From positions 1 to 56,940 of the IMG/VR virus record IMGVR_UViG_3300032093_009193: a stretch of DNA of 56,940 bases; one strand, written 5' to 3'. Made by a program: the position numbers and the translations under genes. The notes under the pieces were generated by a model that saw only the letters and a program-made list of their open reading frames with translations, ran no database searches and was not told the DNA's origin. Below, piece after piece: positions 1-56,940 of this stretch (the first letter of the stretch is position 1; each line of letters starts with the position of its first letter). Source of the DNA: a virus.

Positions 1-455
1 ATTATGGGATTTTCTGTTTTTCTTGATCTGGCATATTCATGTAATACGCCAACATATTCCCACCCGCTATCAACTTTAAATATTTGATTTCTCCACCAAG
101 AGAATTCTTCCCTACCCAATCTTAGAGCGAAAGAATCAATCTCATCACCGTCTGGAAGTGTGAATGATCCATCAAGGTAATCATCGGCATCAATCATCCA
201 AGCATATGTTGCCTTACCCTTTAAAGCATCCAAGGCTTCAGTTCTGGATGGGCCAAATCCTTTCCATTCAGATTGAATCAATTCTCCAGGAATATTTTTT
301 TCTTTAAAGAAGTTTTGAATTATGTCTTGAGTTCCATCTGTCGAACCAGTATCCACAACAACCCAGTAATTTATGTGTTTATAAACTGAGTTAAGACACT
401 CAAGAATAATATGAGATTCATTTTTCACAATCATTGATAAAGCTAATCGATACAT
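1..455 (-). CDS. Glycosyltransferase family 2 (partial, C-terminus beyond window)
   Basis: The frame is open from an ATG at 455 to the left edge (about 151 codons). It shows the GT2 GT-A core: LSMIVKNE at residues 6-13, DTGSTDGT at 35-42 (nucleotide-sugar binding) and the metal-binding DADD at about 89-92. Family members transfer a sugar from a nucleotide-sugar donor in the cytoplasm. AAGGA lies 9 nt before the ATG and a TATAAATA late-promoter box lies 20 nt upstream, which supports this start and late expression. It is the last visible gene of the sugar-transfer island, which probably continues leftward. The acceptor is unknown. Confidence 0.85.
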   Translation of the reverse strand, partial: MYRLALSMIVKNESHIILECLNSVYKHINYWVVVDTGSTDGTQDIIQNFFKEKNIPGELIQSEWKGFGPSRTEALDALKGKATYAWMIDADDYLDGSFTLPDGDEIDSFALRLGREEFSWWRNQIFKVDSGWEYVGVLHEYARSRKTENPI

Positions 456-474
456 TACTAAAAGTCCTTTATAC

Positions 475-482
475 TATTTATA
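475..482 (-). promoter_or_regulatory. T4-type late promoter (TATAAATA)
   Basis: An exact TATAAATA on the minus strand sits in the 99-bp gap (456-554) between the methyltransferase and the GT2 gene. The predicted +1 is near 469, giving a leader of about 14 nt with AAGGA at its very 5' end, the same layout as gene 23. The rest of this gap shows nothing else recognisable. Short AT-rich boxes also occur by chance, so placement is the main evidence. Confidence 0.6.
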
Positions 483-554
483 ACCAAAAATTTGGACAGT
501 TATTGGAAAAAAAAATGCATTCACAAAAGATCAGAACCACCTACAATTTATACA

Positions 555-1091
555 TTATAAATTTTTATAAATCCAACAATCTTCTTGTGTTGATATGTTG
601 TTTAAACATTCATATACTGCTTTATTTACATCTTTACTGCTAAAATCGTGACCGCACAAATAACCATTTTTTTTAATTTTTGGAAGCCATGCTTTTATAT
701 CATTTTTAACACATTCATAACTATGACATGCGTCTATAAAAACAAAATCTAAACTATTATTTTTATATAAAGAAGCTGCTTCTACAGAATCCATTCTAAT
801 TGCTTTATATAATCCTTTGAATTCAGACATATTATTTAAAAATGTATCAAATAAATTAGAAAGATCTTCGTGATAATCTTGATCCTTGGACCATAAATCA
901 ATACAATCTAATTTGATAGATTTACCACTGTTAATTATTTCCACCATCAAATAAGATGTAGATTTCCCTTTCCAACATCCAACTTCAACAAAATGTCCAT
1001 TATCTGGACATATATTAACCATAGATGTATACAAATTAGGATATGTAAACCAATTTTCACCAAAATTACTATTATTGTAAATATGTTTCAT
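555..1091 (-). CDS. Class I SAM-dependent methyltransferase (Methyltransf_24-like)
   Basis: A 178-aa protein with the SAM-binding motif VEVGCWKGKST near residues 36-46, an acidic strand end (LDCIDLW), the post-I motif DFVFIDACHSYE and the late segment GYLCGHDF. This is the pattern of the small Methyltransf_24 proteins found in polysaccharide and surface-modification clusters. Its ATG overlaps the stop of the upstream methyltransferase gene (ATGA), so the two are probably translationally coupled. It most likely methylates a sugar or glycan intermediate, although the substrate cannot be read from sequence. Confidence 0.75.
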   Translation of the reverse strand: MKHIYNNSNFGENWFTYPNLYTSMVNICPDNGHFVEVGCWKGKSTSYLMVEIINSGKSIKLDCIDLWSKDQDYHEDLSNLFDTFLNNMSEFKGLYKAIRMDSVEAASLYKNNSLDFVFIDACHSYECVKNDIKAWLPKIKKNGYLCGHDFSSKDVNKAVYECLNNISTQEDCWIYKNL

Positions 1092-2296
1092 TTTAATATA
1101 ACCTTTAAAGTTGGAAAATACATCAAAAATAAATCACCAGAATAGTTTCTTACTTTTTTTATCCTGCTGCAAATTTCATCAAAAAAATTCCAAGCCAAAG
1201 GAACAAAAACAATTTTATCAGACTTCATTTTTTCTAATACAGAAATTGATACAATTTCTGTATTCATACCTGGAGTGTATAGAGATGTTTTAAGTACATT
1301 ATCATCTATAATGTAATCTAATTTAATTTTTCCAAAGTTAAGCAATGTCATCCCCTTTGCCGCTGCCCCATAACCTATTATTTTATACCCATTTTTTTTG
1401 TAATCATTAATAGCATTTTTTAAATTTATTGTTATTTCTTTTGCATTTTTTGAAAAAAAGTCGTATGTTTTTCTTGAATAGATGCCATTTTTTTGCTCTT
1501 CCAATAATGTTGATTCCAAATTTGTATCTTTTGTATATTTTGCAATTTCGAAAATATAACTTGATCCATGAACATCAAATTTAAATACATTATTTAATCT
1601 CAATCCACATTTTTCAACTACATTTTTCATAGAAAGAGTATTAAAAAATGACAGATGTTCGTGATATATTGTATCAAATTCATTATTCAATATCATATTT
1701 GATTGTGAAGTTTGAATGTATAACATTCCATCTTCATTCAATCTATCTCTACATTCATTTAAAAATGCAACAATATCATCTGTGTGGGCAAAAACATTTT
1801 GGGCAGTAATTAAATCAAATTTATTATTAATTTTATTTGATGGAAAATAATCACAAATAATTTGATGATTTAAACTACTAAGCTTAAATAAATTTTCAGC
1901 AGGGTCTATTCCGTATGTTAAAATGTCAAGTTTTTTATAAGAATCAAGTTGTGATCCATCATTGCAAGCAATGTCAAGTATATTTACAGGTTTTCTATTA
2001 TGGTGATGTTTAAATCTTTGAACGGTAAATTTAGAAAAAAAATCAAAATAATTTTTAAGAGTTTCCGTAGTTCCACTAACATACAAATAATTTTTAAACA
2101 TTAAATCTGGATTAATTGCAACGCTTAATTGTAAATGAAAGCAATTATTGCATAAATTTAACTTTAAAGGATAATATTTTAATTTTTCAGTATTTTTATG
2201 ATATGAATTTGCTAAAGGTTGATCATTCAAATCTAATATACATTCAACAGAACCATTGCAACATCTACATTGATTTATAACTTTATAATCATTCAT
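1088..2296 (-). CDS. Sugar C-methyltransferase-like protein (zinc-binding N-domain, SAM domain, C-terminal Methyltransf_14-like domain)
   Basis: This 402-aa protein has the three-part layout of NovU/TylC3-type sugar C-methyltransferases. The N-terminal Cys cluster (C10, C12, C13, then CNNC at 49-52) is the zinc-binding domain. The SAM motif ILDIACNDGS lies at about 106-115. The C-terminal Rossmann-like part contains GYGAAAKG near 310. Known members methylate carbon atoms of dTDP- or GDP-deoxysugars. It overlaps the upstream epimerase gene by 8 bp, which fits a joint role in making a branched or methylated deoxysugar. The family assignment is strong; the exact sugar is unknown. Confidence 0.85.
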   Translation of the reverse strand: MNDYKVINQCRCCNGSVECILDLNDQPLANSYHKNTEKLKYYPLKLNLCNNCFHLQLSVAINPDLMFKNYLYVSGTTETLKNYFDFFSKFTVQRFKHHHNRKPVNILDIACNDGSQLDSYKKLDILTYGIDPAENLFKLSSLNHQIICDYFPSNKINNKFDLITAQNVFAHTDDIVAFLNECRDRLNEDGMLYIQTSQSNMILNNEFDTIYHEHLSFFNTLSMKNVVEKCGLRLNNVFKFDVHGSSYIFEIAKYTKDTNLESTLLEEQKNGIYSRKTYDFFSKNAKEITINLKNAINDYKKNGYKIIGYGAAAKGMTLLNFGKIKLDYIIDDNVLKTSLYTPGMNTEIVSISVLEKMKSDKIVFVPLAWNFFDEICSRIKKVRNYSGDLFLMYFPTLKVILK

Positions 2297-3212
2297 AATT
2301 TATATTTTCATTTCTTGATGTTTTAATACAATTGTTATAATTAAGTAACAAATTTCTTGTTATATTTTTAGTTGTATCTTTAAATTTAAAATTAAATGTT
2401 TTTTCAAATTTTGTTGTGTCTATGGAAAAATCATAAGCTTTGAGTTGAACCTTAACATTTTTAATTTTATCCAAGTTGTTTAAATCATATTCAACTACTG
2501 GAACATTGCAGATTTGAGAAACATCTTTTGCTATATTTTCTGCTGTATCATTAAAAGAAGCTATATTATAAATACCAGAATTATTTTTATTGCAATCAAT
2601 TATTGCTTTAATTGAGTTTGCTAAATCATCAATTCCTAATATTGCTCTACTAATATCTTTAATGTATAATTTTATGTGTTTTTCTTCTACAGCACAATAA
2701 GTCATAGAATTTATCATAATATCTGTTCTTAAATGTGGTGACCAACCATTAACAGTTCCAAATCTTAAACCATAATAATTTAATTCTGTTTTTTGCGCGT
2801 AAGAATCTATAATTTGTTTTGTCAAATCATAATAATTATATGGATCAAAATTATTATATGTTTCGGACACAACACTTTTTTGAGTATTACCATAAACAGA
2901 AGAACTACTAGCATAAATAAATTTTTGAGATTTATTTATTTTTGTTAATAGATTAATAAAATTTTTAATATTATTATTAAAAGAAGATAACATATCATTA
3001 TCACACATTTTTACTGAGCTATGACCAGCTAATAAAATTACAGAATCAAAATTATTAATATATTCTTTAGATAAAGCGTTGTAATCTACTTTTTCTTCAT
3101 TATCAATAAACCAATTTAAATCTATATTTTTAATATTAAAAATATTTTTAAATTTATAATTTAAAAAAGAACCAACATATCCATTGCCACCCAATAATAA
3201 TATATTTTTCAT
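2289..3212 (-). CDS. NAD(P)-dependent sugar epimerase/dehydratase (extended SDR)
   Basis: A 307-aa extended short-chain dehydrogenase. The N-terminal Rossmann motif GGNGYVGS is at 8-15, the Ser-rich active-site strand ASSSSVYG at 101-108 and the catalytic Y128-x3-K132 follows. The family converts nucleotide sugars (4-epimerases, 4,6-dehydratases, 4-reductases). It is the only nucleotide-sugar-modifying enzyme seen in the island and overlaps the C-methyltransferase gene, so the pair may supply one special activated sugar. The precise reaction cannot be told from motifs alone. Confidence 0.85.
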   Translation of the reverse strand: MKNILLLGGNGYVGSFLNYKFKNIFNIKNIDLNWFIDNEEKVDYNALSKEYINNFDSVILLAGHSSVKMCDNDMLSSFNNNIKNFINLLTKINKSQKFIYASSSSVYGNTQKSVVSETYNNFDPYNYYDLTKQIIDSYAQKTELNYYGLRFGTVNGWSPHLRTDIMINSMTYCAVEEKHIKLYIKDISRAILGIDDLANSIKAIIDCNKNNSGIYNIASFNDTAENIAKDVSQICNVPVVEYDLNNLDKIKNVKVQLKAYDFSIDTTKFEKTFNFKFKDTTKNITRNLLLNYNNCIKTSRNENINYE

Positions 3213-3216
3213 TTAA

Positions 3217-3891
3217 TTATTCCACTAAGTATTTTTTCACACCAAGATATTCCGATTCTTCTAAAATTTTATAATTTAAATCATTTAATCCAGAATAATA
3301 TAAATTTTTAGTTTGTTTCAATTCATTAACAATTTGATGATTTCTGTCAAATGTTGGCATAAAATGCTGATGTTCTTCAGTACCATTTCCATCATCACAT
3401 AATTTTAAATATTCATCTATTGAAACATTTATATTTATATTTGCTATATTTAGTCTTGCCATCATCTCATCATCTTCTGCTCCCCACCCCCAAAATTTAT
3501 TAGTATATCCATTTAATTTTAAATAATCAGAAACAAGAAATCCCATAGCTTTATAAAAAGTTCCATCTTTCGAGTGCTCTAATGAGCAAAATTTTGTCGT
3601 CTTATTTATAAAATAATTTACAGTTTTTGGTAAAATATCTACTGGGTGAAAAATAAAAATATCATTTTCATTCATATTTTTTTTAAAAATATCGAATCCA
3701 ATATTAATAGTTTGTCCAAGATTAAATAAATCATATTTTTCACTTCTTTCAACAATTATAATATCATAATTTTTATTTTGAGAATTTAAATATTCTTTAA
3801 ATGGATGTATAAACTCGTTGAGAGCTTTTTTATATTTACCAAATCTATCTCTATAAGGTAACACAAAATATGTTTTAATATCTGATTTCAT
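3217..3891 (-). CDS. Beta-1,4-galactosyltransferase-like glycosyltransferase (GT7 fold)
   Basis: A 224-aa protein closely following the animal beta4-galactosyltransferase plan. It shows VLPYRDR at 10-16, FNLGQTINIGF at 56-66, a metal-site strand FHPVDILP at 81-88 (the last Asp of the usual DVD is kept) and GYTNKFWGWGAEDDE at about 128-142. In GT7 enzymes the WGWGxEDD segment binds the acceptor GlcNAc and provides the base. A His-rich segment (EEHQHF) near 170 may complete the metal site. It is expected to transfer galactose or GalNAc/GlcNAc from UDP-sugar; the acceptor is unknown. There is no signal peptide, unlike the Golgi enzymes. Confidence 0.8.
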   Translation of the reverse strand: MKSDIKTYFVLPYRDRFGKYKKALNEFIHPFKEYLNSQNKNYDIIIVERSEKYDLFNLGQTINIGFDIFKKNMNENDIFIFHPVDILPKTVNYFINKTTKFCSLEHSKDGTFYKAMGFLVSDYLKLNGYTNKFWGWGAEDDEMMARLNIANININVSIDEYLKLCDDGNGTEEHQHFMPTFDRNHQIVNELKQTKNLYYSGLNDLNYKILEESEYLGVKKYLVE

Positions 3892-3907
3892 TTTTTTATT
3901 ACTTACT

Positions 3908-4804
3908 TTAAATAAGTTTAAATATTTTTAATTTATCATCAATTATTTTTTCTAAAATATCAAATTTGGAACCATCTTCAATTATAGTATCCCAGTTATT
4001 ATGCCAATGCCATGTAAATGCCCCATCATATAAATTTGTATCACCATTTTTAGACATTGGATATATTGGATTTAGACCCCATTCTGTATTGAACCAAGCA
4101 CATGGAAAAATTTTTAAATCTTTATCTTTAACATGACTATACAATTTTTGCCCCCAACAAAAAGAATTTGGTATTGGTTGAATTTTTGTTAATAATTCTA
4201 TAAATTTATAAGCAGTTCTACTTGTTTTATTTAATCTCATTATTGCGCCATTATAAAATATATTAGGTTCACTAGGAATAGTTCCAGATGATCCCCACTG
4301 ATAAATGAATTGATAATTATTTAAAGGGCTTAAATCTCTCAATATACACATATCCATGTCTATATAAAAACCACCATATTTAAATAAACATAATAATCTA
4401 AAAAAATCACCACCCAAATAACAACGATCATCATCAATAATAATTGATTTAAAATATTCTTGATAATCTTCTAAAGGGGTATCTTTCAATTCTTGTATTG
4501 GATTCCAAATCTTATGAGTAATATATTTGGAAAAAGGTTTCAATAATTCATTTTTTGATAAATCTATATTTGACCATAAATTTATATTATAATTTGAAGA
4601 ATTAAATTCTTCATGATTGGCTATTAATGATTTAATCGGTAATAGTTGTTTTCTTTCAAAATTTCTGGGAACTCTCCAATATAAATTAAAATTTAATTTA
4701 TCTATACTTTTATATGGCTTTAGATTTTTTGCATATTCTAATGATTTTAAATATTTTTTATCATTGAATTGATATAATTCTTTATTATTTTCAAAAGAAA
4801 TCAT
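3908..4804 (-). CDS. GT32-like glycosyltransferase (DXD sugar-binding region)
   Basis: A 298-aa protein with the hallmark of the Gly_transf_sug/OCH1-like family: a D-x3-R-x3-L-x5-GG-x-Y-x-D-x-D segment at about 133-152 (GGFYIDMDM). A C-terminal part with FYNGAIMRL follows, then aromatic residues near the end. Such enzymes use a DXD-bound metal to transfer a hexose from a nucleotide sugar. Its start codon overlaps the stop of the upstream methyltransferase gene (ATGA). Conserved residues appear intact, so it is probably active. Confidence 0.78.
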   Translation of the reverse strand: MISFENNKELYQFNDKKYLKSLEYAKNLKPYKSIDKLNFNLYWRVPRNFERKQLLPIKSLIANHEEFNSSNYNINLWSNIDLSKNELLKPFSKYITHKIWNPIQELKDTPLEDYQEYFKSIIIDDDRCYLGGDFFRLLCLFKYGGFYIDMDMCILRDLSPLNNYQFIYQWGSSGTIPSEPNIFYNGAIMRLNKTSRTAYKFIELLTKIQPIPNSFCWGQKLYSHVKDKDLKIFPCAWFNTEWGLNPIYPMSKNGDTNLYDGAFTWHWHNNWDTIIEDGSKFDILEKIIDDKLKIFKLI

Positions 4805-5367
4805 TTATTTAATTTTCCAAACTCGACAATTCCAGTTCCACTCCAGTGACCAACTTTAGTTATATCATGTTTTTTATATTCTATCGAATCCCAAAATTGC
4901 TTCATTTCTAAATTAAGATGGATATCATCTAACATCAATAAACCATCCCATTCGATTGATTGTAAAAATTTGTATAAAATATTTTCATAGATTCCATCAT
5001 GGGCCACATCTAAAAATATAAATGGTGTATTTTTAATATCTTGATCTTTTGTAGAGTCTCCTATAAAATATTCAATGTTGGCTCTTTCAGGATTTTTTGG
5101 TAAAAGTTTAATTATATCATATGTTTTTATTTTATTATTTTTATTATATGAAAGAGCTAGTGCGGACATGCATTTATTTGTTCCTATATCAAATAAAATT
5201 TTATTAGAATACAAAGAGGAAATATACATCAATAAACGATAATGTTCTCTTCCAGATTCTCCATAAAAGTAATTAAAATTATGATATAAATCATAGTTTT
5301 CAACAAAAGATGCTTCTATATTATTTAATGTTTCATTACTTACTGATAAAATTTTTTCTATAATCAT
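4801..5367 (-). CDS. Class I SAM-dependent methyltransferase
   Basis: About 188 aa from the preferred ATG at 5367, which overlaps the upstream stop (ATGA); an in-frame ATG at 5379 would add four residues. The SAM site is LFDIGTNKCMSALALS, followed by an acidic strand (KTYDII), FIFLDVAHDG and LLMLDDIHL, the usual class I order. It resembles the small Methyltransf_24 proteins elsewhere in this island but is clearly divergent in the glycine-rich loop. Probable O- or N-methylation of a glycan; substrate unknown. Confidence 0.65.
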   Translation of the reverse strand: MIIEKILSVSNETLNNIEASFVENYDLYHNFNYFYGESGREHYRLLMYISSLYSNKILFDIGTNKCMSALALSYNKNNKIKTYDIIKLLPKNPERANIEYFIGDSTKDQDIKNTPFIFLDVAHDGIYENILYKFLQSIEWDGLLMLDDIHLNLEMKQFWDSIEYKKHDITKVGHWSGTGIVEFGKLNK

Positions 5368-6119
5368 TTTTTTATCCAATTTTCTTCTGAACTGTGTTTA
5401 TGAACATAAGAATCCCAATCGTGTTTAACATCCAATTCAATTAATGGATAATTTAATGAAACTAAATAAAATCCCCACATCCTTTCAACTATACCGCAAA
5501 TTCTATGATTTATTCTATTCATTATTCCCCATTGATTTTTTATTAAAATATTTTCTATATCTTCTTTATTATCCTGTAAATAATTTGCAAAATTTAAAAA
5601 TATTTCTTTTGGAGTTATGCTTAAAGCCTCACTTATCCAACCATTATTCCATATTAAGTCTGGATTAAATTGACAGTCCAACCTCTCTTCCATAAATTTA
5701 CAAATATTTTGTAACTCATACCATGACAGGTATAAATCAGATAGACCTCTCTTTTTCTGATAAAAAATATTTTTATTATTTTCCATTAATAAATTATATG
5801 TAGAATTTATGGAATTTTTATTAAAAACTACATCATAATGAAATATTCCAATATGTGTCGAATCTTCAATTAAATATTGATTGTTCAGTAAATGAACAAA
5901 AGTTCCATACTCATAATACTGTTTTTTCTGATACTCAAAATTATTCCAGGGAAGTTCCCATTCTTTTATATTATTTTTAATCTTTTTTGTTATTTGTTTT
6001 TTAACATTTTTTTGTATTTCATAACAATAAATAGATTCCAATTCAGATTCTGATAAATTATCTAATACTTTATCATATAAACGATCATATGTAACTAAAA
6101 ATGATTTAATTTTTATCAT
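5364..6119 (-). CDS. Putative glycosyltransferase (DUF4422-like features)
   Basis: A 251-aa protein without a confident family. It has a central GIFHYDVVF strand that could be the metal/donor site, an NNGWISEAL segment, and near the end RICGIVERMWGFYL, recalling the ERL/ERM-type closing helix of DUF4422 polysaccharide transferases. It overlaps both neighbours by 14-16 bp and lies among sugar transferases, so a glycosyltransferase role is inferred mainly from context. No signal peptide or membrane segment is visible. Confidence 0.45.
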   Translation of the reverse strand: MIKIKSFLVTYDRLYDKVLDNLSESELESIYCYEIQKNVKKQITKKIKNNIKEWELPWNNFEYQKKQYYEYGTFVHLLNNQYLIEDSTHIGIFHYDVVFNKNSINSTYNLLMENNKNIFYQKKRGLSDLYLSWYELQNICKFMEERLDCQFNPDLIWNNGWISEALSITPKEIFLNFANYLQDNKEDIENILIKNQWGIMNRINHRICGIVERMWGFYLVSLNYPLIELDVKHDWDSYVHKHSSEENWIKK

Positions 6120-6912
6120 GATATTTTTTTATTCTATCTTTCCAATAATTTAAATATAATTTATCATAATTATATTTTTTATTTAAAAAATTTATAAGTA
6201 TTTCTTCATTTAAATCTTCATAACTTTTAACTTTTAGTATTGGTAAGTCTGTCCAATCATCATAAATGTAATTATCTATAACTATTGGAATACAACCCAA
6301 ATATAAACTTTCCCATGTTCTATGACAATCTATACCATTTCCAGGGGGTGAAATAACAAATAAACTCTTAGACATATTTATCGCATACTCATCAAAAGAT
6401 AAATTTGATTGATATATTAATGGTAATTTATTTTTATTTAAAATATTCAATATATTTTTTCTATTTGGATTTGTTAAATTCCAATTACAATAAATTGTAA
6501 ATTCTTTTTTATTATTTTTTAATGTTTGTATATTTTGAACAAACCATTTAGTCATATATTGTGGTTCATAAAATGGATCTTTGTGGGTTTTTAGACCCAA
6601 GGGTATTGATATCAAATCCTCACAAATGTGTGTTGGATTTATAGCAAACCATTTATGAATGCTATTGGGCTTTTTACTATATCTAAAATTATCAATTGGA
6701 TAATCTGAGTGATGAGTTATTAGTAAATATTTTTTATTTGACTCTCGTATATTATCAAATAGATAATTTAAATCATCAGTTTTACAAAAAATAATACAAT
6801 TTTTATTTAATATTTCTTTATCAAATAATTTATTATATGATAAAACTATGGAATAGTCTGCTATTTTTTCATAATTTGCAGCATTTAAAATATTATCAAT
6901 TTCTATTTCCAT
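6106..6912 (-). CDS. Exostosin-like (GT47-type) glycosyltransferase
   Basis: A 268-aa protein. The decisive segment is about residues 185-215: FVISPPGNGIDCHRTWESL followed by YLGCIPIVID. This is the GT-B C-terminal donor-binding pattern of exostosin-like enzymes (SPxGxGxDxxRxWE...GxIPIV). Upstream, DLISIPLGL and a conserved CNWN strand fit the N-terminal half. It starts inside the end of the preceding gene (17-bp overlap). Likely donor is a UDP-sugar; the acceptor is unknown. Confidence 0.7.
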   Translation of the reverse strand: MEIEIDNILNAANYEKIADYSIVLSYNKLFDKEILNKNCIIFCKTDDLNYLFDNIRESNKKYLLITHHSDYPIDNFRYSKKPNSIHKWFAINPTHICEDLISIPLGLKTHKDPFYEPQYMTKWFVQNIQTLKNNKKEFTIYCNWNLTNPNRKNILNILNKNKLPLIYQSNLSFDEYAINMSKSLFVISPPGNGIDCHRTWESLYLGCIPIVIDNYIYDDWTDLPILKVKSYEDLNEEILINFLNKKYNYDKLYLNYWKDRIKKYHDKN

Positions 6913-7594
6913 GCCTATCTACTAATATCCAATCATCGCTGTAGCCGTGTTCTTTAGAGTACTGATCAATTTGGGGGATATACATTATATTTTCATTATA
7001 CACCATTAATGATAATATTGCTTGATCGTGTCTATGATCTATAAAATCTTTAAAATTATCCATTCTTATATTTGGTGTGTCTTCTATTAATCCTGGAATT
7101 AAACAATTTTCTAACCATTTTTCAACAAATGAAACAGAATATGAACATTTTCTAAAAAATAGATAGGTCGCTTGCATTTGATTTTCTTCAGAAAAATCAT
7201 TTTTATTATTTTTATTCAGATAGAAAAAACAATCACCTTTAGTCCATTTTGAAGTTTTTTGCTTCATTGAAAAATTCAAAACACCTTTATGGTTTATCAT
7301 TCTTAAAATATTATCTACATTTTTTATTATTTTTGCGCCAGAATCCATATAAACTAAATACGAATCATTTTCTATTTGATTTAATGTTTTTAAAATCAGA
7401 TAAGGTTTCCATAACCAATATCCAGCACCTCTACTTTGACTTAAAATTTTATTATTTTTAATTTTAAAAGTTTCATCTATATCATTATTATTATATCCTT
7501 TAGAAATAAATCCAAAAGATTCTGCACTTTTTAAACCAATTTGTTGGCTATTTAAAAATCCATTATTTGCATAATTTATAAAATATTTTTTCAT
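6896..7594 (-). CDS. Putative GT-A-fold glycosyltransferase
   Basis: A 232-aa protein with RGAGYWLWKPYLIL near 54-67, then SYLVYMDSG near 78-86, a DSG/DxD-like metal strand, and a DHRHDQAILSL segment near 190. This arrangement (RGxGYWxWKPxxI, YxDxG, DQ) recurs in small polysaccharide-cluster transferases of uncertain specificity. It lies between a GT47-like and a GT2 gene in the same transcription unit. I am confident of a sugar-transferase-like fold but not of the reaction. Confidence 0.6.
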   Translation of the reverse strand: MKKYFINYANNGFLNSQQIGLKSAESFGFISKGYNNNDIDETFKIKNNKILSQSRGAGYWLWKPYLILKTLNQIENDSYLVYMDSGAKIIKNVDNILRMINHKGVLNFSMKQKTSKWTKGDCFFYLNKNNKNDFSEENQMQATYLFFRKCSYSVSFVEKWLENCLIPGLIEDTPNIRMDNFKDFIDHRHDQAILSLMVYNENIMYIPQIDQYSKEHGYSDDWILVDRHGNRN

Positions 7595-7595
7595 T

Positions 7596-8204
7596 TTAAG
7601 ATGCCGATCTACTAATATTGGTATTATACAGATATTTATGTAATACTTTATCTATTTTATAGCTACTCTCAACCCTTTTACTCATTTTACTTACCCAATC
7701 GGCATCCTCACAGGATTCATTATATTGATTTCTTATCTCTATAAATTTTTCATTTTTTGCCAATTCAGATCTCCAAGCACACAAATGCCATGCTGGTCTT
7801 TTTACTTTATAATTTGGATTTGTTTTTAAATAATTGTAATCAACACCTTCTATTGCATTTCCATGATCAAAAGTAACATAAAATTCAAATCCATTTACAT
7901 TACAATACTGATTGAATGTTATTACATCATATTTATTATCTCTGCATATTGGGACCAATTCTTTAAAATAATCATCAGTAATGTCGTCATCATCGTCTAG
8001 AAACGCAATATAATTTCCATTCGCTATACTTAATAAATCATTTCTCTTTTCAGTTATTGATTTTTTTCTATTATCTGTCAAAATTAATATTTCCACATCT
8101 CCATAAGAACAAAGGGAATCTAATTTTTTAAATAACTTATTAGCCAGATCCAATCTTTCAGTTATCGATAATATTAAAACTGATAAACAAATATTTTTTT
8201 TCAT
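7596..8204 (-). CDS. Glycosyltransferase family 2
   Basis: About 202 aa from the preferred ATG at 8204, which overlaps the upstream stop codon (ATGA); an ATG at 8219 is less likely. The N-terminal strand SVLILSITERLDL is followed by EILILTDNR, then EKRNDLL and the metal-binding AFLDDDDDI, and a later WHLCAWRSEL and DADWVSKM. These are GT2 landmarks, although the first donor motif is atypical. Short for the family, it lacks a long C-terminal extension or membrane helix. Confidence 0.78.
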   Translation of the reverse strand: MKKNICLSVLILSITERLDLANKLFKKLDSLCSYGDVEILILTDNRKKSITEKRNDLLSIANGNYIAFLDDDDDITDDYFKELVPICRDNKYDVITFNQYCNVNGFEFYVTFDHGNAIEGVDYNYLKTNPNYKVKRPAWHLCAWRSELAKNEKFIEIRNQYNESCEDADWVSKMSKRVESSYKIDKVLHKYLYNTNISRSAS

Positions 8205-8938
8205 AAAGAATTTTTCCAATTTATTTTTGGAGATAAAAGATCTCCATGTGTTGCATACCCAGGTATTGGACTTATCATTAATCTATGTCTAATATCAGTT
8301 AGGGTACAAAAAAGCTCATAATCTCCTGGTATTTTTCTATAAGGATGTTCATCAACATTCAATAGCAATAATGAAGCTTTAAATACATTCTTATCCTCTT
8401 TTAGAGTAATTACCTTAGATGCGAATGTCATTGTTGCAGTATTAACTGTTCTCCAATAATCATTAATACCAAAAAATATTTCACTCTTATAGCTTTTAAA
8501 ATTTTCAAATATATAATCTATTTCTTTATTATAATTTATATTAAAATGTTTTTTATATCTTTCTGGACTATCGTATAAATTTACATAATCTGCCCCACAA
8601 TAATTAAATGCTTCATTTAAAGCATTTCTTGAATATTGTCTGTGAAGATAATCATTTTCAACAAAATAAATTATATCATCATCTTTATTTTCTGTAATTG
8701 CTTTATTATATGTAAAATCAAAACTACCACAGTTTCCCAAAGATGTTCTTATCACTTCCACCTTATATTTTTTCAACCACTGCATCGTTTCGTCTGAAAC
8801 ATTATCTGCAATAATTACTAATTCTGATTCATTTACTTCAAAATTTTTAATAAAGTTATTTAAACAATTTTCATTTGTAAAATATTCGGGAGCCTTACCC
8901 CTTCTATTATTATCAGATAATCTATAATAAATTTTCAT
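8201..8938 (-). CDS. Putative GT-A-fold glycosyltransferase
   Basis: A 245-aa protein beginning with IYYRLSDNNRRGK. It shows LVIIADNVSDETM near 40, NCGSFDFTYNKAI near 88, and YFVENDYLH near 111, an END motif in place of a classical DXD. A PGDYELFCT segment lies near the end. The order (strand, donor loop, acidic metal strand) suggests GT-A, but the catalytic acidic motif is variant. Its ATG abuts the upstream stop. Substrate unknown. Confidence 0.5.
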   Translation of the reverse strand: MKIYYRLSDNNRRGKAPEYFTNENCLNNFIKNFEVNESELVIIADNVSDETMQWLKKYKVEVIRTSLGNCGSFDFTYNKAITENKDDDIIYFVENDYLHRQYSRNALNEAFNYCGADYVNLYDSPERYKKHFNINYNKEIDYIFENFKSYKSEIFFGINDYWRTVNTATMTFASKVITLKEDKNVFKASLLLLNVDEHPYRKIPGDYELFCTLTDIRHRLMISPIPGYATHGDLLSPKINWKNSL

Positions 8939-9489
8939 TATCTTCTCTTTAGTATCAAAAATCCATTATTGTTTGTATATTCTGATTCAATATACCAATG
9001 AGAATTTTCTTTCAAAAATTCAATAATTGCTTTATAGATTCCACATCCACCTCTTTCTCCCCTCTCTCTAAAACTAATTGTGTCATGAAATATCAAATAT
9101 TTCTTAGCTTTATTTCCATGTAATTCTAATTCTTTTTTCATTTGGTCATATTCGTGAAGTGTATCTATGAATAGAAGATCACATTCCTCTATTTGAATCT
9201 TTGTGGTATCACCTAGAATAAACTGATAATCAATCCCGCAATCTTTTGCTGCTGAATAAACTTCATCTATATTTCCACCCCATTTGGATGGTGGTTCTAT
9301 ATCATATGATATCATTTTAGTAGGTTTACCAGCAAGCATAGCCCATGTACTTACTATTCCACGGACACCAAATTCTACAACATTTTCACACTCTTCAACA
9401 TAAGATTGTAGTGTAGGAAGGTGTTGGTGTATATCTGATGGGGCTGAACAATAATATTGGTATTTTGTATTAATTACAGAACAATTCAT
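8938..9489 (-). CDS. Class I SAM-dependent methyltransferase (Methyltransf_24-like)
   Basis: A 183-aa protein with NVVEFGVRGIVSTWAML (SAM loop near 36-52), an acidic strand SYDIEPP, LLFIDTLHEYDQM and YLIFHDTISF followed by GGCGIYKAI. Similar proteins accompany glycosyltransferases in O-antigen and viral glycan clusters. It overlaps the DUF5672 gene upstream by 20 bp. Probably modifies a sugar; I cannot assign position or substrate. Confidence 0.7.
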   Translation of the reverse strand: MNCSVINTKYQYYCSAPSDIHQHLPTLQSYVEECENVVEFGVRGIVSTWAMLAGKPTKMISYDIEPPSKWGGNIDEVYSAAKDCGIDYQFILGDTTKIQIEECDLLFIDTLHEYDQMKKELELHGNKAKKYLIFHDTISFRERGERGGCGIYKAIIEFLKENSHWYIESEYTNNNGFLILKRR

Positions 9490-10141
9490 GTTTTTTATCC
9501 TTTAATATTTCAATATATCTCTTACCATGAAATCCAAAACAATTTTCAAGTTTATGGTCTTCCGAAATTGGTATCTCTACTGAAAATTTTTTTGCCAATT
9601 CCACTGGAGCAAATTTGATACCATTTTCTTCTAACATTTTTCTGACCACTACCGAAATTGTTACATCCTCATTTGTTAATGATTGTTTATGAAATTCTCT
9701 AAATCCAGATATTTTATTTGTCATATCATATAATTTTCTAGAACGAATAGAAAATCCACCATTACCCACCACTGGACTATTTCCTGTCCATCTCATTCCA
9801 GAAGGCCACGGTGCTCCGATATAATCGTAGTTTAAAAAATCGTCATCCCATAAATTATAATTTATTGGAAATCCATCAGTCTGAACAACCATGAAATATT
9901 CAGAATCTGAATAGTTAATTAATTTTTGAAATAACAATTCATTTAAATCGCAATAATTTAAAATATCAATATACTTAACATTAAATTCATTGTTGTTGTA
10001 TTCTTTACTTGGTGTTAAAAACAATACTTCAGATATAAAATAATTTAAATTAGTTAAAATATTTTTAGCAATATTTTGATACTGTTCAGTTTCAGTTCCA
10101 AGGCCATCCACTATAGTTAGTGCTATATTTTTTATATTCAT
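9470..10141 (-). CDS. DUF5672 family protein, putative glycosyltransferase
   Basis: About 223 aa from the ATG at 10141, which overlaps the upstream TGA; the ATG at 10159 would add six residues. Key segments are VVQTDGFPI near 89-97, WDDDFLNYDYIGAPW, VVGNGGFSIRSRKL and NEDVTISVV. The TDG...WDDxFLxYDYIGAPW...VGNGGFSLRS chain is the DUF5672 signature, a family found next to glycosyltransferases and in large viruses. Function is inferred, not proven. Confidence 0.7.
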   Translation of the reverse strand: MNIKNIALTIVDGLGTETEQYQNIAKNILTNLNYFISEVLFLTPSKEYNNNEFNVKYIDILNYCDLNELLFQKLINYSDSEYFMVVQTDGFPINYNLWDDDFLNYDYIGAPWPSGMRWTGNSPVVGNGGFSIRSRKLYDMTNKISGFREFHKQSLTNEDVTISVVVRKMLEENGIKFAPVELAKKFSVEIPISEDHKLENCFGFHGKRYIEILKDKKHELFCN

Positions 10142-10779
10142 CTCACATCTTCTAAACAATGATGATCATCTGGTCCCTTCCAATATGGCCCAGGAACATT
10201 TGGTGGAATTCCATAACCTCTAAATTTATGCTTATGCCAAACCCTAACATCCTTTGCAGGGTTATACACCCTGTATTTAGCTTCAACAAAACACTGCATT
10301 ATTCTCAAATCGCAAGAATAGTAACCTATTGGAAAATCTCCATTTTTTACTTTAGACTTTCCCCTCCATACCCAAACATCATTTGACTCTGGTGCTGCTC
10401 TTCCATTTTGATGAAAACCATTTATAAAATAATGATCATCTTCTGGATACCATCTACTCAGGCCAATGGCAATTTCATCTGTAACTTTTTCATCTAATTC
10501 TAAAATACTATAATCAAAATAAATATCAGAATTTGCTATAAAATTTAGATCTTCTGGATTCGAAGCTTCTTCTAGATTAAATATATCTTGATATTTTGTT
10601 CTTTCACCAAATGGGTAAATTTTTGTAATTTTTGAAGAAAAAACAGGCAACTCTTCCTTCGTTATGACAAAAATATTATCAAAATATTTTAATTTTGCAT
10701 TATTTATTAGGCAGAAATCATATTCACTTTGCCTGTGTTGATTGTCTGTTTTGATATACTCAACAAATAAATTTTTCAT
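10138..10779 (-). CDS. Hypothetical protein, possible glycosyltransferase
   Basis: A 213-aa protein with an N-terminal strand/helix pattern, FIANSDIYFDYSIL near 80-93 (a possible acidic metal strand), a SNDVWVWRGKSKV segment near 131-143, then YYSCDLRIM and a His/Arg-rich end. The layout recalls GT-A transferases in large viruses, where a DVWxF segment follows the metal site. No firm family match can be made by eye. It sits directly after the tandem DID-type genes with a 1-bp overlap. Confidence 0.45.
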   Translation of the reverse strand: MKNLFVEYIKTDNQHRQSEYDFCLINNAKLKYFDNIFVITKEELPVFSSKITKIYPFGERTKYQDIFNLEEASNPEDLNFIANSDIYFDYSILELDEKVTDEIAIGLSRWYPEDDHYFINGFHQNGRAAPESNDVWVWRGKSKVKNGDFPIGYYSCDLRIMQCFVEAKYRVYNPAKDVRVWHKHKFRGYGIPPNVPGPYWKGPDDHHCLEDVR

Positions 10780-11444
10780 TATATAATACCTTTGTTGGTG
10801 TAGTAAGTATTTTTTGCAGAATTTCCAATAATTTGTTCTTTATTCTGCCCCATGTCTATTAGACCTCTTATTTTTGAATCTCCATCCGAAATACCCATCA
10901 CAATCACAGCATCATCTTTATTGTAATTTGAATCAGCGAATAGACAAAAATTAGATCCAACTAAACCAATTTCAATCTGAATTTCTTCCAAAACTTCCAA
11001 CATAATTTCGTGATCAAAAAACTTTTTTTCATTTTTTAAATAATACTCGCACTTTTCAATCCATTTATTGATAAATTCAAATGATTTTTCATTTCCACTT
11101 AAATATATTGGAGATGCCTTTGGAATAAAATTTCCCTTTTCATTTATACTATTAGTGGCAAAAACAACATCAGAATTTATATTTTCAAACATATCAAGTT
11201 TTTTATAAACATAACTGTCAATGTCTAGCCAAATAACTGGACCGTTAATTTTTTCCATACACTTTAGTATAAACGAAGGTTTATATAAACAATTAGATCT
11301 ATAAGAACCTCTTGATGTAATTTCTTCAACATAATATGGCATATTTAATTTTTGCATATTTTTAATAAAATGAAATGCATGTGAAGAATAATAAGTATTA
11401 TTTGTATCTACATCGCAAAAGTATGATATTACTGTAGTTTTCAT
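10779..11444 (-). CDS. DXD-type nucleotide-sugar transferase-like protein, copy B
   Basis: A 221-aa protein homologous to its upstream neighbour (11441-12124). Both share SxGSYRSNCLxKPxFIL near 45-60, a WLDID metal motif (residues 72-76 here) and KASPIYL/V followed by a DHEIM/DHEVL box. The combination is that of a GT-A sugar transferase. It probably arose by tandem duplication, and divergence suggests the two act on different substrates. ATGA overlap with the upstream copy. Confidence 0.6.
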   Translation of the reverse strand: MKTTVISYFCDVDTNNTYYSSHAFHFIKNMQKLNMPYYVEEITSRGSYRSNCLYKPSFILKCMEKINGPVIWLDIDSYVYKKLDMFENINSDVVFATNSINEKGNFIPKASPIYLSGNEKSFEFINKWIEKCEYYLKNEKKFFDHEIMLEVLEEIQIEIGLVGSNFCLFADSNYNKDDAVIVMGISDGDSKIRGLIDMGQNKEQIIGNSAKNTYYTNKGII

Positions 11445-12124
11445 GATTGTACTAAAAATTTATTTCCTGGGCATTGAAATCTTATATTATTTTCATCAAA
11501 TCCCATTTTTCTAAGAGATTCTTCTTTTGATTGACCATCGGCCAATCCCATAGTAATTATTGGCTCCCCACCAATAACCTGCAAACCAGGCCAAACGCAA
11601 TAAGCATTACTTAAACATGCCATCCTAATGCCTGTATTTTCTGTTATAATTTTATTAAAAATACCCATTAAGACCTCATGGTCAAACATAGTATCTCTCT
11701 GACTTTCCACCTGTTCGCTCGCTTCTATCCAAGCATACATGAATTCTAATGTCTTTGGTGTATAGTTAACATAGATTGGAGAAGCTTTTGGTAGAGCTAT
11801 TGATGGATCTTCTTTTGTTGGAACCTTTGGAAAGGCAAATCCAACATCGACTTTATCTTTAAATTCATCAAAAACATCTAATGATTTATGTACTATAGAA
11901 TCTATGTCTAGCCAAACTAATGGCTTTCTAAATTCATTCATCATATCTAAAATAAATCTAGGTTTTGACAGACAATTGGATCTGTAAGATCCTTTTGATT
12001 TTTTCTCCCTTATTATGTGGGGAATTCCTAAATTATCTAAATTTTTAGTTAATCTTTTAGAGTGATCGCTATAATAGGTGCGACCATCAACATCAGAATA
12101 AAAAGAAATCACTGGAGTTATCAT
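11441..12124 (-). CDS. DXD-type nucleotide-sugar transferase-like protein, copy A
   Basis: A 227-aa protein that is paralogous to the next gene downstream. It shows ISFYSDVDGRTYYS at the start, GSYRSNCLSKPRFIL near 45-59, LVWLDIDS near 69-76 with the DXD metal site at 73-75, LPKASPIYV and a DHEVLMG box. An exact TATAAATA lies 7 nt before the ATG, overlapping the end of the GT10 gene, so a nearly leaderless late transcript is possible. Donor and acceptor unknown. Confidence 0.6.
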   Translation of the reverse strand: MITPVISFYSDVDGRTYYSDHSKRLTKNLDNLGIPHIIREKKSKGSYRSNCLSKPRFILDMMNEFRKPLVWLDIDSIVHKSLDVFDEFKDKVDVGFAFPKVPTKEDPSIALPKASPIYVNYTPKTLEFMYAWIEASEQVESQRDTMFDHEVLMGIFNKIITENTGIRMACLSNAYCVWPGLQVIGGEPIITMGLADGQSKEESLRKMGFDENNIRFQCPGNKFLVQS

Positions 12125-12131
12125 GGTCTAG

Positions 12132-12139
12132 TATTTATA
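12132..12139 (-). promoter_or_regulatory. Possible T4-type late promoter
   Basis: Minus-strand TATAAATA overlapping the last codons of the GT10-like gene, with 7 nt between the box and the next ATG (12124). The predicted +1 falls about 2 nt before the ATG. It is close to coding sequence and AT-rich, so chance occurrence is plausible. Confidence 0.35.
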
Positions 12140-12977
12140 AATTTTGAATTAGTTTATACAGAACATCGTCTGCATTTTCCATCTTATTTACCTTTTCAAA
12201 ATTTTCCCTTATTGCTTCAATTTTTGAGTAGTATAGCTCTGGTGTCAATGAGTTGATATCGAAACTAGAATCTAATGTTATTATTCCATCAGCGTTGAAA
12301 TAATTGCCAATATCTTTGGTTCCCCAGTAAACTGGTATAGTCCCCGTTGCGAAGCAGTCTGTTATCTTTTCTGTAAAATATGTACTATATCGATCATTCT
12401 CAATCACTATGGAGAACATGTAGTCATTCATTGCTTTTGATTTGTCACCCCAAGGTTTTTTCTCATAACCAAATCTCGGAGAACCTAGAACACCACCAAA
12501 AAGATCAACTTTATCTTTAAATTTTTCAGCAAAATGATGTCTTAATTCATGACCTATCGTCAATTTTTTACTAGATGCAATCATGGATGCTATTTTAGTT
12601 TTATCGAAAATTTTTCTATCTTCTATCCACGGCAAATTGCTTCCAGCAAACGAAAATTTAAAGTTGTTAAACTTTTCACAATATTCTCTATCCGAGATAT
12701 AAACAGCATCAAAAGAGTCATTGATCAATTGTGCGTTTTGATCGAATAGGTGTTTGGGTATGTACATACCAAAAAAAATTGCTCTGGATTCGCATATCCA
12801 TGCAATTTTCTTTTCCCCTGGTTTCTTTTTGTAATTTATACCGTGAGGTATTGCTGCATCTATAAAAACTTTAATATTACAATCTTCAGCTGTCCAAGAA
12901 AAATATTTTGGTTTTAGATCAGAACAGGATGAAAGATTGATATCAAACGGTGCTCCAAAAGCTTGCATTAAATCCAT
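12135..12977 (-). CDS. GT10-type (alpha-1,3-fucosyltransferase-like) glycosyltransferase
   Basis: A 280-aa protein whose C-terminal half carries the GT10 donor-binding signature at about 183-220: a YMFSIVIEND strand, then YFTEKITDCFATG and IPVYWGT, matching the family pattern FxxxxENSxxxxYxTEK...G..PVxxG. Upstream, KVDLFGG and SSKKLTIGHELRH fit the family's linker. GT10 enzymes transfer fucose, or related sugars such as deoxy-manno sugars, from GDP-sugars. No signal anchor is present, as in bacterial FucTs. It is the first gene of the sugar island, 5 bp after regA. Confidence 0.8.
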   Translation of the reverse strand: MDLMQAFGAPFDINLSSCSDLKPKYFSWTAEDCNIKVFIDAAIPHGINYKKKPGEKKIAWICESRAIFFGMYIPKHLFDQNAQLINDSFDAVYISDREYCEKFNNFKFSFAGSNLPWIEDRKIFDKTKIASMIASSKKLTIGHELRHHFAEKFKDKVDLFGGVLGSPRFGYEKKPWGDKSKAMNDYMFSIVIENDRYSTYFTEKITDCFATGTIPVYWGTKDIGNYFNADGIITLDSSFDINSLTPELYYSKIEAIRENFEKVNKMENADDVLYKLIQNL

Positions 12978-12981
12978 ATAG

Positions 12982-13389
12982 TCACTTTCCTATATGGTAT
13001 TTAGGTATCAATTCCCAATCCTTTTTATCTCCATGTGATAAAATTTTAATTCTTGCTAGGCTTATTTGTGGATCTCTGTAATCTTCGGAGTTTATGGCTT
13101 GGCATAAACCCCACTCAACCAAAAGTCTTACTATTGTATTTCTTCTTGAAATGTCCTCGTCGGATAAGTCACTTTCTAGATCATCTAATAAAAACATCTC
13201 TTTAAAGTGCAAAATCCAATATCTTGATCTTTTGTGTAAGATATGACAAGATTGGAACAATTTTTTATCTTTTTTTGAGGAAACGCCAATTCTAGTTAAA
13301 GTTTCTTTTATTTTAAGAAAATCTTCTTTAGAATTTAATTTAATCTCTACACCCAAACCATCCATTATTTCATCTACAGTATCTTCCAT
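12982..13389 (-). CDS. regA: RegA translational repressor
   Basis: About 135 aa from the ATG at 13389, chosen because GGAG (13399-13402) lies 9 nt before it; an ATG at 13404 would overlap that site. It matches T4 RegA along most of its length: EDFLKIKETLTRIGV, FQSCHILHKRSRYWI, HFKEMFLLDD, a WGL segment and the C-terminal WELIPKYHIGK. RegA binds initiation regions of early phage mRNAs and blocks ribosome loading. It follows the clamp-loader genes as in T4, but a glycosyltransferase gene replaces the DNA polymerase gene that follows it there. Confidence 0.92.
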   Translation of the reverse strand: MEDTVDEIMDGLGVEIKLNSKEDFLKIKETLTRIGVSSKKDKKLFQSCHILHKRSRYWILHFKEMFLLDDLESDLSDEDISRRNTIVRLLVEWGLCQAINSEDYRDPQISLARIKILSHGDKKDWELIPKYHIGK

Positions 13390-13416
13390 ACATAAAAACT
13401 CCATAAATTATAATAT

Positions 13417-13424
13417 TATTTATA
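13417..13424 (-). promoter_or_regulatory. T4-type late promoter upstream of regA and the sugar island
   Basis: Minus-strand TATAAATA in the intergenic gap between 62 and regA. The predicted +1 is near 13411, giving a leader of about 22 nt that contains GGAG. This is unexpected for an early repressor gene and would allow late transcription of regA and of the sugar-transferase island behind it. Confidence 0.5.
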
Positions 13425-13435
13425 ATTTAGGGGTT

Positions 13436-13807
13436 TTAGAATTTACCTAACTGTTCCCTTATGTATTTTAAGTTATTTTCTTTAAATAGTGGTAAAACTT
13501 CTTTGGCTTTTTCTTTAGAATATCCATAGTATTCCATAATATTCTTCAGATCATCGGAATCAACATCTTCCTTTACCCATTTTGAAAATCTATTTTTCTT
13601 CTTAAAGGTGTAAAAATAATAATCATATTGCATCTTTTTAGGCAATTCGTGAAATTTATTCATAAAATTTACATGAAAAAGACACTCAGAAAAATAAGAA
13701 AATGACTTATTTACAACATAAGGATTGTAAAACTTTTCAATTTCTGGATCTGTATCCATTATATTCTTTTTTGTCGAATTGATGGATTTTAAAAAGTCTG
13801 AAAGCAT
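13436..13807 (-). CDS. 62: Clamp loader small subunit (gp62)
   Basis: A 123-aa protein, shorter than T4 gp62 (187 aa). The recognisable core is YVVNKSFSYF, then FMNKFHELPKKMQYDYYF, FSKWVKED and MEYYGYSKEKA. With gp44 it forms the AAA+ loader that opens and loads the gp45 ring. Its position between 44 and regA is exactly that of T4. The C-terminal part beyond the YYGYS helix is reduced, as in other distant T4-like phages. Confidence 0.88.
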   Translation of the reverse strand: MLSDFLKSINSTKKNIMDTDPEIEKFYNPYVVNKSFSYFSECLFHVNFMNKFHELPKKMQYDYYFYTFKKKNRFSKWVKEDVDSDDLKNIMEYYGYSKEKAKEVLPLFKENNLKYIREQLGKF

Positions 13808-13813
13808 GAATTT

Positions 13814-14761
13814 TTAACCTTTAAACTCACATGTCATCATAATTTGAACCATGCAAGCCATTAAATGAATTTCTAGGTCTGCTACTCGGCTCATATCCTT
13901 CTGATACTCCCCAAGTATCAGAATAGCCTGTGGAATGCTAGAAGGGCTTAAACAGCCGTATAGGCTGTCATAAAGCTTTCTAATGACATCGGTTTCAGAG
14001 AGGTGGGAATTGGTGACAATCCACTTTCTAACTTCTGGCAAATTCTTTGTCTTCAAAAATCCAATTAAATTCTTAATTTGCTCCTCTGTGATATTCATCA
14101 ATATTCCAGAGTCAATCGTACCAGACACGCCATATCTTTGAAGTTCATTCAAAATTCTACGCATATCTGGAAAATATTTCATAATAAGTTGACTTAAAAT
14201 CTTCTTATCGCATGAAATGTTTTCGTTCTTAAGAATATCCATGCAGCGATCCATCATCTCAGCCGCAATGGATGCTTTTTCAGAAACTGGAATATTAAAG
14301 TCAATACAAGTACAGCGAGAGTGAATAGGCTCAATAATTCTCGACTTATAGTTGCAAGTTATAATGAATCTACAGTTTTTTGAAAATTCTTCAATTGCAC
14401 CCCTCAAGGCTGGCTGAATACTTTGTGCATTTGAATAATCAAACTCATCCAAAATTACCACTTTCTTTGTATCGTGGAATGAGACTGTACTCGCAAATTG
14501 TCTGATTTTTGTTCTGAGGGTATCGATATTTCCGTCTTCAGAACAGTTAATCATGATCCAATCGCAATTCAATTCATTACACAAAGCCTTGGCTACTGTC
14601 GTCTTTCCAGTTCCAGCAGAACCTGATAATAGTAGATTTTGTGGCTCCTTTTTAGCAACCATGTCCTTGAAGGTTTGCTTCAAGGACTTTGGTAGGATGC
14701 ATTCTTGAATTGTTTGTGGTCTGTACTTCTCTACAAACAAAAATTCTTTAGAATTTGTCAT
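13814..14761 (-). CDS. 44: Clamp loader large subunit, AAA+ ATPase (gp44)
   Basis: A 315-aa AAA+ protein of normal length. It shows Walker A GSAGTGKT at 47-54, Walker B VVILDEFD at 101-108, the sensor-1 region ITCNY and the SRC motif at 148-150 that supplies the arginine finger in clamp loaders. It assembles with gp62 to load the gp45 clamp at primer-template junctions in an ATP-dependent way. It lies between 45 and 62, co-directional with 3-6 bp gaps. Confidence 0.95.
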   Translation of the reverse strand: MTNSKEFLFVEKYRPQTIQECILPKSLKQTFKDMVAKKEPQNLLLSGSAGTGKTTVAKALCNELNCDWIMINCSEDGNIDTLRTKIRQFASTVSFHDTKKVVILDEFDYSNAQSIQPALRGAIEEFSKNCRFIITCNYKSRIIEPIHSRCTCIDFNIPVSEKASIAAEMMDRCMDILKNENISCDKKILSQLIMKYFPDMRRILNELQRYGVSGTIDSGILMNITEEQIKNLIGFLKTKNLPEVRKWIVTNSHLSETDVIRKLYDSLYGCLSPSSIPQAILILGEYQKDMSRVADLEIHLMACMVQIMMTCEFKG

Positions 14762-14764
14762 TTT

Positions 14765-15451
14765 TTATTCCGTATAGTAAGAATCTGGCTCCATTGCAAA
14801 CCAATACCTAAGATTAATGTTTTGATTTTCAAACTGCCCAGCAATATTCTTTGAGAAGGTTACCTCATAATCTCCAGGAAGAAGGCGAATATTCTCAATC
14901 TTGAAGTTTAGTGAAAACTCAGCCCCATTGCTATCCCCCTCCAATTGCACCTTGTAACTATTGCTAGTCGGATCTTTCATATCAGATAGATGGGCGTAAA
15001 TATTAGAACCATCGCTAATAAATGAAAGATCTGGCAATTGGAGAACAGAAGAAATTCTATGAAGTTCATTGAATAGTCCATCTGGAATCTGAGTCGTGAC
15101 ACTCATGCTTGGCATATTTACAGTCTTCTGTGGATATGTTAGAAGCCTTGGTTCAGAATAGTTGTACTTGACTACAGAACCATTTGAACCCGTAATGCTT
15201 ACGCTCTTCTCACCAAATTCAAATTGAGGATTGTTAAACAAACTTACAAGTCCTAAAAACTTGTTCAGATCCCAAATTCCAAATTCAACATCAAAAGTTT
15301 CCTCAATGACTGCCTCAGCCATTCCACTTTTAGATGGGGTAATAGTTTTAATAACATTTCCTGGCTTCACAAGAATGTTTGAATTCATAGAAGCAAAGTT
15401 TTTAAGAATCGATAAAGTTGTTTTGCTGATTGTAATAGATGTAGATGTCAT
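14765..15451 (-). CDS. 45: DNA polymerase sliding clamp (gp45)
   Basis: A 228-aa protein equal in size to T4 gp45. It begins with TLSILKNFASMNSNILVKPG, has an acidic FDVEFGIWDLNKFLGLVSLF segment in the first domain and ends with LRYWFAMEPDSYYTE, typical of the trimeric T4-type clamp. It holds the replicative polymerase on DNA and acts as the moving activator of late transcription together with gp55 and gp33. GGTGA lies a few bases upstream of the ATG. Confidence 0.93.
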   Translation of the reverse strand: MTSTSITISKTTLSILKNFASMNSNILVKPGNVIKTITPSKSGMAEAVIEETFDVEFGIWDLNKFLGLVSLFNNPQFEFGEKSVSITGSNGSVVKYNYSEPRLLTYPQKTVNMPSMSVTTQIPDGLFNELHRISSVLQLPDLSFISDGSNIYAHLSDMKDPTSNSYKVQLEGDSNGAEFSLNFKIENIRLLPGDYEVTFSKNIAGQFENQNINLRYWFAMEPDSYYTE

Positions 15452-15471
15452 AAATCACCATTGTATCAAAA

Positions 15472-15651
15472 TTATTCAAAGTCGTCAAGATCGTCTTCAT
15501 CCAAATGGCTATAGTCGCCACTGACGAAATTCTTCAACTTATTTTTATATTCATTTCTTTCTGAAGATTTTTCACGATCCTTGATGCCACGATCATAAGT
15601 TTTAACTGTTTTTTTGTGTTCGCCTTTTCCGTTTTTATCTTTCTTTGACAT
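15472..15651 (-). CDS. Small protein with basic N-terminus and acidic C-terminus
   Basis: A 59-aa reading frame fills the gap between 45 and the 106-aa gene. The first half is very Lys/Arg-rich (SKKDKNGKGEHKKTVK), and the last dozen residues are acidic and hydrophobic (SHLDEDDLDDFE). GGGTAAAA precedes the ATG at 15651. Co-directionality and tight packing support a real gene. The acidic-hydrophobic tail beside the clamp gene is reminiscent of clamp-binding tails of T4 late co-activators, but length and sequence do not allow an assignment. Confidence 0.65.
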   Translation of the reverse strand: MSKKDKNGKGEHKKTVKTYDRGIKDREKSSERNEYKNKLKNFVSGDYSHLDEDDLDDFE

Positions 15652-15660
15652 TTTTTACCC

Positions 15661-15981
15661 TTATAATTCTACCCAAATTAGACCACTCTCGTCAAGTACT
15701 CTTGTAAACAATCTACCAGATTGTCTATCCAACCACCTATCTCCTTCATTCGTGTTTTGTGGTTCAAGAATACTATAATAAAATCTAGACGATATCTCAA
15801 ATTCTTTCCAAGCACTTCCTATGGTTTTTGGTTGAATTCCAACTATAACATCAGTTGCAATATATTTTTTATTCTCAAAATCTACAACATCACCAGTATA
15901 GTATGTGCTGACATTTCCATTCTTGTCGTATTTTCTGTAAATTCCTCTTAGGTTTACATCTTCTGGTTTATACTCAATCAT
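15661..15981 (-). CDS. Small fibre/carbohydrate-binding-module-like protein
   Basis: A 106-aa protein of two modules. Residues about 10-60 read like a CBM5/12-type module (GIYRKYD, YYTGDVVDFENKKYIATD, AWKEF). Residues about 72-106 match the repeat common in marine phage fibres (EGDRWLDRQSGRLF, then a WVEL end). It would normally be part of a long fibre, yet here it stands alone between 46 and 45. Its ATG overlaps the gp46 stop (ATGA). It may be a small virion decoration protein or a displaced fibre fragment. Confidence 0.6.
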   Translation of the reverse strand: MIEYKPEDVNLRGIYRKYDKNGNVSTYYTGDVVDFENKKYIATDVIVGIQPKTIGSAWKEFEISSRFYYSILEPQNTNEGDRWLDRQSGRLFTRVLDESGLIWVEL

Positions 15982-17687
15982 CCTACCATCCTGCTAAAGT
16001 TATTTTTCTTTTCAAACTGAAGAACGCTTGTAAATTTATCTACTATTTGATCCGCTTTATGGCTGATCACAAAAACATTTGAATTATTGTTGCCTAGAAT
16101 ATTTAATAGTTTCATTACTTCTTCAGTTCCACCAGCATCTAGAGAAGAATCAAAAACTTCATCCAAGATAAGCAAATTGCAATTTACACTATTCTTCATT
16201 CTTGCGATATCTCTCCAAGCCAATAGAAGTGATAAATCTATTCTCATTTTTTCACCTTCGCTGAAGTTCATGTAAGAAAACTCGTCCCGATTTCTACTTT
16301 TAATCGATTCATTGAATTCTTCGTCAAGGAAAAACTGAACAAAAAAATCCATAGATTTTAAATACTTATTAATATTCTTGTTCATTGCTGGCAAGTAATA
16401 TCGAATTATTTTAGACTTGACACCACCATCTTTCAACAGGGTATAAGCATATTCATAATTTATCAGATCTTCTTTTTTATCTTCTTTTTCAATAATAAGC
16501 ATGTTTAATTCTTTTTCCATCTCAGAAAGTTTTATTTTTTCTTTTTCTACTTCTACACTTTCGTCAGAATCTATGCTTATCTTTGATTTTAAGTTGTCCA
16601 AAGATATTTTGATGGCATACGCTTGTTTTTCAAACTCTTGAATTTTTCCATCAATATTCTTATTATATTCCCTGTCTATATTTATATTTGAGATTAAATT
16701 TTCAATATTTTTAATATTTTCCTGAAATTTAGCGTAGGCAGTATCTATAGTTTTTAACTTTTCAGTCAATTCTAAAATATTTTTATTTTTTGTTTCTTCT
16801 GTTATCTTACCCTTGCATTTTTGGCAAATTTCTTCTTTATCGTAAAAAGAAAGTTCATCGATTATTGTTTCCTTTTTACTTTCCAACTGAGATATTAATT
16901 TGTTTAATTTATTTAATTCTTTCACATTATCGGAATAGACAGTCTCATCTATTTGTTTTTTAGTTGAATTTTCTTTCTCTATCTTATCTAATAATACTTT
17001 GTAATTATTTGTCTTTTGTTGTATCTCAGTTTTAATTTCTTCAATATTTGAAGAACTTTTAGTTTTGTTTATAATGATTTTTTGATATTCTATTTTTTGA
17101 TTCTGTAAATCAATTTTGTGAGAAATATCTTTAAGATTTTCTTTACACTCGGTTGTTTTAGTTTTTAGCAAATTATTCATTGTCGTAAAAACATCTATGT
17201 CCAATATATTTTCAATTACAGATCTTCTGTCTGATGCTGTTAATTGCATAAATGGTATAAAGGAAGAACTTCCAAGTATTACTACCTGACTAAATGTTTT
17301 GAAATTCATCTTCAAGATTTGTTTTTCCAACAAATCTTGGTAATCCGAAGACTTAGCATCCTGATTTAGCATTTTGTCATTTTTGAATATTTCAAATATC
17401 TTTGGATTCAATCCTCTGCGGATTTTATATTCATCATTTCCTATTTCAAAAAAAATCTCAACTATACTTTCTTTGCTATTGATTGAATTCTGCAATTGTG
17501 GTATGTTGATTTTTCTAAAAGGTTTTCCAAAGAGTGCGAATGTTATAGAATCTAGAAGTGCAAATGACTTCCCACTTCCATTGCTCCCACAAACTAATGT
17601 TGTTGGAGATTTTGTTAATTCTAGTTCAGTAAACCTATTTCCAAATGACCCAAAGTTTTTAAATCTTATCTTCTTGAATATTATCAT
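15978..17687 (-). CDS. 46: Recombination endonuclease subunit, SMC/Rad50-like ATPase (gp46)
   Basis: About 569 aa from the ATG at 17687 (MIIFKK); an upstream ATG at 17711 would extend into the small gene next door. Walker A GSNGSGKS is at 34-41, a zinc-hook CQKC lies midway in a long Lys/Glu-rich coiled coil, the ABC signature is FSEGEKMR, and Walker B LLILDEVFDSSLD precedes the switch His (VISHKAD). With gp47 it resects DNA ends for recombination-dependent replication and takes part in host DNA breakdown. All catalytic motifs are intact. Confidence 0.95.
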   Translation of the reverse strand: MIIFKKIRFKNFGSFGNRFTELELTKSPTTLVCGSNGSGKSFALLDSITFALFGKPFRKINIPQLQNSINSKESIVEIFFEIGNDEYKIRRGLNPKIFEIFKNDKMLNQDAKSSDYQDLLEKQILKMNFKTFSQVVILGSSSFIPFMQLTASDRRSVIENILDIDVFTTMNNLLKTKTTECKENLKDISHKIDLQNQKIEYQKIIINKTKSSSNIEEIKTEIQQKTNNYKVLLDKIEKENSTKKQIDETVYSDNVKELNKLNKLISQLESKKETIIDELSFYDKEEICQKCKGKITEETKNKNILELTEKLKTIDTAYAKFQENIKNIENLISNINIDREYNKNIDGKIQEFEKQAYAIKISLDNLKSKISIDSDESVEVEKEKIKLSEMEKELNMLIIEKEDKKEDLINYEYAYTLLKDGGVKSKIIRYYLPAMNKNINKYLKSMDFFVQFFLDEEFNESIKSRNRDEFSYMNFSEGEKMRIDLSLLLAWRDIARMKNSVNCNLLILDEVFDSSLDAGGTEEVMKLLNILGNNNSNVFVISHKADQIVDKFTSVLQFEKKNNFSRMVG

Positions 17688-17787
17688 TATTGATAACCTT
17701 TTCTGGCACAATCATGGATCTAAATTTTATTTTTTGTTCAGTATCTTCAACAAAAAGATAATCATCTGCTGTTTTTTCTTTGTTCAT
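17659..17787 (-). CDS. Small protein between 47 and 46
   Basis: A 42-aa reading frame (MNKEKTADDYLFVEDTEQ at the start) whose ATG overlaps the gp47 stop (ATGA). It ends 28 bp inside gene 46 in another frame, after the gp46 ATG. It fills precisely the space left between the two genes and so is probably translated by coupling. No family is recognised. It is acidic/basic mixed, with no Cys or membrane segment. Confidence 0.6.
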   Translation of the reverse strand: MNKEKTADDYLFVEDTEQKIKFRSMIVPEKVINNDNIQEDKI

Positions 17788-18830
17788 AATGACATGCTTT
17801 CTATGTAGAGATCTTTTATTATGGTTTTAACTTTTTCTTTATTTTTGATCTGTTCGGTGTTGTCTATTTCTTTTGCTATGATTGTCAGCGTATCTTGTGT
17901 GACATCAACATCATCTTCTTTTTCTTGTTGATTGTCAAGATCCTCTATTATAGTAAATTCTTGAGGCTCGTTTGACAGAATATAATCGACATATTGTTCA
18001 AACTTTTTCTGTCTTTTTTTGTTGATAACCACTAATTTTATATAACAATTCTTAATAGACTCTGGGTTTAATTTTTCAACCTCATTGTCAGTTGAATCGT
18101 CATATTTCAAAACATGGAATATTTTTCTAGTATTTTCTATAAATTCCAATTCCCGTGTTTTGGTATCCAATACAGTGAATCCCTTTTTACAATTTATATC
18201 TCCAAAATTCATCTGATACTGCGATCCGAGATAATGAATATTGCCTCTTGATTGCCTTATATGAAAATGACCAGATAGAACTTTATCAAACTTATTGAAC
18301 ATCTGCTCATCATTTCCAGAAGAGTGCTTTATTCCAGTAATAATCTCAAAACCATTAATCTCAAAATGTCCAACCAGTATTGAGGCTGATGTTGAATTTA
18401 TAAATGAATAACAAAGATCCTCATTGTCTTTGGTTATCCACGGAACTAATCCAAGCTTTAATCCATCCAAATATAATTCTGTTGGATTTTCAATTATATT
18501 AAAATTATCATAAAAAGAAAATAATTCTTTTATAGAATTAATTGCATTTGTATTTTTAAAATAAGTATCGTGGTTGCCGATAGTTAAATAGACATTTATA
18601 TCATTGTCTTTAAAAAAAGATGCAAATCTTTTATGAATCTGATTGAGTGTGAAAAAATTCACATATTTTCTTCTATCCAATAAATCGCCCATGTGAATCA
18701 CATGTCGAATCTTATTTTCTTTAAGATATGGAAAAAATACATTTTCAAAAAAACTCAAAGATTCCTCAAGAAAAAAAGAAGCATCATTCTTATACCCGAA
18801 ATGGGTATCGCTAATTATAGCAATTTTCAT
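17784..18830 (-). CDS. 47: Recombination endonuclease subunit, Mre11-like phosphoesterase (gp47)
   Basis: A 348-aa metallophosphoesterase. Motifs are ISDTHFGYK (residues 6-14), HMGDLLDRR near 45-53, TIGNHDTYF near 83, VGHFEI near 157 and SGHFHIRQ near 190, the five metal-binding blocks of the Mre11/SbcD family. It forms the nuclease with gp46. The start overlaps the gp55 stop (ATGA). Residues 280-310 form an acidic linker (QQEKEDDVDV) before the C-terminal helix that probably contacts the gp46 coiled-coil base. Confidence 0.94.
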   Translation of the reverse strand: MKIAIISDTHFGYKNDASFFLEESLSFFENVFFPYLKENKIRHVIHMGDLLDRRKYVNFFTLNQIHKRFASFFKDNDINVYLTIGNHDTYFKNTNAINSIKELFSFYDNFNIIENPTELYLDGLKLGLVPWITKDNEDLCYSFINSTSASILVGHFEINGFEIITGIKHSSGNDEQMFNKFDKVLSGHFHIRQSRGNIHYLGSQYQMNFGDINCKKGFTVLDTKTRELEFIENTRKIFHVLKYDDSTDNEVEKLNPESIKNCYIKLVVINKKRQKKFEQYVDYILSNEPQEFTIIEDLDNQQEKEDDVDVTQDTLTIIAKEIDNTEQIKNKEKVKTIIKDLYIESMSL

Positions 18831-19372
18831 TTCTTTTTCTTTCTTTTTCTCTTTCCCTTTGCTTCTGTTTCTTTTTCTAATTTTTCTAAATCATGCTCTG
18901 ATAAGAAAAAATTTCTCTGAATAAATTCGGATAGAGTCGCAGATTCATTGTTTTCTCTCAACCATTCAGTATACTTTGAATCTATATCATTATGCTGCAT
19001 ACACTTATATTTTATATAAGCTTGTTTTTTTTCTTTATCTATTCTTCTAAGAAAAGCATAATATATTATTTGTGTAAAGTATGAGAATGGATTTTCCGAT
19101 TTTTGATCATCGAAGTTATGTGCGTATTGTAGGCAGTTTTCCACCCCATCGCTAACCATATCTTCTCTAAATGGGTAGTTTATGAAATTAGGTCTTCTTG
19201 ACAATCTATCTGCTATTTGATAAAAACAAAGACCAATATAATCAGTCACTGGTGGCATTGGCTTGTTTTTTAATTTTGCTTCGTTTACAATGATTTTCCA
19301 TTTGTTCATTGCAGACAAAAATTCATCGTTATCAACATAATGTTTGTCTTTTTTCTTTTCTGCTTTGCTCAT
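18827..19372 (-). CDS. 55: Late-transcription sigma factor (gp55)
   Basis: About 181 aa from the ATG at 19372 (MSKAEKK), preferred over one at 19387 because the sigma70-like -10 box overlaps the latter. The core DYIGLCFYQIADRL, PFREDMVSDGVENC, NPFSYFTQIIYYAFLRRI and DKEKKQAYIKYK is the gp55/sigma region 2 signature that recognises TATAAATA late promoters. The C-terminus is a Lys/Arg stretch (KGKRKRKKKK) rather than the hydrophobic-acidic clamp-binding end described for T4 gp55. Confidence 0.93.
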   Translation of the reverse strand: MSKAEKKKDKHYVDNDEFLSAMNKWKIIVNEAKLKNKPMPPVTDYIGLCFYQIADRLSRRPNFINYPFREDMVSDGVENCLQYAHNFDDQKSENPFSYFTQIIYYAFLRRIDKEKKQAYIKYKCMQHNDIDSKYTEWLRENNESATLSEFIQRNFFLSEHDLEKLEKETEAKGKRKRKKKK

Positions 19373-19378
19373 AACAAT

Positions 19379-19406
19379 ATTATACACATTTTTATTAAAA
19401 CTTCAA
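19379..19406 (-). promoter_or_regulatory. Sigma70-type promoter for gene 55 (predicted leaderless)
   Basis: On the minus strand TTGAAG (19406-19401), a 16-bp spacer and a perfect TATAAT (19384-19379) with an upstream TG-type extension. Counting from the -10 box puts +1 on the A of the gene 55 ATG (19372). It would drive 55, 47 and 46 with host RNA polymerase. Confidence 0.6.
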
Positions 19407-19428
19407 TATATTTTTTTACACTTTTTAC

Positions 19429-19457
19429 TTGACAGGTTTTAATAGGTCTAATATAAT
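19429..19457 (+). promoter_or_regulatory. Perfect consensus sigma70 promoter on the opposite strand
   Basis: TTGACA (19429-19434), exactly 17 bp of spacer, then TATAAT (19452-19457). All twelve consensus bases and the optimal spacing are present. It points right, antisense to every gene in the window, and lies back-to-back with the gene 55 promoter in the 112-bp gap 19388-19499. No plus-strand gene follows it, so an antisense or small non-coding RNA starting near 19464 is the likely product. Confidence 0.65.
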
Positions 19458-19487
19458 TGTTGTGTGGTATTAAGGAAGATTGGGTTT

Positions 19488-19504
19488 CTTAAAGGTTCTT
19501 TAAG
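19488..19504. terminator. Short inverted repeat at the end of the LSm-like gene
   Basis: CTTAAAG, GTT, CTTTAAG form a 7-bp perfect stem with a 3-nt loop that includes the stop codon of the 236-aa gene. There is no clear run of T on either side and the stem is AT-rich, so it would be at best a weak terminator or mRNA 3'-end structure. It also lies in the first 40 nt of the putative plus-strand transcript. Confidence 0.3.
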
Positions 19505-20210
19505 AGTAATCATCACTAAGTGGATCTGGATTCCAATCTGAGAATTGATTTCCAAAGTCTTCTCTACCCTTTTCATCCCCAGTAAATTTATTTCTCTTTT
19601 TGATCTCATCGATCATCTTGAGCAACATATCTGGTTCTAGAATACCAGAAGTGATTAAATTCATGATGGCTTCTGGTGGAATAACCATATTAAGATATAA
19701 CATTGGTCTTTCCTTAAGTTCGTCTGGAATCATTGGATTCTTAAGAACTTCTTTCTTTTTTCTTCTTTTCTTTCTTCTTTTATTTCTCATTTCCTCATCT
19801 ACTGCATGTAGATAATCTTGAGAAATATCAGAATTTAATTCATTTAGAAATGAGTCTAAAAAGTCTCCGACTTCATTCGCCATATTTTCTATATTAGTTT
19901 TCATCTGAGATTCATCTACTGGTTTTTTCTCATTGTCTTCTCTTTCCTTTTCACCATCGTAGATTGATGAACACTTTTTGCTTGGTTCTATAATTGCAAC
20001 AATTCTATCTTTTTTGATCTCAATTGTCTTATCATCGCTGTTGTGTAGCCAATCTCTTAAAAAGGTAACATCAACAGCCATGCCATTATTACCAGACATA
20101 GTAGAACTAATAAAAACCATTGGCCTTTCAATTAGAAGGCTTGTTTCGTTTTCAACAACAGAACCTATCAATTCTTCACCATTATTGAGTTTTAATATTT
20201 TATATCCCAT
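19500..20210 (-). CDS. Conserved hypothetical protein with LSm-like N-terminal domain
   Basis: A 236-aa protein. Residues 1-70 (YKILKLNNGEELIGSVVE, LLIERPMVF, then a strand with IVAIIEPS) have the strand-loop pattern of an Sm/LSm barrel with the GEELIG turn. The middle is acidic, followed by a strongly basic stretch near 145-155 (NKRRKKRRKKKE). The C-terminal part has PMLYLNMVIPPEAIMNLI helices. AGGAGG precedes the ATG. An RNA- or nucleoprotein-binding role is inferred from fold-like pattern and basic patch; no activity is known to me. Confidence 0.55.
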   Translation of the reverse strand: MGYKILKLNNGEELIGSVVENETSLLIERPMVFISSTMSGNNGMAVDVTFLRDWLHNSDDKTIEIKKDRIVAIIEPSKKCSSIYDGEKEREDNEKKPVDESQMKTNIENMANEVGDFLDSFLNELNSDISQDYLHAVDEEMRNKRRKKRRKKKEVLKNPMIPDELKERPMLYLNMVIPPEAIMNLITSGILEPDMLLKMIDEIKKRNKFTGDEKGREDFGNQFSDWNPDPLSDDYS

Positions 20211-20218
20211 ATTTCCTC

Positions 20219-21691
20219 CTAAAGTCGAATTTTCTTGATATTGTAGTTGAACTTCTCTTTATTATATATCTTGATTCTTTCATCAAAATGTCTTAGGGTA
20301 TGGTTTCTGTAGGATTTCCAACATAGATCATCCGCAATATCAAATAAAATCACTGAATCTTTCGTATCTGACTTTCTAAGACCTCTACCAATCGATTGTA
20401 ATACTCTAATTACAGATTTTGATGGCGAAGCAAATACGATAGCATTGATGTTTCTTATATTTATGCCTGTACTGCATGTCCCATATGAGGCAACTAGAAC
20501 ACTGTTTTTATGATTATCCACAACTTTTCTTATTTGTTCTCTTTCTTCGATATCTGTTTTTCCACTAATCATAAATGTTTCTTTTCCAGATTCCTTCTTT
20601 ATTTGATCATAGAGTGGTATTCCATGCTTATCAACATAATTGAATAAAACTAAAATATTTCCAGATATGTTTTTACATAATTTTGAAATAAAATTATTTC
20701 TTTTTTTGTTGCAAATCAACCATTCCATTTCATCAGCATATCTGGCTTTTTTAACACTTTCATATTCTTTTACATCGTAAGATAAAATTACAGAATTAAT
20801 ATTCAATGTCGATAAGATCTTATCATCCATTAAATTTTTAGTTGTAGTTACAGAATGAACCCTACCAAACAGACCTTCTATTATTAGTTTATGTGCTTGT
20901 GTATTGTCTAGTGTACCAGTTGTACCGATTCTAAATGGAGTATTCAAAAGCTTTTTCATTATAGAAGATAGAGATTTAGCCTTATATAGATGGACTTCAT
21001 CACCAAAGATTCCATGATAATTTGAAAAATAATCGTGATCTTCTCTAAAGATACTTTGCCATGTTGAAATTGTTATTCTTTTAGATGATGTTTTTTCTTG
21101 TCCCTGAAAGATAAGATGAATTTGTCTTAAAAAATCCTTGTCTGAGTTTGAGTAATCTTTAAAATCAGAAGCAAGCTGAGTGACAAGACCTGTTGTTGGT
21201 ACAAGAATTAAATATTTTGTCGAATCAAAGTTTTCAAGTAAAAATTTTAATGTTAAATAGATTATTAGTGATTTTCCAGAACCTGTTGGGGAAACCAGTA
21301 GTATTCTATTATTTTTAATTGATTCTTTTACAGCACTAAGTTGATAATCGTGCGGTGTTATTTGCTTTTTATTTGAATATATAATTTGCTTATTTAACCA
21401 TTCGTCAATGTAAGAATCTTCAAATGGAATTTTTTCAAATCCATCAAGAGAGTATTGATACTTTCTTTCATTTAAAAAATGTTCTATATAATCAACCAAT
21501 CCAGAATATATCGTCCTTGAAGCGTAGTTGAATAACTTTATAGTTCCATCCCATTTTTTCTTTTTAAATGCTGGAGTGTATTGATGATTTGGAACTTTGA
21601 ATGTAAAAAAAGATGAAATTTCTTTTGCGATAGAATCATCACAATGAACTTTTATAAAAACTTCATCTAGTTTTTCTATTCTTATCATCAA
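20219..21691 (-). CDS. uvsW: UvsW RNA-DNA and DNA helicase
   Basis: A 490-aa SF2 helicase. The Q-like HDYQLSAV motif is followed by motif I PTGSGKS at 135-141, motif II DEVH at 231-234, motif III GTTGTLD, an ISGKTD/EER region and motif VI QSIGRGLRKS. The N-terminal 110 residues form the UvsW DNA-binding cap (HQYTPAFKKKKWDG). UvsW removes R-loops at origins and drives branch migration, switching replication from origin to recombination mode. Its ATG overlaps the uvsY stop. Confidence 0.93.
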   Translation of the reverse strand: MMIRIEKLDEVFIKVHCDDSIAKEISSFFTFKVPNHQYTPAFKKKKWDGTIKLFNYASRTIYSGLVDYIEHFLNERKYQYSLDGFEKIPFEDSYIDEWLNKQIIYSNKKQITPHDYQLSAVKESIKNNRILLVSPTGSGKSLIIYLTLKFLLENFDSTKYLILVPTTGLVTQLASDFKDYSNSDKDFLRQIHLIFQGQEKTSSKRITISTWQSIFREDHDYFSNYHGIFGDEVHLYKAKSLSSIMKKLLNTPFRIGTTGTLDNTQAHKLIIEGLFGRVHSVTTTKNLMDDKILSTLNINSVILSYDVKEYESVKKARYADEMEWLICNKKRNNFISKLCKNISGNILVLFNYVDKHGIPLYDQIKKESGKETFMISGKTDIEEREQIRKVVDNHKNSVLVASYGTCSTGINIRNINAIVFASPSKSVIRVLQSIGRGLRKSDTKDSVILFDIADDLCWKSYRNHTLRHFDERIKIYNKEKFNYNIKKIRL

Positions 21692-22122
21692 ACACCTTGT
21701 GTAAATTTAATCCAATCAATTGCAGCCCTTACAGACCACATTTTATTGGAAATTGCCTTTACAATTCCCTCAATGTAATTTACTTTTTCTTTTTGATATT
21801 CTATCTTCAAATTTAATTGACAGATATCATTATCACTTTCGATGAACTTGTCTAAGTCTTGTCTTATAAGAGAAAGTTCAAAGGCTTCCCAATTTAATTC
21901 AGCCAATCTTTCTTCACTCATTTTTCCAGAGTAATATAACCATTTATCTCTTTTTAATTTTGATAAATCGGTTTCGTACTTTGAAAGTATAAGTTTTTCA
22001 TCAAACAAAATGCAAAGATATTTGTTATGTTGCTGTGGTATAACAGTAGCTTCATAATCTAAATTTGTTTTATCGATGGAAAGATCTTTATCTGCTTCTT
22101 TTTTAATTTCATCTAAATTCAT
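21688..22122 (-). CDS. uvsY: UvsY recombination mediator
   Basis: A 144-aa protein, close to T4 UvsY (137 aa). Typical segments are KYLCILFDEKLILSKYE near 35-52, KRDKWLYYSGKM near 57-68 and a C-terminal helix with IVKAISNKMWSVRAAIDWIKF. UvsY loads UvsX recombinase onto gp32-covered single-stranded DNA. Partner uvsX is not in this window. It lies directly between the gp3-like gene and uvsW. Confidence 0.88.
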   Translation of the reverse strand: MNLDEIKKEADKDLSIDKTNLDYEATVIPQQHNKYLCILFDEKLILSKYETDLSKLKRDKWLYYSGKMSEERLAELNWEAFELSLIRQDLDKFIESDNDICQLNLKIEYQKEKVNYIEGIVKAISNKMWSVRAAIDWIKFTQGV

Positions 22123-22123
22123 A

Positions 22124-22690
22124 TTAAATAGTATAATCTTTCAATATATCAAAATGTGTATAGTTAAAAATGACAGATGCAATAACTGGATCTGTATCTG
22201 GTGAAGTTACATCAAAATCCAAACCAGACAAAAATGATGGAAATATATTGTAATACTTAAATGATATTATTGGTCTATAATTATTATTTAAAATTAAGAG
22301 AATAGCACTTGATGTCTTATGAATTTCACTTAATCTCTCTTTATTATTTACCCACGGTGCTATTTTTTGCATCCAATCTAATATCTCTTTGTAATTTACC
22401 ATATTCTCATCAACTGGAAAACTTAACTGTATATCTTCGACAATATATCGATTTCCAGGTCTTACCATTTCTATTCCAGTTGGAGTAGATTGAATTGATT
22501 GACCTAAACTCAAAGATGGTAAATTTACTCTCTGAGCAAAGTATGTTACAGTTGGACATCTGCTTAAAATAAAAATAAATTTATTTTGTAATAGATAATT
22601 TCTATTTTCTGGAATCACTGGATTTTTTGCTAAGAAATCTCCAGGTAATTCTTTTTTGATATCGTCTGGTATATTGCTCGGATTGAACAT
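22124..22690 (-). CDS. 3: Tail-tube-fold protein, probable tail completion protein (gp3-like)
   Basis: A 188-aa protein with FIFILSRCPTVTYFAQRVNLPS, a GIEMVRPGNRY loop, then VEDIQLSFPVDENMVNYKEILDWM and a C-terminal strand VIFNYTHFDIL. The LPG..VxDxxLxFxVDExxxNYxEIxxWM pattern is that of tube-fold proteins. In marine T4-like phages I recall the gene between 23 and uvsY being annotated gp3, the protein that caps the tail tube. A divergent gp19 paralogue is the alternative. A late promoter ends 5 nt before its ATG. Confidence 0.6.
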   Translation of the reverse strand: MFNPSNIPDDIKKELPGDFLAKNPVIPENRNYLLQNKFIFILSRCPTVTYFAQRVNLPSLSLGQSIQSTPTGIEMVRPGNRYIVEDIQLSFPVDENMVNYKEILDWMQKIAPWVNNKERLSEIHKTSSAILLILNNNYRPIISFKYYNIFPSFLSGLDFDVTSPDTDPVIASVIFNYTHFDILKDYTI

Positions 22691-22695
22691 AATAG

Positions 22696-22703
22696 TATTT
22701 ATA
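22696..22703 (-). promoter_or_regulatory. T4-type late promoter, leaderless
   Basis: Minus-strand TATAAATA followed by CTATT and then the ATG at 22690. With the box at -13 to -6, transcription would begin on the A of the start codon. It directly abuts the T-rich tail of the gene 23 terminator. Confidence 0.65.
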
Positions 22704-22707
22704 AAGA

Positions 22708-22735
22708 AACAGGCTGGTCTTTCGACCAGCCTGTT
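22708..22735 (-). terminator. Rho-independent terminator after gene 23
   Basis: A perfect 12-bp inverted repeat (AACAGGCTGGTC / GACCAGCCTGTT) with a 4-nt loop that reads GAAA on the transcribed strand, followed by TTTCTTT. It lies 18 bp after the gp23 stop and is the strongest hairpin I see in the window. It should end the very abundant capsid mRNA. Confidence 0.85.
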
Positions 22736-22753
22736 CGTTAAGACTTACTCCGA

Positions 22754-24181
22754 TCAGCCTTCTCTACCGTGGAGGCTCTTGACTCTGGTTAGACGGTAGT
22801 AAACATTGCTGTTTAGATCTAGACCATCTGTGAGTGCGTTTGAGCCAGCGAAGCTTGTTTGACCCTTGGCGAATGGATTTGCAACCATTCCGTAACGAGT
22901 CTTGAAGCCAATCTTTGGTTGGAAGGTATCTTGACCGACTGCTCTTACCATTTGGAGAGGAACATATGGGCAGTAGAACATACCAGCGTCATATGGTGAG
23001 GTTCCCTTGTATCCAACGAGGAAGAAGTCAACTCCTGCTGGGACGAATGGATCGATATAGACCTTATAGCGACCATTGAGGACTCCAGCAAAGACATTTC
23101 CAGTATCATCAACGCTTAGGTTGACATTGAGTGCTGGTGAGATATTGAGGAATCCACCCATTGCAAGTGCTGATGCAACATCTGCGCTGCAAAGGATGAA
23201 GTTACCTTTACCTCTACGAGTTTCCTTGGCGATAACATTTGCTTCGCGTTCGATCTGATACATAAGACCACGATAGCGTTCTGCTGACCAACGACCGTCT
23301 GAGTCTTCGGTTAGATTGTAGCTACCAGCAAGATCGAGTCCAGTTTGCTGTGAACCTGTCTTGGCAACAGTGTAAACTGCGCGTAGAATTTCTCTGTTGA
23401 TTTCGTTGAGAATTTCAACTGAGAGAATGTTCGCAAGTTCAGATTCGGCATCAAGACCATGAACAGCCTTAAGATCTTGAGCAAGTTCGGTTGTATATTC
23501 TGCCTTGAGTGCTCTTGTACGGGCTTGTACTGCAACGCGCTCAATGCTGAAGGCCATTTCCTTGAACTTAGGATCGCTAGCATCACTTCCGCCGAGTTTT
23601 TCAGCATCAGCGGTAAGGAATCCACGGAATCTCTCAAATAGATTCTTACGAGTAATAGCTGTTAGTGTAGCACCAGTGTTTGTTCCTAAACCAAAGGGGT
23701 TGGTATAGGTTGAACCTTCTGTGGTATTATTATTACCAGTTGAACCAGAAACACCAGAGAAAGATGCAATTGGTTCATCATACATTGCTTCTAGACCAGC
23801 TGGACCATCGTACTTAGCTCTGAAGGCAAAGATTAGACCAGTTGGTGCAGTCATTGGTTGAACGCTTGCAATGTCGTAAGCAACAACATTTGGCATTGCA
23901 CGGCGAACGAGGCTGATTAGGATTGGGTCATAACCAGCAAGGCTTCCGTTTGCTGAAGCAGCTTGAGTGACTGAGAAACCACCACCCATTGAGTTGGTTG
24001 GTGCAGCTTCTGTAAGAAGTTGGTTTCTTTCTTCTGCTAAAGCTCTCTTTTGATTTTCTAGAAGAACGGCGGTTGTTCTTCTTCTATGAATGTCCTCAAT
24101 CTTTGTTAGTTCTGGATGGTCAATGAGTGGTGACCATTTTTCTAAAAGTGTGTCGTATGGTGTAGTTCCGTTAAAATCCAT
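22754..24181 (-). CDS. 23: Major capsid protein precursor (gp23)
   Basis: A 475-aa HK97-fold capsid protein of the T4 type. The N-terminal delta region (to about residue 58) is followed by NQLLTE/A, matching the gp21 cleavage rule (L/I-x-E), then GGFSVTQAASANGSLAGYDPI. The body includes YDIASVQPMTAPTGLIFA and TRRGKGNFILCSADVASAL, and the end PKIGFKTRYGMVANPFA. It builds the hexamers of the head. Codon and base use is markedly GC-richer than in the surroundings, as expected for the most highly expressed gene. AGGAG lies 9 nt before the ATG. Confidence 0.96.
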   Translation of the reverse strand: MDFNGTTPYDTLLEKWSPLIDHPELTKIEDIHRRRTTAVLLENQKRALAEERNQLLTEAAPTNSMGGGFSVTQAASANGSLAGYDPILISLVRRAMPNVVAYDIASVQPMTAPTGLIFAFRAKYDGPAGLEAMYDEPIASFSGVSGSTGNNNTTEGSTYTNPFGLGTNTGATLTAITRKNLFERFRGFLTADAEKLGGSDASDPKFKEMAFSIERVAVQARTRALKAEYTTELAQDLKAVHGLDAESELANILSVEILNEINREILRAVYTVAKTGSQQTGLDLAGSYNLTEDSDGRWSAERYRGLMYQIEREANVIAKETRRGKGNFILCSADVASALAMGGFLNISPALNVNLSVDDTGNVFAGVLNGRYKVYIDPFVPAGVDFFLVGYKGTSPYDAGMFYCPYVPLQMVRAVGQDTFQPKIGFKTRYGMVANPFAKGQTSFAGSNALTDGLDLNSNVYYRLTRVKSLHGREG

Positions 24182-24201
24182 TTCTATATTCTCCTATTTT
24201 T

Positions 24202-24209
24202 TATTTATA
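24202..24209 (-). promoter_or_regulatory. T4-type late promoter for gene 23
   Basis: Minus-strand TATAAATA with predicted +1 near 24196. The leader is about 15 nt and begins with AGGAG (24195-24191), 9 nt before the ATG. Confidence 0.75.
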
Positions 24210-25151
24210 TTATTTGACTTTTGGATTTGATGCCTTTAATTGCTTGCTGATTGACTGAACATAAATGCTCATATCTTCATTTAGATTAACTGGAGCAATC
24301 TGATCACTTTCCATGATTGAGGATTGTGCTGATTGGGTTGGTTTTGTTTCACCATTTAGATATGATTCCTTTATGATTTTAATTTTATCTCTGTATTGAT
24401 CTAAAGAATCAAAGTTGATTCCTTCCGATAGAGATGCAATTTTTTCAATTTCAGTATCAGCAAGTCCTGCTGTTTCTTCGAAGAAGATGTTTAAGCACTT
24501 TGCTACTGCTACTTCTTCATTGAGGGCCATATTTTCTTGAATTAGCTTGTTCATTGATTCTTGAAGTTCGTTGTGTTCATCGAATAGTTCATCAACGATA
24601 TCAACTTTGTCTTCTGGAATGTCAACATAGCTGTTTTCAAATAGATCCTTTAGACCACGCATAAAGTTTTCAGCAATTTCTGTTCTGAAGCCTTGCTCTA
24701 CTTGTAGTCTATTTTCTTCCATCCATTCATTAATAGCGTATGAAAGATATTCATCAATTGATTCTGTTAGTGTTGAAGCGACAGACTCCGTTTGCTCTGC
24801 GATTAATTCTTCAGATGCTTGAAGGATTGCTTGCTCAACGATTGAGATTTTTTCATTTAAAGCTGCTTCAAAAATAACGGCAGCTCTTTGCTTAAATTCG
24901 TCCGATAAATCTTGTCCTTCAAATAAAGCATTGATATAGTCGGTTATATCTAACTCAACACTTTCTTCCATCTGTGCTCCCATTGTCTGATCAGTGCCAC
25001 CAGCATTTGAAACTCCTGCTGGAGAAAGGGATGCCATATTCTTTTTAGCATCTCCGTCCTTTGCTATTGCTTTTGCAAACATTGGAGTCACTCCGTTGGA
25101 CGAAAATGTTCCTTTTCCACTCTCATCATGTACATCTTTATTTCCTTGCAT
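24210..25151 (-). CDS. 22: Prohead core scaffold protein (gp22)
   Basis: A 313-aa, acidic, almost wholly helical protein located between the protease and capsid genes as in T4. It has an unstructured start (GNKDVHDESGKGTFSSNG), then long heptad-like helices rich in Glu (FEAALNEKISIVEQAIL, DELFDEHNELQESMN). The C-terminal ISKQLKAS end resembles the gp22 tail that contacts gp23. It forms the inner core around which the head assembles and is later degraded by gp21. Confidence 0.85.
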   Translation of the reverse strand: MQGNKDVHDESGKGTFSSNGVTPMFAKAIAKDGDAKKNMASLSPAGVSNAGGTDQTMGAQMEESVELDITDYINALFEGQDLSDEFKQRAAVIFEAALNEKISIVEQAILQASEELIAEQTESVASTLTESIDEYLSYAINEWMEENRLQVEQGFRTEIAENFMRGLKDLFENSYVDIPEDKVDIVDELFDEHNELQESMNKLIQENMALNEEVAVAKCLNIFFEETAGLADTEIEKIASLSEGINFDSLDQYRDKIKIIKESYLNGETKPTQSAQSSIMESDQIAPVNLNEDMSIYVQSISKQLKASNPKVK

Positions 25152-25172
25152 ATTTTTCTCCGTGTTTTATAT

Positions 25173-25180
25173 TATTTATA
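25173..25180 (-). promoter_or_regulatory. T4-type late promoter for gene 22
   Basis: Minus-strand TATAAATA in the 70-bp gap 25152-25221. Predicted +1 is near 25167, giving a leader of about 16 nt that contains GGAG (25158-25161). Nothing else is evident in the gap. Confidence 0.7.
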
Positions 25181-25221
25181 TAATTAATTTTTTTAACAAT
25201 TTTGTATGTAACATTAAATTA

Positions 25222-25947
25222 TTATCTCAGTCGTCTATTTGTACGAGGGGTAACTATACCAGCTCGTATTTCAGCTTCTTGAGTACCTGTTCTGCGTCTA
25301 TTCAATTCGTTCTTTATATCTCTTATATCATCTTCTCTGGTTTTTGGTACAATATTAGTTGGTGGTCCAGAAACTGGAATTTTTACTCCATTTGTTGGCT
25401 GTTTTGACATATTTCTTCTTACATAATTTGAAGCTTTTATACCCCTATACACTCCAGTTAAAACTCTCGGCAGGACTGTTGTTAGTCCAGCAGCAAACAG
25501 AGATTTTATTCCACCAGTAGCTATATTTGTAACAGTTCCCATAGCACCACTTGGACCAATAGTTGAACCTTGACTCAAAGAACCTTGAATATTTCTTTTG
25601 ATTCCAGATACTACAGTACCACCAATAGTTTTTTGTGGTCTATATTTTATTCTTTTAGTTACAATTCCAGAATTAACGGTTCCTGCTTCTGGCTCATCTG
25701 TTCCAGAAGTTGTTGGTGTATTTGATACTGTACTTTGTGGTTCATTTTCTAAATCTCCACGAAAAGGACCAGATGGAATTCTCCAATTTTGTGGAAATTG
25801 AAATCTTTGAGTTGCTTTTCTTCTGGCTATAGCCTGTAGACTATTATTGCCAGATAATTCTTTTCTAATACCCTGAGCAATTAAACCTAATCTACCTAAA
25901 TTAGAATAATTAACTTCATCTAGAGATATATTTTTTGAAAAACTCAT
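25222..25947 (-). CDS. Basic protein between 22 and 21, possible internal head protein
   Basis: A 241-aa protein with high Arg/Lys content (ARRKATQRF, KRIKYRPQ, ELNRRRTG, TPRTNRRLR at the C-terminus) and a Gly/Ser/Thr-rich middle. A weakly hydrophobic GGIKSLFAAGLTTVLPRVL stretch lies near 145-165. A gp21-type cleavage triplet SLDE/V lies at residues 8-12. Basic proteins encoded in the prohead module and cut near the N-terminus are typical T4 internal proteins, so packaging with the DNA is plausible. No family recognised. Confidence 0.6.
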   Translation of the reverse strand: MSFSKNISLDEVNYSNLGRLGLIAQGIRKELSGNNSLQAIARRKATQRFQFPQNWRIPSGPFRGDLENEPQSTVSNTPTTSGTDEPEAGTVNSGIVTKRIKYRPQKTIGGTVVSGIKRNIQGSLSQGSTIGPSGAMGTVTNIATGGIKSLFAAGLTTVLPRVLTGVYRGIKASNYVRRNMSKQPTNGVKIPVSGPPTNIVPKTREDDIRDIKNELNRRRTGTQEAEIRAGIVTPRTNRRLR

Positions 25948-26591
25948 TAAATTCCTCTCATGAATCTTTCGAATATTTCAAGAGCTTTATTTTCGTAATC
26001 TTTAGCTGAAATCTTTTTAATTTCTTTGTGAAATTTTTCTATTTCTTGTTCTTTTAAAAGACCATTATCCCAGACCCATTCCTTGCCTTCCAATATTCCG
26101 TTTACGAAAGCTTGTGGGGCTGATGGATCTGAAACGATGTCTATTGCGGAAAGAGTAAAATCTGATTGAACCTCATTGATTTCATTTACTTTTTTAAGGC
26201 TTCCCATACCCCTTGAAGAAACTCCAAGCAAAGCACCTTCATCTATTAAAGATTTAACAATCTTTCCCATTGGAGTATCTAAAACTTTAGCTTTACCGTA
26301 AAAGTTATTTCCATCCTGATTAAGTTCTACTATCATGTGGGACACACGATCAAGATTAACTGTTGGACCAGATGGATGATTTAGTTCACCTAAAGCTCTT
26401 TTCTTATTTACATATTCTTTGAGGTATCTTTTACACTCATTTTCTAGAATATTGACAGAATAGCGTCTACCGTTTCTATTTACGGTTTCAGCCTGCATCA
26501 TTATTCCTTCAATGAAATAGTTTTTCTGACCAGTTTCAGAAGATTCAACTAATGCCTTAACATTTTCAATTGTTTCGGTGATTAGTTTCAT
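25947..26591 (-). CDS. 21: Prohead core protease (gp21)
   Basis: A 214-aa serine protease of the T4 gp21/herpesvirus assemblin-like group. YFIEGIMMQAETVNRNGRRY opens the fold, the catalytic His is in GELNHPSG (H72), the nucleophile Ser in GVSSRGMGS (about 125), and IDIVSDPSAPQAFVN follows. It matures the prohead by cutting gp23, gp22 and core proteins after L/I-x-E. Size and motifs are normal. Confidence 0.93.
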   Translation of the reverse strand: MKLITETIENVKALVESSETGQKNYFIEGIMMQAETVNRNGRRYSVNILENECKRYLKEYVNKKRALGELNHPSGPTVNLDRVSHMIVELNQDGNNFYGKAKVLDTPMGKIVKSLIDEGALLGVSSRGMGSLKKVNEINEVQSDFTLSAIDIVSDPSAPQAFVNGILEGKEWVWDNGLLKEQEIEKFHKEIKKISAKDYENKALEIFERFMRGI

Positions 26592-26594
26592 CTA

Positions 26595-27125
26595 TTATTC
26601 TCCGCAGTTTTCGCAAATTTCTTCTTCTTCAGAATCCTCATCATCATCGTAATTATCAAAATCGTCATCTTCATCTGCTTCTTCGGATAGAAGTTCACTG
26701 GCTATCTCGGCAATTTCTTCCTCTGAAAGTTCTTCACCCAACTCATTTTCAATATCTTCGACTATTTGGGTGAGTTCATCAAGGAAGACTTCATAGTCTT
26801 CTTTTGCTACCTTCATACCCTTTTTATTTTCTCCAGCCTCGGTTGAGTCTTCTGGGTTATCATCTTCGCCAGCCTTTTCATCGGCGTAATCGGGAACGCC
26901 ATCGCCGTCTTCATCTGGCTTTGATTTCTTTTCTTTTGATTTTTTCATTTCCTCTAAATAGGCATCTCTGTCGTTTGGATTCATAAAAACGGTTGGTGCA
27001 TATTCAAGTAACGATTCTTCTAACTTTTTTCCAAGCTTCTTATACATTCTCTTCTCAAGAAGTTCATTTGCTTGGCTGTATTTTTTCTCTAAAATAAGTG
27101 GTATAATTTCTGAAAATTCGCTCAT
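26595..27125 (-). CDS. 68: Acidic prohead core protein (gp68-like)
   Basis: A 176-aa protein in the T4 gene 68 position. The N-terminal 50 residues form helices (FSEIIPLILEKKYSQANELL, KLGKKLEESL). The remainder is extremely acidic, with a DEDGDGVPDYADEK segment resembling a calcium-binding thrombospondin/dockerin-type loop and a C-terminal CENCGE. Such acidic core proteins fill the prohead interior and are digested on maturation. The assignment rests on position and composition. Confidence 0.6.
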   Translation of the reverse strand: MSEFSEIIPLILEKKYSQANELLEKRMYKKLGKKLEESLLEYAPTVFMNPNDRDAYLEEMKKSKEKKSKPDEDGDGVPDYADEKAGEDDNPEDSTEAGENKKGMKVAKEDYEVFLDELTQIVEDIENELGEELSEEEIAEIASELLSEEADEDDDFDNYDDDEDSEEEEICENCGE

Positions 27126-27391
27126 TATTTTCTCCTAATTCTTTTATTATTTATTTTTTTAAGTTTTTCAAGATATTCTTTAAAAAATGAAAATAGGGTA
27201 TTTTTATTTGATAAAATAGGTTTAATATTCTTATAATTTGGCCCAAAAACAGTAGAAAGTATATTAATTTGTTCTGGGGTTATGTTTACAGATTCACTAT
27301 TTCTCAAAAATAAATTTATACCTCTTTTTTCTCTTTTTGGATTTTTTAATAAAGATACTATTTTTTCTCTTTCATGAAAGTATATTTTCAT
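27125..27391 (-). CDS. Small basic protein in the gene 67 position
   Basis: An 88-aa, strongly basic protein (KNPKREKRGINLFLR, KLKKINNKRIRRK at the C-terminus). It sits between the portal and gp68-like genes where T4 encodes the acidic core protein gp67, but its charge is opposite, so homology is doubtful. It overlaps both neighbours by 1-4 bp and is very likely translated. It may bind DNA or the acidic core protein next to it. Confidence 0.5.
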   Translation of the reverse strand: MKIYFHEREKIVSLLKNPKREKRGINLFLRNSESVNITPEQINILSTVFGPNYKNIKPILSNKNTLFSFFKEYLEKLKKINNKRIRRK

Positions 27392-28983
27392 TGGTTAGTC
27401 TTTTGTTTTTGATCTGCTGTTCCCTGATCAGCTTGAGCCGTTAAACTAGACGCTTGAATTGCTTGTTGCTGCGCCTGAGCCTCCATAGCCATCTGCTGCT
27501 CCTCAGAAATCTGCTTATCAATTTCTTCCATAACATCATCAGATTGCTTCAGAATATGTTTTCTGATATATTTTGTTGAGAAATACTTACCTTCATAAGA
27601 AGATAATACATTTAACATATCTACCTTTTCCCTCAACAATTCATTTTCTTTCAATTCATTGAAATATGAATCTTTATTGTAGACGAAATTGATATCCTGG
27701 TATATTTTTTCCCAATCGTTTAGGGTAATAATTCCCTTCAACAATAGTTGTTTTTTCAAAACATCCAAGAATAACATAGAGAATTTGCTTCTCAATCTTT
27801 CAATAAACTTGAAAAATTTAACCTCATCTCTACTGATTTCTGTGGTTCTTCCCATATTGAAACCACTATTTGATTCAAGTCTAGAAATAGGAACATTCAA
27901 AGCTCTATATAATTTTCTTTGTAAATAGTCAACATCATCCATCTGTCCAAGATTCTGTCCACCATCCAGAGTAGCTATTTCTGTTCCCTTTCCACCATCT
28001 CTTCTAGGAATCCAGTAGTCTTCAAGCATTGTCAAATGCGCTCTATCGTCTTTGATTTCACCAGTTTTTTGATCATATACAAGACGATTCCTATAACGAT
28101 TCATCAACTCCCTCATATATTGTTCGGCTTTTTGTTTTGGAAGATTGCCGATATCAATATAAAAAATTCGTCTCTCTGGTGCTCTGGTCATTCTATAAAT
28201 GACAACAGCATCCTCAATCTGACGAAGCATGTTTAATGGGCGAATGGCTTTGTGTAGGTATCCGATTACTCTCTTGGTATTGGAATCGATCAATCCAGAA
28301 TGCACATAGGAGATTGAATCAACCGCAATTTTTAAACCAGAACTATTCGTTTGTATGATTGCATCTGGATCAAGATCGGTATAAAGAAAATATTCTTCAA
28401 GACTTTTAATTATTGGTGTTTGAACGCCATTAATTACTTTATTTTCTTTATTTACCTTTCTGATCTTTTTAATTTTCATTGGGTCGATCAGGCGAATTTC
28501 TTGTATTCCCTTTTCTGGTCTAGTATCATCAATAATAATATGAAAATACAATCTAGCATCTATGTACCATTTTCTAAAAATGTCATAGCCGTGATGATTA
28601 AATTTTAATAGTTTTAAAATATTTTTAAATTCTTTGTGTATTTTTTCTTTTATCTGTGGTGATAAACTTTCAACATTTTTCAAATCTAAAAATATAGCAT
28701 TATTATCGTGGTCAAAAACTATAGATTCGTTAATTATATCTTCTATAGCCATATCAACTTCTGGATATAGAGCCATTGATCTATACTGTGAAAGTTGAGT
28801 ATTTTCATCTCTTATAGAGCCGCCGAAATCATATACTGTAGAAAAAAAACCACCACTTTCTACAGTAACAGTTCCATCGTAGGTATCTGGCGGTACAAAG
28901 GATGATTGTGTCTCTACAGCATTTCCATCTGTAGAATTTTTATCATCCTGCTTTTTGCCGAAAAGAAATCCATATAAATTCAT
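27388..28983 (-). CDS. 20: Portal vertex protein (gp20)
   Basis: A 531-aa portal of T4 type (T4 gp20 is 524 aa). Landmarks include EVDMAIEDIINESIV near 73, a wing region IRLIDPMKIKKIRKV, YRMTRAPERRIFYIDIGNLP, then GTEIATLDGGQNLGQMDDVDYL and LYRALNVPISRLE. The C-terminal tail is Gln/Ala-rich. Twelve copies form the DNA gate at the head vertex and nucleate prohead assembly. A late promoter ends 5 nt before the ATG. Confidence 0.95.
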   Translation of the reverse strand: MNLYGFLFGKKQDDKNSTDGNAVETQSSFVPPDTYDGTVTVESGGFFSTVYDFGGSIRDENTQLSQYRSMALYPEVDMAIEDIINESIVFDHDNNAIFLDLKNVESLSPQIKEKIHKEFKNILKLLKFNHHGYDIFRKWYIDARLYFHIIIDDTRPEKGIQEIRLIDPMKIKKIRKVNKENKVINGVQTPIIKSLEEYFLYTDLDPDAIIQTNSSGLKIAVDSISYVHSGLIDSNTKRVIGYLHKAIRPLNMLRQIEDAVVIYRMTRAPERRIFYIDIGNLPKQKAEQYMRELMNRYRNRLVYDQKTGEIKDDRAHLTMLEDYWIPRRDGGKGTEIATLDGGQNLGQMDDVDYLQRKLYRALNVPISRLESNSGFNMGRTTEISRDEVKFFKFIERLRSKFSMLFLDVLKKQLLLKGIITLNDWEKIYQDINFVYNKDSYFNELKENELLREKVDMLNVLSSYEGKYFSTKYIRKHILKQSDDVMEEIDKQISEEQQMAMEAQAQQQAIQASSLTAQADQGTADQKQKTNQ

Positions 28984-28988
28984 ATTAC

Positions 28989-28996
28989 TATTTATA
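28989..28996 (-). promoter_or_regulatory. T4-type late promoter for gene 20, leaderless
   Basis: Minus-strand TATAAATA, then GTAAT, then the ATG at 28983. The predicted +1 coincides with the A of the start codon, as for the gp3-like gene. Confidence 0.65.
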
Positions 28997-29000
28997 TAAA

Positions 29001-29537
29001 TTAGATTGCGAATTCTTCAGCATAATCATATGCTAATGTTAAAACAAAATCTGCAATTGAGTCTGGTATATCATTATTTAATTCTATTGGTGTCATTTCT
29101 ATTGGATAGCAATTTGATAAAACAACTCTTTTACCGAAAGTATTTCCGTCTTCTGTATCATAATAAATTTCCCATTTAGAGGTCGGAAAATAATCCATAG
29201 CTGTATGGTCTGGGGAGTTGATTCTATCCATCCAAGACATCAATTCACTTCTCAATTGAATTCCTAACTCGGATGAACAATAGATGTTCATGCTTATTTC
29301 TTGAAATACTCTTTCTGCTGGAAATTTAATTTCCCTACCTCTATAATTTATGGGAACAGTTCCTATTGTTGATCCAGGAATTTGAATAGATTTTATATAA
29401 ACTTCAAGTTTTCTTGACTCATATGGATTTGTACTTAACTGTGAAAAAGAACCATTGAATAGAGGAATCTCAGCAAAAACTCTAAATCTATTTCCAGCTA
29501 CAGGTCTAAATCTAACTCTAAATTCATCTAAATTCAT
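29001..29537 (-). CDS. 19: Tail tube protein paralogue 3 (gp19 family)
   Basis: A 178-aa gp19-family protein, the most divergent of three in tandem. It keeps the start DEFRVRFRPVAGNRFRVFAEIP, the loop IPGSTIGTVPINYRGREIKFPAER and the end PIEMTPIELNNDIPDSIADFVLTLAYDY. gp19 hexamers stack to form the inner tail tube inside the sheath. The start overlaps the previous copy (ATGA). Loss of the WEY end and the altered C-terminal strand suggest a specialised ring position or minor component. Confidence 0.82.
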   Translation of the reverse strand: MNLDEFRVRFRPVAGNRFRVFAEIPLFNGSFSQLSTNPYESRKLEVYIKSIQIPGSTIGTVPINYRGREIKFPAERVFQEISMNIYCSSELGIQLRSELMSWMDRINSPDHTAMDYFPTSKWEIYYDTEDGNTFGKRVVLSNCYPIEMTPIELNNDIPDSIADFVLTLAYDYAEEFAI

Positions 29538-30118
29538 CTCAAGTATTCCCAGTAAAGGTAATTAAAAGTAACTGTAAATTCTGCAAATGTATCTGGGTTA
29601 TCGTAACTAAATTCTATTGGACTTATTTCTATTGGAAAAACATCATAGAATTTTATCTTTTTTCTATACTGAGCTGGGGTAGTAGTAACATTTCCTGTTA
29701 CTCTTTGAACTTCTACGGTTGGTGTTGTATTTCCACTAGATTTTTGATCCTGATAATGAAATTCCCAGAAAAAATCGGTGTTTACAACATTATTAGTTTC
29801 ATGAGTTTTTCGAGTATCCATGTACTCTATCCAATCTTCAAATAAATTTCTTAATTGAACATATGGAGACTCATACACTTGTATTGTCCATGGAGAATAT
29901 GATCTATCTCCAGGCAATCTTACTGCCCTACCACCATGCCCAACAGAAACAGTTCCTATTGTTGAGCTTGGCATTGAAGCAGCTTTACAATAAAATTCCA
30001 TTTCTGTTTTTTCGTAACCAGAATATGCAGTAATAACGGGAAAAGAGCCAACGACTTTGAATCGATTGGCCCTATTTCCTACAAACTCATCTCTAAATGT
30101 AGAGATAGACTGAGACAT
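29534..30118 (-). CDS. 19: Tail tube protein paralogue 2 (gp19 family)
   Basis: About 194 aa from the ATG at 30118, which overlaps the previous stop (TAATG); an ATG at 30139 would overlap coding sequence by 22 bp. It begins ISTFRDEFVGNRANRFKVVG, has SMPSSTIGTVSVGHGGRAVRLPGDRSY and ends PIEFSYDNPDTFAEFTVTF with YLYWEY. It differs from paralogue 1 mainly by an insertion around residues 110-150 (QDQKSSGNTTPTVEV). Confidence 0.87.
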   Translation of the reverse strand: MSQSISTFRDEFVGNRANRFKVVGSFPVITAYSGYEKTEMEFYCKAASMPSSTIGTVSVGHGGRAVRLPGDRSYSPWTIQVYESPYVQLRNLFEDWIEYMDTRKTHETNNVVNTDFFWEFHYQDQKSSGNTTPTVEVQRVTGNVTTTPAQYRKKIKFYDVFPIEISPIEFSYDNPDTFAEFTVTFNYLYWEYLR

Positions 30119-30660
30119 TAAACTCCTTGGTATTCCCAATAATCATAGGTGAAGGTAACAGCAAATTCTGCAAATGTGTCTGGAGTATCATAGCTAAATT
30201 CCATTGGGCTTAACTCTACTGGGAAAGCATTGACCAATTTAATTTTTCTTTGATAATCGTTTACTCCACCATCAACATCATCACCACTTACATCTTGCTC
30301 CATGTATTCAACAGTTATGTAATCACCACCACTCGCTGGAATATTTGGTCTAATATCTAGAGTATTTCTACCATTCATTCTTTCGATCCAAGCTTCGATA
30401 TCGCCACGAATATCTTGTCTTGGTGAATCATAAATTTGAACAAGCCAATCAGCATATGTTCTTTCACCAGAATATTTTACTGGCCTTCCTTTGTAACCTA
30501 CTGGAATAACTCCAATAGCTGATCCAGGAATTGTTGCGGCTTTGCAATAGAATTCAAATGTCGCTGGAGCTACTGAGCTTCCAGGAAATTGACATGAGAC
30601 TTTAAATCTATTTTGTCTTACGCCAACAAACTGTGTTCTAAATTCATTTAATGTTGCCAT
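30118..30660 (-). CDS. 19: Tail tube protein paralogue 1 (gp19)
   Basis: A 180-aa protein, close to T4 gp19 (163 aa). Key segments: LNEFRTQFVGVRQNRFKVSC, TIPGSAIGVIPVGYKGRPVKYSGERTY, a YDSPRQDIRGDIEAWI helix and the end PMEFSYDTPDTFAEFAVTF with YDYWEY. It directly follows the sheath gene as in T4 and is the best candidate for the bulk tube protein. Confidence 0.9.
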   Translation of the reverse strand: MATLNEFRTQFVGVRQNRFKVSCQFPGSSVAPATFEFYCKAATIPGSAIGVIPVGYKGRPVKYSGERTYADWLVQIYDSPRQDIRGDIEAWIERMNGRNTLDIRPNIPASGGDYITVEYMEQDVSGDDVDGGVNDYQRKIKLVNAFPVELSPMEFSYDTPDTFAEFAVTFTYDYWEYQGV

Positions 30661-30671
30661 TTATTTTTTCC

Positions 30672-31883
30672 TTATAGGGTTGATGATAAATCTTTGTTAG
30701 TGAAGGTTAGTCTTACGAAGTTGATTGATGGGATTGGTTTAACTAAGATATCAGCAACGAATGTCTTGGCTTCGATTATTTCTGGGGTGTTATTTGTTTC
30801 ATCGCAAATAATCTTATACTCAGAAATTCCTCTCTTGGCTACGACATCTGCTAGAACTGAATCGGCAGCACTGATAAACAGATTTCTGGTTATCTGATCA
30901 TTTTGTTCGAATAGCACACCTCTTGCGATTGGTGCAATTGTTTTCTTTAGGTATATGAAGAGTCTAGCGACATTGATTCCACTAAGAGTTGAAGTTCCAG
31001 TGTATAGAGTCTTATCTCCCCAGAGTAGAATTCCTTCACCAGGAACATTAAATATTGGATTGATTCTTGCCCCATATAGGGTGCTCTTATCTGCTTCTGA
31101 CAAATATCTTGTTGTGGAAACAGCGTTTGCAATTCTTCCTCTTCTTGCTCCAGCTGGGGAGAACCAAGGATATGATTCTCTGTCTGTTCTTGCAATGCAA
31201 CCAGCAACATCTGGTGCTAGAGAACTGATAATTAGATTTGCTGGATCTCCTGCAACATTGAAATGTTTCTTCTCACCAAATGCAGCAGCAGCATATTGTG
31301 CTGAGGTTGGTGAAGATGTAACAGTCATGGCTCCAGTTATAGTTGTTCCAGAATGCACAGCTAAAACTCCAAAAACTGGATTTGGTGTAGATGCTCTTTC
31401 GTCAATCATGGAAGAAACATAAGCATTATGTGCTGGAGTTCCCCCATTTCCTGTAGAACCAGAGAATACAACATCAATGTCAAGATACTTGAAGTCCATA
31501 GTTGCACCAGAATCTTGCCATGTTACATAACATGGTGCTCCATATTGAAGGAAGTTGTGAACATGATACCATTCATCAGTCCATGCGGTAGCACCATTGG
31601 TTAAAAGATCTCTAGCGGCTAGAGTAGCACCGTTGGTTCCAGAAAAACCTGGGTAGTTATAATTATAAAATGAAGTCAATCTAGCAAACCAATCGGCTAG
31701 ATTTTCAACATAGTAATATCCTTGTTGTGCTTCAGTTCCAGTTGGCCCATTATAGGCAAATAATTTCATTGAGTGGTTTCCAGGTAGTCCTAAAAACCCA
31801 CCTATTGTGGGTGAGTCTAGCTCTGAATTTGAAACTACCAATGATTCGTCTAATATTCTTACAGTTACGCCTGGATATGGCAT
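30672..31883 (-). CDS. 18: Tail sheath protein (gp18), short form
   Basis: A 403-aa sheath protein, much shorter than T4 gp18 (659 aa). The start PYPGVTVRILDESLVV is the usual linker strand, GNHSMKLFAYNGPTG follows, and the C-terminal core is clear: LSGINVARLFIYLKKTI, FEQNDQITRNLFISAADSVL, then PIPSINFVRLTFTN. The conserved contractile core and linker arms are kept, while the outer protruding domains of T4 appear absent. AGGAG precedes the ATG. Confidence 0.9.
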   Translation of the reverse strand: MPYPGVTVRILDESLVVSNSELDSPTIGGFLGLPGNHSMKLFAYNGPTGTEAQQGYYYVENLADWFARLTSFYNYNYPGFSGTNGATLAARDLLTNGATAWTDEWYHVHNFLQYGAPCYVTWQDSGATMDFKYLDIDVVFSGSTGNGGTPAHNAYVSSMIDERASTPNPVFGVLAVHSGTTITGAMTVTSSPTSAQYAAAAFGEKKHFNVAGDPANLIISSLAPDVAGCIARTDRESYPWFSPAGARRGRIANAVSTTRYLSEADKSTLYGARINPIFNVPGEGILLWGDKTLYTGTSTLSGINVARLFIYLKKTIAPIARGVLFEQNDQITRNLFISAADSVLADVVAKRGISEYKIICDETNNTPEIIEAKTFVADILVKPIPSINFVRLTFTNKDLSSTL

Positions 31884-31930
31884 GATTTTCTCCTATTTTC
31901 TTTAAATATATATTTTTTTAAATATTTTGA

Positions 31931-33643
31931 CTAAAACATCCAAAATTGCGTTGAAATGGAATTTTTCCCTTTCTTACCATCAAACCATCTATCTTCACCA
32001 TCCCAATCGCCATCAAGAAAACTCATACCATCTTCTATAAAACCAAAAGGAATTAATTCTGATTCTATTTTTTCAATTTCATTATTATATAGTTCAATTC
32101 TTATATCTTTATTTGTGATGTTTTCAAAAAAATCTTGTCTGGTTGCCCAAGCAAAAAGAACCAAACACATCACCAAGTCATCTCTGTGTCCATCATCGGC
32201 TTTATACGATTGACCATCAGCAATGAAGGTCGTTAATTGATCTATGATATCTGGGTCGTGGAAGACGATTTTATCATTCTCTACTAAATTTTTTAATATC
32301 GTACATCCTAGTTTTTTTACTGGATGTGTGGTTCTGACACCTAGGTATGTTCTTTTTGCGTTGACATTTTCTCCAATAATTTGTCCATGGTGACCTTTAA
32401 AACTAGATTTTATCAAATTCTCATATTGTAAATCATTATGTAAGATTTCTGCAACCTGATTTCCAATATCATTAATCTCCACCATCACATAGGCGTTATT
32501 ATATTTTTTAGCCACGGCTCTAATATATGATGGGAAAAGTAATGGTGATATTGTATTATTTCTAAAAACTGCAACCACTTTGTATGGAATAGTTGATATA
32601 TCGACAACTGTAAATGCACTATCGTCACTACCCTGACCTTTTGAAACATCCACGGTCATGAAATAGAGATGATCGTCTGTTTTCTTTTCCTCGTCACCCT
32701 TTATAGGTTCTTCATATACGGTATATCCCTCATGATTCTTAAATCTGGATTTTCCATAACTCAATACATTTAATTTATTTGCATCAATTAAGGTATTCGC
32801 AGATCCTATGAATGAGCATTCAAATTCTGCATCGAATTGTCTTTCCGATGTATTTCTTATTTGAATTTCTCTCCAAGCATCATCCCTCAGAGGTCCACCT
32901 GGATATTGGGGAACTTGCCTCCAGCTAACCTCAAATGGAAAATATTCATTCTGTCCAGTGCTTGCACCCTTCCACAACTGATAAAACATATTCAACCCTC
33001 TTGGGGTTGAGATGATGATCATTTGAGTGCTTTGACCAGCAGTGATCGTTGGATAAACTGACGAAAAGAATTCTTCAGCAACAGTAGTTGGAACGAAGGC
33101 AAACTCGTCCAAGAAAATTATATTAAAAGATCCACCACGAATCGCTGAGGATGAGGTTGCAGCTGCCAATATCTTTGAGCCATTCTCTAATTGAATTGAA
33201 CCTTTATTCCATTCTATTATACCTTGCTGCAACCATTGTGGTAAATGTTCATAGGCTTCTCTTATTCTGCCTAAAATATCCCTTGCAGTATTTAACTTGT
33301 TTGCCAGAATAGCAACACTCATGTTTTGATTGAATAAGACTCTATGAAGAAGGTAGCAGCAACCAACCGTAGTGGTCTTACCAGCCTGACGACAAACCTT
33401 TCCTATTACGAATCTGTGATCGCATAGAGCCTTTACCAGTTCTTGCTGATAATCGTATAGATCGAAGTCGGTAACACCTTTGTCTAGGGTAACAACCTTT
33501 ACATACTTTTTTGCAAAGTATATTGGATCATTTGCACACTTGATATATTCTTTCACCTGATCTTCGGTAAATTCAATTTTGACCCCTGCGGGTTTTAAAT
33601 TCGCATTTCCCAAATAACCTGGAGCTTTTTTATACGCTGTCAT
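31931..33643 (-). CDS. 17: Terminase large subunit (gp17)
   Basis: A 570-aa packaging motor. Walker A CRQAGKT is at 84-90, Walker B IIFLDE at 175-180, the coupling motif STPRG follows, and the RNase-H-fold nuclease carries TVDVSKGQGSDDSAF near 329, VEINDIGNQVAE and GHRDDLVMCLVLFAW. All catalytic Asp residues for headful cutting appear present. It overlaps the small subunit gene by 14 bp. The 47-bp gap before gene 18 (31884-31930) is AT-rich and shows only the gene 18 ribosome site. Confidence 0.96.
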   Translation of the reverse strand: MTAYKKAPGYLGNANLKPAGVKIEFTEDQVKEYIKCANDPIYFAKKYVKVVTLDKGVTDFDLYDYQQELVKALCDHRFVIGKVCRQAGKTTTVGCCYLLHRVLFNQNMSVAILANKLNTARDILGRIREAYEHLPQWLQQGIIEWNKGSIQLENGSKILAAATSSSAIRGGSFNIIFLDEFAFVPTTVAEEFFSSVYPTITAGQSTQMIIISTPRGLNMFYQLWKGASTGQNEYFPFEVSWRQVPQYPGGPLRDDAWREIQIRNTSERQFDAEFECSFIGSANTLIDANKLNVLSYGKSRFKNHEGYTVYEEPIKGDEEKKTDDHLYFMTVDVSKGQGSDDSAFTVVDISTIPYKVVAVFRNNTISPLLFPSYIRAVAKKYNNAYVMVEINDIGNQVAEILHNDLQYENLIKSSFKGHHGQIIGENVNAKRTYLGVRTTHPVKKLGCTILKNLVENDKIVFHDPDIIDQLTTFIADGQSYKADDGHRDDLVMCLVLFAWATRQDFFENITNKDIRIELYNNEIEKIESELIPFGFIEDGMSFLDGDWDGEDRWFDGKKGKNSISTQFWMF

Positions 33644-34070
33644 TTTCTATAACCTTGTTCTGTGCTCTAGATTTATTAATTAAATTCTGTAGATCTGTCG
33701 TTGATCCAACATAAATTGAATTATTTGTTATATTTGTAATTTTTTCTCTTTGAATGTTTTCTGTTTTCTCATGAACAACAATCAGATCTTTGTTCATCTC
33801 GGAAACTGTCTTTAGAAGTAAAGCTGCAACTTCATAGGCTCTTGGAGAGTCGCTCGCATTTGCAACCTTCATTATTCCATCTAGAGCATCCATTCCATTT
33901 GAAATTAGTTCTTTTAAATTTGTTCTAGCATCGTTGAAATCATTATTTAAAACTTCTTCTCTACTTCTTTTTATTTCTTTAGTTATTGCTGTTTTTTCAA
34001 CTGGTTTATTAATAACATCATTGTTCGTAATTTCTAAAGCATTTGCAATATTTTCAAAAGGGTCTTTCAT
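33630..34070 (-). CDS. 16: Terminase small subunit (gp16)
   Basis: A 146-aa, mostly helical protein in the T4 gene 16 position. It contains DARTNLKELISNGMDALDGIMKVA, then AYEVAALLLKTVSEMNKDLI and a C-terminal ITNNSIYVGSTTDLQNLI segment. Small terminase rings recognise the packaging start and regulate gp17. The central paired helices match the gp16 oligomerisation core. Confidence 0.85.
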   Translation of the reverse strand: MKDPFENIANALEITNNDVINKPVEKTAITKEIKRSREEVLNNDFNDARTNLKELISNGMDALDGIMKVANASDSPRAYEVAALLLKTVSEMNKDLIVVHEKTENIQREKITNITNNSIYVGSTTDLQNLINKSRAQNKVIENDSV

Positions 34071-34072
34071 TT

Positions 34073-34816
34073 TTAATTCTCATAGTAGTATATTCCACTT
34101 CCAGTTATAGAATCTCCAGTATATCCAACATCGTAAACCAAAGCTGATGGGGCTGTAGTTAGACCATTGTAAATTCTTACATTTGCATTTTCTATGATCA
34201 TAGAAATATTTCTCTTAATATGACCATAGAGATAGGTTTTCATTGTAAAGTTAAAGACCGTGGTTACTGATCTTCTGGTAGAAAAATCACCCTCGTAATC
34301 TTCAGATGTGCTTATATCGTTCAAGACAATAGGAACATCTATTGCCTGATTTATTGTGTTGTAGTTGATCGACAAATTGAATTCTGGTTGAAAGTATGGA
34401 GCAATTTGCTCTATAATTTGTAGATTGTCTTCCAGAGATCTTGTAAATGAATACAGATTTATATTGATATTATATGGTATTTCCATATATGTTGTATCTG
34501 TATAGTTTTCAGTGGATAATCTTTTCTGTATCATTCTATTTAATTTTCTAGTAGGATCATATAGAATGTTGATTATCTCATAGCCTAATCTTGGATATGT
34601 TGCCTGTATGTGTGTCTTATCAGTAACGCCAGTTTCGGTTGTCAGTCTATAGATAAACTTCTCTTTTGGACCATAGACGATTGGAACTTTTATCTTTGAA
34701 GTTATCTCATCTTCTGAGTCTTTTCTCAAGATGGTTATCTGATTAAATAAAGATCCAAAAGCAACTATGCTTTTTCTCAGAGTTTCATTGTAATAGGCAT
34801 TTGTCTCTCCAAACAT
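34073..34816 (-). CDS. 15: Tail sheath stabiliser (gp15)
   Basis: A 247-aa protein resembling T4 gp15 from the start (FGETNAYYNETLRKSIVAFGSLFNQITILR) through KVPIVYGPKEKFIYRL and TYPRLGYEIINILYDPTRKL. gp15 forms a hexamer on top of the tail that joins it to the neck. It overlaps gene 14 (TAATG). Confidence 0.87.
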   Translation of the reverse strand: MFGETNAYYNETLRKSIVAFGSLFNQITILRKDSEDEITSKIKVPIVYGPKEKFIYRLTTETGVTDKTHIQATYPRLGYEIINILYDPTRKLNRMIQKRLSTENYTDTTYMEIPYNININLYSFTRSLEDNLQIIEQIAPYFQPEFNLSINYNTINQAIDVPIVLNDISTSEDYEGDFSTRRSVTTVFNFTMKTYLYGHIKRNISMIIENANVRIYNGLTTAPSALVYDVGYTGDSITGSGIYYYEN

Positions 34817-35697
34817 TAATATTGTCCTTCCGAGAATGGATCTGTTTCACTTTGATTGAATAAAGTCTTATCCAATCTTTCAGCTTCCAGATATGAATTA
34901 TCACCATCGCTTTCTTCTCTGATTGGATCAGTTTGGATAATGGTATTTGTCAGATAGGTTGAGAATGCTGTATATCCAGCACCAGAAATAGCACCACTCA
35001 ATGTGGCCCCAGATATGTAAGTTCCAACTTCATCATAAACAAAGAGTCTTGAATAGGTATAACCCTTTTGGAACTCTTGAACTGTTGCTGTATAACCAGA
35101 TTGATTTACAAATTCCCCAACAAGATAAGTTCCATTTGTCTTTCCAACCAGATTGTATCTTCTGACATAGGATGTTCTGTCAGTGGTCGCAGAATCCAAA
35201 ACATCGATTCCAGTTGTAAATTCTTCGTGAGAATACACGAAAGCCTCCAGTGTCAATGTATAGCAATTCAATGTTCCCAATTGATAGAATGGAATCTCGT
35301 CTTCCAATTTGTTAATTTCAAATATTGTTCCAGATAATGGAAAATAAACCAAATCACCTTCTCTTGGTCTTAAGATCTCTGTTTCTTTTGTGGATATTTC
35401 TCTCTTAAATCTAGTCTTAGACAATTGAATTGTCATTCTATCGGTAATGAGTACGCCGAACTTGCTGATGACATCAGCTTGTCCATCGAAACTAAAGATC
35501 GTTTGGATGTATGCTTCTATCTTATACGCTGTTGAAAATTTCGACTGTATATCTTCACCAAGAATATTGTCCAATTTAAAATATTCTCTAGGAACATATA
35601 AAACATCTTGACCAGTAACTTTTATGGTTTCTATTGTTAGATCATCTAGTAATTTTTGATCTAGTTGTGAAAATTTAAAAAATGGATTAGTTGCCAT
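34816..35697 (-). CDS. 14: Neck protein (gp14)
   Basis: A 293-aa protein with the T4 gp14 N-terminal pattern DQKLLDDLTIETIKVTGQDVLYVPR, then a KIEAYIQTIFSFDGQADVISKFG and PREGDLVYFPLSGTIFEI block. The C-terminal end RLDKTLFNQSETDPFSEG is acidic. gp14 and gp13 form the neck between portal and tail. Order 13-14-15 is as in T4. Confidence 0.86.
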   Translation of the reverse strand: MATNPFFKFSQLDQKLLDDLTIETIKVTGQDVLYVPREYFKLDNILGEDIQSKFSTAYKIEAYIQTIFSFDGQADVISKFGVLITDRMTIQLSKTRFKREISTKETEILRPREGDLVYFPLSGTIFEINKLEDEIPFYQLGTLNCYTLTLEAFVYSHEEFTTGIDVLDSATTDRTSYVRRYNLVGKTNGTYLVGEFVNQSGYTATVQEFQKGYTYSRLFVYDEVGTYISGATLSGAISGAGYTAFSTYLTNTIIQTDPIREESDGDNSYLEAERLDKTLFNQSETDPFSEGQY

Positions 35698-35700
35698 TTA

Positions 35701-36504
35701 TTATCCCATAAAGAAAGATGCTGGTAATTCGTATGATGTCAAAACCTCATTTTCTATGGCTGCTATTTCTTGAACTGCTTCGGCATAAATCTGACCACCC
35801 TTCATCACAATTCCACCTGGCAATTGAACTCCATCATACTTTGCCATGTTTGCTCCCCATTGTCTTTTAATCAATGCAGTTAAGTATTTCTTTAAAAGAC
35901 GATCATCAAATATTTTTGTATATAATTCAGGATCAAGGGCTGCATATGTCTCGAAAACCAAATAGTCTCCAGCCTTGAGTTCACTCCAATTGCAATCTAT
36001 GTGTATTCTATTTGTGACTTTGCTGAATCTTAGTGCTTTTTCACCTTGAAAGAAATCTTCAATGAGTTTTATATATCTTTTCGTAGAATCATATGAAGCC
36101 AGACCCATAGAGCCACCACCGTTATATCCTCTGTTTATTCCAAAGTAATCAACTAATGCAAGTTGATATTTTAGATCAAACATGTCGATGTTTGCAAAAT
36201 TTCCAAATTGAAATAATTTGACAACGGATACTATGTTGCTACCATTTGGCTTTGATGTAGCACTTCCATCCCAACCTAAAATATTATTAGTATTGATATA
36301 TTTATTTTCAACATCGGTTGATGTCAGTTGATATTTAAAAAAGACTTTCTCGACTCCATCAAAATGTCTTTCCACAAAAAAATCAAGAGCTTCATCTAGA
36401 CGATCTTCACATTGTTCAGTATCGACATTTATTTCGATAACTGGAAATCCAAGTGTTCTTAGAGCATAGTCTATTATTGTTTGTCTAGAATTTGGTCTTG
36501 ACAT
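35701..36504 (-). CDS. 13: Neck protein (gp13)
   Basis: A 267-aa protein starting RQTIIDYALRTLGFPVIEINVD, then EQCEDRLDEALDFFVERHFDG, RIHIDCNWSELKAGDYLVFE and LLKKYLTALIKRQWGANMAKY, the standard gp13 chain. gp13 binds the portal after packaging and closes the head. AATAAATA (one mismatch from the late box) lies upstream, in the short gap after the Cys-rich gene. Confidence 0.88.
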   Translation of the reverse strand: MSRPNSRQTIIDYALRTLGFPVIEINVDTEQCEDRLDEALDFFVERHFDGVEKVFFKYQLTSTDVENKYINTNNILGWDGSATSKPNGSNIVSVVKLFQFGNFANIDMFDLKYQLALVDYFGINRGYNGGGSMGLASYDSTKRYIKLIEDFFQGEKALRFSKVTNRIHIDCNWSELKAGDYLVFETYAALDPELYTKIFDDRLLKKYLTALIKRQWGANMAKYDGVQLPGGIVMKGGQIYAEAVQEIAAIENEVLTSYELPASFFMG

Positions 36505-36525
36505 TTTTATCTCTTAAAATATTTA

Positions 36526-37026
36526 TTATTTTGGATCGGGGACTGTTACTGGAATTTTCTCAAGATCTGAATAATTTATGTTATTTTCGATGTAATATCT
36601 TCTAGTTATTGGATCTTGACCCTCTGATTCTTCAGATTTTCTATAATTGCTAAATCCTGGCATTTGTAATGGACAAGAAAGTTTTGGATAATCCAACTTT
36701 GAATATTCATCACCATTAGATACAAGCCAAGTGCCTTTTCTATCCCCACAACCACAACCACCGCAGAAGAATTTTCCAGGAGTGACGCTTGGTTTGAGAT
36801 GCTCACATGGTGGAAGCTCTCCACCCTGCTTCATATTTCCAAAGCAAGACATGACCCTTAACTGTTTTACTGGAAGACTTACTTTTTTATTCGATATTCC
36901 CCTTGAAGCTATGGCCGATGCAAAATTTTGCACCATGCTAATTTTATTCTTTATAGATGTATCTTCTTTGATTTCTTCTGTTCTAAACTTTTCATTATTT
37001 TTATTTTTATTGCAGTTACAACTCAT
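36526..37026 (-). CDS. Cys-rich hypothetical protein at the fibritin (wac) position
   Basis: A 166-aa protein with a CNCNK start, then C at about 62, CEHL near 74, a CGGCGCGDR cluster near 88-96 and a SCPLQMPG near 120. Nine or so cysteines in such spacing suggest zinc or disulfide binding. It lies where T4 has wac, just before gene 13, but shows none of fibritin's coiled coil. It overlaps the 491-aa gene (ATGA). No known family recognised. Confidence 0.55.
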   Translation of the reverse strand: MSCNCNKNKNNEKFRTEEIKEDTSIKNKISMVQNFASAIASRGISNKKVSLPVKQLRVMSCFGNMKQGGELPPCEHLKPSVTPGKFFCGGCGCGDRKGTWLVSNGDEYSKLDYPKLSCPLQMPGFSNYRKSEESEGQDPITRRYYIENNINYSDLEKIPVTVPDPK

Positions 37027-38480
37027 GTTAAAATCACCTTTCTGAATAATCTTAAATATACATTCGTGTCAGTTGGCATCAATACGGTATATCCAAACTT
37101 TGTGGTATTTGTAAAATTTTGCCCATAAACAAATACATGCCCATTAAAACTATATTTTTCACTACTATTTGATAAAATATTTTCATAAAATATAGAAGAA
37201 GAAGCTAATTTATTCTTGATATTCAACTTGGTCTTTAGCGAAGAATCTTTATTTATTTTATTTGATAAATAATACAATTCTATGATGCTTGGTATGTAAT
37301 AATCGGCAAAACCTCTTCTAATTTGTCCTGTTATAGTATTTATGAGTTTTGTTCCATGCCCATAGAAATTTATTCTATCCCCATAGCAATTGTAAAAACC
37401 ATCCGATAACGATGTATTTGGCATCGTAGAAGTTTGCTCTTCTGGAGACATATAAACTGCATAGTAGTCATATTTATCAACAATCAAGGCCCATTTCGAA
37501 TAAACATCTCTTGGTGTCGTATCATTGTAGTGTTGTTCAACTGGTTCTTTGAGATTCAAAGATCCATAAACTTTAGAGGATGACGAATTTACTGTAAATT
37601 TTCCTATATAAATTCCACCCTGGAATTCATCACCAGAAGTCAACCCTAAAAGGTCAAAATCAACCTCGGACATACTGTATGGTTCTATTTTTCTATTTGC
37701 TAGTTTCGTTGGATTTTCTGGTGAAAAGCTTGAATTGCAGAAGACAAAACCATCTTCTTCAGTTTCTGGAGAAATCCAGTATCCAAAACAATCATCCTTA
37801 AATGAAAGATTGCACTCATATGAAAATCCAGTAGTAATTTTAGTCAAATCAAAACATGCACCAACATCCTCTGTGGTGGTAGATGCAGCACCAACTGCCA
37901 TTTGTTTGTAAAGGAAATCTGTAAGTCCAGATGTTGAGCAGTTAGATGTCGCACAAGTTTCAGAACTGTTGTAAACTGGAACATTTCTCAATGTTCCATC
38001 ATTGAATGTTATACCTCTCAATGAACATTCTCTCTCCGAACAAACATTCTCACATGTTATTCCTATAGGAAATCCAGAGGCATCATATGCAAAATAACAA
38101 CAAGATTGAGGAATTCTTGCATCGATACCTAGAAGATTTAAGGGATTTGTCGGATGAAAAACTCCACCTATTCTTGAGCACTCACATTGTGATGTTGTAG
38201 CTTTACCCCAATCTGGATTCGCACCAAGAACTGCTGGATTGTTTGCTACTTGTATTTTTTGATCAAATGTCAGATAAGAGCAAGCAAAACAATTTCCAAT
38301 TTCCCCTTGTTGTGGGCAAGAAACATTATCACCTACCAAAAAAGTTCCATTATTGATAAAACATTCATAAAATGTTATTTGGTCGCTGGTTCCATCTGTA
38401 TAACAACAAGTTCCAATTTTTTTTAGATCAGAACCAAAATCCTTTACTGATTTAACTCTTGATCTAAATTGAATACTCAT
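37023..38480 (-). CDS. Cys-rich surface protein with degenerate DUF1566-like C-terminus
   Basis: About 485 aa from the ATG at 38480, which follows AAGGAG and overlaps the previous stop (ATGA). Residues near 20-170 are Cys-rich (GTCCYTDGT, CSYLTFDQK, CECSRIGGVFHP, SCCYFAYD, CENVCSERECSLRG). The C-terminal part has LTSGDEFQGGIYIGKF, then WALIVDKYDYYAVYMSPEE and ADYYIPSIIELYYL, which matches DUF1566-type (W-x-hPS-x-x-EL) lectin-fold domains although the YWSS strand is not evident. It lacks a collagen-like start. Likely virion adhesin. Confidence 0.6.
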   Translation of the reverse strand: MSIQFRSRVKSVKDFGSDLKKIGTCCYTDGTSDQITFYECFINNGTFLVGDNVSCPQQGEIGNCFACSYLTFDQKIQVANNPAVLGANPDWGKATTSQCECSRIGGVFHPTNPLNLLGIDARIPQSCCYFAYDASGFPIGITCENVCSERECSLRGITFNDGTLRNVPVYNSSETCATSNCSTSGLTDFLYKQMAVGAASTTTEDVGACFDLTKITTGFSYECNLSFKDDCFGYWISPETEEDGFVFCNSSFSPENPTKLANRKIEPYSMSEVDFDLLGLTSGDEFQGGIYIGKFTVNSSSSKVYGSLNLKEPVEQHYNDTTPRDVYSKWALIVDKYDYYAVYMSPEEQTSTMPNTSLSDGFYNCYGDRINFYGHGTKLINTITGQIRRGFADYYIPSIIELYYLSNKINKDSSLKTKLNIKNKLASSSIFYENILSNSSEKYSFNGHVFVYGQNFTNTTKFGYTVLMPTDTNVYLRLFRKVILT

Positions 38481-41400
38481 GATTCTCCTTGTACGCAATC
38501 TTCAAGATTGTTTATTGCCGTAAGATCAGTTGCATCTACAGGTACACAAACATAATCGGTATCAGAAATATATAGTTTCTTTAAAACAGTACCAGCAAAT
38601 GCAGTTACACAGCTATTGTTTGGTCTTTCTCTATAGAACATTTCTCCTGGAATATTTACCTGATTTTGTTGTAAATTTAGTAAAAGATTTTGAGGTATAT
38701 TTGTTATTTTTTCAAATCCAGGATTATTATTATATTGATCTATAAATTGTTGACAGGTTATCTTCGTTCCGTCATTCTTTGTTAAACAGAAATTTCCACA
38801 AATACTATTTTGTTCATTTGGGCACTCGTCTGTTCCAGAATTTACTGGAGCACACATTTTATCTCTTATTGATGAAGTGCTACTTCCCTGAGAAGTATAG
38901 ATGGCAAATCTTGGCAAATATTGAACCAAATCGGGGGCTGTATCTAAAAAGACATCAGGAAGTGGGAACCAATATTGAATTAATCCACCACCAGTGCATG
39001 TAAAATCTCCACCTAATTGATTCTTTAAAACATTTAAAACAGTTCTATGCTGTATGCATGGATCTCCGACTTCAACACAACTTACTGTACCAGTTGGACA
39101 AGATTGAGCACTATTGTATTCTATAGAACCTCTACAACCACAAGAAGATTCAGAATCCTGACAAGATGTTATTATGGCTTTGTCTATTCTATTTGGAGAA
39201 AAGCAACAAGGTAAACATTCTGAACAATTTGGATCTTGAGAGCCAAATTGACAAAGGGATGTAGTTTGTTCGTCACAATCTGGATTGTTTCTAATAGTTT
39301 GAACACCCCAACCACTTAAAGTTGGAATTCCAGAACCTATAACATAATTTGTTTCATTTTGAACTTGATAATCCTTACAGAGTGGACATGTTGGTTCATA
39401 ATTTGGAACAGAAAATCCACAGGCTAAACCGTGACATTCATTTCCTAATGTTATTTTAGATCTAGTACTTTGATTAACCGAATCATTTTCAGTTGGTTTT
39501 ATGTCTGTGAATAAAACAAGTCTGAGAGTATTATGAGCAACTAATCTTCTATCTGTAAATTTATCTGGATCAATATCAATTCCAGCTTCTCCATCTCCTG
39601 TATCATTGTAATTAATATAATCTTTTGGATTTGGTATAGTTATACAGAAGACAAATTCACCATCTCCCAAATACTTCATTCTACCATATGGTAAAGTTAT
39701 GCTGTCTTGATCGTAAGGATCATTAATAGCTTTGGATAAATAACCGATAACTCTTTCAGTTGTATAATCTTGTTCTACTATTTGAGTGCTAGTATTAAAA
39801 TTTCCAATATTGCTTTCTGAAAGATATCTTTTATATGGAGCATTTGTGTCATTCGGATTAAATTCTATATGTCCGCTGTCGTATATAATATCATATGGTT
39901 TTGTTTTATAAGTATTCGCAGATACAACGGCTGGTATTACTGTCGAACCACCAGGACCAAAACCTCCAGTAGTTTCTTTTCTAGCCTGATAATTTGGATT
40001 CAATAGGTCTACTGTTAATGGATGTCCTGGATAATTTAATCCATAAAATTGATATGGTACTGAATCTGATTGTTCGGCTTCAATATTATTTATGAATGTA
40101 TTTGAAAATGAATTTGATGTTCTCGCATATTTTTTATATACTGATCTTATACTATTTGTATTAGAATTTGGAAAAGTTGGAAATATGGAATCGGAAGCTC
40201 TCATATAGGTGTAACCCATATTAAAATAACCAACTGGAATTCCTATACCTCCAACTATATTTCCACTAGAATTTATAGTGGCAGAGACAGCACTGCTATT
40301 ATTTTGTGGATTTATTTTACCAGGTTCAGATTCTGATGCAGTATATAGATTGTTATTAGATCTATCTAGTAATTCTTTATTATAATAAAACTGAATGATC
40401 GCATTCATTCGATCATGAAATGGACTTTGATCCCCAGAGGTTGAAACTGGAGTTAGTAATTGAAATGTTTCTAAAATATTATATACTTTTAATTGTGATA
40501 TGTTTGTTGAAACGGTATAATTAGTATTAATTAATGGATAATTATAAGTAACAAACATTCTAGAAGTTGTATTGGTCGTATATTGAAAGGGCTTTGAAGT
40601 TCCAGAAATATTAATACTTCCAGAACTATTAAAATTTACTATATCACCAGCAGTTGTAAATCCTTTTACATATCCAGTAGAATTTTCAAAACCTTTAGTG
40701 AGTCCCATTATGTTAAGACCCAATTTGAGATAATAATCAGTCAAATCTGAGGCAGTGGTCAATCCACCTGGAATTATTTCTGGTCTTGGTGTAAGTTCTT
40801 GTGGAATTGTATTAAATAGTGCATTTCCATTAATATCGAAGTCTGCACTTCTATTTGGTTCTCGCTTCAATCCCAACAATGGATTATTCAATTGATCTCT
40901 CAACTGAACAGTAGATGGCATATATGCAAATTCATCAACAAGATCAACACTAATTTTATATTTTATTGATCCAGTAGTTGGATCTAAATTTTCTTCTAAA
41001 CTTCGATCAGTTGGATTAATAAACTCAAATGGATTATCATTTTCATCGACATATCCATTGAGTGCCGCTAAATTATGTGCAAAGTGTCTTGGATAATGTG
41101 TTCTTAACAGATAAAATCTAAAATTTTCAGGATTTCCAGTATCACATTTTATTTTTAAGCAAATTCTAGCAAGTTTATCTTCACCCTGTGGAAAATTTGG
41201 ATCTGTTGCTAGTTCACCATTGTAAAAATAATTTGGATAAGCAACTCCAGTTTGTGGTGTTATAGATCTAAAATTTTCCTTTGTTATGAATATATCTTTT
41301 ACACCAATACCCTGTCTGAAATATATTTTTGGAGCACCAGTAATTACTTGATTAGTTTCAGACAATGCATAGTTTACAACTCCTGGGGTCAAAATAGAAT

Positions 41401-43414
41401 CTACGCTTGTATCTGGTGATAAAAATGTTACAGTTGTACTTGTATTATTTACTGGTGAAGATACAGCATCCTGACCACGATTAAAATCTACAACACCTTC
41501 ACATGTTAATACTCTTGCCTGAGCTGAAAAACAATCTGATTCATCTTCAACTGCTGGGCATGGATCTGGATCGGGACCACCACCACCACCAAAACCACAT
41601 TGCTGACAATCAGTATTTTCACCCAAATATCTTCCAGCAATTGCTTCACACTCTGATTGTGTCCTTTGATCGCAAATTTGATTTATATCATCACAGCAAG
41701 CACCAAGATCACCACCAGTATCACATGTTGAGCAATTTGTATTTTTACCTTTATAATTTCCACCAGCCGCAGCACATTGTGCTGGAGTTATAACAGAGCA
41801 AGTACCGTCTGTTTTACAACATGCTCCAGTTTCTTCTGGTTGTGGGCATTGATCACATGTGGTGTAATCTCCAAGATAAGAACCAGAACTACTCACACAA
41901 GCGGTAAATGATAAAATAGAACAACTACCATCTGAATAACAGCAAGCACCTTTTGGAACAGAATATATGCAATCACAGTTAATTTCTGAACAGTTTAAAT
42001 CTTCACCCATAAAAACACCACCAGCTGCATCACATTGAACTTTATTTAGTTCAACACAGCCAGCTGTTGTGCAACATGGGCCAACACCAACAGCATCTTC
42101 ACAACAATTTACATCGTTACATGATCCAGTATATCCAACACCGCCAAGATATTCCTCACATAAAAGTCTGGTAAAATTGCTACCTAAACATATACCATCT
42201 TTACAGCAGGAAACAATTTCATAATCGCCACAGTAGTATGGACACAATCTATTTCCAAAATTTGTACCCTGTGGGTCATTTGCGTATGCTCCACATGTTA
42301 TTCCCCTGTAGAATGTGCCAGCAAATGATTCACATTCAGTTGGATTGCTATTTTCAAGACATCTACCATTTGAACAGCAAATTCCAGTTATACCGCAGGA
42401 ATTTATGCACGATTGAAGGGCATTAAATGTTCCAAATAATCTATCGCATTGATCCTTTGTGACATATTCATTACAACCAAGAGTTCCATCAAAATTTGTA
42501 TAACAGCAAGAACCAAAAGTATATGTTATTGGACAATTGTCATTATCAACATCAAAACCTCTAGCAGCAACCGTCGCTGACCAGCTCTCACCTTGAGTTG
42601 TGGTTGTCAGGTTGACTATGGATTTTCCACAAGTTAAGTAGTTTTCACCATTTTCAAAATACACATTTTCTGGAAAATACCATATATCTTCATTTTGGAA
42701 AATTAAAGTTATAGATACTGATTCATTTTTATTAAATGTTCCAGTGAATCCAGCAATACCGTTTGGAGTCGTTATATAGAATAATCCAGCATCATCAACA
42801 TTTAGATATGTTGGTGTATCAAAAATGTTTCTAGATTGTACAAACTTAATTTTTGATCTAGAATTTAATTTTGATTTTGTATTTCCCTTATCATCGTATA
42901 CCAAGGTTCCACTGTTATAAACACCGTCATAAGTTACACCGATTGTAGTACTTGAAATTTGATAATTTGTCTTTAAATATACCAAAGTATCAACATTCAA
43001 ATTGGCAATATCTAACTCCGACTGAACTTCTGCCAATGTTGTGTTGAAGTAAACGAAGTTTTCATCTTCTGTCAAATATAAAGAACCAGTGGCCGAAAGA
43101 CCCTTTACTTGCAACTCACCAGAAGAGTATGTATAGTATAAAGTTATACCGTCACCACTACTCACTCCAGCGATCAAAAATTCAGAAGTAGCACCTCTAA
43201 AATTTCCAGTTATTGTGCTTGTAGATCCATCAGAAAGATTTAAAATTATTCCAGTATTTGTTGGATTTGATGATAATATATAAACACCATATGGACCAGT
43301 TGCTCCGATTGGACCAGTATTTCCAGTACTTCCAGTTACACCCCTTGAACCAGTTGCTCCACTTGGTCCTTTTGGTCCGATATATGAATGTGTTCCAATA
43401 GTGCTGCTTGACAT
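38477..43414 (-). CDS. Giant modular adhesin: collagen-like start, seven GxCC repeats, large C-terminal region
   Basis: A 1645-aa protein. Residues 13-42 are ten uninterrupted Gly-X-Y triplets. About 301-607 hold seven Cys repeats opening with G/S-x-CC (near 302, 345, 402, 446, 489, 530 and 571), each roughly GxCCxxDGxC...TxxxC...GGxYxGxxxxC. A GGGGGPDPDP linker follows, then about 1000 residues of beta-rich sequence without a family I recognise, with further Cys clusters near 1400-1500 (CPLCKDY, CSECLPCC). No membrane segment is seen. Position between baseplate and neck genes implies a fibre or tail-surface protein. Confidence 0.7.
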   Translation of the reverse strand: MSSSTIGTHSYIGPKGPSGATGSRGVTGSTGNTGPIGATGPYGVYILSSNPTNTGIILNLSDGSTSTITGNFRGATSEFLIAGVSSGDGITLYYTYSSGELQVKGLSATGSLYLTEDENFVYFNTTLAEVQSELDIANLNVDTLVYLKTNYQISSTTIGVTYDGVYNSGTLVYDDKGNTKSKLNSRSKIKFVQSRNIFDTPTYLNVDDAGLFYITTPNGIAGFTGTFNKNESVSITLIFQNEDIWYFPENVYFENGENYLTCGKSIVNLTTTTQGESWSATVAARGFDVDNDNCPITYTFGSCCYTNFDGTLGCNEYVTKDQCDRLFGTFNALQSCINSCGITGICCSNGRCLENSNPTECESFAGTFYRGITCGAYANDPQGTNFGNRLCPYYCGDYEIVSCCKDGICLGSNFTRLLCEEYLGGVGYTGSCNDVNCCEDAVGVGPCCTTAGCVELNKVQCDAAGGVFMGEDLNCSEINCDCIYSVPKGACCYSDGSCSILSFTACVSSSGSYLGDYTTCDQCPQPEETGACCKTDGTCSVITPAQCAAAGGNYKGKNTNCSTCDTGGDLGACCDDINQICDQRTQSECEAIAGRYLGENTDCQQCGFGGGGGPDPDPCPAVEDESDCFSAQARVLTCEGVVDFNRGQDAVSSPVNNTSTTVTFLSPDTSVDSILTPGVVNYALSETNQVITGAPKIYFRQGIGVKDIFITKENFRSITPQTGVAYPNYFYNGELATDPNFPQGEDKLARICLKIKCDTGNPENFRFYLLRTHYPRHFAHNLAALNGYVDENDNPFEFINPTDRSLEENLDPTTGSIKYKISVDLVDEFAYMPSTVQLRDQLNNPLLGLKREPNRSADFDINGNALFNTIPQELTPRPEIIPGGLTTASDLTDYYLKLGLNIMGLTKGFENSTGYVKGFTTAGDIVNFNSSGSINISGTSKPFQYTTNTTSRMFVTYNYPLINTNYTVSTNISQLKVYNILETFQLLTPVSTSGDQSPFHDRMNAIIQFYYNKELLDRSNNNLYTASESEPGKINPQNNSSAVSATINSSGNIVGGIGIPVGYFNMGYTYMRASDSIFPTFPNSNTNSIRSVYKKYARTSNSFSNTFINNIEAEQSDSVPYQFYGLNYPGHPLTVDLLNPNYQARKETTGGFGPGGSTVIPAVVSANTYKTKPYDIIYDSGHIEFNPNDTNAPYKRYLSESNIGNFNTSTQIVEQDYTTERVIGYLSKAINDPYDQDSITLPYGRMKYLGDGEFVFCITIPNPKDYINYNDTGDGEAGIDIDPDKFTDRRLVAHNTLRLVLFTDIKPTENDSVNQSTRSKITLGNECHGLACGFSVPNYEPTCPLCKDYQVQNETNYVIGSGIPTLSGWGVQTIRNNPDCDEQTTSLCQFGSQDPNCSECLPCCFSPNRIDKAIITSCQDSESSCGCRGSIEYNSAQSCPTGTVSCVEVGDPCIQHRTVLNVLKNQLGGDFTCTGGGLIQYWFPLPDVFLDTAPDLVQYLPRFAIYTSQGSSTSSIRDKMCAPVNSGTDECPNEQNSICGNFCLTKNDGTKITCQQFIDQYNNNPGFEKITNIPQNLLLNLQQNQVNIPGEMFYRERPNNSCVTAFAGTVLKKLYISDTDYVCVPVDATDLTAINNLEDCVQGES
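41594..42514 (-). repeat. Seven-copy Cys-rich GxCC protein repeat
   Basis: Codes residues about 301-607 of the 1645-aa protein. Each unit of about 40 residues has a CC pair, a GxC turn, a Thr-x-x-x-C step and a GGxYxGxxxxC end. Units 5-7 (GACC starts) are the most regular, the first ones more diverged, and spacing between units varies from about 41 to 57 residues. Confidence 0.8.
43289..43378 (-). repeat. Collagen-like Gly-X-Y repeat (10 triplets)
   Basis: Residues 13-42 of the 1645-aa protein read as GPK, GPS, GAT, GSR, GVT, GST, GNT, GPI, GAT, GPY. A triple helix here would make the protein trimeric. Confidence 0.85.
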
Positions 43415-43423
43415 AATTTTAAT

Positions 43424-43431
43424 TATTTATA
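43424..43431 (-). promoter_or_regulatory. T4-type late promoter for the 1645-aa gene
   Basis: Minus-strand TATAAATA in the 22-bp gap between the two adhesin genes. Nine bases separate it from the ATG at 43414, so the predicted leader is only about 4 nt, without a ribosome site. Confidence 0.6.
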
Positions 43432-43436
43432 AGATA

Positions 43437-46400
43437 TTATGTAGTTCCATCTGGACAACTTGGGCATGAATTATAGTTAAAATCATCCTCAGCTAGTTTT
43501 ATAGAATAAGAAGAATCTTCATAAACTAAAATTGGAATTCTTCTTATTGGCCTCAATCTGGCTACTTTAGAATCTCTATTTTGTGATTCTACAAATCCAT
43601 TTGAAAAATTTTGCGTTAGCATTTTTTCACCAGCACAAGCATTCATACTTAAATCGTATAATTTATCTTCTGTTAGATTAAAATCATTTTTTGTAAATCT
43701 AAATTTAGAATTAAATTCTCCACTTGGAGTTTCGAATATTTCATAGTATTTCTTATCCAAATGATTATTTACATTCCACTTGTGTAGAGTACACATACTG
43801 GAAGAACTCCAATATTTTTGTGCTGCAAACACATCATCACCATTTAATGCTATTGCAGTATTTAGTTCAGTTAGATTTCCATAAATATGGTTCAATTCAA
43901 TGATACTTGGAACATACCAATCATTGTATCCATTTAATCCAGTTTGATTCAAAACAGAAATTTGCTTCATACAGCTGTCGGAATCAGTCATATTATCCCA
44001 TAAAATTGCATATGAATTTTTAAATTCATTTTCATTTGTTTCAATGGTATTTTCAATTGTATTATTTTGCCACTTACTATTTGGATAGGCTCCATTGCTA
44101 TAGAATACGAATCTATCAAAAGCAAGTGCATCTACCCCAGTATTTGAATCGTTTTCAGCTAAATCTCTAAACCAAAAATAAGTATTTTCTTTGGAAGTTT
44201 CGTCATGCATTCTTGTGGTTAGAAGACCGTCAATCATGCATGTTGAAATTGGTTCCAAATTATATCCAAATTCACCATTACCTCTTACTCTTGATTCAGA
44301 TATTCCCCAAGACAAATTCTTACTACCAGATATTTCAATATCTTCTGGGGCAACGATTATAGCCCAAAGCATATGAATTTGAGTTTCACCGTAAAATTGT
44401 TTTGCCAACTTAAGATAAGTTGAGGAGCCAACAAAACCTAAAGGTTCAAACATTGAAATATTTGAAAGATGTTCTAATGAATATGAGAAAGTTCCATTTC
44501 TAATATCATATTCTAGGTTATCCTTGAACATGATTCCATCATCCCACTCAACTGGAGTATTTAATGTTGCAGTTTGTCTGGCAACACCTTCATATGTTTG
44601 CATTATGAATGGTAAACCAGCTTTTAACAAGCAAGAATTTATTCTTTGCTTATCTTCTGTCAAAACTTCTGGATAGGTTCTTGTAAAGTACTTGATATTA
44701 AGTGATGATGGAGGAAGGGAAGTAGTGCCAAAAGTTACACCAGATTCACCAAAACAGTTTTTATATTTCCAAGTTGGATCTGTTGGCATAAATCCTCTTG
44801 GAAAATATCTACAAGAAAGTGGTTGACCTTCAGCAACCAATGGATTTGAATAAACTGAACAGGGTGATGGTGCTCCAACAATACCAACAAGATATCCACC
44901 ACCAACATAAGTCCCTATTGGTAAACATGGGATCAATTCTGAATATTTACACGCTTCAGATGAATTGAAATATTCACCTCTGAAGTTGTTTCCGCAGCAG
45001 GAATTTAGACCACAAACTTCACCTGGCCCTAAGAAAATTCCACCACTTTCTTTGCACTCTACTGGTGTATAACCATCGTTACATTCACTACCATCAGCTT
45101 TGCAGCATCCACCCCGTAAGGTATCTAAGCAATCTGGATCACAATCACCATCACAGCTTTCTCCTGGATGAAATGAACTATTTGGTATGCTTTCACAAGC
45201 AAAACTTGTTATATCATCGTAGCATTTACCTTTTACGCAGCATTTTCCAGTTTGATCATCTAGAGGACAATAACTTGGGCAATTAAAATATCCCTCACCA
45301 ATACTACCTCTCACTGGATGACAGACTTCATTTGGGTAAAAAATTCCATTATATTTCAAACATAGTTCTTGTGAGGTGCTTATACATTCCCCGTTAACAC
45401 AGCAAGCACCTTCTGCGAAACAATCACCACTTCCATTTTCTAAACTTGAAACATATCTTTTAACGCATTCTACCGTGCTGAAACTTCCACCCATATCATA
45501 GCAATATTGCTTTGTAACATAATCTAAACATTTAATATCTGATACTGTCTCATTTAACGCACAGAAGCAGCATGAACCTATATTCCCAGTTGCACCTATT
45601 ACTTGTGGAGTAAATATAGAATTTTTCTTAATAGTAACTGGTAAAAACTTATAATCTAAATCGACACCACCACTACTTCCAATGAAGAGATTCGGTGTAT
45701 ATGTAAATCCATTTAAAGTATTGTTTATCTTTTCTTCAAATCTTTGTTTATTTACATTATAGCCAATATCTGGAGAATATGAATAAACTGGAACTGCTAT
45801 TCCAGTTGCACCAGTATAACCCACTATATCCTGGGTTAAATTTGCTAGTGTTTCATTAAAATTTTTAGTGTTGTATAATGTTATTCTTTCACCAGCTAAT
45901 GGAATTCTTAAGGTCTGCGTTGTAGCATCCCAATAACTATTCGGAACTCCCTTTGCCTTTGTTGGTGTGTAGATATAAGCAATATTTCCAGTTTCACCAA
46001 CTGGGAAAAAATTATAGGTTTTACCCTGAACTATAATTTGATTAGATGTTACTGAAACTGATTCTATAGATCCTGTGGAACTTCTAAAAGTTATACCTTT
46101 AATTTTCAGATAATCAGTTTTTCCCAATTCTAATAAATTTTGAGATTTTTGAACTTCGTTGTAATGATATAATACGGATATTCCATTAGTAGTTACACCC
46201 TTAACAACAGCATACTGATTTTCATACTCTGAGGTTGCACCCTGAATATTAATTTGAATCGTTCCAGTATCACCTAAAAATATAGTTAAAATATTTGAAG
46301 ATGTCGAAGTAAATCCAGTTATACCATAACCAGTATTTCCAGTGGCTCCACGAACCAAAGGTCCAGTGATTCCAGTAGCACCAGTTATACCAACAGGGCC

Positions 46401-46475
46401 AGTTGGACCAGTAACACCAAAAACTCTTGTACTGATCGTTGAAAAGACAAAATTTGAGCTTCCTAAAATCGACAT
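43437..46475 (-). CDS. Modular adhesin: collagen-like start, Cys-rich repeats, DUF1566-like C-terminus
   Basis: A 1012-aa protein with three recognisable parts. Residues 20-40 are seven Gly-X-Y triplets (GPT, GPV, GIT and so on) with a second short run GAT GNT. About 297-500 contain Cys repeats with GSCC, GACC, GKCC and GGCC starts and endings of the type GxFxxGExC. The C-terminal 160 residues hold NDWYVPSIIELNHIY, KYWSSSSM, a KFRFTK strand and RLRPIRR, the DUF1566 pattern of a C-type-lectin-like fold. CATAAATA lies 6 nt before the ATG. Probable receptor-binding or decoration fibre. Confidence 0.7.
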   Translation of the reverse strand: MSILGSSNFVFSTISTRVFGVTGPTGPVGITGATGITGPLVRGATGNTGYGITGFTSTSSNILTIFLGDTGTIQINIQGATSEYENQYAVVKGVTTNGISVLYHYNEVQKSQNLLELGKTDYLKIKGITFRSSTGSIESVSVTSNQIIVQGKTYNFFPVGETGNIAYIYTPTKAKGVPNSYWDATTQTLRIPLAGERITLYNTKNFNETLANLTQDIVGYTGATGIAVPVYSYSPDIGYNVNKQRFEEKINNTLNGFTYTPNLFIGSSGGVDLDYKFLPVTIKKNSIFTPQVIGATGNIGSCCFCALNETVSDIKCLDYVTKQYCYDMGGSFSTVECVKRYVSSLENGSGDCFAEGACCVNGECISTSQELCLKYNGIFYPNEVCHPVRGSIGEGYFNCPSYCPLDDQTGKCCVKGKCYDDITSFACESIPNSSFHPGESCDGDCDPDCLDTLRGGCCKADGSECNDGYTPVECKESGGIFLGPGEVCGLNSCCGNNFRGEYFNSSEACKYSELIPCLPIGTYVGGGYLVGIVGAPSPCSVYSNPLVAEGQPLSCRYFPRGFMPTDPTWKYKNCFGESGVTFGTTSLPPSSLNIKYFTRTYPEVLTEDKQRINSCLLKAGLPFIMQTYEGVARQTATLNTPVEWDDGIMFKDNLEYDIRNGTFSYSLEHLSNISMFEPLGFVGSSTYLKLAKQFYGETQIHMLWAIIVAPEDIEISGSKNLSWGISESRVRGNGEFGYNLEPISTCMIDGLLTTRMHDETSKENTYFWFRDLAENDSNTGVDALAFDRFVFYSNGAYPNSKWQNNTIENTIETNENEFKNSYAILWDNMTDSDSCMKQISVLNQTGLNGYNDWYVPSIIELNHIYGNLTELNTAIALNGDDVFAAQKYWSSSSMCTLHKWNVNNHLDKKYYEIFETPSGEFNSKFRFTKNDFNLTEDKLYDLSMNACAGEKMLTQNFSNGFVESQNRDSKVARLRPIRRIPILVYEDSSYSIKLAEDDFNYNSCPSCPDGTT
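46356..46418 (-). repeat. Collagen-like Gly-X-Y repeat (7 triplets)
   Basis: Residues 20-40 of the 1012-aa protein, beginning GVT GPT GPV GIT; a second short run follows after two residues. Confidence 0.8.
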
Positions 46476-46476
46476 A

Positions 46477-49317
46477 TTAGATATTTATGATTGGGAATCT
46501 CCAGAATTTATAATTATTTGAACCTGGTAGTGGATGTCTTCCATCACATCTTATTAATTTAATTGGTCTTATTTTTCTCTCACTTGTTCTTGTATATGCT
46601 ACATCGAAAGAATAAGTAGAAGATCCAAAAGGAGTTGTAAATAAATCATATGCCCAAGCTCTTGTTCCTATTGTTGTTGATGTTGCAAAACCATTTAATA
46701 AAGCTAGATCAAATGATCCAGTAGATGTCCAATAACTTCCAATAATTGGTTCAAATCCACTCAATAATAATGATGAATTTAAATTAAAATCAGTATCAGT
46801 TAAAACTAAATTAAATAAAAATCCCATCTCATCATGACTAGGAACAAACCAACTTGATTCTATATCTGATGTTGGTGGATTATCTATATTAAATTTTGTT
46901 ATAGCATCGGCTAAACTAGTACTATTAGCATATATTGGATCTGGTGCATATGCTGGATCAAAAGAAGAAATTCTAGCACCACATAGTCTACCAGTATTAT
47001 ATAACCCATAATTTCTAGTCCATGAACCATTTATAGATTGCTTGGGTGCATTATAAATCCAGATGGCATAATCATTTATCGTTCTTACCGTAGCACAACT
47101 TCTGAAAGAATTTGAATATAAAGAAGCATAAGATGCTACAGATATAGTTGAATTATTTTCAAAAATATATCCTTCATCTGCATATGTTTTAGTTAAAATA
47201 TCTTCTGTGTCTTTTGTTAATGTTATTGGATCATATAATGGACCCCAAGAAAGATTATTTTTACTCCATATAAAATTTTTATTTCCATTTATTTCTATAT
47301 CTTCTTTTGCAACAATTATAATAAATGTATCAGAATTTCCACATATATTAGATTCAGGATACGCATTTACACCATATCCTGAATAATCTTTAAGAGATCT
47401 ATAATTTCTCTTATAAAATCCACTAGCATTTAGAAAAATATTATTATAGCTATTTGTTAAGTCTGCTGGTGGCTTTCCAAATAAATTAACATCATAATTA
47501 AAATTATCAAAGACTTTATGTCCAGAAACTATATTAGAAAAATCAAAAAAGCCAGCAACGACACCACCAGCAAATTCATCTCCCTGTTTCAATTCCCCTA
47601 TTCCAGGAACTCCCTGAAAGCATGGAATGTTATCAGGTGAACAATTAATTTCTTGACATGTTAAATTTGCACCAGAATAACTTTTATTATCTGCAAAACA
47701 ATCACTATAAATAACATTATTTTCACATGTTATTCCTTTATCGCAACACGCACCATAACCATCCTGACAAATATATGCAAGTTGCCCATTATCAGTTCCA
47801 AAATTTTTAGTACATGTTCCATGAAAATACCATTGATTCAATATAGCATTAGATTTTGATGTTATTCCACCTGTTTGATTTACTCCAGTACAATAAGCAC
47901 CCTGTTCCTGTTCAACAACAGTTTGGGAACATTGAAAGAATGAACTATTTGTAACTATTCCTCTATATGGATGCCAAATTGCATTTGGATCAATTGCCTT
48001 GCATTGACAAAATGTTAGATCTGCACTTGCATTACCATTGTAAAAACAGCAGAATCCTTGTGAAGAGCATAGAGATGAATCGCCTAAAGTTTTTCCATAA
48101 TAAAAATATCCAGGACAATTTGATTTAAATGATTCAGACACAGATCCAAAACAGCTAACTGGACAACATAATCCTTCTGCAAAGTTTACAGATGCATTAA
48201 CATCAATCTCATCTTCAAAAGGATAACATGTTGTTGGTATTGTATCGTGAGTTGATGTTATATCTGCTTGTGCCGAATCATATTGAGCGGGGATTGCAAG
48301 ATATCTTCCACCTAAAGATATCATGTTAATAACATTAAATTTTTGTTTTGCTGGACAAAAATATGAATCATTTTGCCAAACAATTCCAGATAAATCAAAT
48401 CTTTCAAAAAAATTAGATGCAAATGTTATTCCATTTGATATATCTGATTCATCTTCATAAGTAGCGTAGTAAATGTTTCCACCATAAGTAAAACCATTTG
48501 GAATGTGTAGAGACAATCCACTAGAGTGTGTGGTTAGTTCTGGTTTCTTTATCAGGAAAGCAAAACCATTTATTCCATTATTTGTAGACAAATTTTGAGT
48601 GTATGGACTTATGTAAAAGACACTACCATCATCTGGATTTATTTTATAACATGCCAATGAATTGCTGAATATAGTTGGATTCGCAATTACCAAGCCTTCT
48701 TGAATATTTTTATTTTGTACTAATACAGCTTTTTCATAATCATCATAAAATGATGCTGTAATTCCATATTGTTTCTGCCCAGTTCTATTGTAAAGTAAAT
48801 TTCCAAGAGTTCCACCAGAAATTCCTATAAAGCCAAGATTTACTGCACTATAATCCACAACAACTGTTTCTGGTGGATTTGAAGTGTTGTCGTAATATAT
48901 TCTTAAAATATTTTCATAGTTTGACGATATACCTTTAAATGTCAGTATATCAACTGGAAAATCGCCGTCATAAGTTTGATCAATTAAAGAATTTGATAAA
49001 ACGCTAAAGGAGGCTAGACTTATTCCTTCCAGAGATATTTTAGAATACCCAGATATTCCAACTATTTCAGATTGGCTTAGTTTTGATGTGTTATCGCTAT
49101 AGAAAAATTCAAAATAATTATCACTAAGTTTTATTATATTGACTAGTGTAGCACCAGTTGGTCCAGTTGGGCCAACAATACTTGGACCACAAGCACCAGC
49201 TGGACCCTGTGGTCCTTGATTTCCAGTTGGTCCAGTTATACCAATAAAATTACGAAAAAAAGTCAAACCCCTATATGGGATATTACTTGAATCTGGTATG
49301 AATGGTTCATCTGCCAT
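46477..49317 (-). CDS. Modular adhesin: collagen-like start, Cys-rich segment, DUF1566-like C-terminus
   Basis: A 946-aa protein. Residues 26-46 and 49-57 are Gly-X-Y triplets, including GPT GNQ GPQ GPA. Between about 375 and 560 lie Cys-rich units (GLCCPVSCFG, GFCCFYNGN, GYGACCDKGITC). A GDEFAGGVVAGFF segment begins the C-terminal part, which carries SSWFVPSHDEMGFL, GSYWTSTGS, RAWAYDLF and RKIRPIKLIR, the clearest DUF1566 match of the group. The ATG overlaps the stop of the 156-aa gene. Likely a trimeric tail-surface adhesin. Confidence 0.72.
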   Translation of the reverse strand: MADEPFIPDSSNIPYRGLTFFRNFIGITGPTGNQGPQGPAGACGPSIVGPTGPTGATLVNIIKLSDNYFEFFYSDNTSKLSQSEIVGISGYSKISLEGISLASFSVLSNSLIDQTYDGDFPVDILTFKGISSNYENILRIYYDNTSNPPETVVVDYSAVNLGFIGISGGTLGNLLYNRTGQKQYGITASFYDDYEKAVLVQNKNIQEGLVIANPTIFSNSLACYKINPDDGSVFYISPYTQNLSTNNGINGFAFLIKKPELTTHSSGLSLHIPNGFTYGGNIYYATYEDESDISNGITFASNFFERFDLSGIVWQNDSYFCPAKQKFNVINMISLGGRYLAIPAQYDSAQADITSTHDTIPTTCYPFEDEIDVNASVNFAEGLCCPVSCFGSVSESFKSNCPGYFYYGKTLGDSSLCSSQGFCCFYNGNASADLTFCQCKAIDPNAIWHPYRGIVTNSSFFQCSQTVVEQEQGAYCTGVNQTGGITSKSNAILNQWYFHGTCTKNFGTDNGQLAYICQDGYGACCDKGITCENNVIYSDCFADNKSYSGANLTCQEINCSPDNIPCFQGVPGIGELKQGDEFAGGVVAGFFDFSNIVSGHKVFDNFNYDVNLFGKPPADLTNSYNNIFLNASGFYKRNYRSLKDYSGYGVNAYPESNICGNSDTFIIIVAKEDIEINGNKNFIWSKNNLSWGPLYDPITLTKDTEDILTKTYADEGYIFENNSTISVASYASLYSNSFRSCATVRTINDYAIWIYNAPKQSINGSWTRNYGLYNTGRLCGARISSFDPAYAPDPIYANSTSLADAITKFNIDNPPTSDIESSWFVPSHDEMGFLFNLVLTDTDFNLNSSLLLSGFEPIIGSYWTSTGSFDLALLNGFATSTTIGTRAWAYDLFTTPFGSSTYSFDVAYTRTSERKIRPIKLIRCDGRHPLPGSNNYKFWRFPIINI
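49147..49242 (-). repeat. Collagen-like Gly-X-Y repeat (interrupted)
   Basis: Residues 26-46 and 49-57 of the 946-aa protein, including GPT GNQ GPQ GPA GAC GPS, broken once by Ile-Val. A Cys within the repeat could lock chains together. Confidence 0.8.
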
Positions 49318-49787
49318 TATGCTTGAACTTTATATCCTATGTAATTTACAACGACACCAGTATAAGCACCATGTGGTGCTACCTGATAAACAGCTTTCAC
49401 TATATGGTTCGAATCTGTAGGAGCCAATGACTGCAATTTACCAGCAGTTAATCCACTTAAAAAGTAAATATCATGTCCACCAGCACCGCCTGTGCTCAAG
49501 TTAATGTTTCCAGTTAAACCAATAGAACCATACATGACTACATTTGCATTACCACTTCCATCTATCGATTCAACCACACCAAAAACTTCAGCGGTAACGG
49601 CATTATCTGCTTTTGATTTTGTATATTTGCCACTGGCAACATCGTAATAAATAGCATCACCCAAAGAGAGTCCAGTTGCTACAATGGCTGAAGATTGTAG
49701 TAAAAAGGAAAGTCTACTTCCACCATCTGATGAACTAACGACTGTGTTTGATGATTTAATATTTGAACTGGTACTACAGGATGGCAT
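49317..49787 (-). CDS. Small fibre-module protein
   Basis: A 156-aa, Ser/Gly/Val-rich beta protein. Residues about 35-125 (ATGLSLGDAIYYDVASGKY, AEVFGVVESIDGSGNANVV, YFLSGLTAGKLQ) match in layout the domain at about 100-210 of the neighbouring 769-aa protein (AEVMGIVTSVGNTYSFVTV, YFLDPTNQGKI). It is therefore a free-standing copy of a fibre domain. AGGAA lies before the ATG. Probably a virion component; the role is unknown. Confidence 0.55.
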   Translation of the reverse strand: MPSCSTSSNIKSSNTVVSSSDGGSRLSFLLQSSAIVATGLSLGDAIYYDVASGKYTKSKADNAVTAEVFGVVESIDGSGNANVVMYGSIGLTGNINLSTGGAGGHDIYFLSGLTAGKLQSLAPTDSNHIVKAVYQVAPHGAYTGVVVNYIGYKVQA

Positions 49788-49799
49788 ATTTTTTTCCTA

Positions 49800-52109
49800 T
49801 TATATTGGATAATCTGCGTCGGCTACAAAGTGATAATAGATTTTATCATATGGTACATTTCCAGCAACAGCACTAATTCTAACACTATTTATTCTTGCAG
49901 TTGCAGTTATTCTATCTCCAGATGTGTAAGTTCTCTCAGCACCGCCATATCCATATGTTCCATTACATAATATCAATTCTCTATTTGCTGTTTTATTATA
50001 GGCTTCCGATGAAGATCCCGAATATGGAGAATAAATTGTTACGCTTGGAGTTGTGCGCATCTCAATATTCAGCTCATGCACCTTCTCCGAATAATTTGGA
50101 ATTGGAACCATAATTGGAGTTGACTCCGCAACATCAAATGTTGAAATCATGGTGGGAGATCCAACTCTTTCAGATCTAGAATATGTTGAATAATAGAACT
50201 GCCTACAATATCTCAATTGCTCGTCATAGGTTTTGAAATTATGAGCCTGAATATTTCCATCCACAGCTCCAGCATTTACAGAAGCAAGAGAGATGAAAAC
50301 ATTGGTTGCTATCGATTCCGAAGCAGCTCTTGCTTGAGTTATCAGTGGTATTAAATCAAAACCAATTTCACAGTAATCATTTTCAATTGGTGTTGCTGAA
50401 GATGTCAAACCACTAATTGCAACATTAAAATCATATCTATCCCAGTTTGTTCCGAGACTTGCAGTTCCCAACACTTTATAATCCAATAGTGTAGTTCCAG
50501 CATATCTTGCAAGATAAACATTGACATCATTATATGAAGAGTGTGAAGTCTTACCATAAAATGATACTGCTAATTTTTTACCATCAAAGACTTTACAACC
50601 TGGAACAACATGCCCAACCATAACATGATTATAGCTTCCATATGATGGATATTCGTCGTTTATCAAACCTGGATATGTTATTCCAGTTGCACCAAGTGCT
50701 TTTACATCAATGTAGTAATTTGGATTACCTTCAATTTCATTTTGATAATCGGCAAATGATTGTCTAATTATATAATAATTTTTTGTAGATGAATCTCCAC
50801 TTAGTCCATCGTGTCTTCTCCACAAGTCGGCAAAAACAACATTTCCAGTAGTTGTATATTGATTTTCTCTTCCAATTTCAGATCTTTGCCATACTTCAAA
50901 ATTACCATTGACAAGCATATTATCGACAGTATTATCGACATATGTTGCTTCACCACTAGTGGATCTTAGTGATACATTACTCTGACCACCAACTGAACGA
51001 ATATTAATAACAGCAGAATCTGAAGAATCATCATATATTGTTGCGATTGGGAGATATGTTCCAGGATCTCCACCAGTGTTTATCCATTGTGGATTTGCAG
51101 CTTTACTGGTTAAATCTAAACTATCTGTAAGATATATTCCACCATTTGTTTCAATGTCATACACATTTGTATATCCAGACAATTGAATTGTTAATATGGC
51201 ATCACCACTGCCGTCTATAGTTTTATTAATTATAACACCAACAATATAATTTAATTCATTGGTCAAGTTCATACTATGGAACCATCCACCATAGTTTACC
51301 CTATTTCCAGTTTCTAATGCCCCAGAAGCAGCATAAGATGGACTATAGGAGAAAATATCACCAACTTCGATATAATTAAATTCTGATGATGCATTGTAAG
51401 CAGAGTCAATGATTATTACTATTTGGTTTGAGCCACTAGATCCATAACTTGTTAAATCTGAATTTAAATAGTTTCCTCTATATGGTAGAATTATTGCCGC
51501 ATTTCCAGAAAGACCAAGAAGAAGTGGCTTTGACACATAACCAGTTACTGCTGGCTCCTCATCGGTAATTTTTCCTTGATTGGTTGGATCTAAGAAATAG
51601 ACACAACCAGCACTTAATCCTTTACCATAACTGGTTGTAAAATCGCCCTCGATTTTTCCAGCAACAGTTACAAAGGAATAAGTATTTCCAACAGAAGTTA
51701 CTATACCCATAACCTCTGCATTCTCTGGATTGTTTGCTCTTGCTGCTGTATATCCTATTACTGATCCACTTTGGTATACTCTTACTGGCATACCAAAAGT
51801 ATATCCAGCACCAGCAGTCATTCCATAAATTTGAACATTTACAGAGCCAACATTTACTTGTCCATTGAATGTTACAGTATTGTTGAATATTAATGGAGAT
51901 TTTATAATTCCAGAAGTTCCACCAATTGAAAGAGTAAGCAAACCACTTGTATCAGTGGTGGCTAGAATCCCATCACCACTTGTAGCACCATAAACCTTTA
52001 AAAGATTTAATTTACCGATGATATCGGTATTTTCTTTTAAAAACCAATCATAAAAAGAATTCGTAGAATTTAATGTTGTTATGCTATATGTGTTTAATTC
52101 AACACCCAT
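49800..52109 (-). CDS. Tail fibre protein with probable carbohydrate-binding domain
   Basis: A 769-aa protein in the T4 gene 10 region. The N-terminal 400 residues have repeated beta modules with AEVMGIVTSVG, YIVGVIINKTIDGSGDAIL and a VSLRSTSGEATY end. From about 400 NMLVNGNFEVWQRSEIG begins a jelly-roll often found in phage fibres (NGNFxxWQRG ... FADLWRRHDG), followed by KKLAVSFYGKTSH. The last third has LRYCRQFYYSTYSRSER. The jelly-roll suggests sugar binding and thus a receptor-binding role. Confidence 0.65.
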   Translation of the reverse strand: MGVELNTYSITTLNSTNSFYDWFLKENTDIIGKLNLLKVYGATSGDGILATTDTSGLLTLSIGGTSGIIKSPLIFNNTVTFNGQVNVGSVNVQIYGMTAGAGYTFGMPVRVYQSGSVIGYTAARANNPENAEVMGIVTSVGNTYSFVTVAGKIEGDFTTSYGKGLSAGCVYFLDPTNQGKITDEEPAVTGYVSKPLLLGLSGNAAIILPYRGNYLNSDLTSYGSSGSNQIVIIIDSAYNASSEFNYIEVGDIFSYSPSYAASGALETGNRVNYGGWFHSMNLTNELNYIVGVIINKTIDGSGDAILTIQLSGYTNVYDIETNGGIYLTDSLDLTSKAANPQWINTGGDPGTYLPIATIYDDSSDSAVINIRSVGGQSNVSLRSTSGEATYVDNTVDNMLVNGNFEVWQRSEIGRENQYTTTGNVVFADLWRRHDGLSGDSSTKNYYIIRQSFADYQNEIEGNPNYYIDVKALGATGITYPGLINDEYPSYGSYNHVMVGHVVPGCKVFDGKKLAVSFYGKTSHSSYNDVNVYLARYAGTTLLDYKVLGTASLGTNWDRYDFNVAISGLTSSATPIENDYCEIGFDLIPLITQARAASESIATNVFISLASVNAGAVDGNIQAHNFKTYDEQLRYCRQFYYSTYSRSERVGSPTMISTFDVAESTPIMVPIPNYSEKVHELNIEMRTTPSVTIYSPYSGSSSEAYNKTANRELILCNGTYGYGGAERTYTSGDRITATARINSVRISAVAGNVPYDKIYYHFVADADYPI

Positions 52110-52112
52110 TTA

Positions 52113-52790
52113 TTATGCTCCTGAAAGTGGAATCCCGTTCATCCATTCATATCCATTGCTAGTTACTGTCAATATTGGTTTGATTGCTGTTAGATTTCCA
52201 GTATTTGTAAATTCAATAATTGAATTTTTAATTCTATAAGCACCTGGAGAACTTGTATTTACAAATCCACCAGAATTATCAAATAATAATTGATCCTCAA
52301 AGGCAGAGATGTCCGATGAATCAATTGTTAAACCTATAAAAGTTCCAATTGTTGATGAATTTATTTGAATGGATAAGTCAAACTGTGTATTATTATGTAC
52401 CCAGTAACATAAACCACTTGGGTGGGTATAATAATACCATCCAACTAAAAATCTAATACCGCCAGATATAACTTGAACTTGTGCTGGATTCAAAGGTACA
52501 GCACCGTTCCATAGTATGGATTCTACAGTTTCATCTGGATTGGCCTGTAAATATGAAGCTAGTACTGGAGTCCAGAAAGAAAACATATAATTTGATAATG
52601 TTAAATTTTTCTGAAAATTATCTTGAATTTCATTCAATTCAGCTGCTTGAACAGCCATTCCAGGTGTAAAACCAATTAAAATATAATTTTTATCTAGTTT
52701 TTCAAATTCAGTGAATCTAGAATAATATGGTTCTCTTCCTAAAGATGTTTTTTGTGTTCCTGTTACTTGTCCGAAATAAGTAGTAGCCAT
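52113..52790 (-). CDS. Virion structural protein with DUF4815-like N-terminal motif
   Basis: A 225-aa protein. FTPGMAVQAAELNEIQDNF near 41-60 matches the PGxAVQAxELNxIQ motif that begins DUF4815-type proteins of T4-like marine phages, which attach fibres to the baseplate. The remainder is beta-rich (GGIRFLVGWYYYTH, CYWVHNNTQFDLS). It lies where T4 has gene 9, the long-tail-fibre socket. An AATAAATA box lies upstream. Functional analogy to gp9 is inference from order. Confidence 0.55.
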   Translation of the reverse strand: MATTYFGQVTGTQKTSLGREPYYSRFTEFEKLDKNYILIGFTPGMAVQAAELNEIQDNFQKNLTLSNYMFSFWTPVLASYLQANPDETVESILWNGAVPLNPAQVQVISGGIRFLVGWYYYTHPSGLCYWVHNNTQFDLSIQINSSTIGTFIGLTIDSSDISAFEDQLLFDNSGGFVNTSSPGAYRIKNSIIEFTNTGNLTAIKPILTVTSNGYEWMNGIPLSGA

Positions 52791-54592
52791 TAAATTTCTC
52801 TTATTATATTTATTCTAATTATTCTAGATAAATTTCCATTAGTATCTGCAATTTTTATATTTGCTGGAGTTTTTACAACTTGTAGAACTTTTCCGCTATA
52901 TTGTTTTAGATCTGGTTCTTTAATTATTCTATTGATGAAAAACTTCTCATTATCAGTATCAATTACATATTGGGAATTCAAAACATTTTCATGATTACTT
53001 CCAATCAATGTAACAAATGATTCTTCAGATGTTGGTGTTGCATCTGTTGTTATATTTGCGGAAACAATGGTGGTTGGTGATGGTGGTATAGTTGGAACTA
53101 AGGCTGCTAATTGGGTTAGATCTGTTTGATCTGCAATCGTTGGAACATAAACTTTTCCAGTTACTGGTGCTTTAGTAATAGTACCAGTTCCTATATCATC
53201 CTCATAAATAACTGCTGCTTCTATAGAATTAGATGCAATTTTTGTAACATTTGGGGGCAACTCAGATCCAGATACGATATAATCGCCAGATGGAAGTTTT
53301 TGTAGTGGATTGGACACCAATCCATATAAATTGAATTCTGTTGGATATGGGACTCCAGCCAGATCTAGTTCCTGAATTTCTATTCTAGAATCGATTAAAA
53401 CATTTTTACATTCCAATACATCGTATGGGTCAACATTTAAACCATCAATAATATCAAGATTTAGTTCTATACTTGATAAAATTTGTGATTTTATATTTGA
53501 TGCAAAAATATTAGATGAAATATCTAAAATTATATCTTTATAATCTTTACCGTTCTCAATAACTTCAATTCCATTAATTATAAATTTTCCATTTATATTT
53601 CTATAAGTTTTTAATCTTATTCTTGCCCCAGATCCAGTTAAGGAAATAACTGTAAATTCTGGATTTTCTTGATTTACAACAAGTTGACTTAATGGTATAT
53701 CGCTTAAATTAAGCGATGCAGATATTATAGCACCATCGTCTGGACCATTATTTGCTATCTCATATAATGCATAGAATGCAGAGGATGATGGAATTCTATT
53801 GTCAGCTATTAATTGCCCTATCTCATCAAATTTATCTAAAATTGATATATTTTCTACTATATCTCCAGTGCTTCCATAAAAAACTGGCTGTAGTGTGTTA
53901 TTTTCATCAAAAAGATAATAACACTCACCACAAGAAGATTCTACAGTTTTATATCTTTCACCCTTGATATAATCCTCAAATGTTCCACCAGTAATTGCTA
54001 TTTTTTTGTTATCTTTGAAATACAGAGAACAATAACCACTAGTATCAATTGAGTCGTCGCAGAAACTTTCAATATTTTGCTGCTCTGTACTGAATGAGGA
54101 AAGTTTAAAATCTTCAAATGAAATAATTGGAATCCAATTAGTTTTAACAAATCTTAAATAGTCTCCAGTTATTCTATAAACTGGCAACCAGGTATACCCA
54201 TCTGGATATTTTTTTATTCCATAGGCATGATTTGGAATATATGTTGAGGCAATTGTTCCAGATAGATCTTTTCTATTGAATTCATTATTTGATAAACAAA
54301 TATAAACATTTCCATTTTCTTTATTCCAAACATAGAAATCAGAATTTGATGTAGAAAATGCTTTCCATGGATAATAAACACCGCCACTTTTCCATGTTAT
54401 ATTTGGTATGACTCCAACAGCATCATTTCTAGTGACTCTCTTTGAAAAAATTGAATTATTCCATAAATCTATACCAGCCTCATTGCTACCAGTTTCAATA
54501 TAGTTGTCAGTTTTTCCTATAAGAAAATGAAGATTTTCTGTTTTTCCTATACTAGATAAATATTTTTTAATGTCTTTTTGTTTTTTTGCCAT
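52790..54592 (-). CDS. 8: Baseplate wedge protein (gp8-like, extended)
   Basis: About 600 aa from the ATG at 54592 (MAKKQKD), preferred over one at 54622 that overlaps the previous gene. The N-terminal 130 residues follow the gp8 chain: LHFLIGKTDNY, FSKRVTRNDAVGVIPNITWKSGGVYYPW, FYVWNKENGNVYICLSNN, then a YTWLPVYRITGDYLRF stretch. It is nearly twice the length of T4 gp8 (334 aa), with a long beta-rich C-terminus. gp8 is part of the wedge that holds gp6/gp7. Confidence 0.72.
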   Translation of the reverse strand: MAKKQKDIKKYLSSIGKTENLHFLIGKTDNYIETGSNEAGIDLWNNSIFSKRVTRNDAVGVIPNITWKSGGVYYPWKAFSTSNSDFYVWNKENGNVYICLSNNEFNRKDLSGTIASTYIPNHAYGIKKYPDGYTWLPVYRITGDYLRFVKTNWIPIISFEDFKLSSFSTEQQNIESFCDDSIDTSGYCSLYFKDNKKIAITGGTFEDYIKGERYKTVESSCGECYYLFDENNTLQPVFYGSTGDIVENISILDKFDEIGQLIADNRIPSSSAFYALYEIANNGPDDGAIISASLNLSDIPLSQLVVNQENPEFTVISLTGSGARIRLKTYRNINGKFIINGIEVIENGKDYKDIILDISSNIFASNIKSQILSSIELNLDIIDGLNVDPYDVLECKNVLIDSRIEIQELDLAGVPYPTEFNLYGLVSNPLQKLPSGDYIVSGSELPPNVTKIASNSIEAAVIYEDDIGTGTITKAPVTGKVYVPTIADQTDLTQLAALVPTIPPSPTTIVSANITTDATPTSEESFVTLIGSNHENVLNSQYVIDTDNEKFFINRIIKEPDLKQYSGKVLQVVKTPANIKIADTNGNLSRIIRINIIREI

Positions 54593-54603
54593 TTTTATAT
54601 CCG

Positions 54604-55803
54604 TTATGATGCAGGGCCGCAATTGTCACAACTCAATATTTCATTTGGGCTGGTAAAACCAGAATCATAGCATAAAGTTAAAAATTCTTGAATATTTATA
54701 TCTAGGAATGTATTGGCTGAAAATGTTTGCGCCCAAGTTGGAAATAGATGAGTTGGGCCAGTAAATCCAGAATAAGAAACACCATCGCAACCAACACAGA
54801 AAGTTAATCCAGAATAACTAAAACCATTAACCGATCCTAGATTTGGATAGGTTGATCCTAAAACATATGGTGAGTAATTTTTCAATAGTGGATATTCACA
54901 AACGAATAAATCTTCATCACTTGGCGCATTTGGGATATAATCTGAAAGTTGTTTTCCAAATATTAACTTAATTCCTGCTGGATGATTTGATTTTCTATAC
55001 AGATTTTCTAAATCATTATTATTTGAATAATTTGGACCAGCATATAAGATATAAGAAAAATCATGAAACCAATCCGAATCCTGCAATTTACTTCCATTTA
55101 AATAGCTACCAGCTAAATCTCCGCGAGTTAGATAATCTCCAGTAATTCCAGTTGTGATATTGAAGTTAAAGTTTGGAGAATAAAATCTACCACCATTTAA
55201 TCTTAGTATTTTTTCCTTTGGAATTTCTATTTGTATATCTTCTTCATCTATTAAAAACAAAGTTGTTAATAGTTTTCTAGCTGCTTCTTCTGAACCTTTT
55301 CTATGATAAAAATTCTTTCTTATACCTATTAAAAAATTCTCTAATTGATTTCTAGCAACATTCAAATCAGTAGTAAATAAATCATCAAATGATCCAGCAT
55401 ACATTTTGTAGATATTTTGAATCAAATTTGATTTAGTTTTTCTAATATCAATTAGATCAAGTAAATTTCTAGATAGTGAATAATTTGCCCCACTAGGTGA
55501 ATCACAATAAAGCCAATCATAGTATTTTTGTAAAAAATCATATATTGTTAATGTTGATTGTAATTGACCAGCTCTATTATTTTTTTCTACTATAACCCAA
55601 TTTGGAATAAATTTTGTAATATCAAACAGTGTTCCACAATTCTCAGCTGAATTAAAATTGAAACCTGTAGATAAGGATTGACCCAATTCAAAATTATCAG
55701 ATTCGCTTGAAATTGTATCAATCTCATTTGATATTAAAGTAACAAGCGCATTTATAGCGTGATTGTTATTTGTTATTCCAGCATATGGGATAAATGGTAT
55801 CAT
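54604..55803 (-). CDS. 7: Baseplate wedge protein in the gene 7 position
   Basis: A 399-aa protein. The helical central part LTIYDFLQKYYDWLY, LLDLIDIRKTKSNLIQNIYKMYAGSF and FLIGIRKNFYHRKGSEEAARKLLTTLF is typical of a conserved structural protein following gp6 in T4-like phages. T4 gp7 is far longer (1032 aa), so this is at most its conserved core; the assignment is mainly positional. The C-terminus has CVGCDG and CDNCGP clusters. ATGA overlap with gene 6. Confidence 0.55.
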   Translation of the reverse strand: MIPFIPYAGITNNNHAINALVTLISNEIDTISSESDNFELGQSLSTGFNFNSAENCGTLFDITKFIPNWVIVEKNNRAGQLQSTLTIYDFLQKYYDWLYCDSPSGANYSLSRNLLDLIDIRKTKSNLIQNIYKMYAGSFDDLFTTDLNVARNQLENFLIGIRKNFYHRKGSEEAARKLLTTLFLIDEEDIQIEIPKEKILRLNGGRFYSPNFNFNITTGITGDYLTRGDLAGSYLNGSKLQDSDWFHDFSYILYAGPNYSNNNDLENLYRKSNHPAGIKLIFGKQLSDYIPNAPSDEDLFVCEYPLLKNYSPYVLGSTYPNLGSVNGFSYSGLTFCVGCDGVSYSGFTGPTHLFPTWAQTFSANTFLDINIQEFLTLCYDSGFTSPNEILSCDNCGPAS

Positions 55804-56940
55804 ATAAGTTCAACTCTGTCTGGAGCTATTGTATATTTAATATTAGATGATGATTTGAAAAAATTATTTTTAAAATTAAAGAATAAATTTACAGGAGAGT
55901 TTGATATATTGTATAATTCCAAAATTCCAGAAGCTATATTAATTCTTCCATAATTTTTTGAAGCATCGTATGCAGTAGTTGATGGATATTGTATAAATGT
56001 TCTTAAATCTATAAATCCATCAATCGCTTGATTTGTTGCTTTAAAAACTCTCAGATATACTGTTTGTGAAAATTTATCTTGAAAATTATTTGAAATTGTA
56101 TTTAAACCTTCATTTATTTCAATTTCATTGTTGTCAAAATTTAAAATTGTTGAAGCTATGTTTGGCGTAACGATTCCACTAAATTTAATTTTTAATGTCG
56201 CTGAATTTATTGGAAAAACACTAATTAAAGCATCTTCAACTCCTCTAAGATCAATATTATATTGATTCGTATAAGAATAATTTTGTACTAAATAATCTCT
56301 TATATTTTTTATTAGTGTATTTTTTTCTTGTTGTGTTAAATTTGAATTTGTTGGAACAAATTTAACATCATAACTGATTAATCTTGATTCACTCTCAACA
56401 AATTCAGGCAATATAGACAAAGTACATTTAGTTTTTAAATAAGCAACAAGATCTAGTATATCTTCTCTTGGTAAAATGTCAGTGGTAACAAATACTCTAC
56501 CATATTTTGGTGGGAAAAATTCTTCACCACCAAATGCATTGAAGTTAGATTTAGTAACATTATATCCTTTAGATTTTAAATATTCGGAAGAAATTGCTAA
56601 AAAATCATCTTTAGTCACAGCTCTATTTTGTGCTGCAAAGAATTTTGGAGCTATAAATTTGTAATATGATAAATCTGGAGAATCTAATCCACCAGAAGAA
56701 CCAGAAATAACTTCAATTGCACTATATGTTAGTTCTGTTGTTGAGAATGATACTATATTATTTCCAGCAGATCCAGAAGACACCAAATAACTTATACGAA
56801 TTCTATAATCTTCTTCTATTTTATTGCCTAAAGTATTTTCTTTTCCAAATTGAATTTCAAAACCAGTATCGAATCTTTCAACAAAATATATTGTTTGACT
56901 TAGATTCTCTGTACTATCACCAATATTATCAAGTTCAGTC
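55800..56940 (-). CDS. 6: Baseplate wedge protein (gp6), partial at the right edge
   Basis: The frame is open from the right edge (56940) to a stop at 55800, about 379 codons; the true start lies outside. An in-frame TTG near 56786 is not the start, since upstream sequence (SQTIYFVERFDTGFEIQFGKE, then YRIRISYLVSSG) is clearly gp6. Further landmarks are FFAAQNRAVTKDDFLAI, FPPKYGRVFV and a J-like C-terminal domain with DLRGVEDALISVFP. gp6 dimers form the inner ring of the baseplate. Confidence 0.85.
   Translation of the reverse strand, partial: TELDNIGDSTENLSQTIYFVERFDTGFEIQFGKENTLGNKIEEDYRIRISYLVSSGSAGNNIVSFSTTELTYSAIEVISGSSGGLDSPDLSYYKFIAPKFFAAQNRAVTKDDFLAISSEYLKSKGYNVTKSNFNAFGGEEFFPPKYGRVFVTTDILPREDILDLVAYLKTKCTLSILPEFVESESRLISYDVKFVPTNSNLTQQEKNTLIKNIRDYLVQNYSYTNQYNIDLRGVEDALISVFPINSATLKIKFSGIVTPNIASTILNFDNNEIEINEGLNTISNNFQDKFSQTVYLRVFKATNQAIDGFIDLRTFIQYPSTTAYDASKNYGRINIASGILELYNISNSPVNLFFNFKNNFFKSSSNIKYTIAPDRVELI

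Follow-up and report, generated by a model that had tools for sequence, protein, structure and literature searches.

T4-type tail tubes are usually pictured as stacks of a single protein, with the tape measure setting their length. Phages with several gp19 genes are already known, and the closest described cases are Campylobacter phages. CP220, CPt10 and vB_CcoM-IBB_35 (Firehammervirus, Eucampyvirinae) are related to T4 and have three gp19 homologues as well as separate gp3 and gp48 genes. CP220 has three genes each for gp19 and gp18, and two or more types of either protein were present in mature virions (PMC2853527). Two gp19 types were detected there by protein sequencing; whether different types mix in a single particle was left undecided by the authors (PMC2853527). 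Mass spectrometry of IBB_35 virions identified three gp19 proteins, three gp18 proteins and gp3 (PMC3322345). Three clustered tail-tube genes whose products share 24-29% identity have been described in the Vandenendeviridae (Pseudomonas phages Adele and JG004), with functional specialisation proposed (PMC12846349). The tail tube of SPP1 is composed of gp17.1 and gp17.1* in a 3:1 ratio (PMC8718954); these two tube-protein forms come from one gene via a ribosomal frameshift and build a non-contractile tail.

Here we describe a tandem array of three gp19-type genes, of separate origin, in an uncultivated phage lineage. It lies in a 56.9-kb IMG/VR virus record, the whole of which is called the window below. 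The window carries T4-type genes on the minus strand in the order gp13-gp14-gp15-gp16-gp17-gp18, the three tube genes, gp20 and head genes, gp23, gp3, uvsY, uvsW, gp55 and gp47. This order was set against those of T4 and P-HM2, and gp20, gp23, uvsY and uvsW were named from it; Mosig and P-HM2 have the order in common. The array is preceded by the gp18 tail sheath gene (30672..31883, minus strand; PHROG_23, E 1e-52; Pfam Phage_sheath_1C), which codes for 403 aa versus 659 in T4. Its downstream border is the gp20 portal gene (27388..28983, minus strand), which follows gp19 in T4 and cyanophages too, and the gp15 tail terminator/sheath stabiliser is encoded at 34073..34816 (minus strand; Pfam T4-gp15_tss, E 7e-60). 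The short sheath is not isolated, as most relatives of the same group have sheaths of 400-470 aa. Between positions 1 and 15500, the genes mostly have no PHROG match among those scanned, and they include a methyltransferase-like and a nucleotide-sugar epimerase-like gene.

An earlier note on this DNA had pointed to three gp19-type genes where T4 has one, and open reading frames coding for such proteins were found in all three places. P1 (30118..30660, minus strand) codes for a canonical gp19-type tail tube protein of 180 aa, P2 (29534..30118, minus strand) for a second, P1-like protein of 194 aa, and P3 (29001..29537, minus strand) for a third of 178 aa, which belongs to a derived paralogue class common to neighbouring phages. 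All three are full length, lie between gp18 and gp20, and match the tail-tube family PHROG_45 (E 2e-34, 4e-36 and 1e-22, respectively). The P2 start was taken as the ATG at 30118, the program-called TTG at 30139 being less likely. P1 and P2 overlap by 1 bp at the P1 stop (TAATG), and P2 and P3 by 4 bp at the P2 stop (ATGA), in agreement with the overlaps of 1-4 bp reported before.

Pairwise identities are 43% for P1/P2, 33% for P1/P3 and 27% for P2/P3. A profile built from relatives, with the window left out, scored P1 at 181, P2 at 172 and P3 at 139 bits, and none of 250 shuffles per sequence reached 9 bits. Mixed profiles matched T4 gp19 at E 1e-30 and 4e-29. P2 alone matched it at E 5e-9 over residues 30-97, and the P3-class profile did so at E 5e-12, with no gp54 or gp3 match. 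With the Pfam gp19 model, the scores of P1-P3 stay below the model cut-off. Of the two shared motifs claimed previously, PDxxAxF is present in all three proteins, whereas GTVPxxxxGR is exact in P3 alone (GVIPVGYKGR in P1, GTVSVGHGGR in P2), so that the common motif reads G[TV][VI][PS]xxxxGR. AlphaFold models of P1 (pLDDT 80) and P3 (pLDDT 85) have the tail-tube beta-sandwich fold with a flanking helix. The top matches of the P1 model were the KP1 and T4 tail tubes, which also ranked first for P3, the T4 tube being best. TM-scores were moderate (0.60 to 0.71), and the models therefore back the fold, not fine detail.

Three further IMG/VR contigs carry the same array. One of them differs by one single-nucleotide polymorphism (SNP) over 10.8 kb and the remaining two do not differ, so the array is no assembly error; all three frames are intact in the four contigs. 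The SNP, found in contig L002 (IMGVR_UViG_3300031951_003235), is the non-synonymous change S75Y in P2 and might be a sequencing error. By sequence, P1, P2 and P3 are confirmed as gp19 homologues in a real tandem triplication.

T4 gp19 belongs to the same family, shares the fold and is likewise encoded between gp18 and gp20, but T4 has a single copy. The window's phage resembles the Firehammervirus phages in having three gp19 homologues and separate gp3 and gp48 genes. In CP220, by contrast, the copies are dispersed (at 41.5, 56.7 and 157.5 kb) and there are three gp18 genes; the Campylobacter gp19 copies also fall apart from those of the window in the tree. The Vandenendeviridae share a cluster of three tube genes with the window but have a different tail family, and none of the JG004 open reading frames in a 40-kb stretch gave a gp19-profile match at E 10. 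Campylobacter phage PC14 (Fletchervirus) carries a pair of neighbouring gp19-like genes (E 1e-36 and 2e-22). This pair, however, adjoins baseplate genes instead of lying between gp18 and gp20, and falls outside the window's clade.

Relatives were found with gp20 as the query. In 97 related IMG/VR contigs that span gp18 to gp20 completely, a single gp19 copy is found in 42, two copies in 51 and three in 4, two of these four being from the window's own population. Since close relatives have one or two copies, gp19 must have duplicated repeatedly. In a tree of 81 tube proteins, P3 groups with the downstream copies of five relatives (L010, L012, L013, L016 and L017; support 100/99), and P1 lies among the upstream copies of the same five. 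Its nearest neighbour by path is the L010 copy, a pairing without strong support in this tree and supported at 98/92 in a smaller one. P2 forms a long branch close to the P1 class, and a wider search for its relatives returned none beyond the window's population (identical or 99%). Topology tests rejected a sister relationship of P2 and P3 (p=2.5e-4) and did not separate a position of P2 next to P1 (p=0.43) from one inside the P3 class (p=0.41). Further duplications map to L037-45, L116, L128 and the common ancestor of L058-86 and L137-164, and one origin for all downstream copies was rejected (approximately unbiased [AU] test, p=6e-5). The phylogeny, which the earlier note had proposed as a check, indicates that gp19 duplication is lineage-specific and recurrent, with several separate events.

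That copies arose several times, were kept and diverged suggests that a single kind of tube subunit does not suffice for some contractile tails. A lineage with one, two or three gp19 copies provides a comparative set for asking why, and these uncultivated relatives widen a feature known by experiment mainly from Campylobacter phages. In a phage collection, P1 had matches at 2123 places (2072 records) and P2 at 2276 places (2151 records). Extra detectable copies, gp3 included, are therefore uncommon in that collection, the figure being a bound at the search sensitivity used and not a census. In the L137-L164 relatives, two or three tube genes are accompanied by a tandem pair of sheath genes for proteins of about 390 and 435 aa (e.g., L137:9645-10820 and 10799-12115, with 29% identity). 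At least two tubes were present in all 14 two-sheath contigs counted, which come mainly from one group.

A composite tube is, we infer, the likeliest use of the triplication, and more than one protein probably goes into the tube. We assign a probability of roughly 55% to the reading that P1-P3 are gp19 paralogues expressed from one message and assembled into a single composite tube. P1, likely the main subunit, would make up the majority of hexameric rings that stack from the gp48/gp54 platform to the gp3 cap. P2 would resemble P1, be specific to this lineage and co-polymerise with P1, and P3 would be a specialised minor subunit, probably forming whole rings at a defined place. The mixed rings or special end rings envisaged by the earlier note are made more plausible by the presence of several gp19 types in virions of Campylobacter phages (PMC2853527, PMC3322345).

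Substitution patterns in six phages bear on these roles. In both the P1 and P3 classes, dN is lower than dS in all pairs with a dS estimate, a signature of purifying selection, the ratios being rough because dS is mostly saturated. The P3 class is less conserved by identity in 14 of 15 pairs and usually faster, and 40 invariant columns are kept in all six phages. P3 belongs to an older, faster-evolving class with conserved residues of its own. At nine diagnostic positions, the P1 class and the P3 class each have a conserved state that differs from that of the other; single-copy relatives mostly have the P1 state at these positions, and so does P2 at seven of the nine. Six of them fall between P1 residues 43 and 65, and enrichment in the stretch 43-69 is modest (p=0.014). 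The AlphaFold monomer model of P1 has strands at 47-56 and 59-69, which may correspond to an inter-ring hairpin by comparison with the long beta2-beta3 loop that makes inter-ring contacts in tail tubes (PMC8718954). It is because conserved P3 differences include positions in this hairpin-like stretch that whole P3 rings at a defined place are proposed. The enrichment was absent in three other duplicated groups, and hairpin-focused divergence as a general rule was dropped for that reason.

Alternatively, P1, P2 and P3 may be interchangeable and mix randomly in rings, the copies being kept by dosage or drift with no dedicated positions. This would be compatible with the identity of P1 and P2 at most diagnostic residues, with copy numbers that range from 1 to 3 among relatives, and with the question of mixing inside one CP220 virion having been left open (PMC2853527). 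Against it, the P1 and P3 classes maintain distinct conserved residues in six phages, and the duplication common to the L058-86 and L137-164 groups was retained in both. We consider random mixing unlikely, though worth serious attention. Rather doubtful, too, is a more ordered form of the composite tail, in which tube paralogues would occupy defined segments and, in two-sheath relatives, each tube type would pair with its own sheath type; stiffness or triggering could then vary along the tail.

The divergence of the copies might also reflect defence avoidance. DSR2 recognises phage tail tube proteins (PMC11087589), and a diverged copy could escape tube-sensing systems of this kind or serve as a decoy. 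P2 and P3 are indeed strongly diverged, and the sole SNP in 10.8 kb relative to another sample changes P2. However, dN is on average lower than dS in both the P1 and the P3 class, and P1, if sensed, would still be present, which makes this explanation improbable.

A fourth tube-fold gene (22124..22690, minus strand) codes for the gp3 tail-tube terminator of 188 aa, which is 37% identical to P-HM2 gp3 and is found in the synteny gp23-gp3-uvsY-uvsW. It matches PHROG_45 at E 3e-30, and its best solved match is the T4 gp3 chain (E 2e-7). The gene is nearer gp3 than gp19, and its earlier description as gp3-like with a tube fold holds. Contig G001 (54.2 kb) shares 187 bp with the window's right end and 14.2 kb of tail module, with 100% identity. 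Past the window end, it carries gp48 (PHROG_230, E 3e-8), gp53, gp25 and a gene for a 201-aa tube-like protein, located between a gp26-type hub gene and gp4. We call this protein gp54-like because a similar protein occupies the same neighbourhood in Synechococcus phage S-H38; the label is based on synteny and fold family, and the protein's tree position is unreliable, with a very long branch. Separate gp48 and gp54-like genes are present on contig L171, where gp48 was recognised via PHROG_230; the Pfam tail-cap model (gp48) had no match in six large records. On L171, a 1612-aa open reading frame (13996-18834) lies between gp53 and gp25, a place where gp5 might occur. The window's phage has six tube-fold or tube-platform genes versus four in T4. 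As T4's other tube-ring roles are filled by gp48, the gp54-like protein and gp3, P2 and P3 are surplus.

This arrangement makes it very unlikely that P2 or P3 has assumed the end-ring role (baseplate initiator or terminator) of gp54, gp48 or gp3. Such a takeover would be in line with the tube fold that gp54 and gp3 have in common and with P3 being derived relative to P1. Yet gp3 is present in the window, gp48 and the gp54-like gene are carried by sister contig G001, which is identical to the window in all parts compared, and the P3-class profile matches gp19, not gp54 or gp3. Neither P2 nor P3 is nearer gp54 or gp48 than gp19, and their assignment as gp54, gp48 or gp3 was rejected, those roles being held by separate genes, which argues that P2 and P3 do not replace the end-ring proteins. 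That P1 alone is functional, with P2 and P3 as recent relics en route to loss, is highly improbable: P2 has no relatives outside the window's population, but the three frames are intact in four contigs and the P3 class keeps its invariant columns in six phages with dN below dS.

Expression of a composite tube from one message would be consistent with the gene overlaps, from which the earlier note had concluded that the three proteins are made together. Joint production is likely on this basis; equal amounts are not, since the Shine-Dalgarno sequence of P3 is weaker than those of P1 and P2. The predicted duplexes are -6.2 kcal/mol for P1, -8.0 for P2 (at a spacing of only 3) and -4.2 for P3. 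In the five relatives, the Shine-Dalgarno sequence of the upstream copy is stronger in three, nearly equal though slightly weaker in L010, and tied in L013. Codon use differs weakly (P1 -0.10, P2 -0.20, P3 -0.19; SE 0.04) and was set aside as a sign of expression.

A T4-type late promoter core, TATAAATA, is found before gp20 (28989..28996, minus strand), 5 bp upstream of its start. No exact TATAAATA precedes gp18, P1, P2 or P3 in the window, where its 14 exact occurrences versus 13.2 expected represent no excess over chance. At 22696, 24202, 25173, 28989, 43424, 13417 and 12132 (minus strand), TATAAATA lies 5-21 bp before the starts of gp3, gp23, gp22, gp20 and three other genes.
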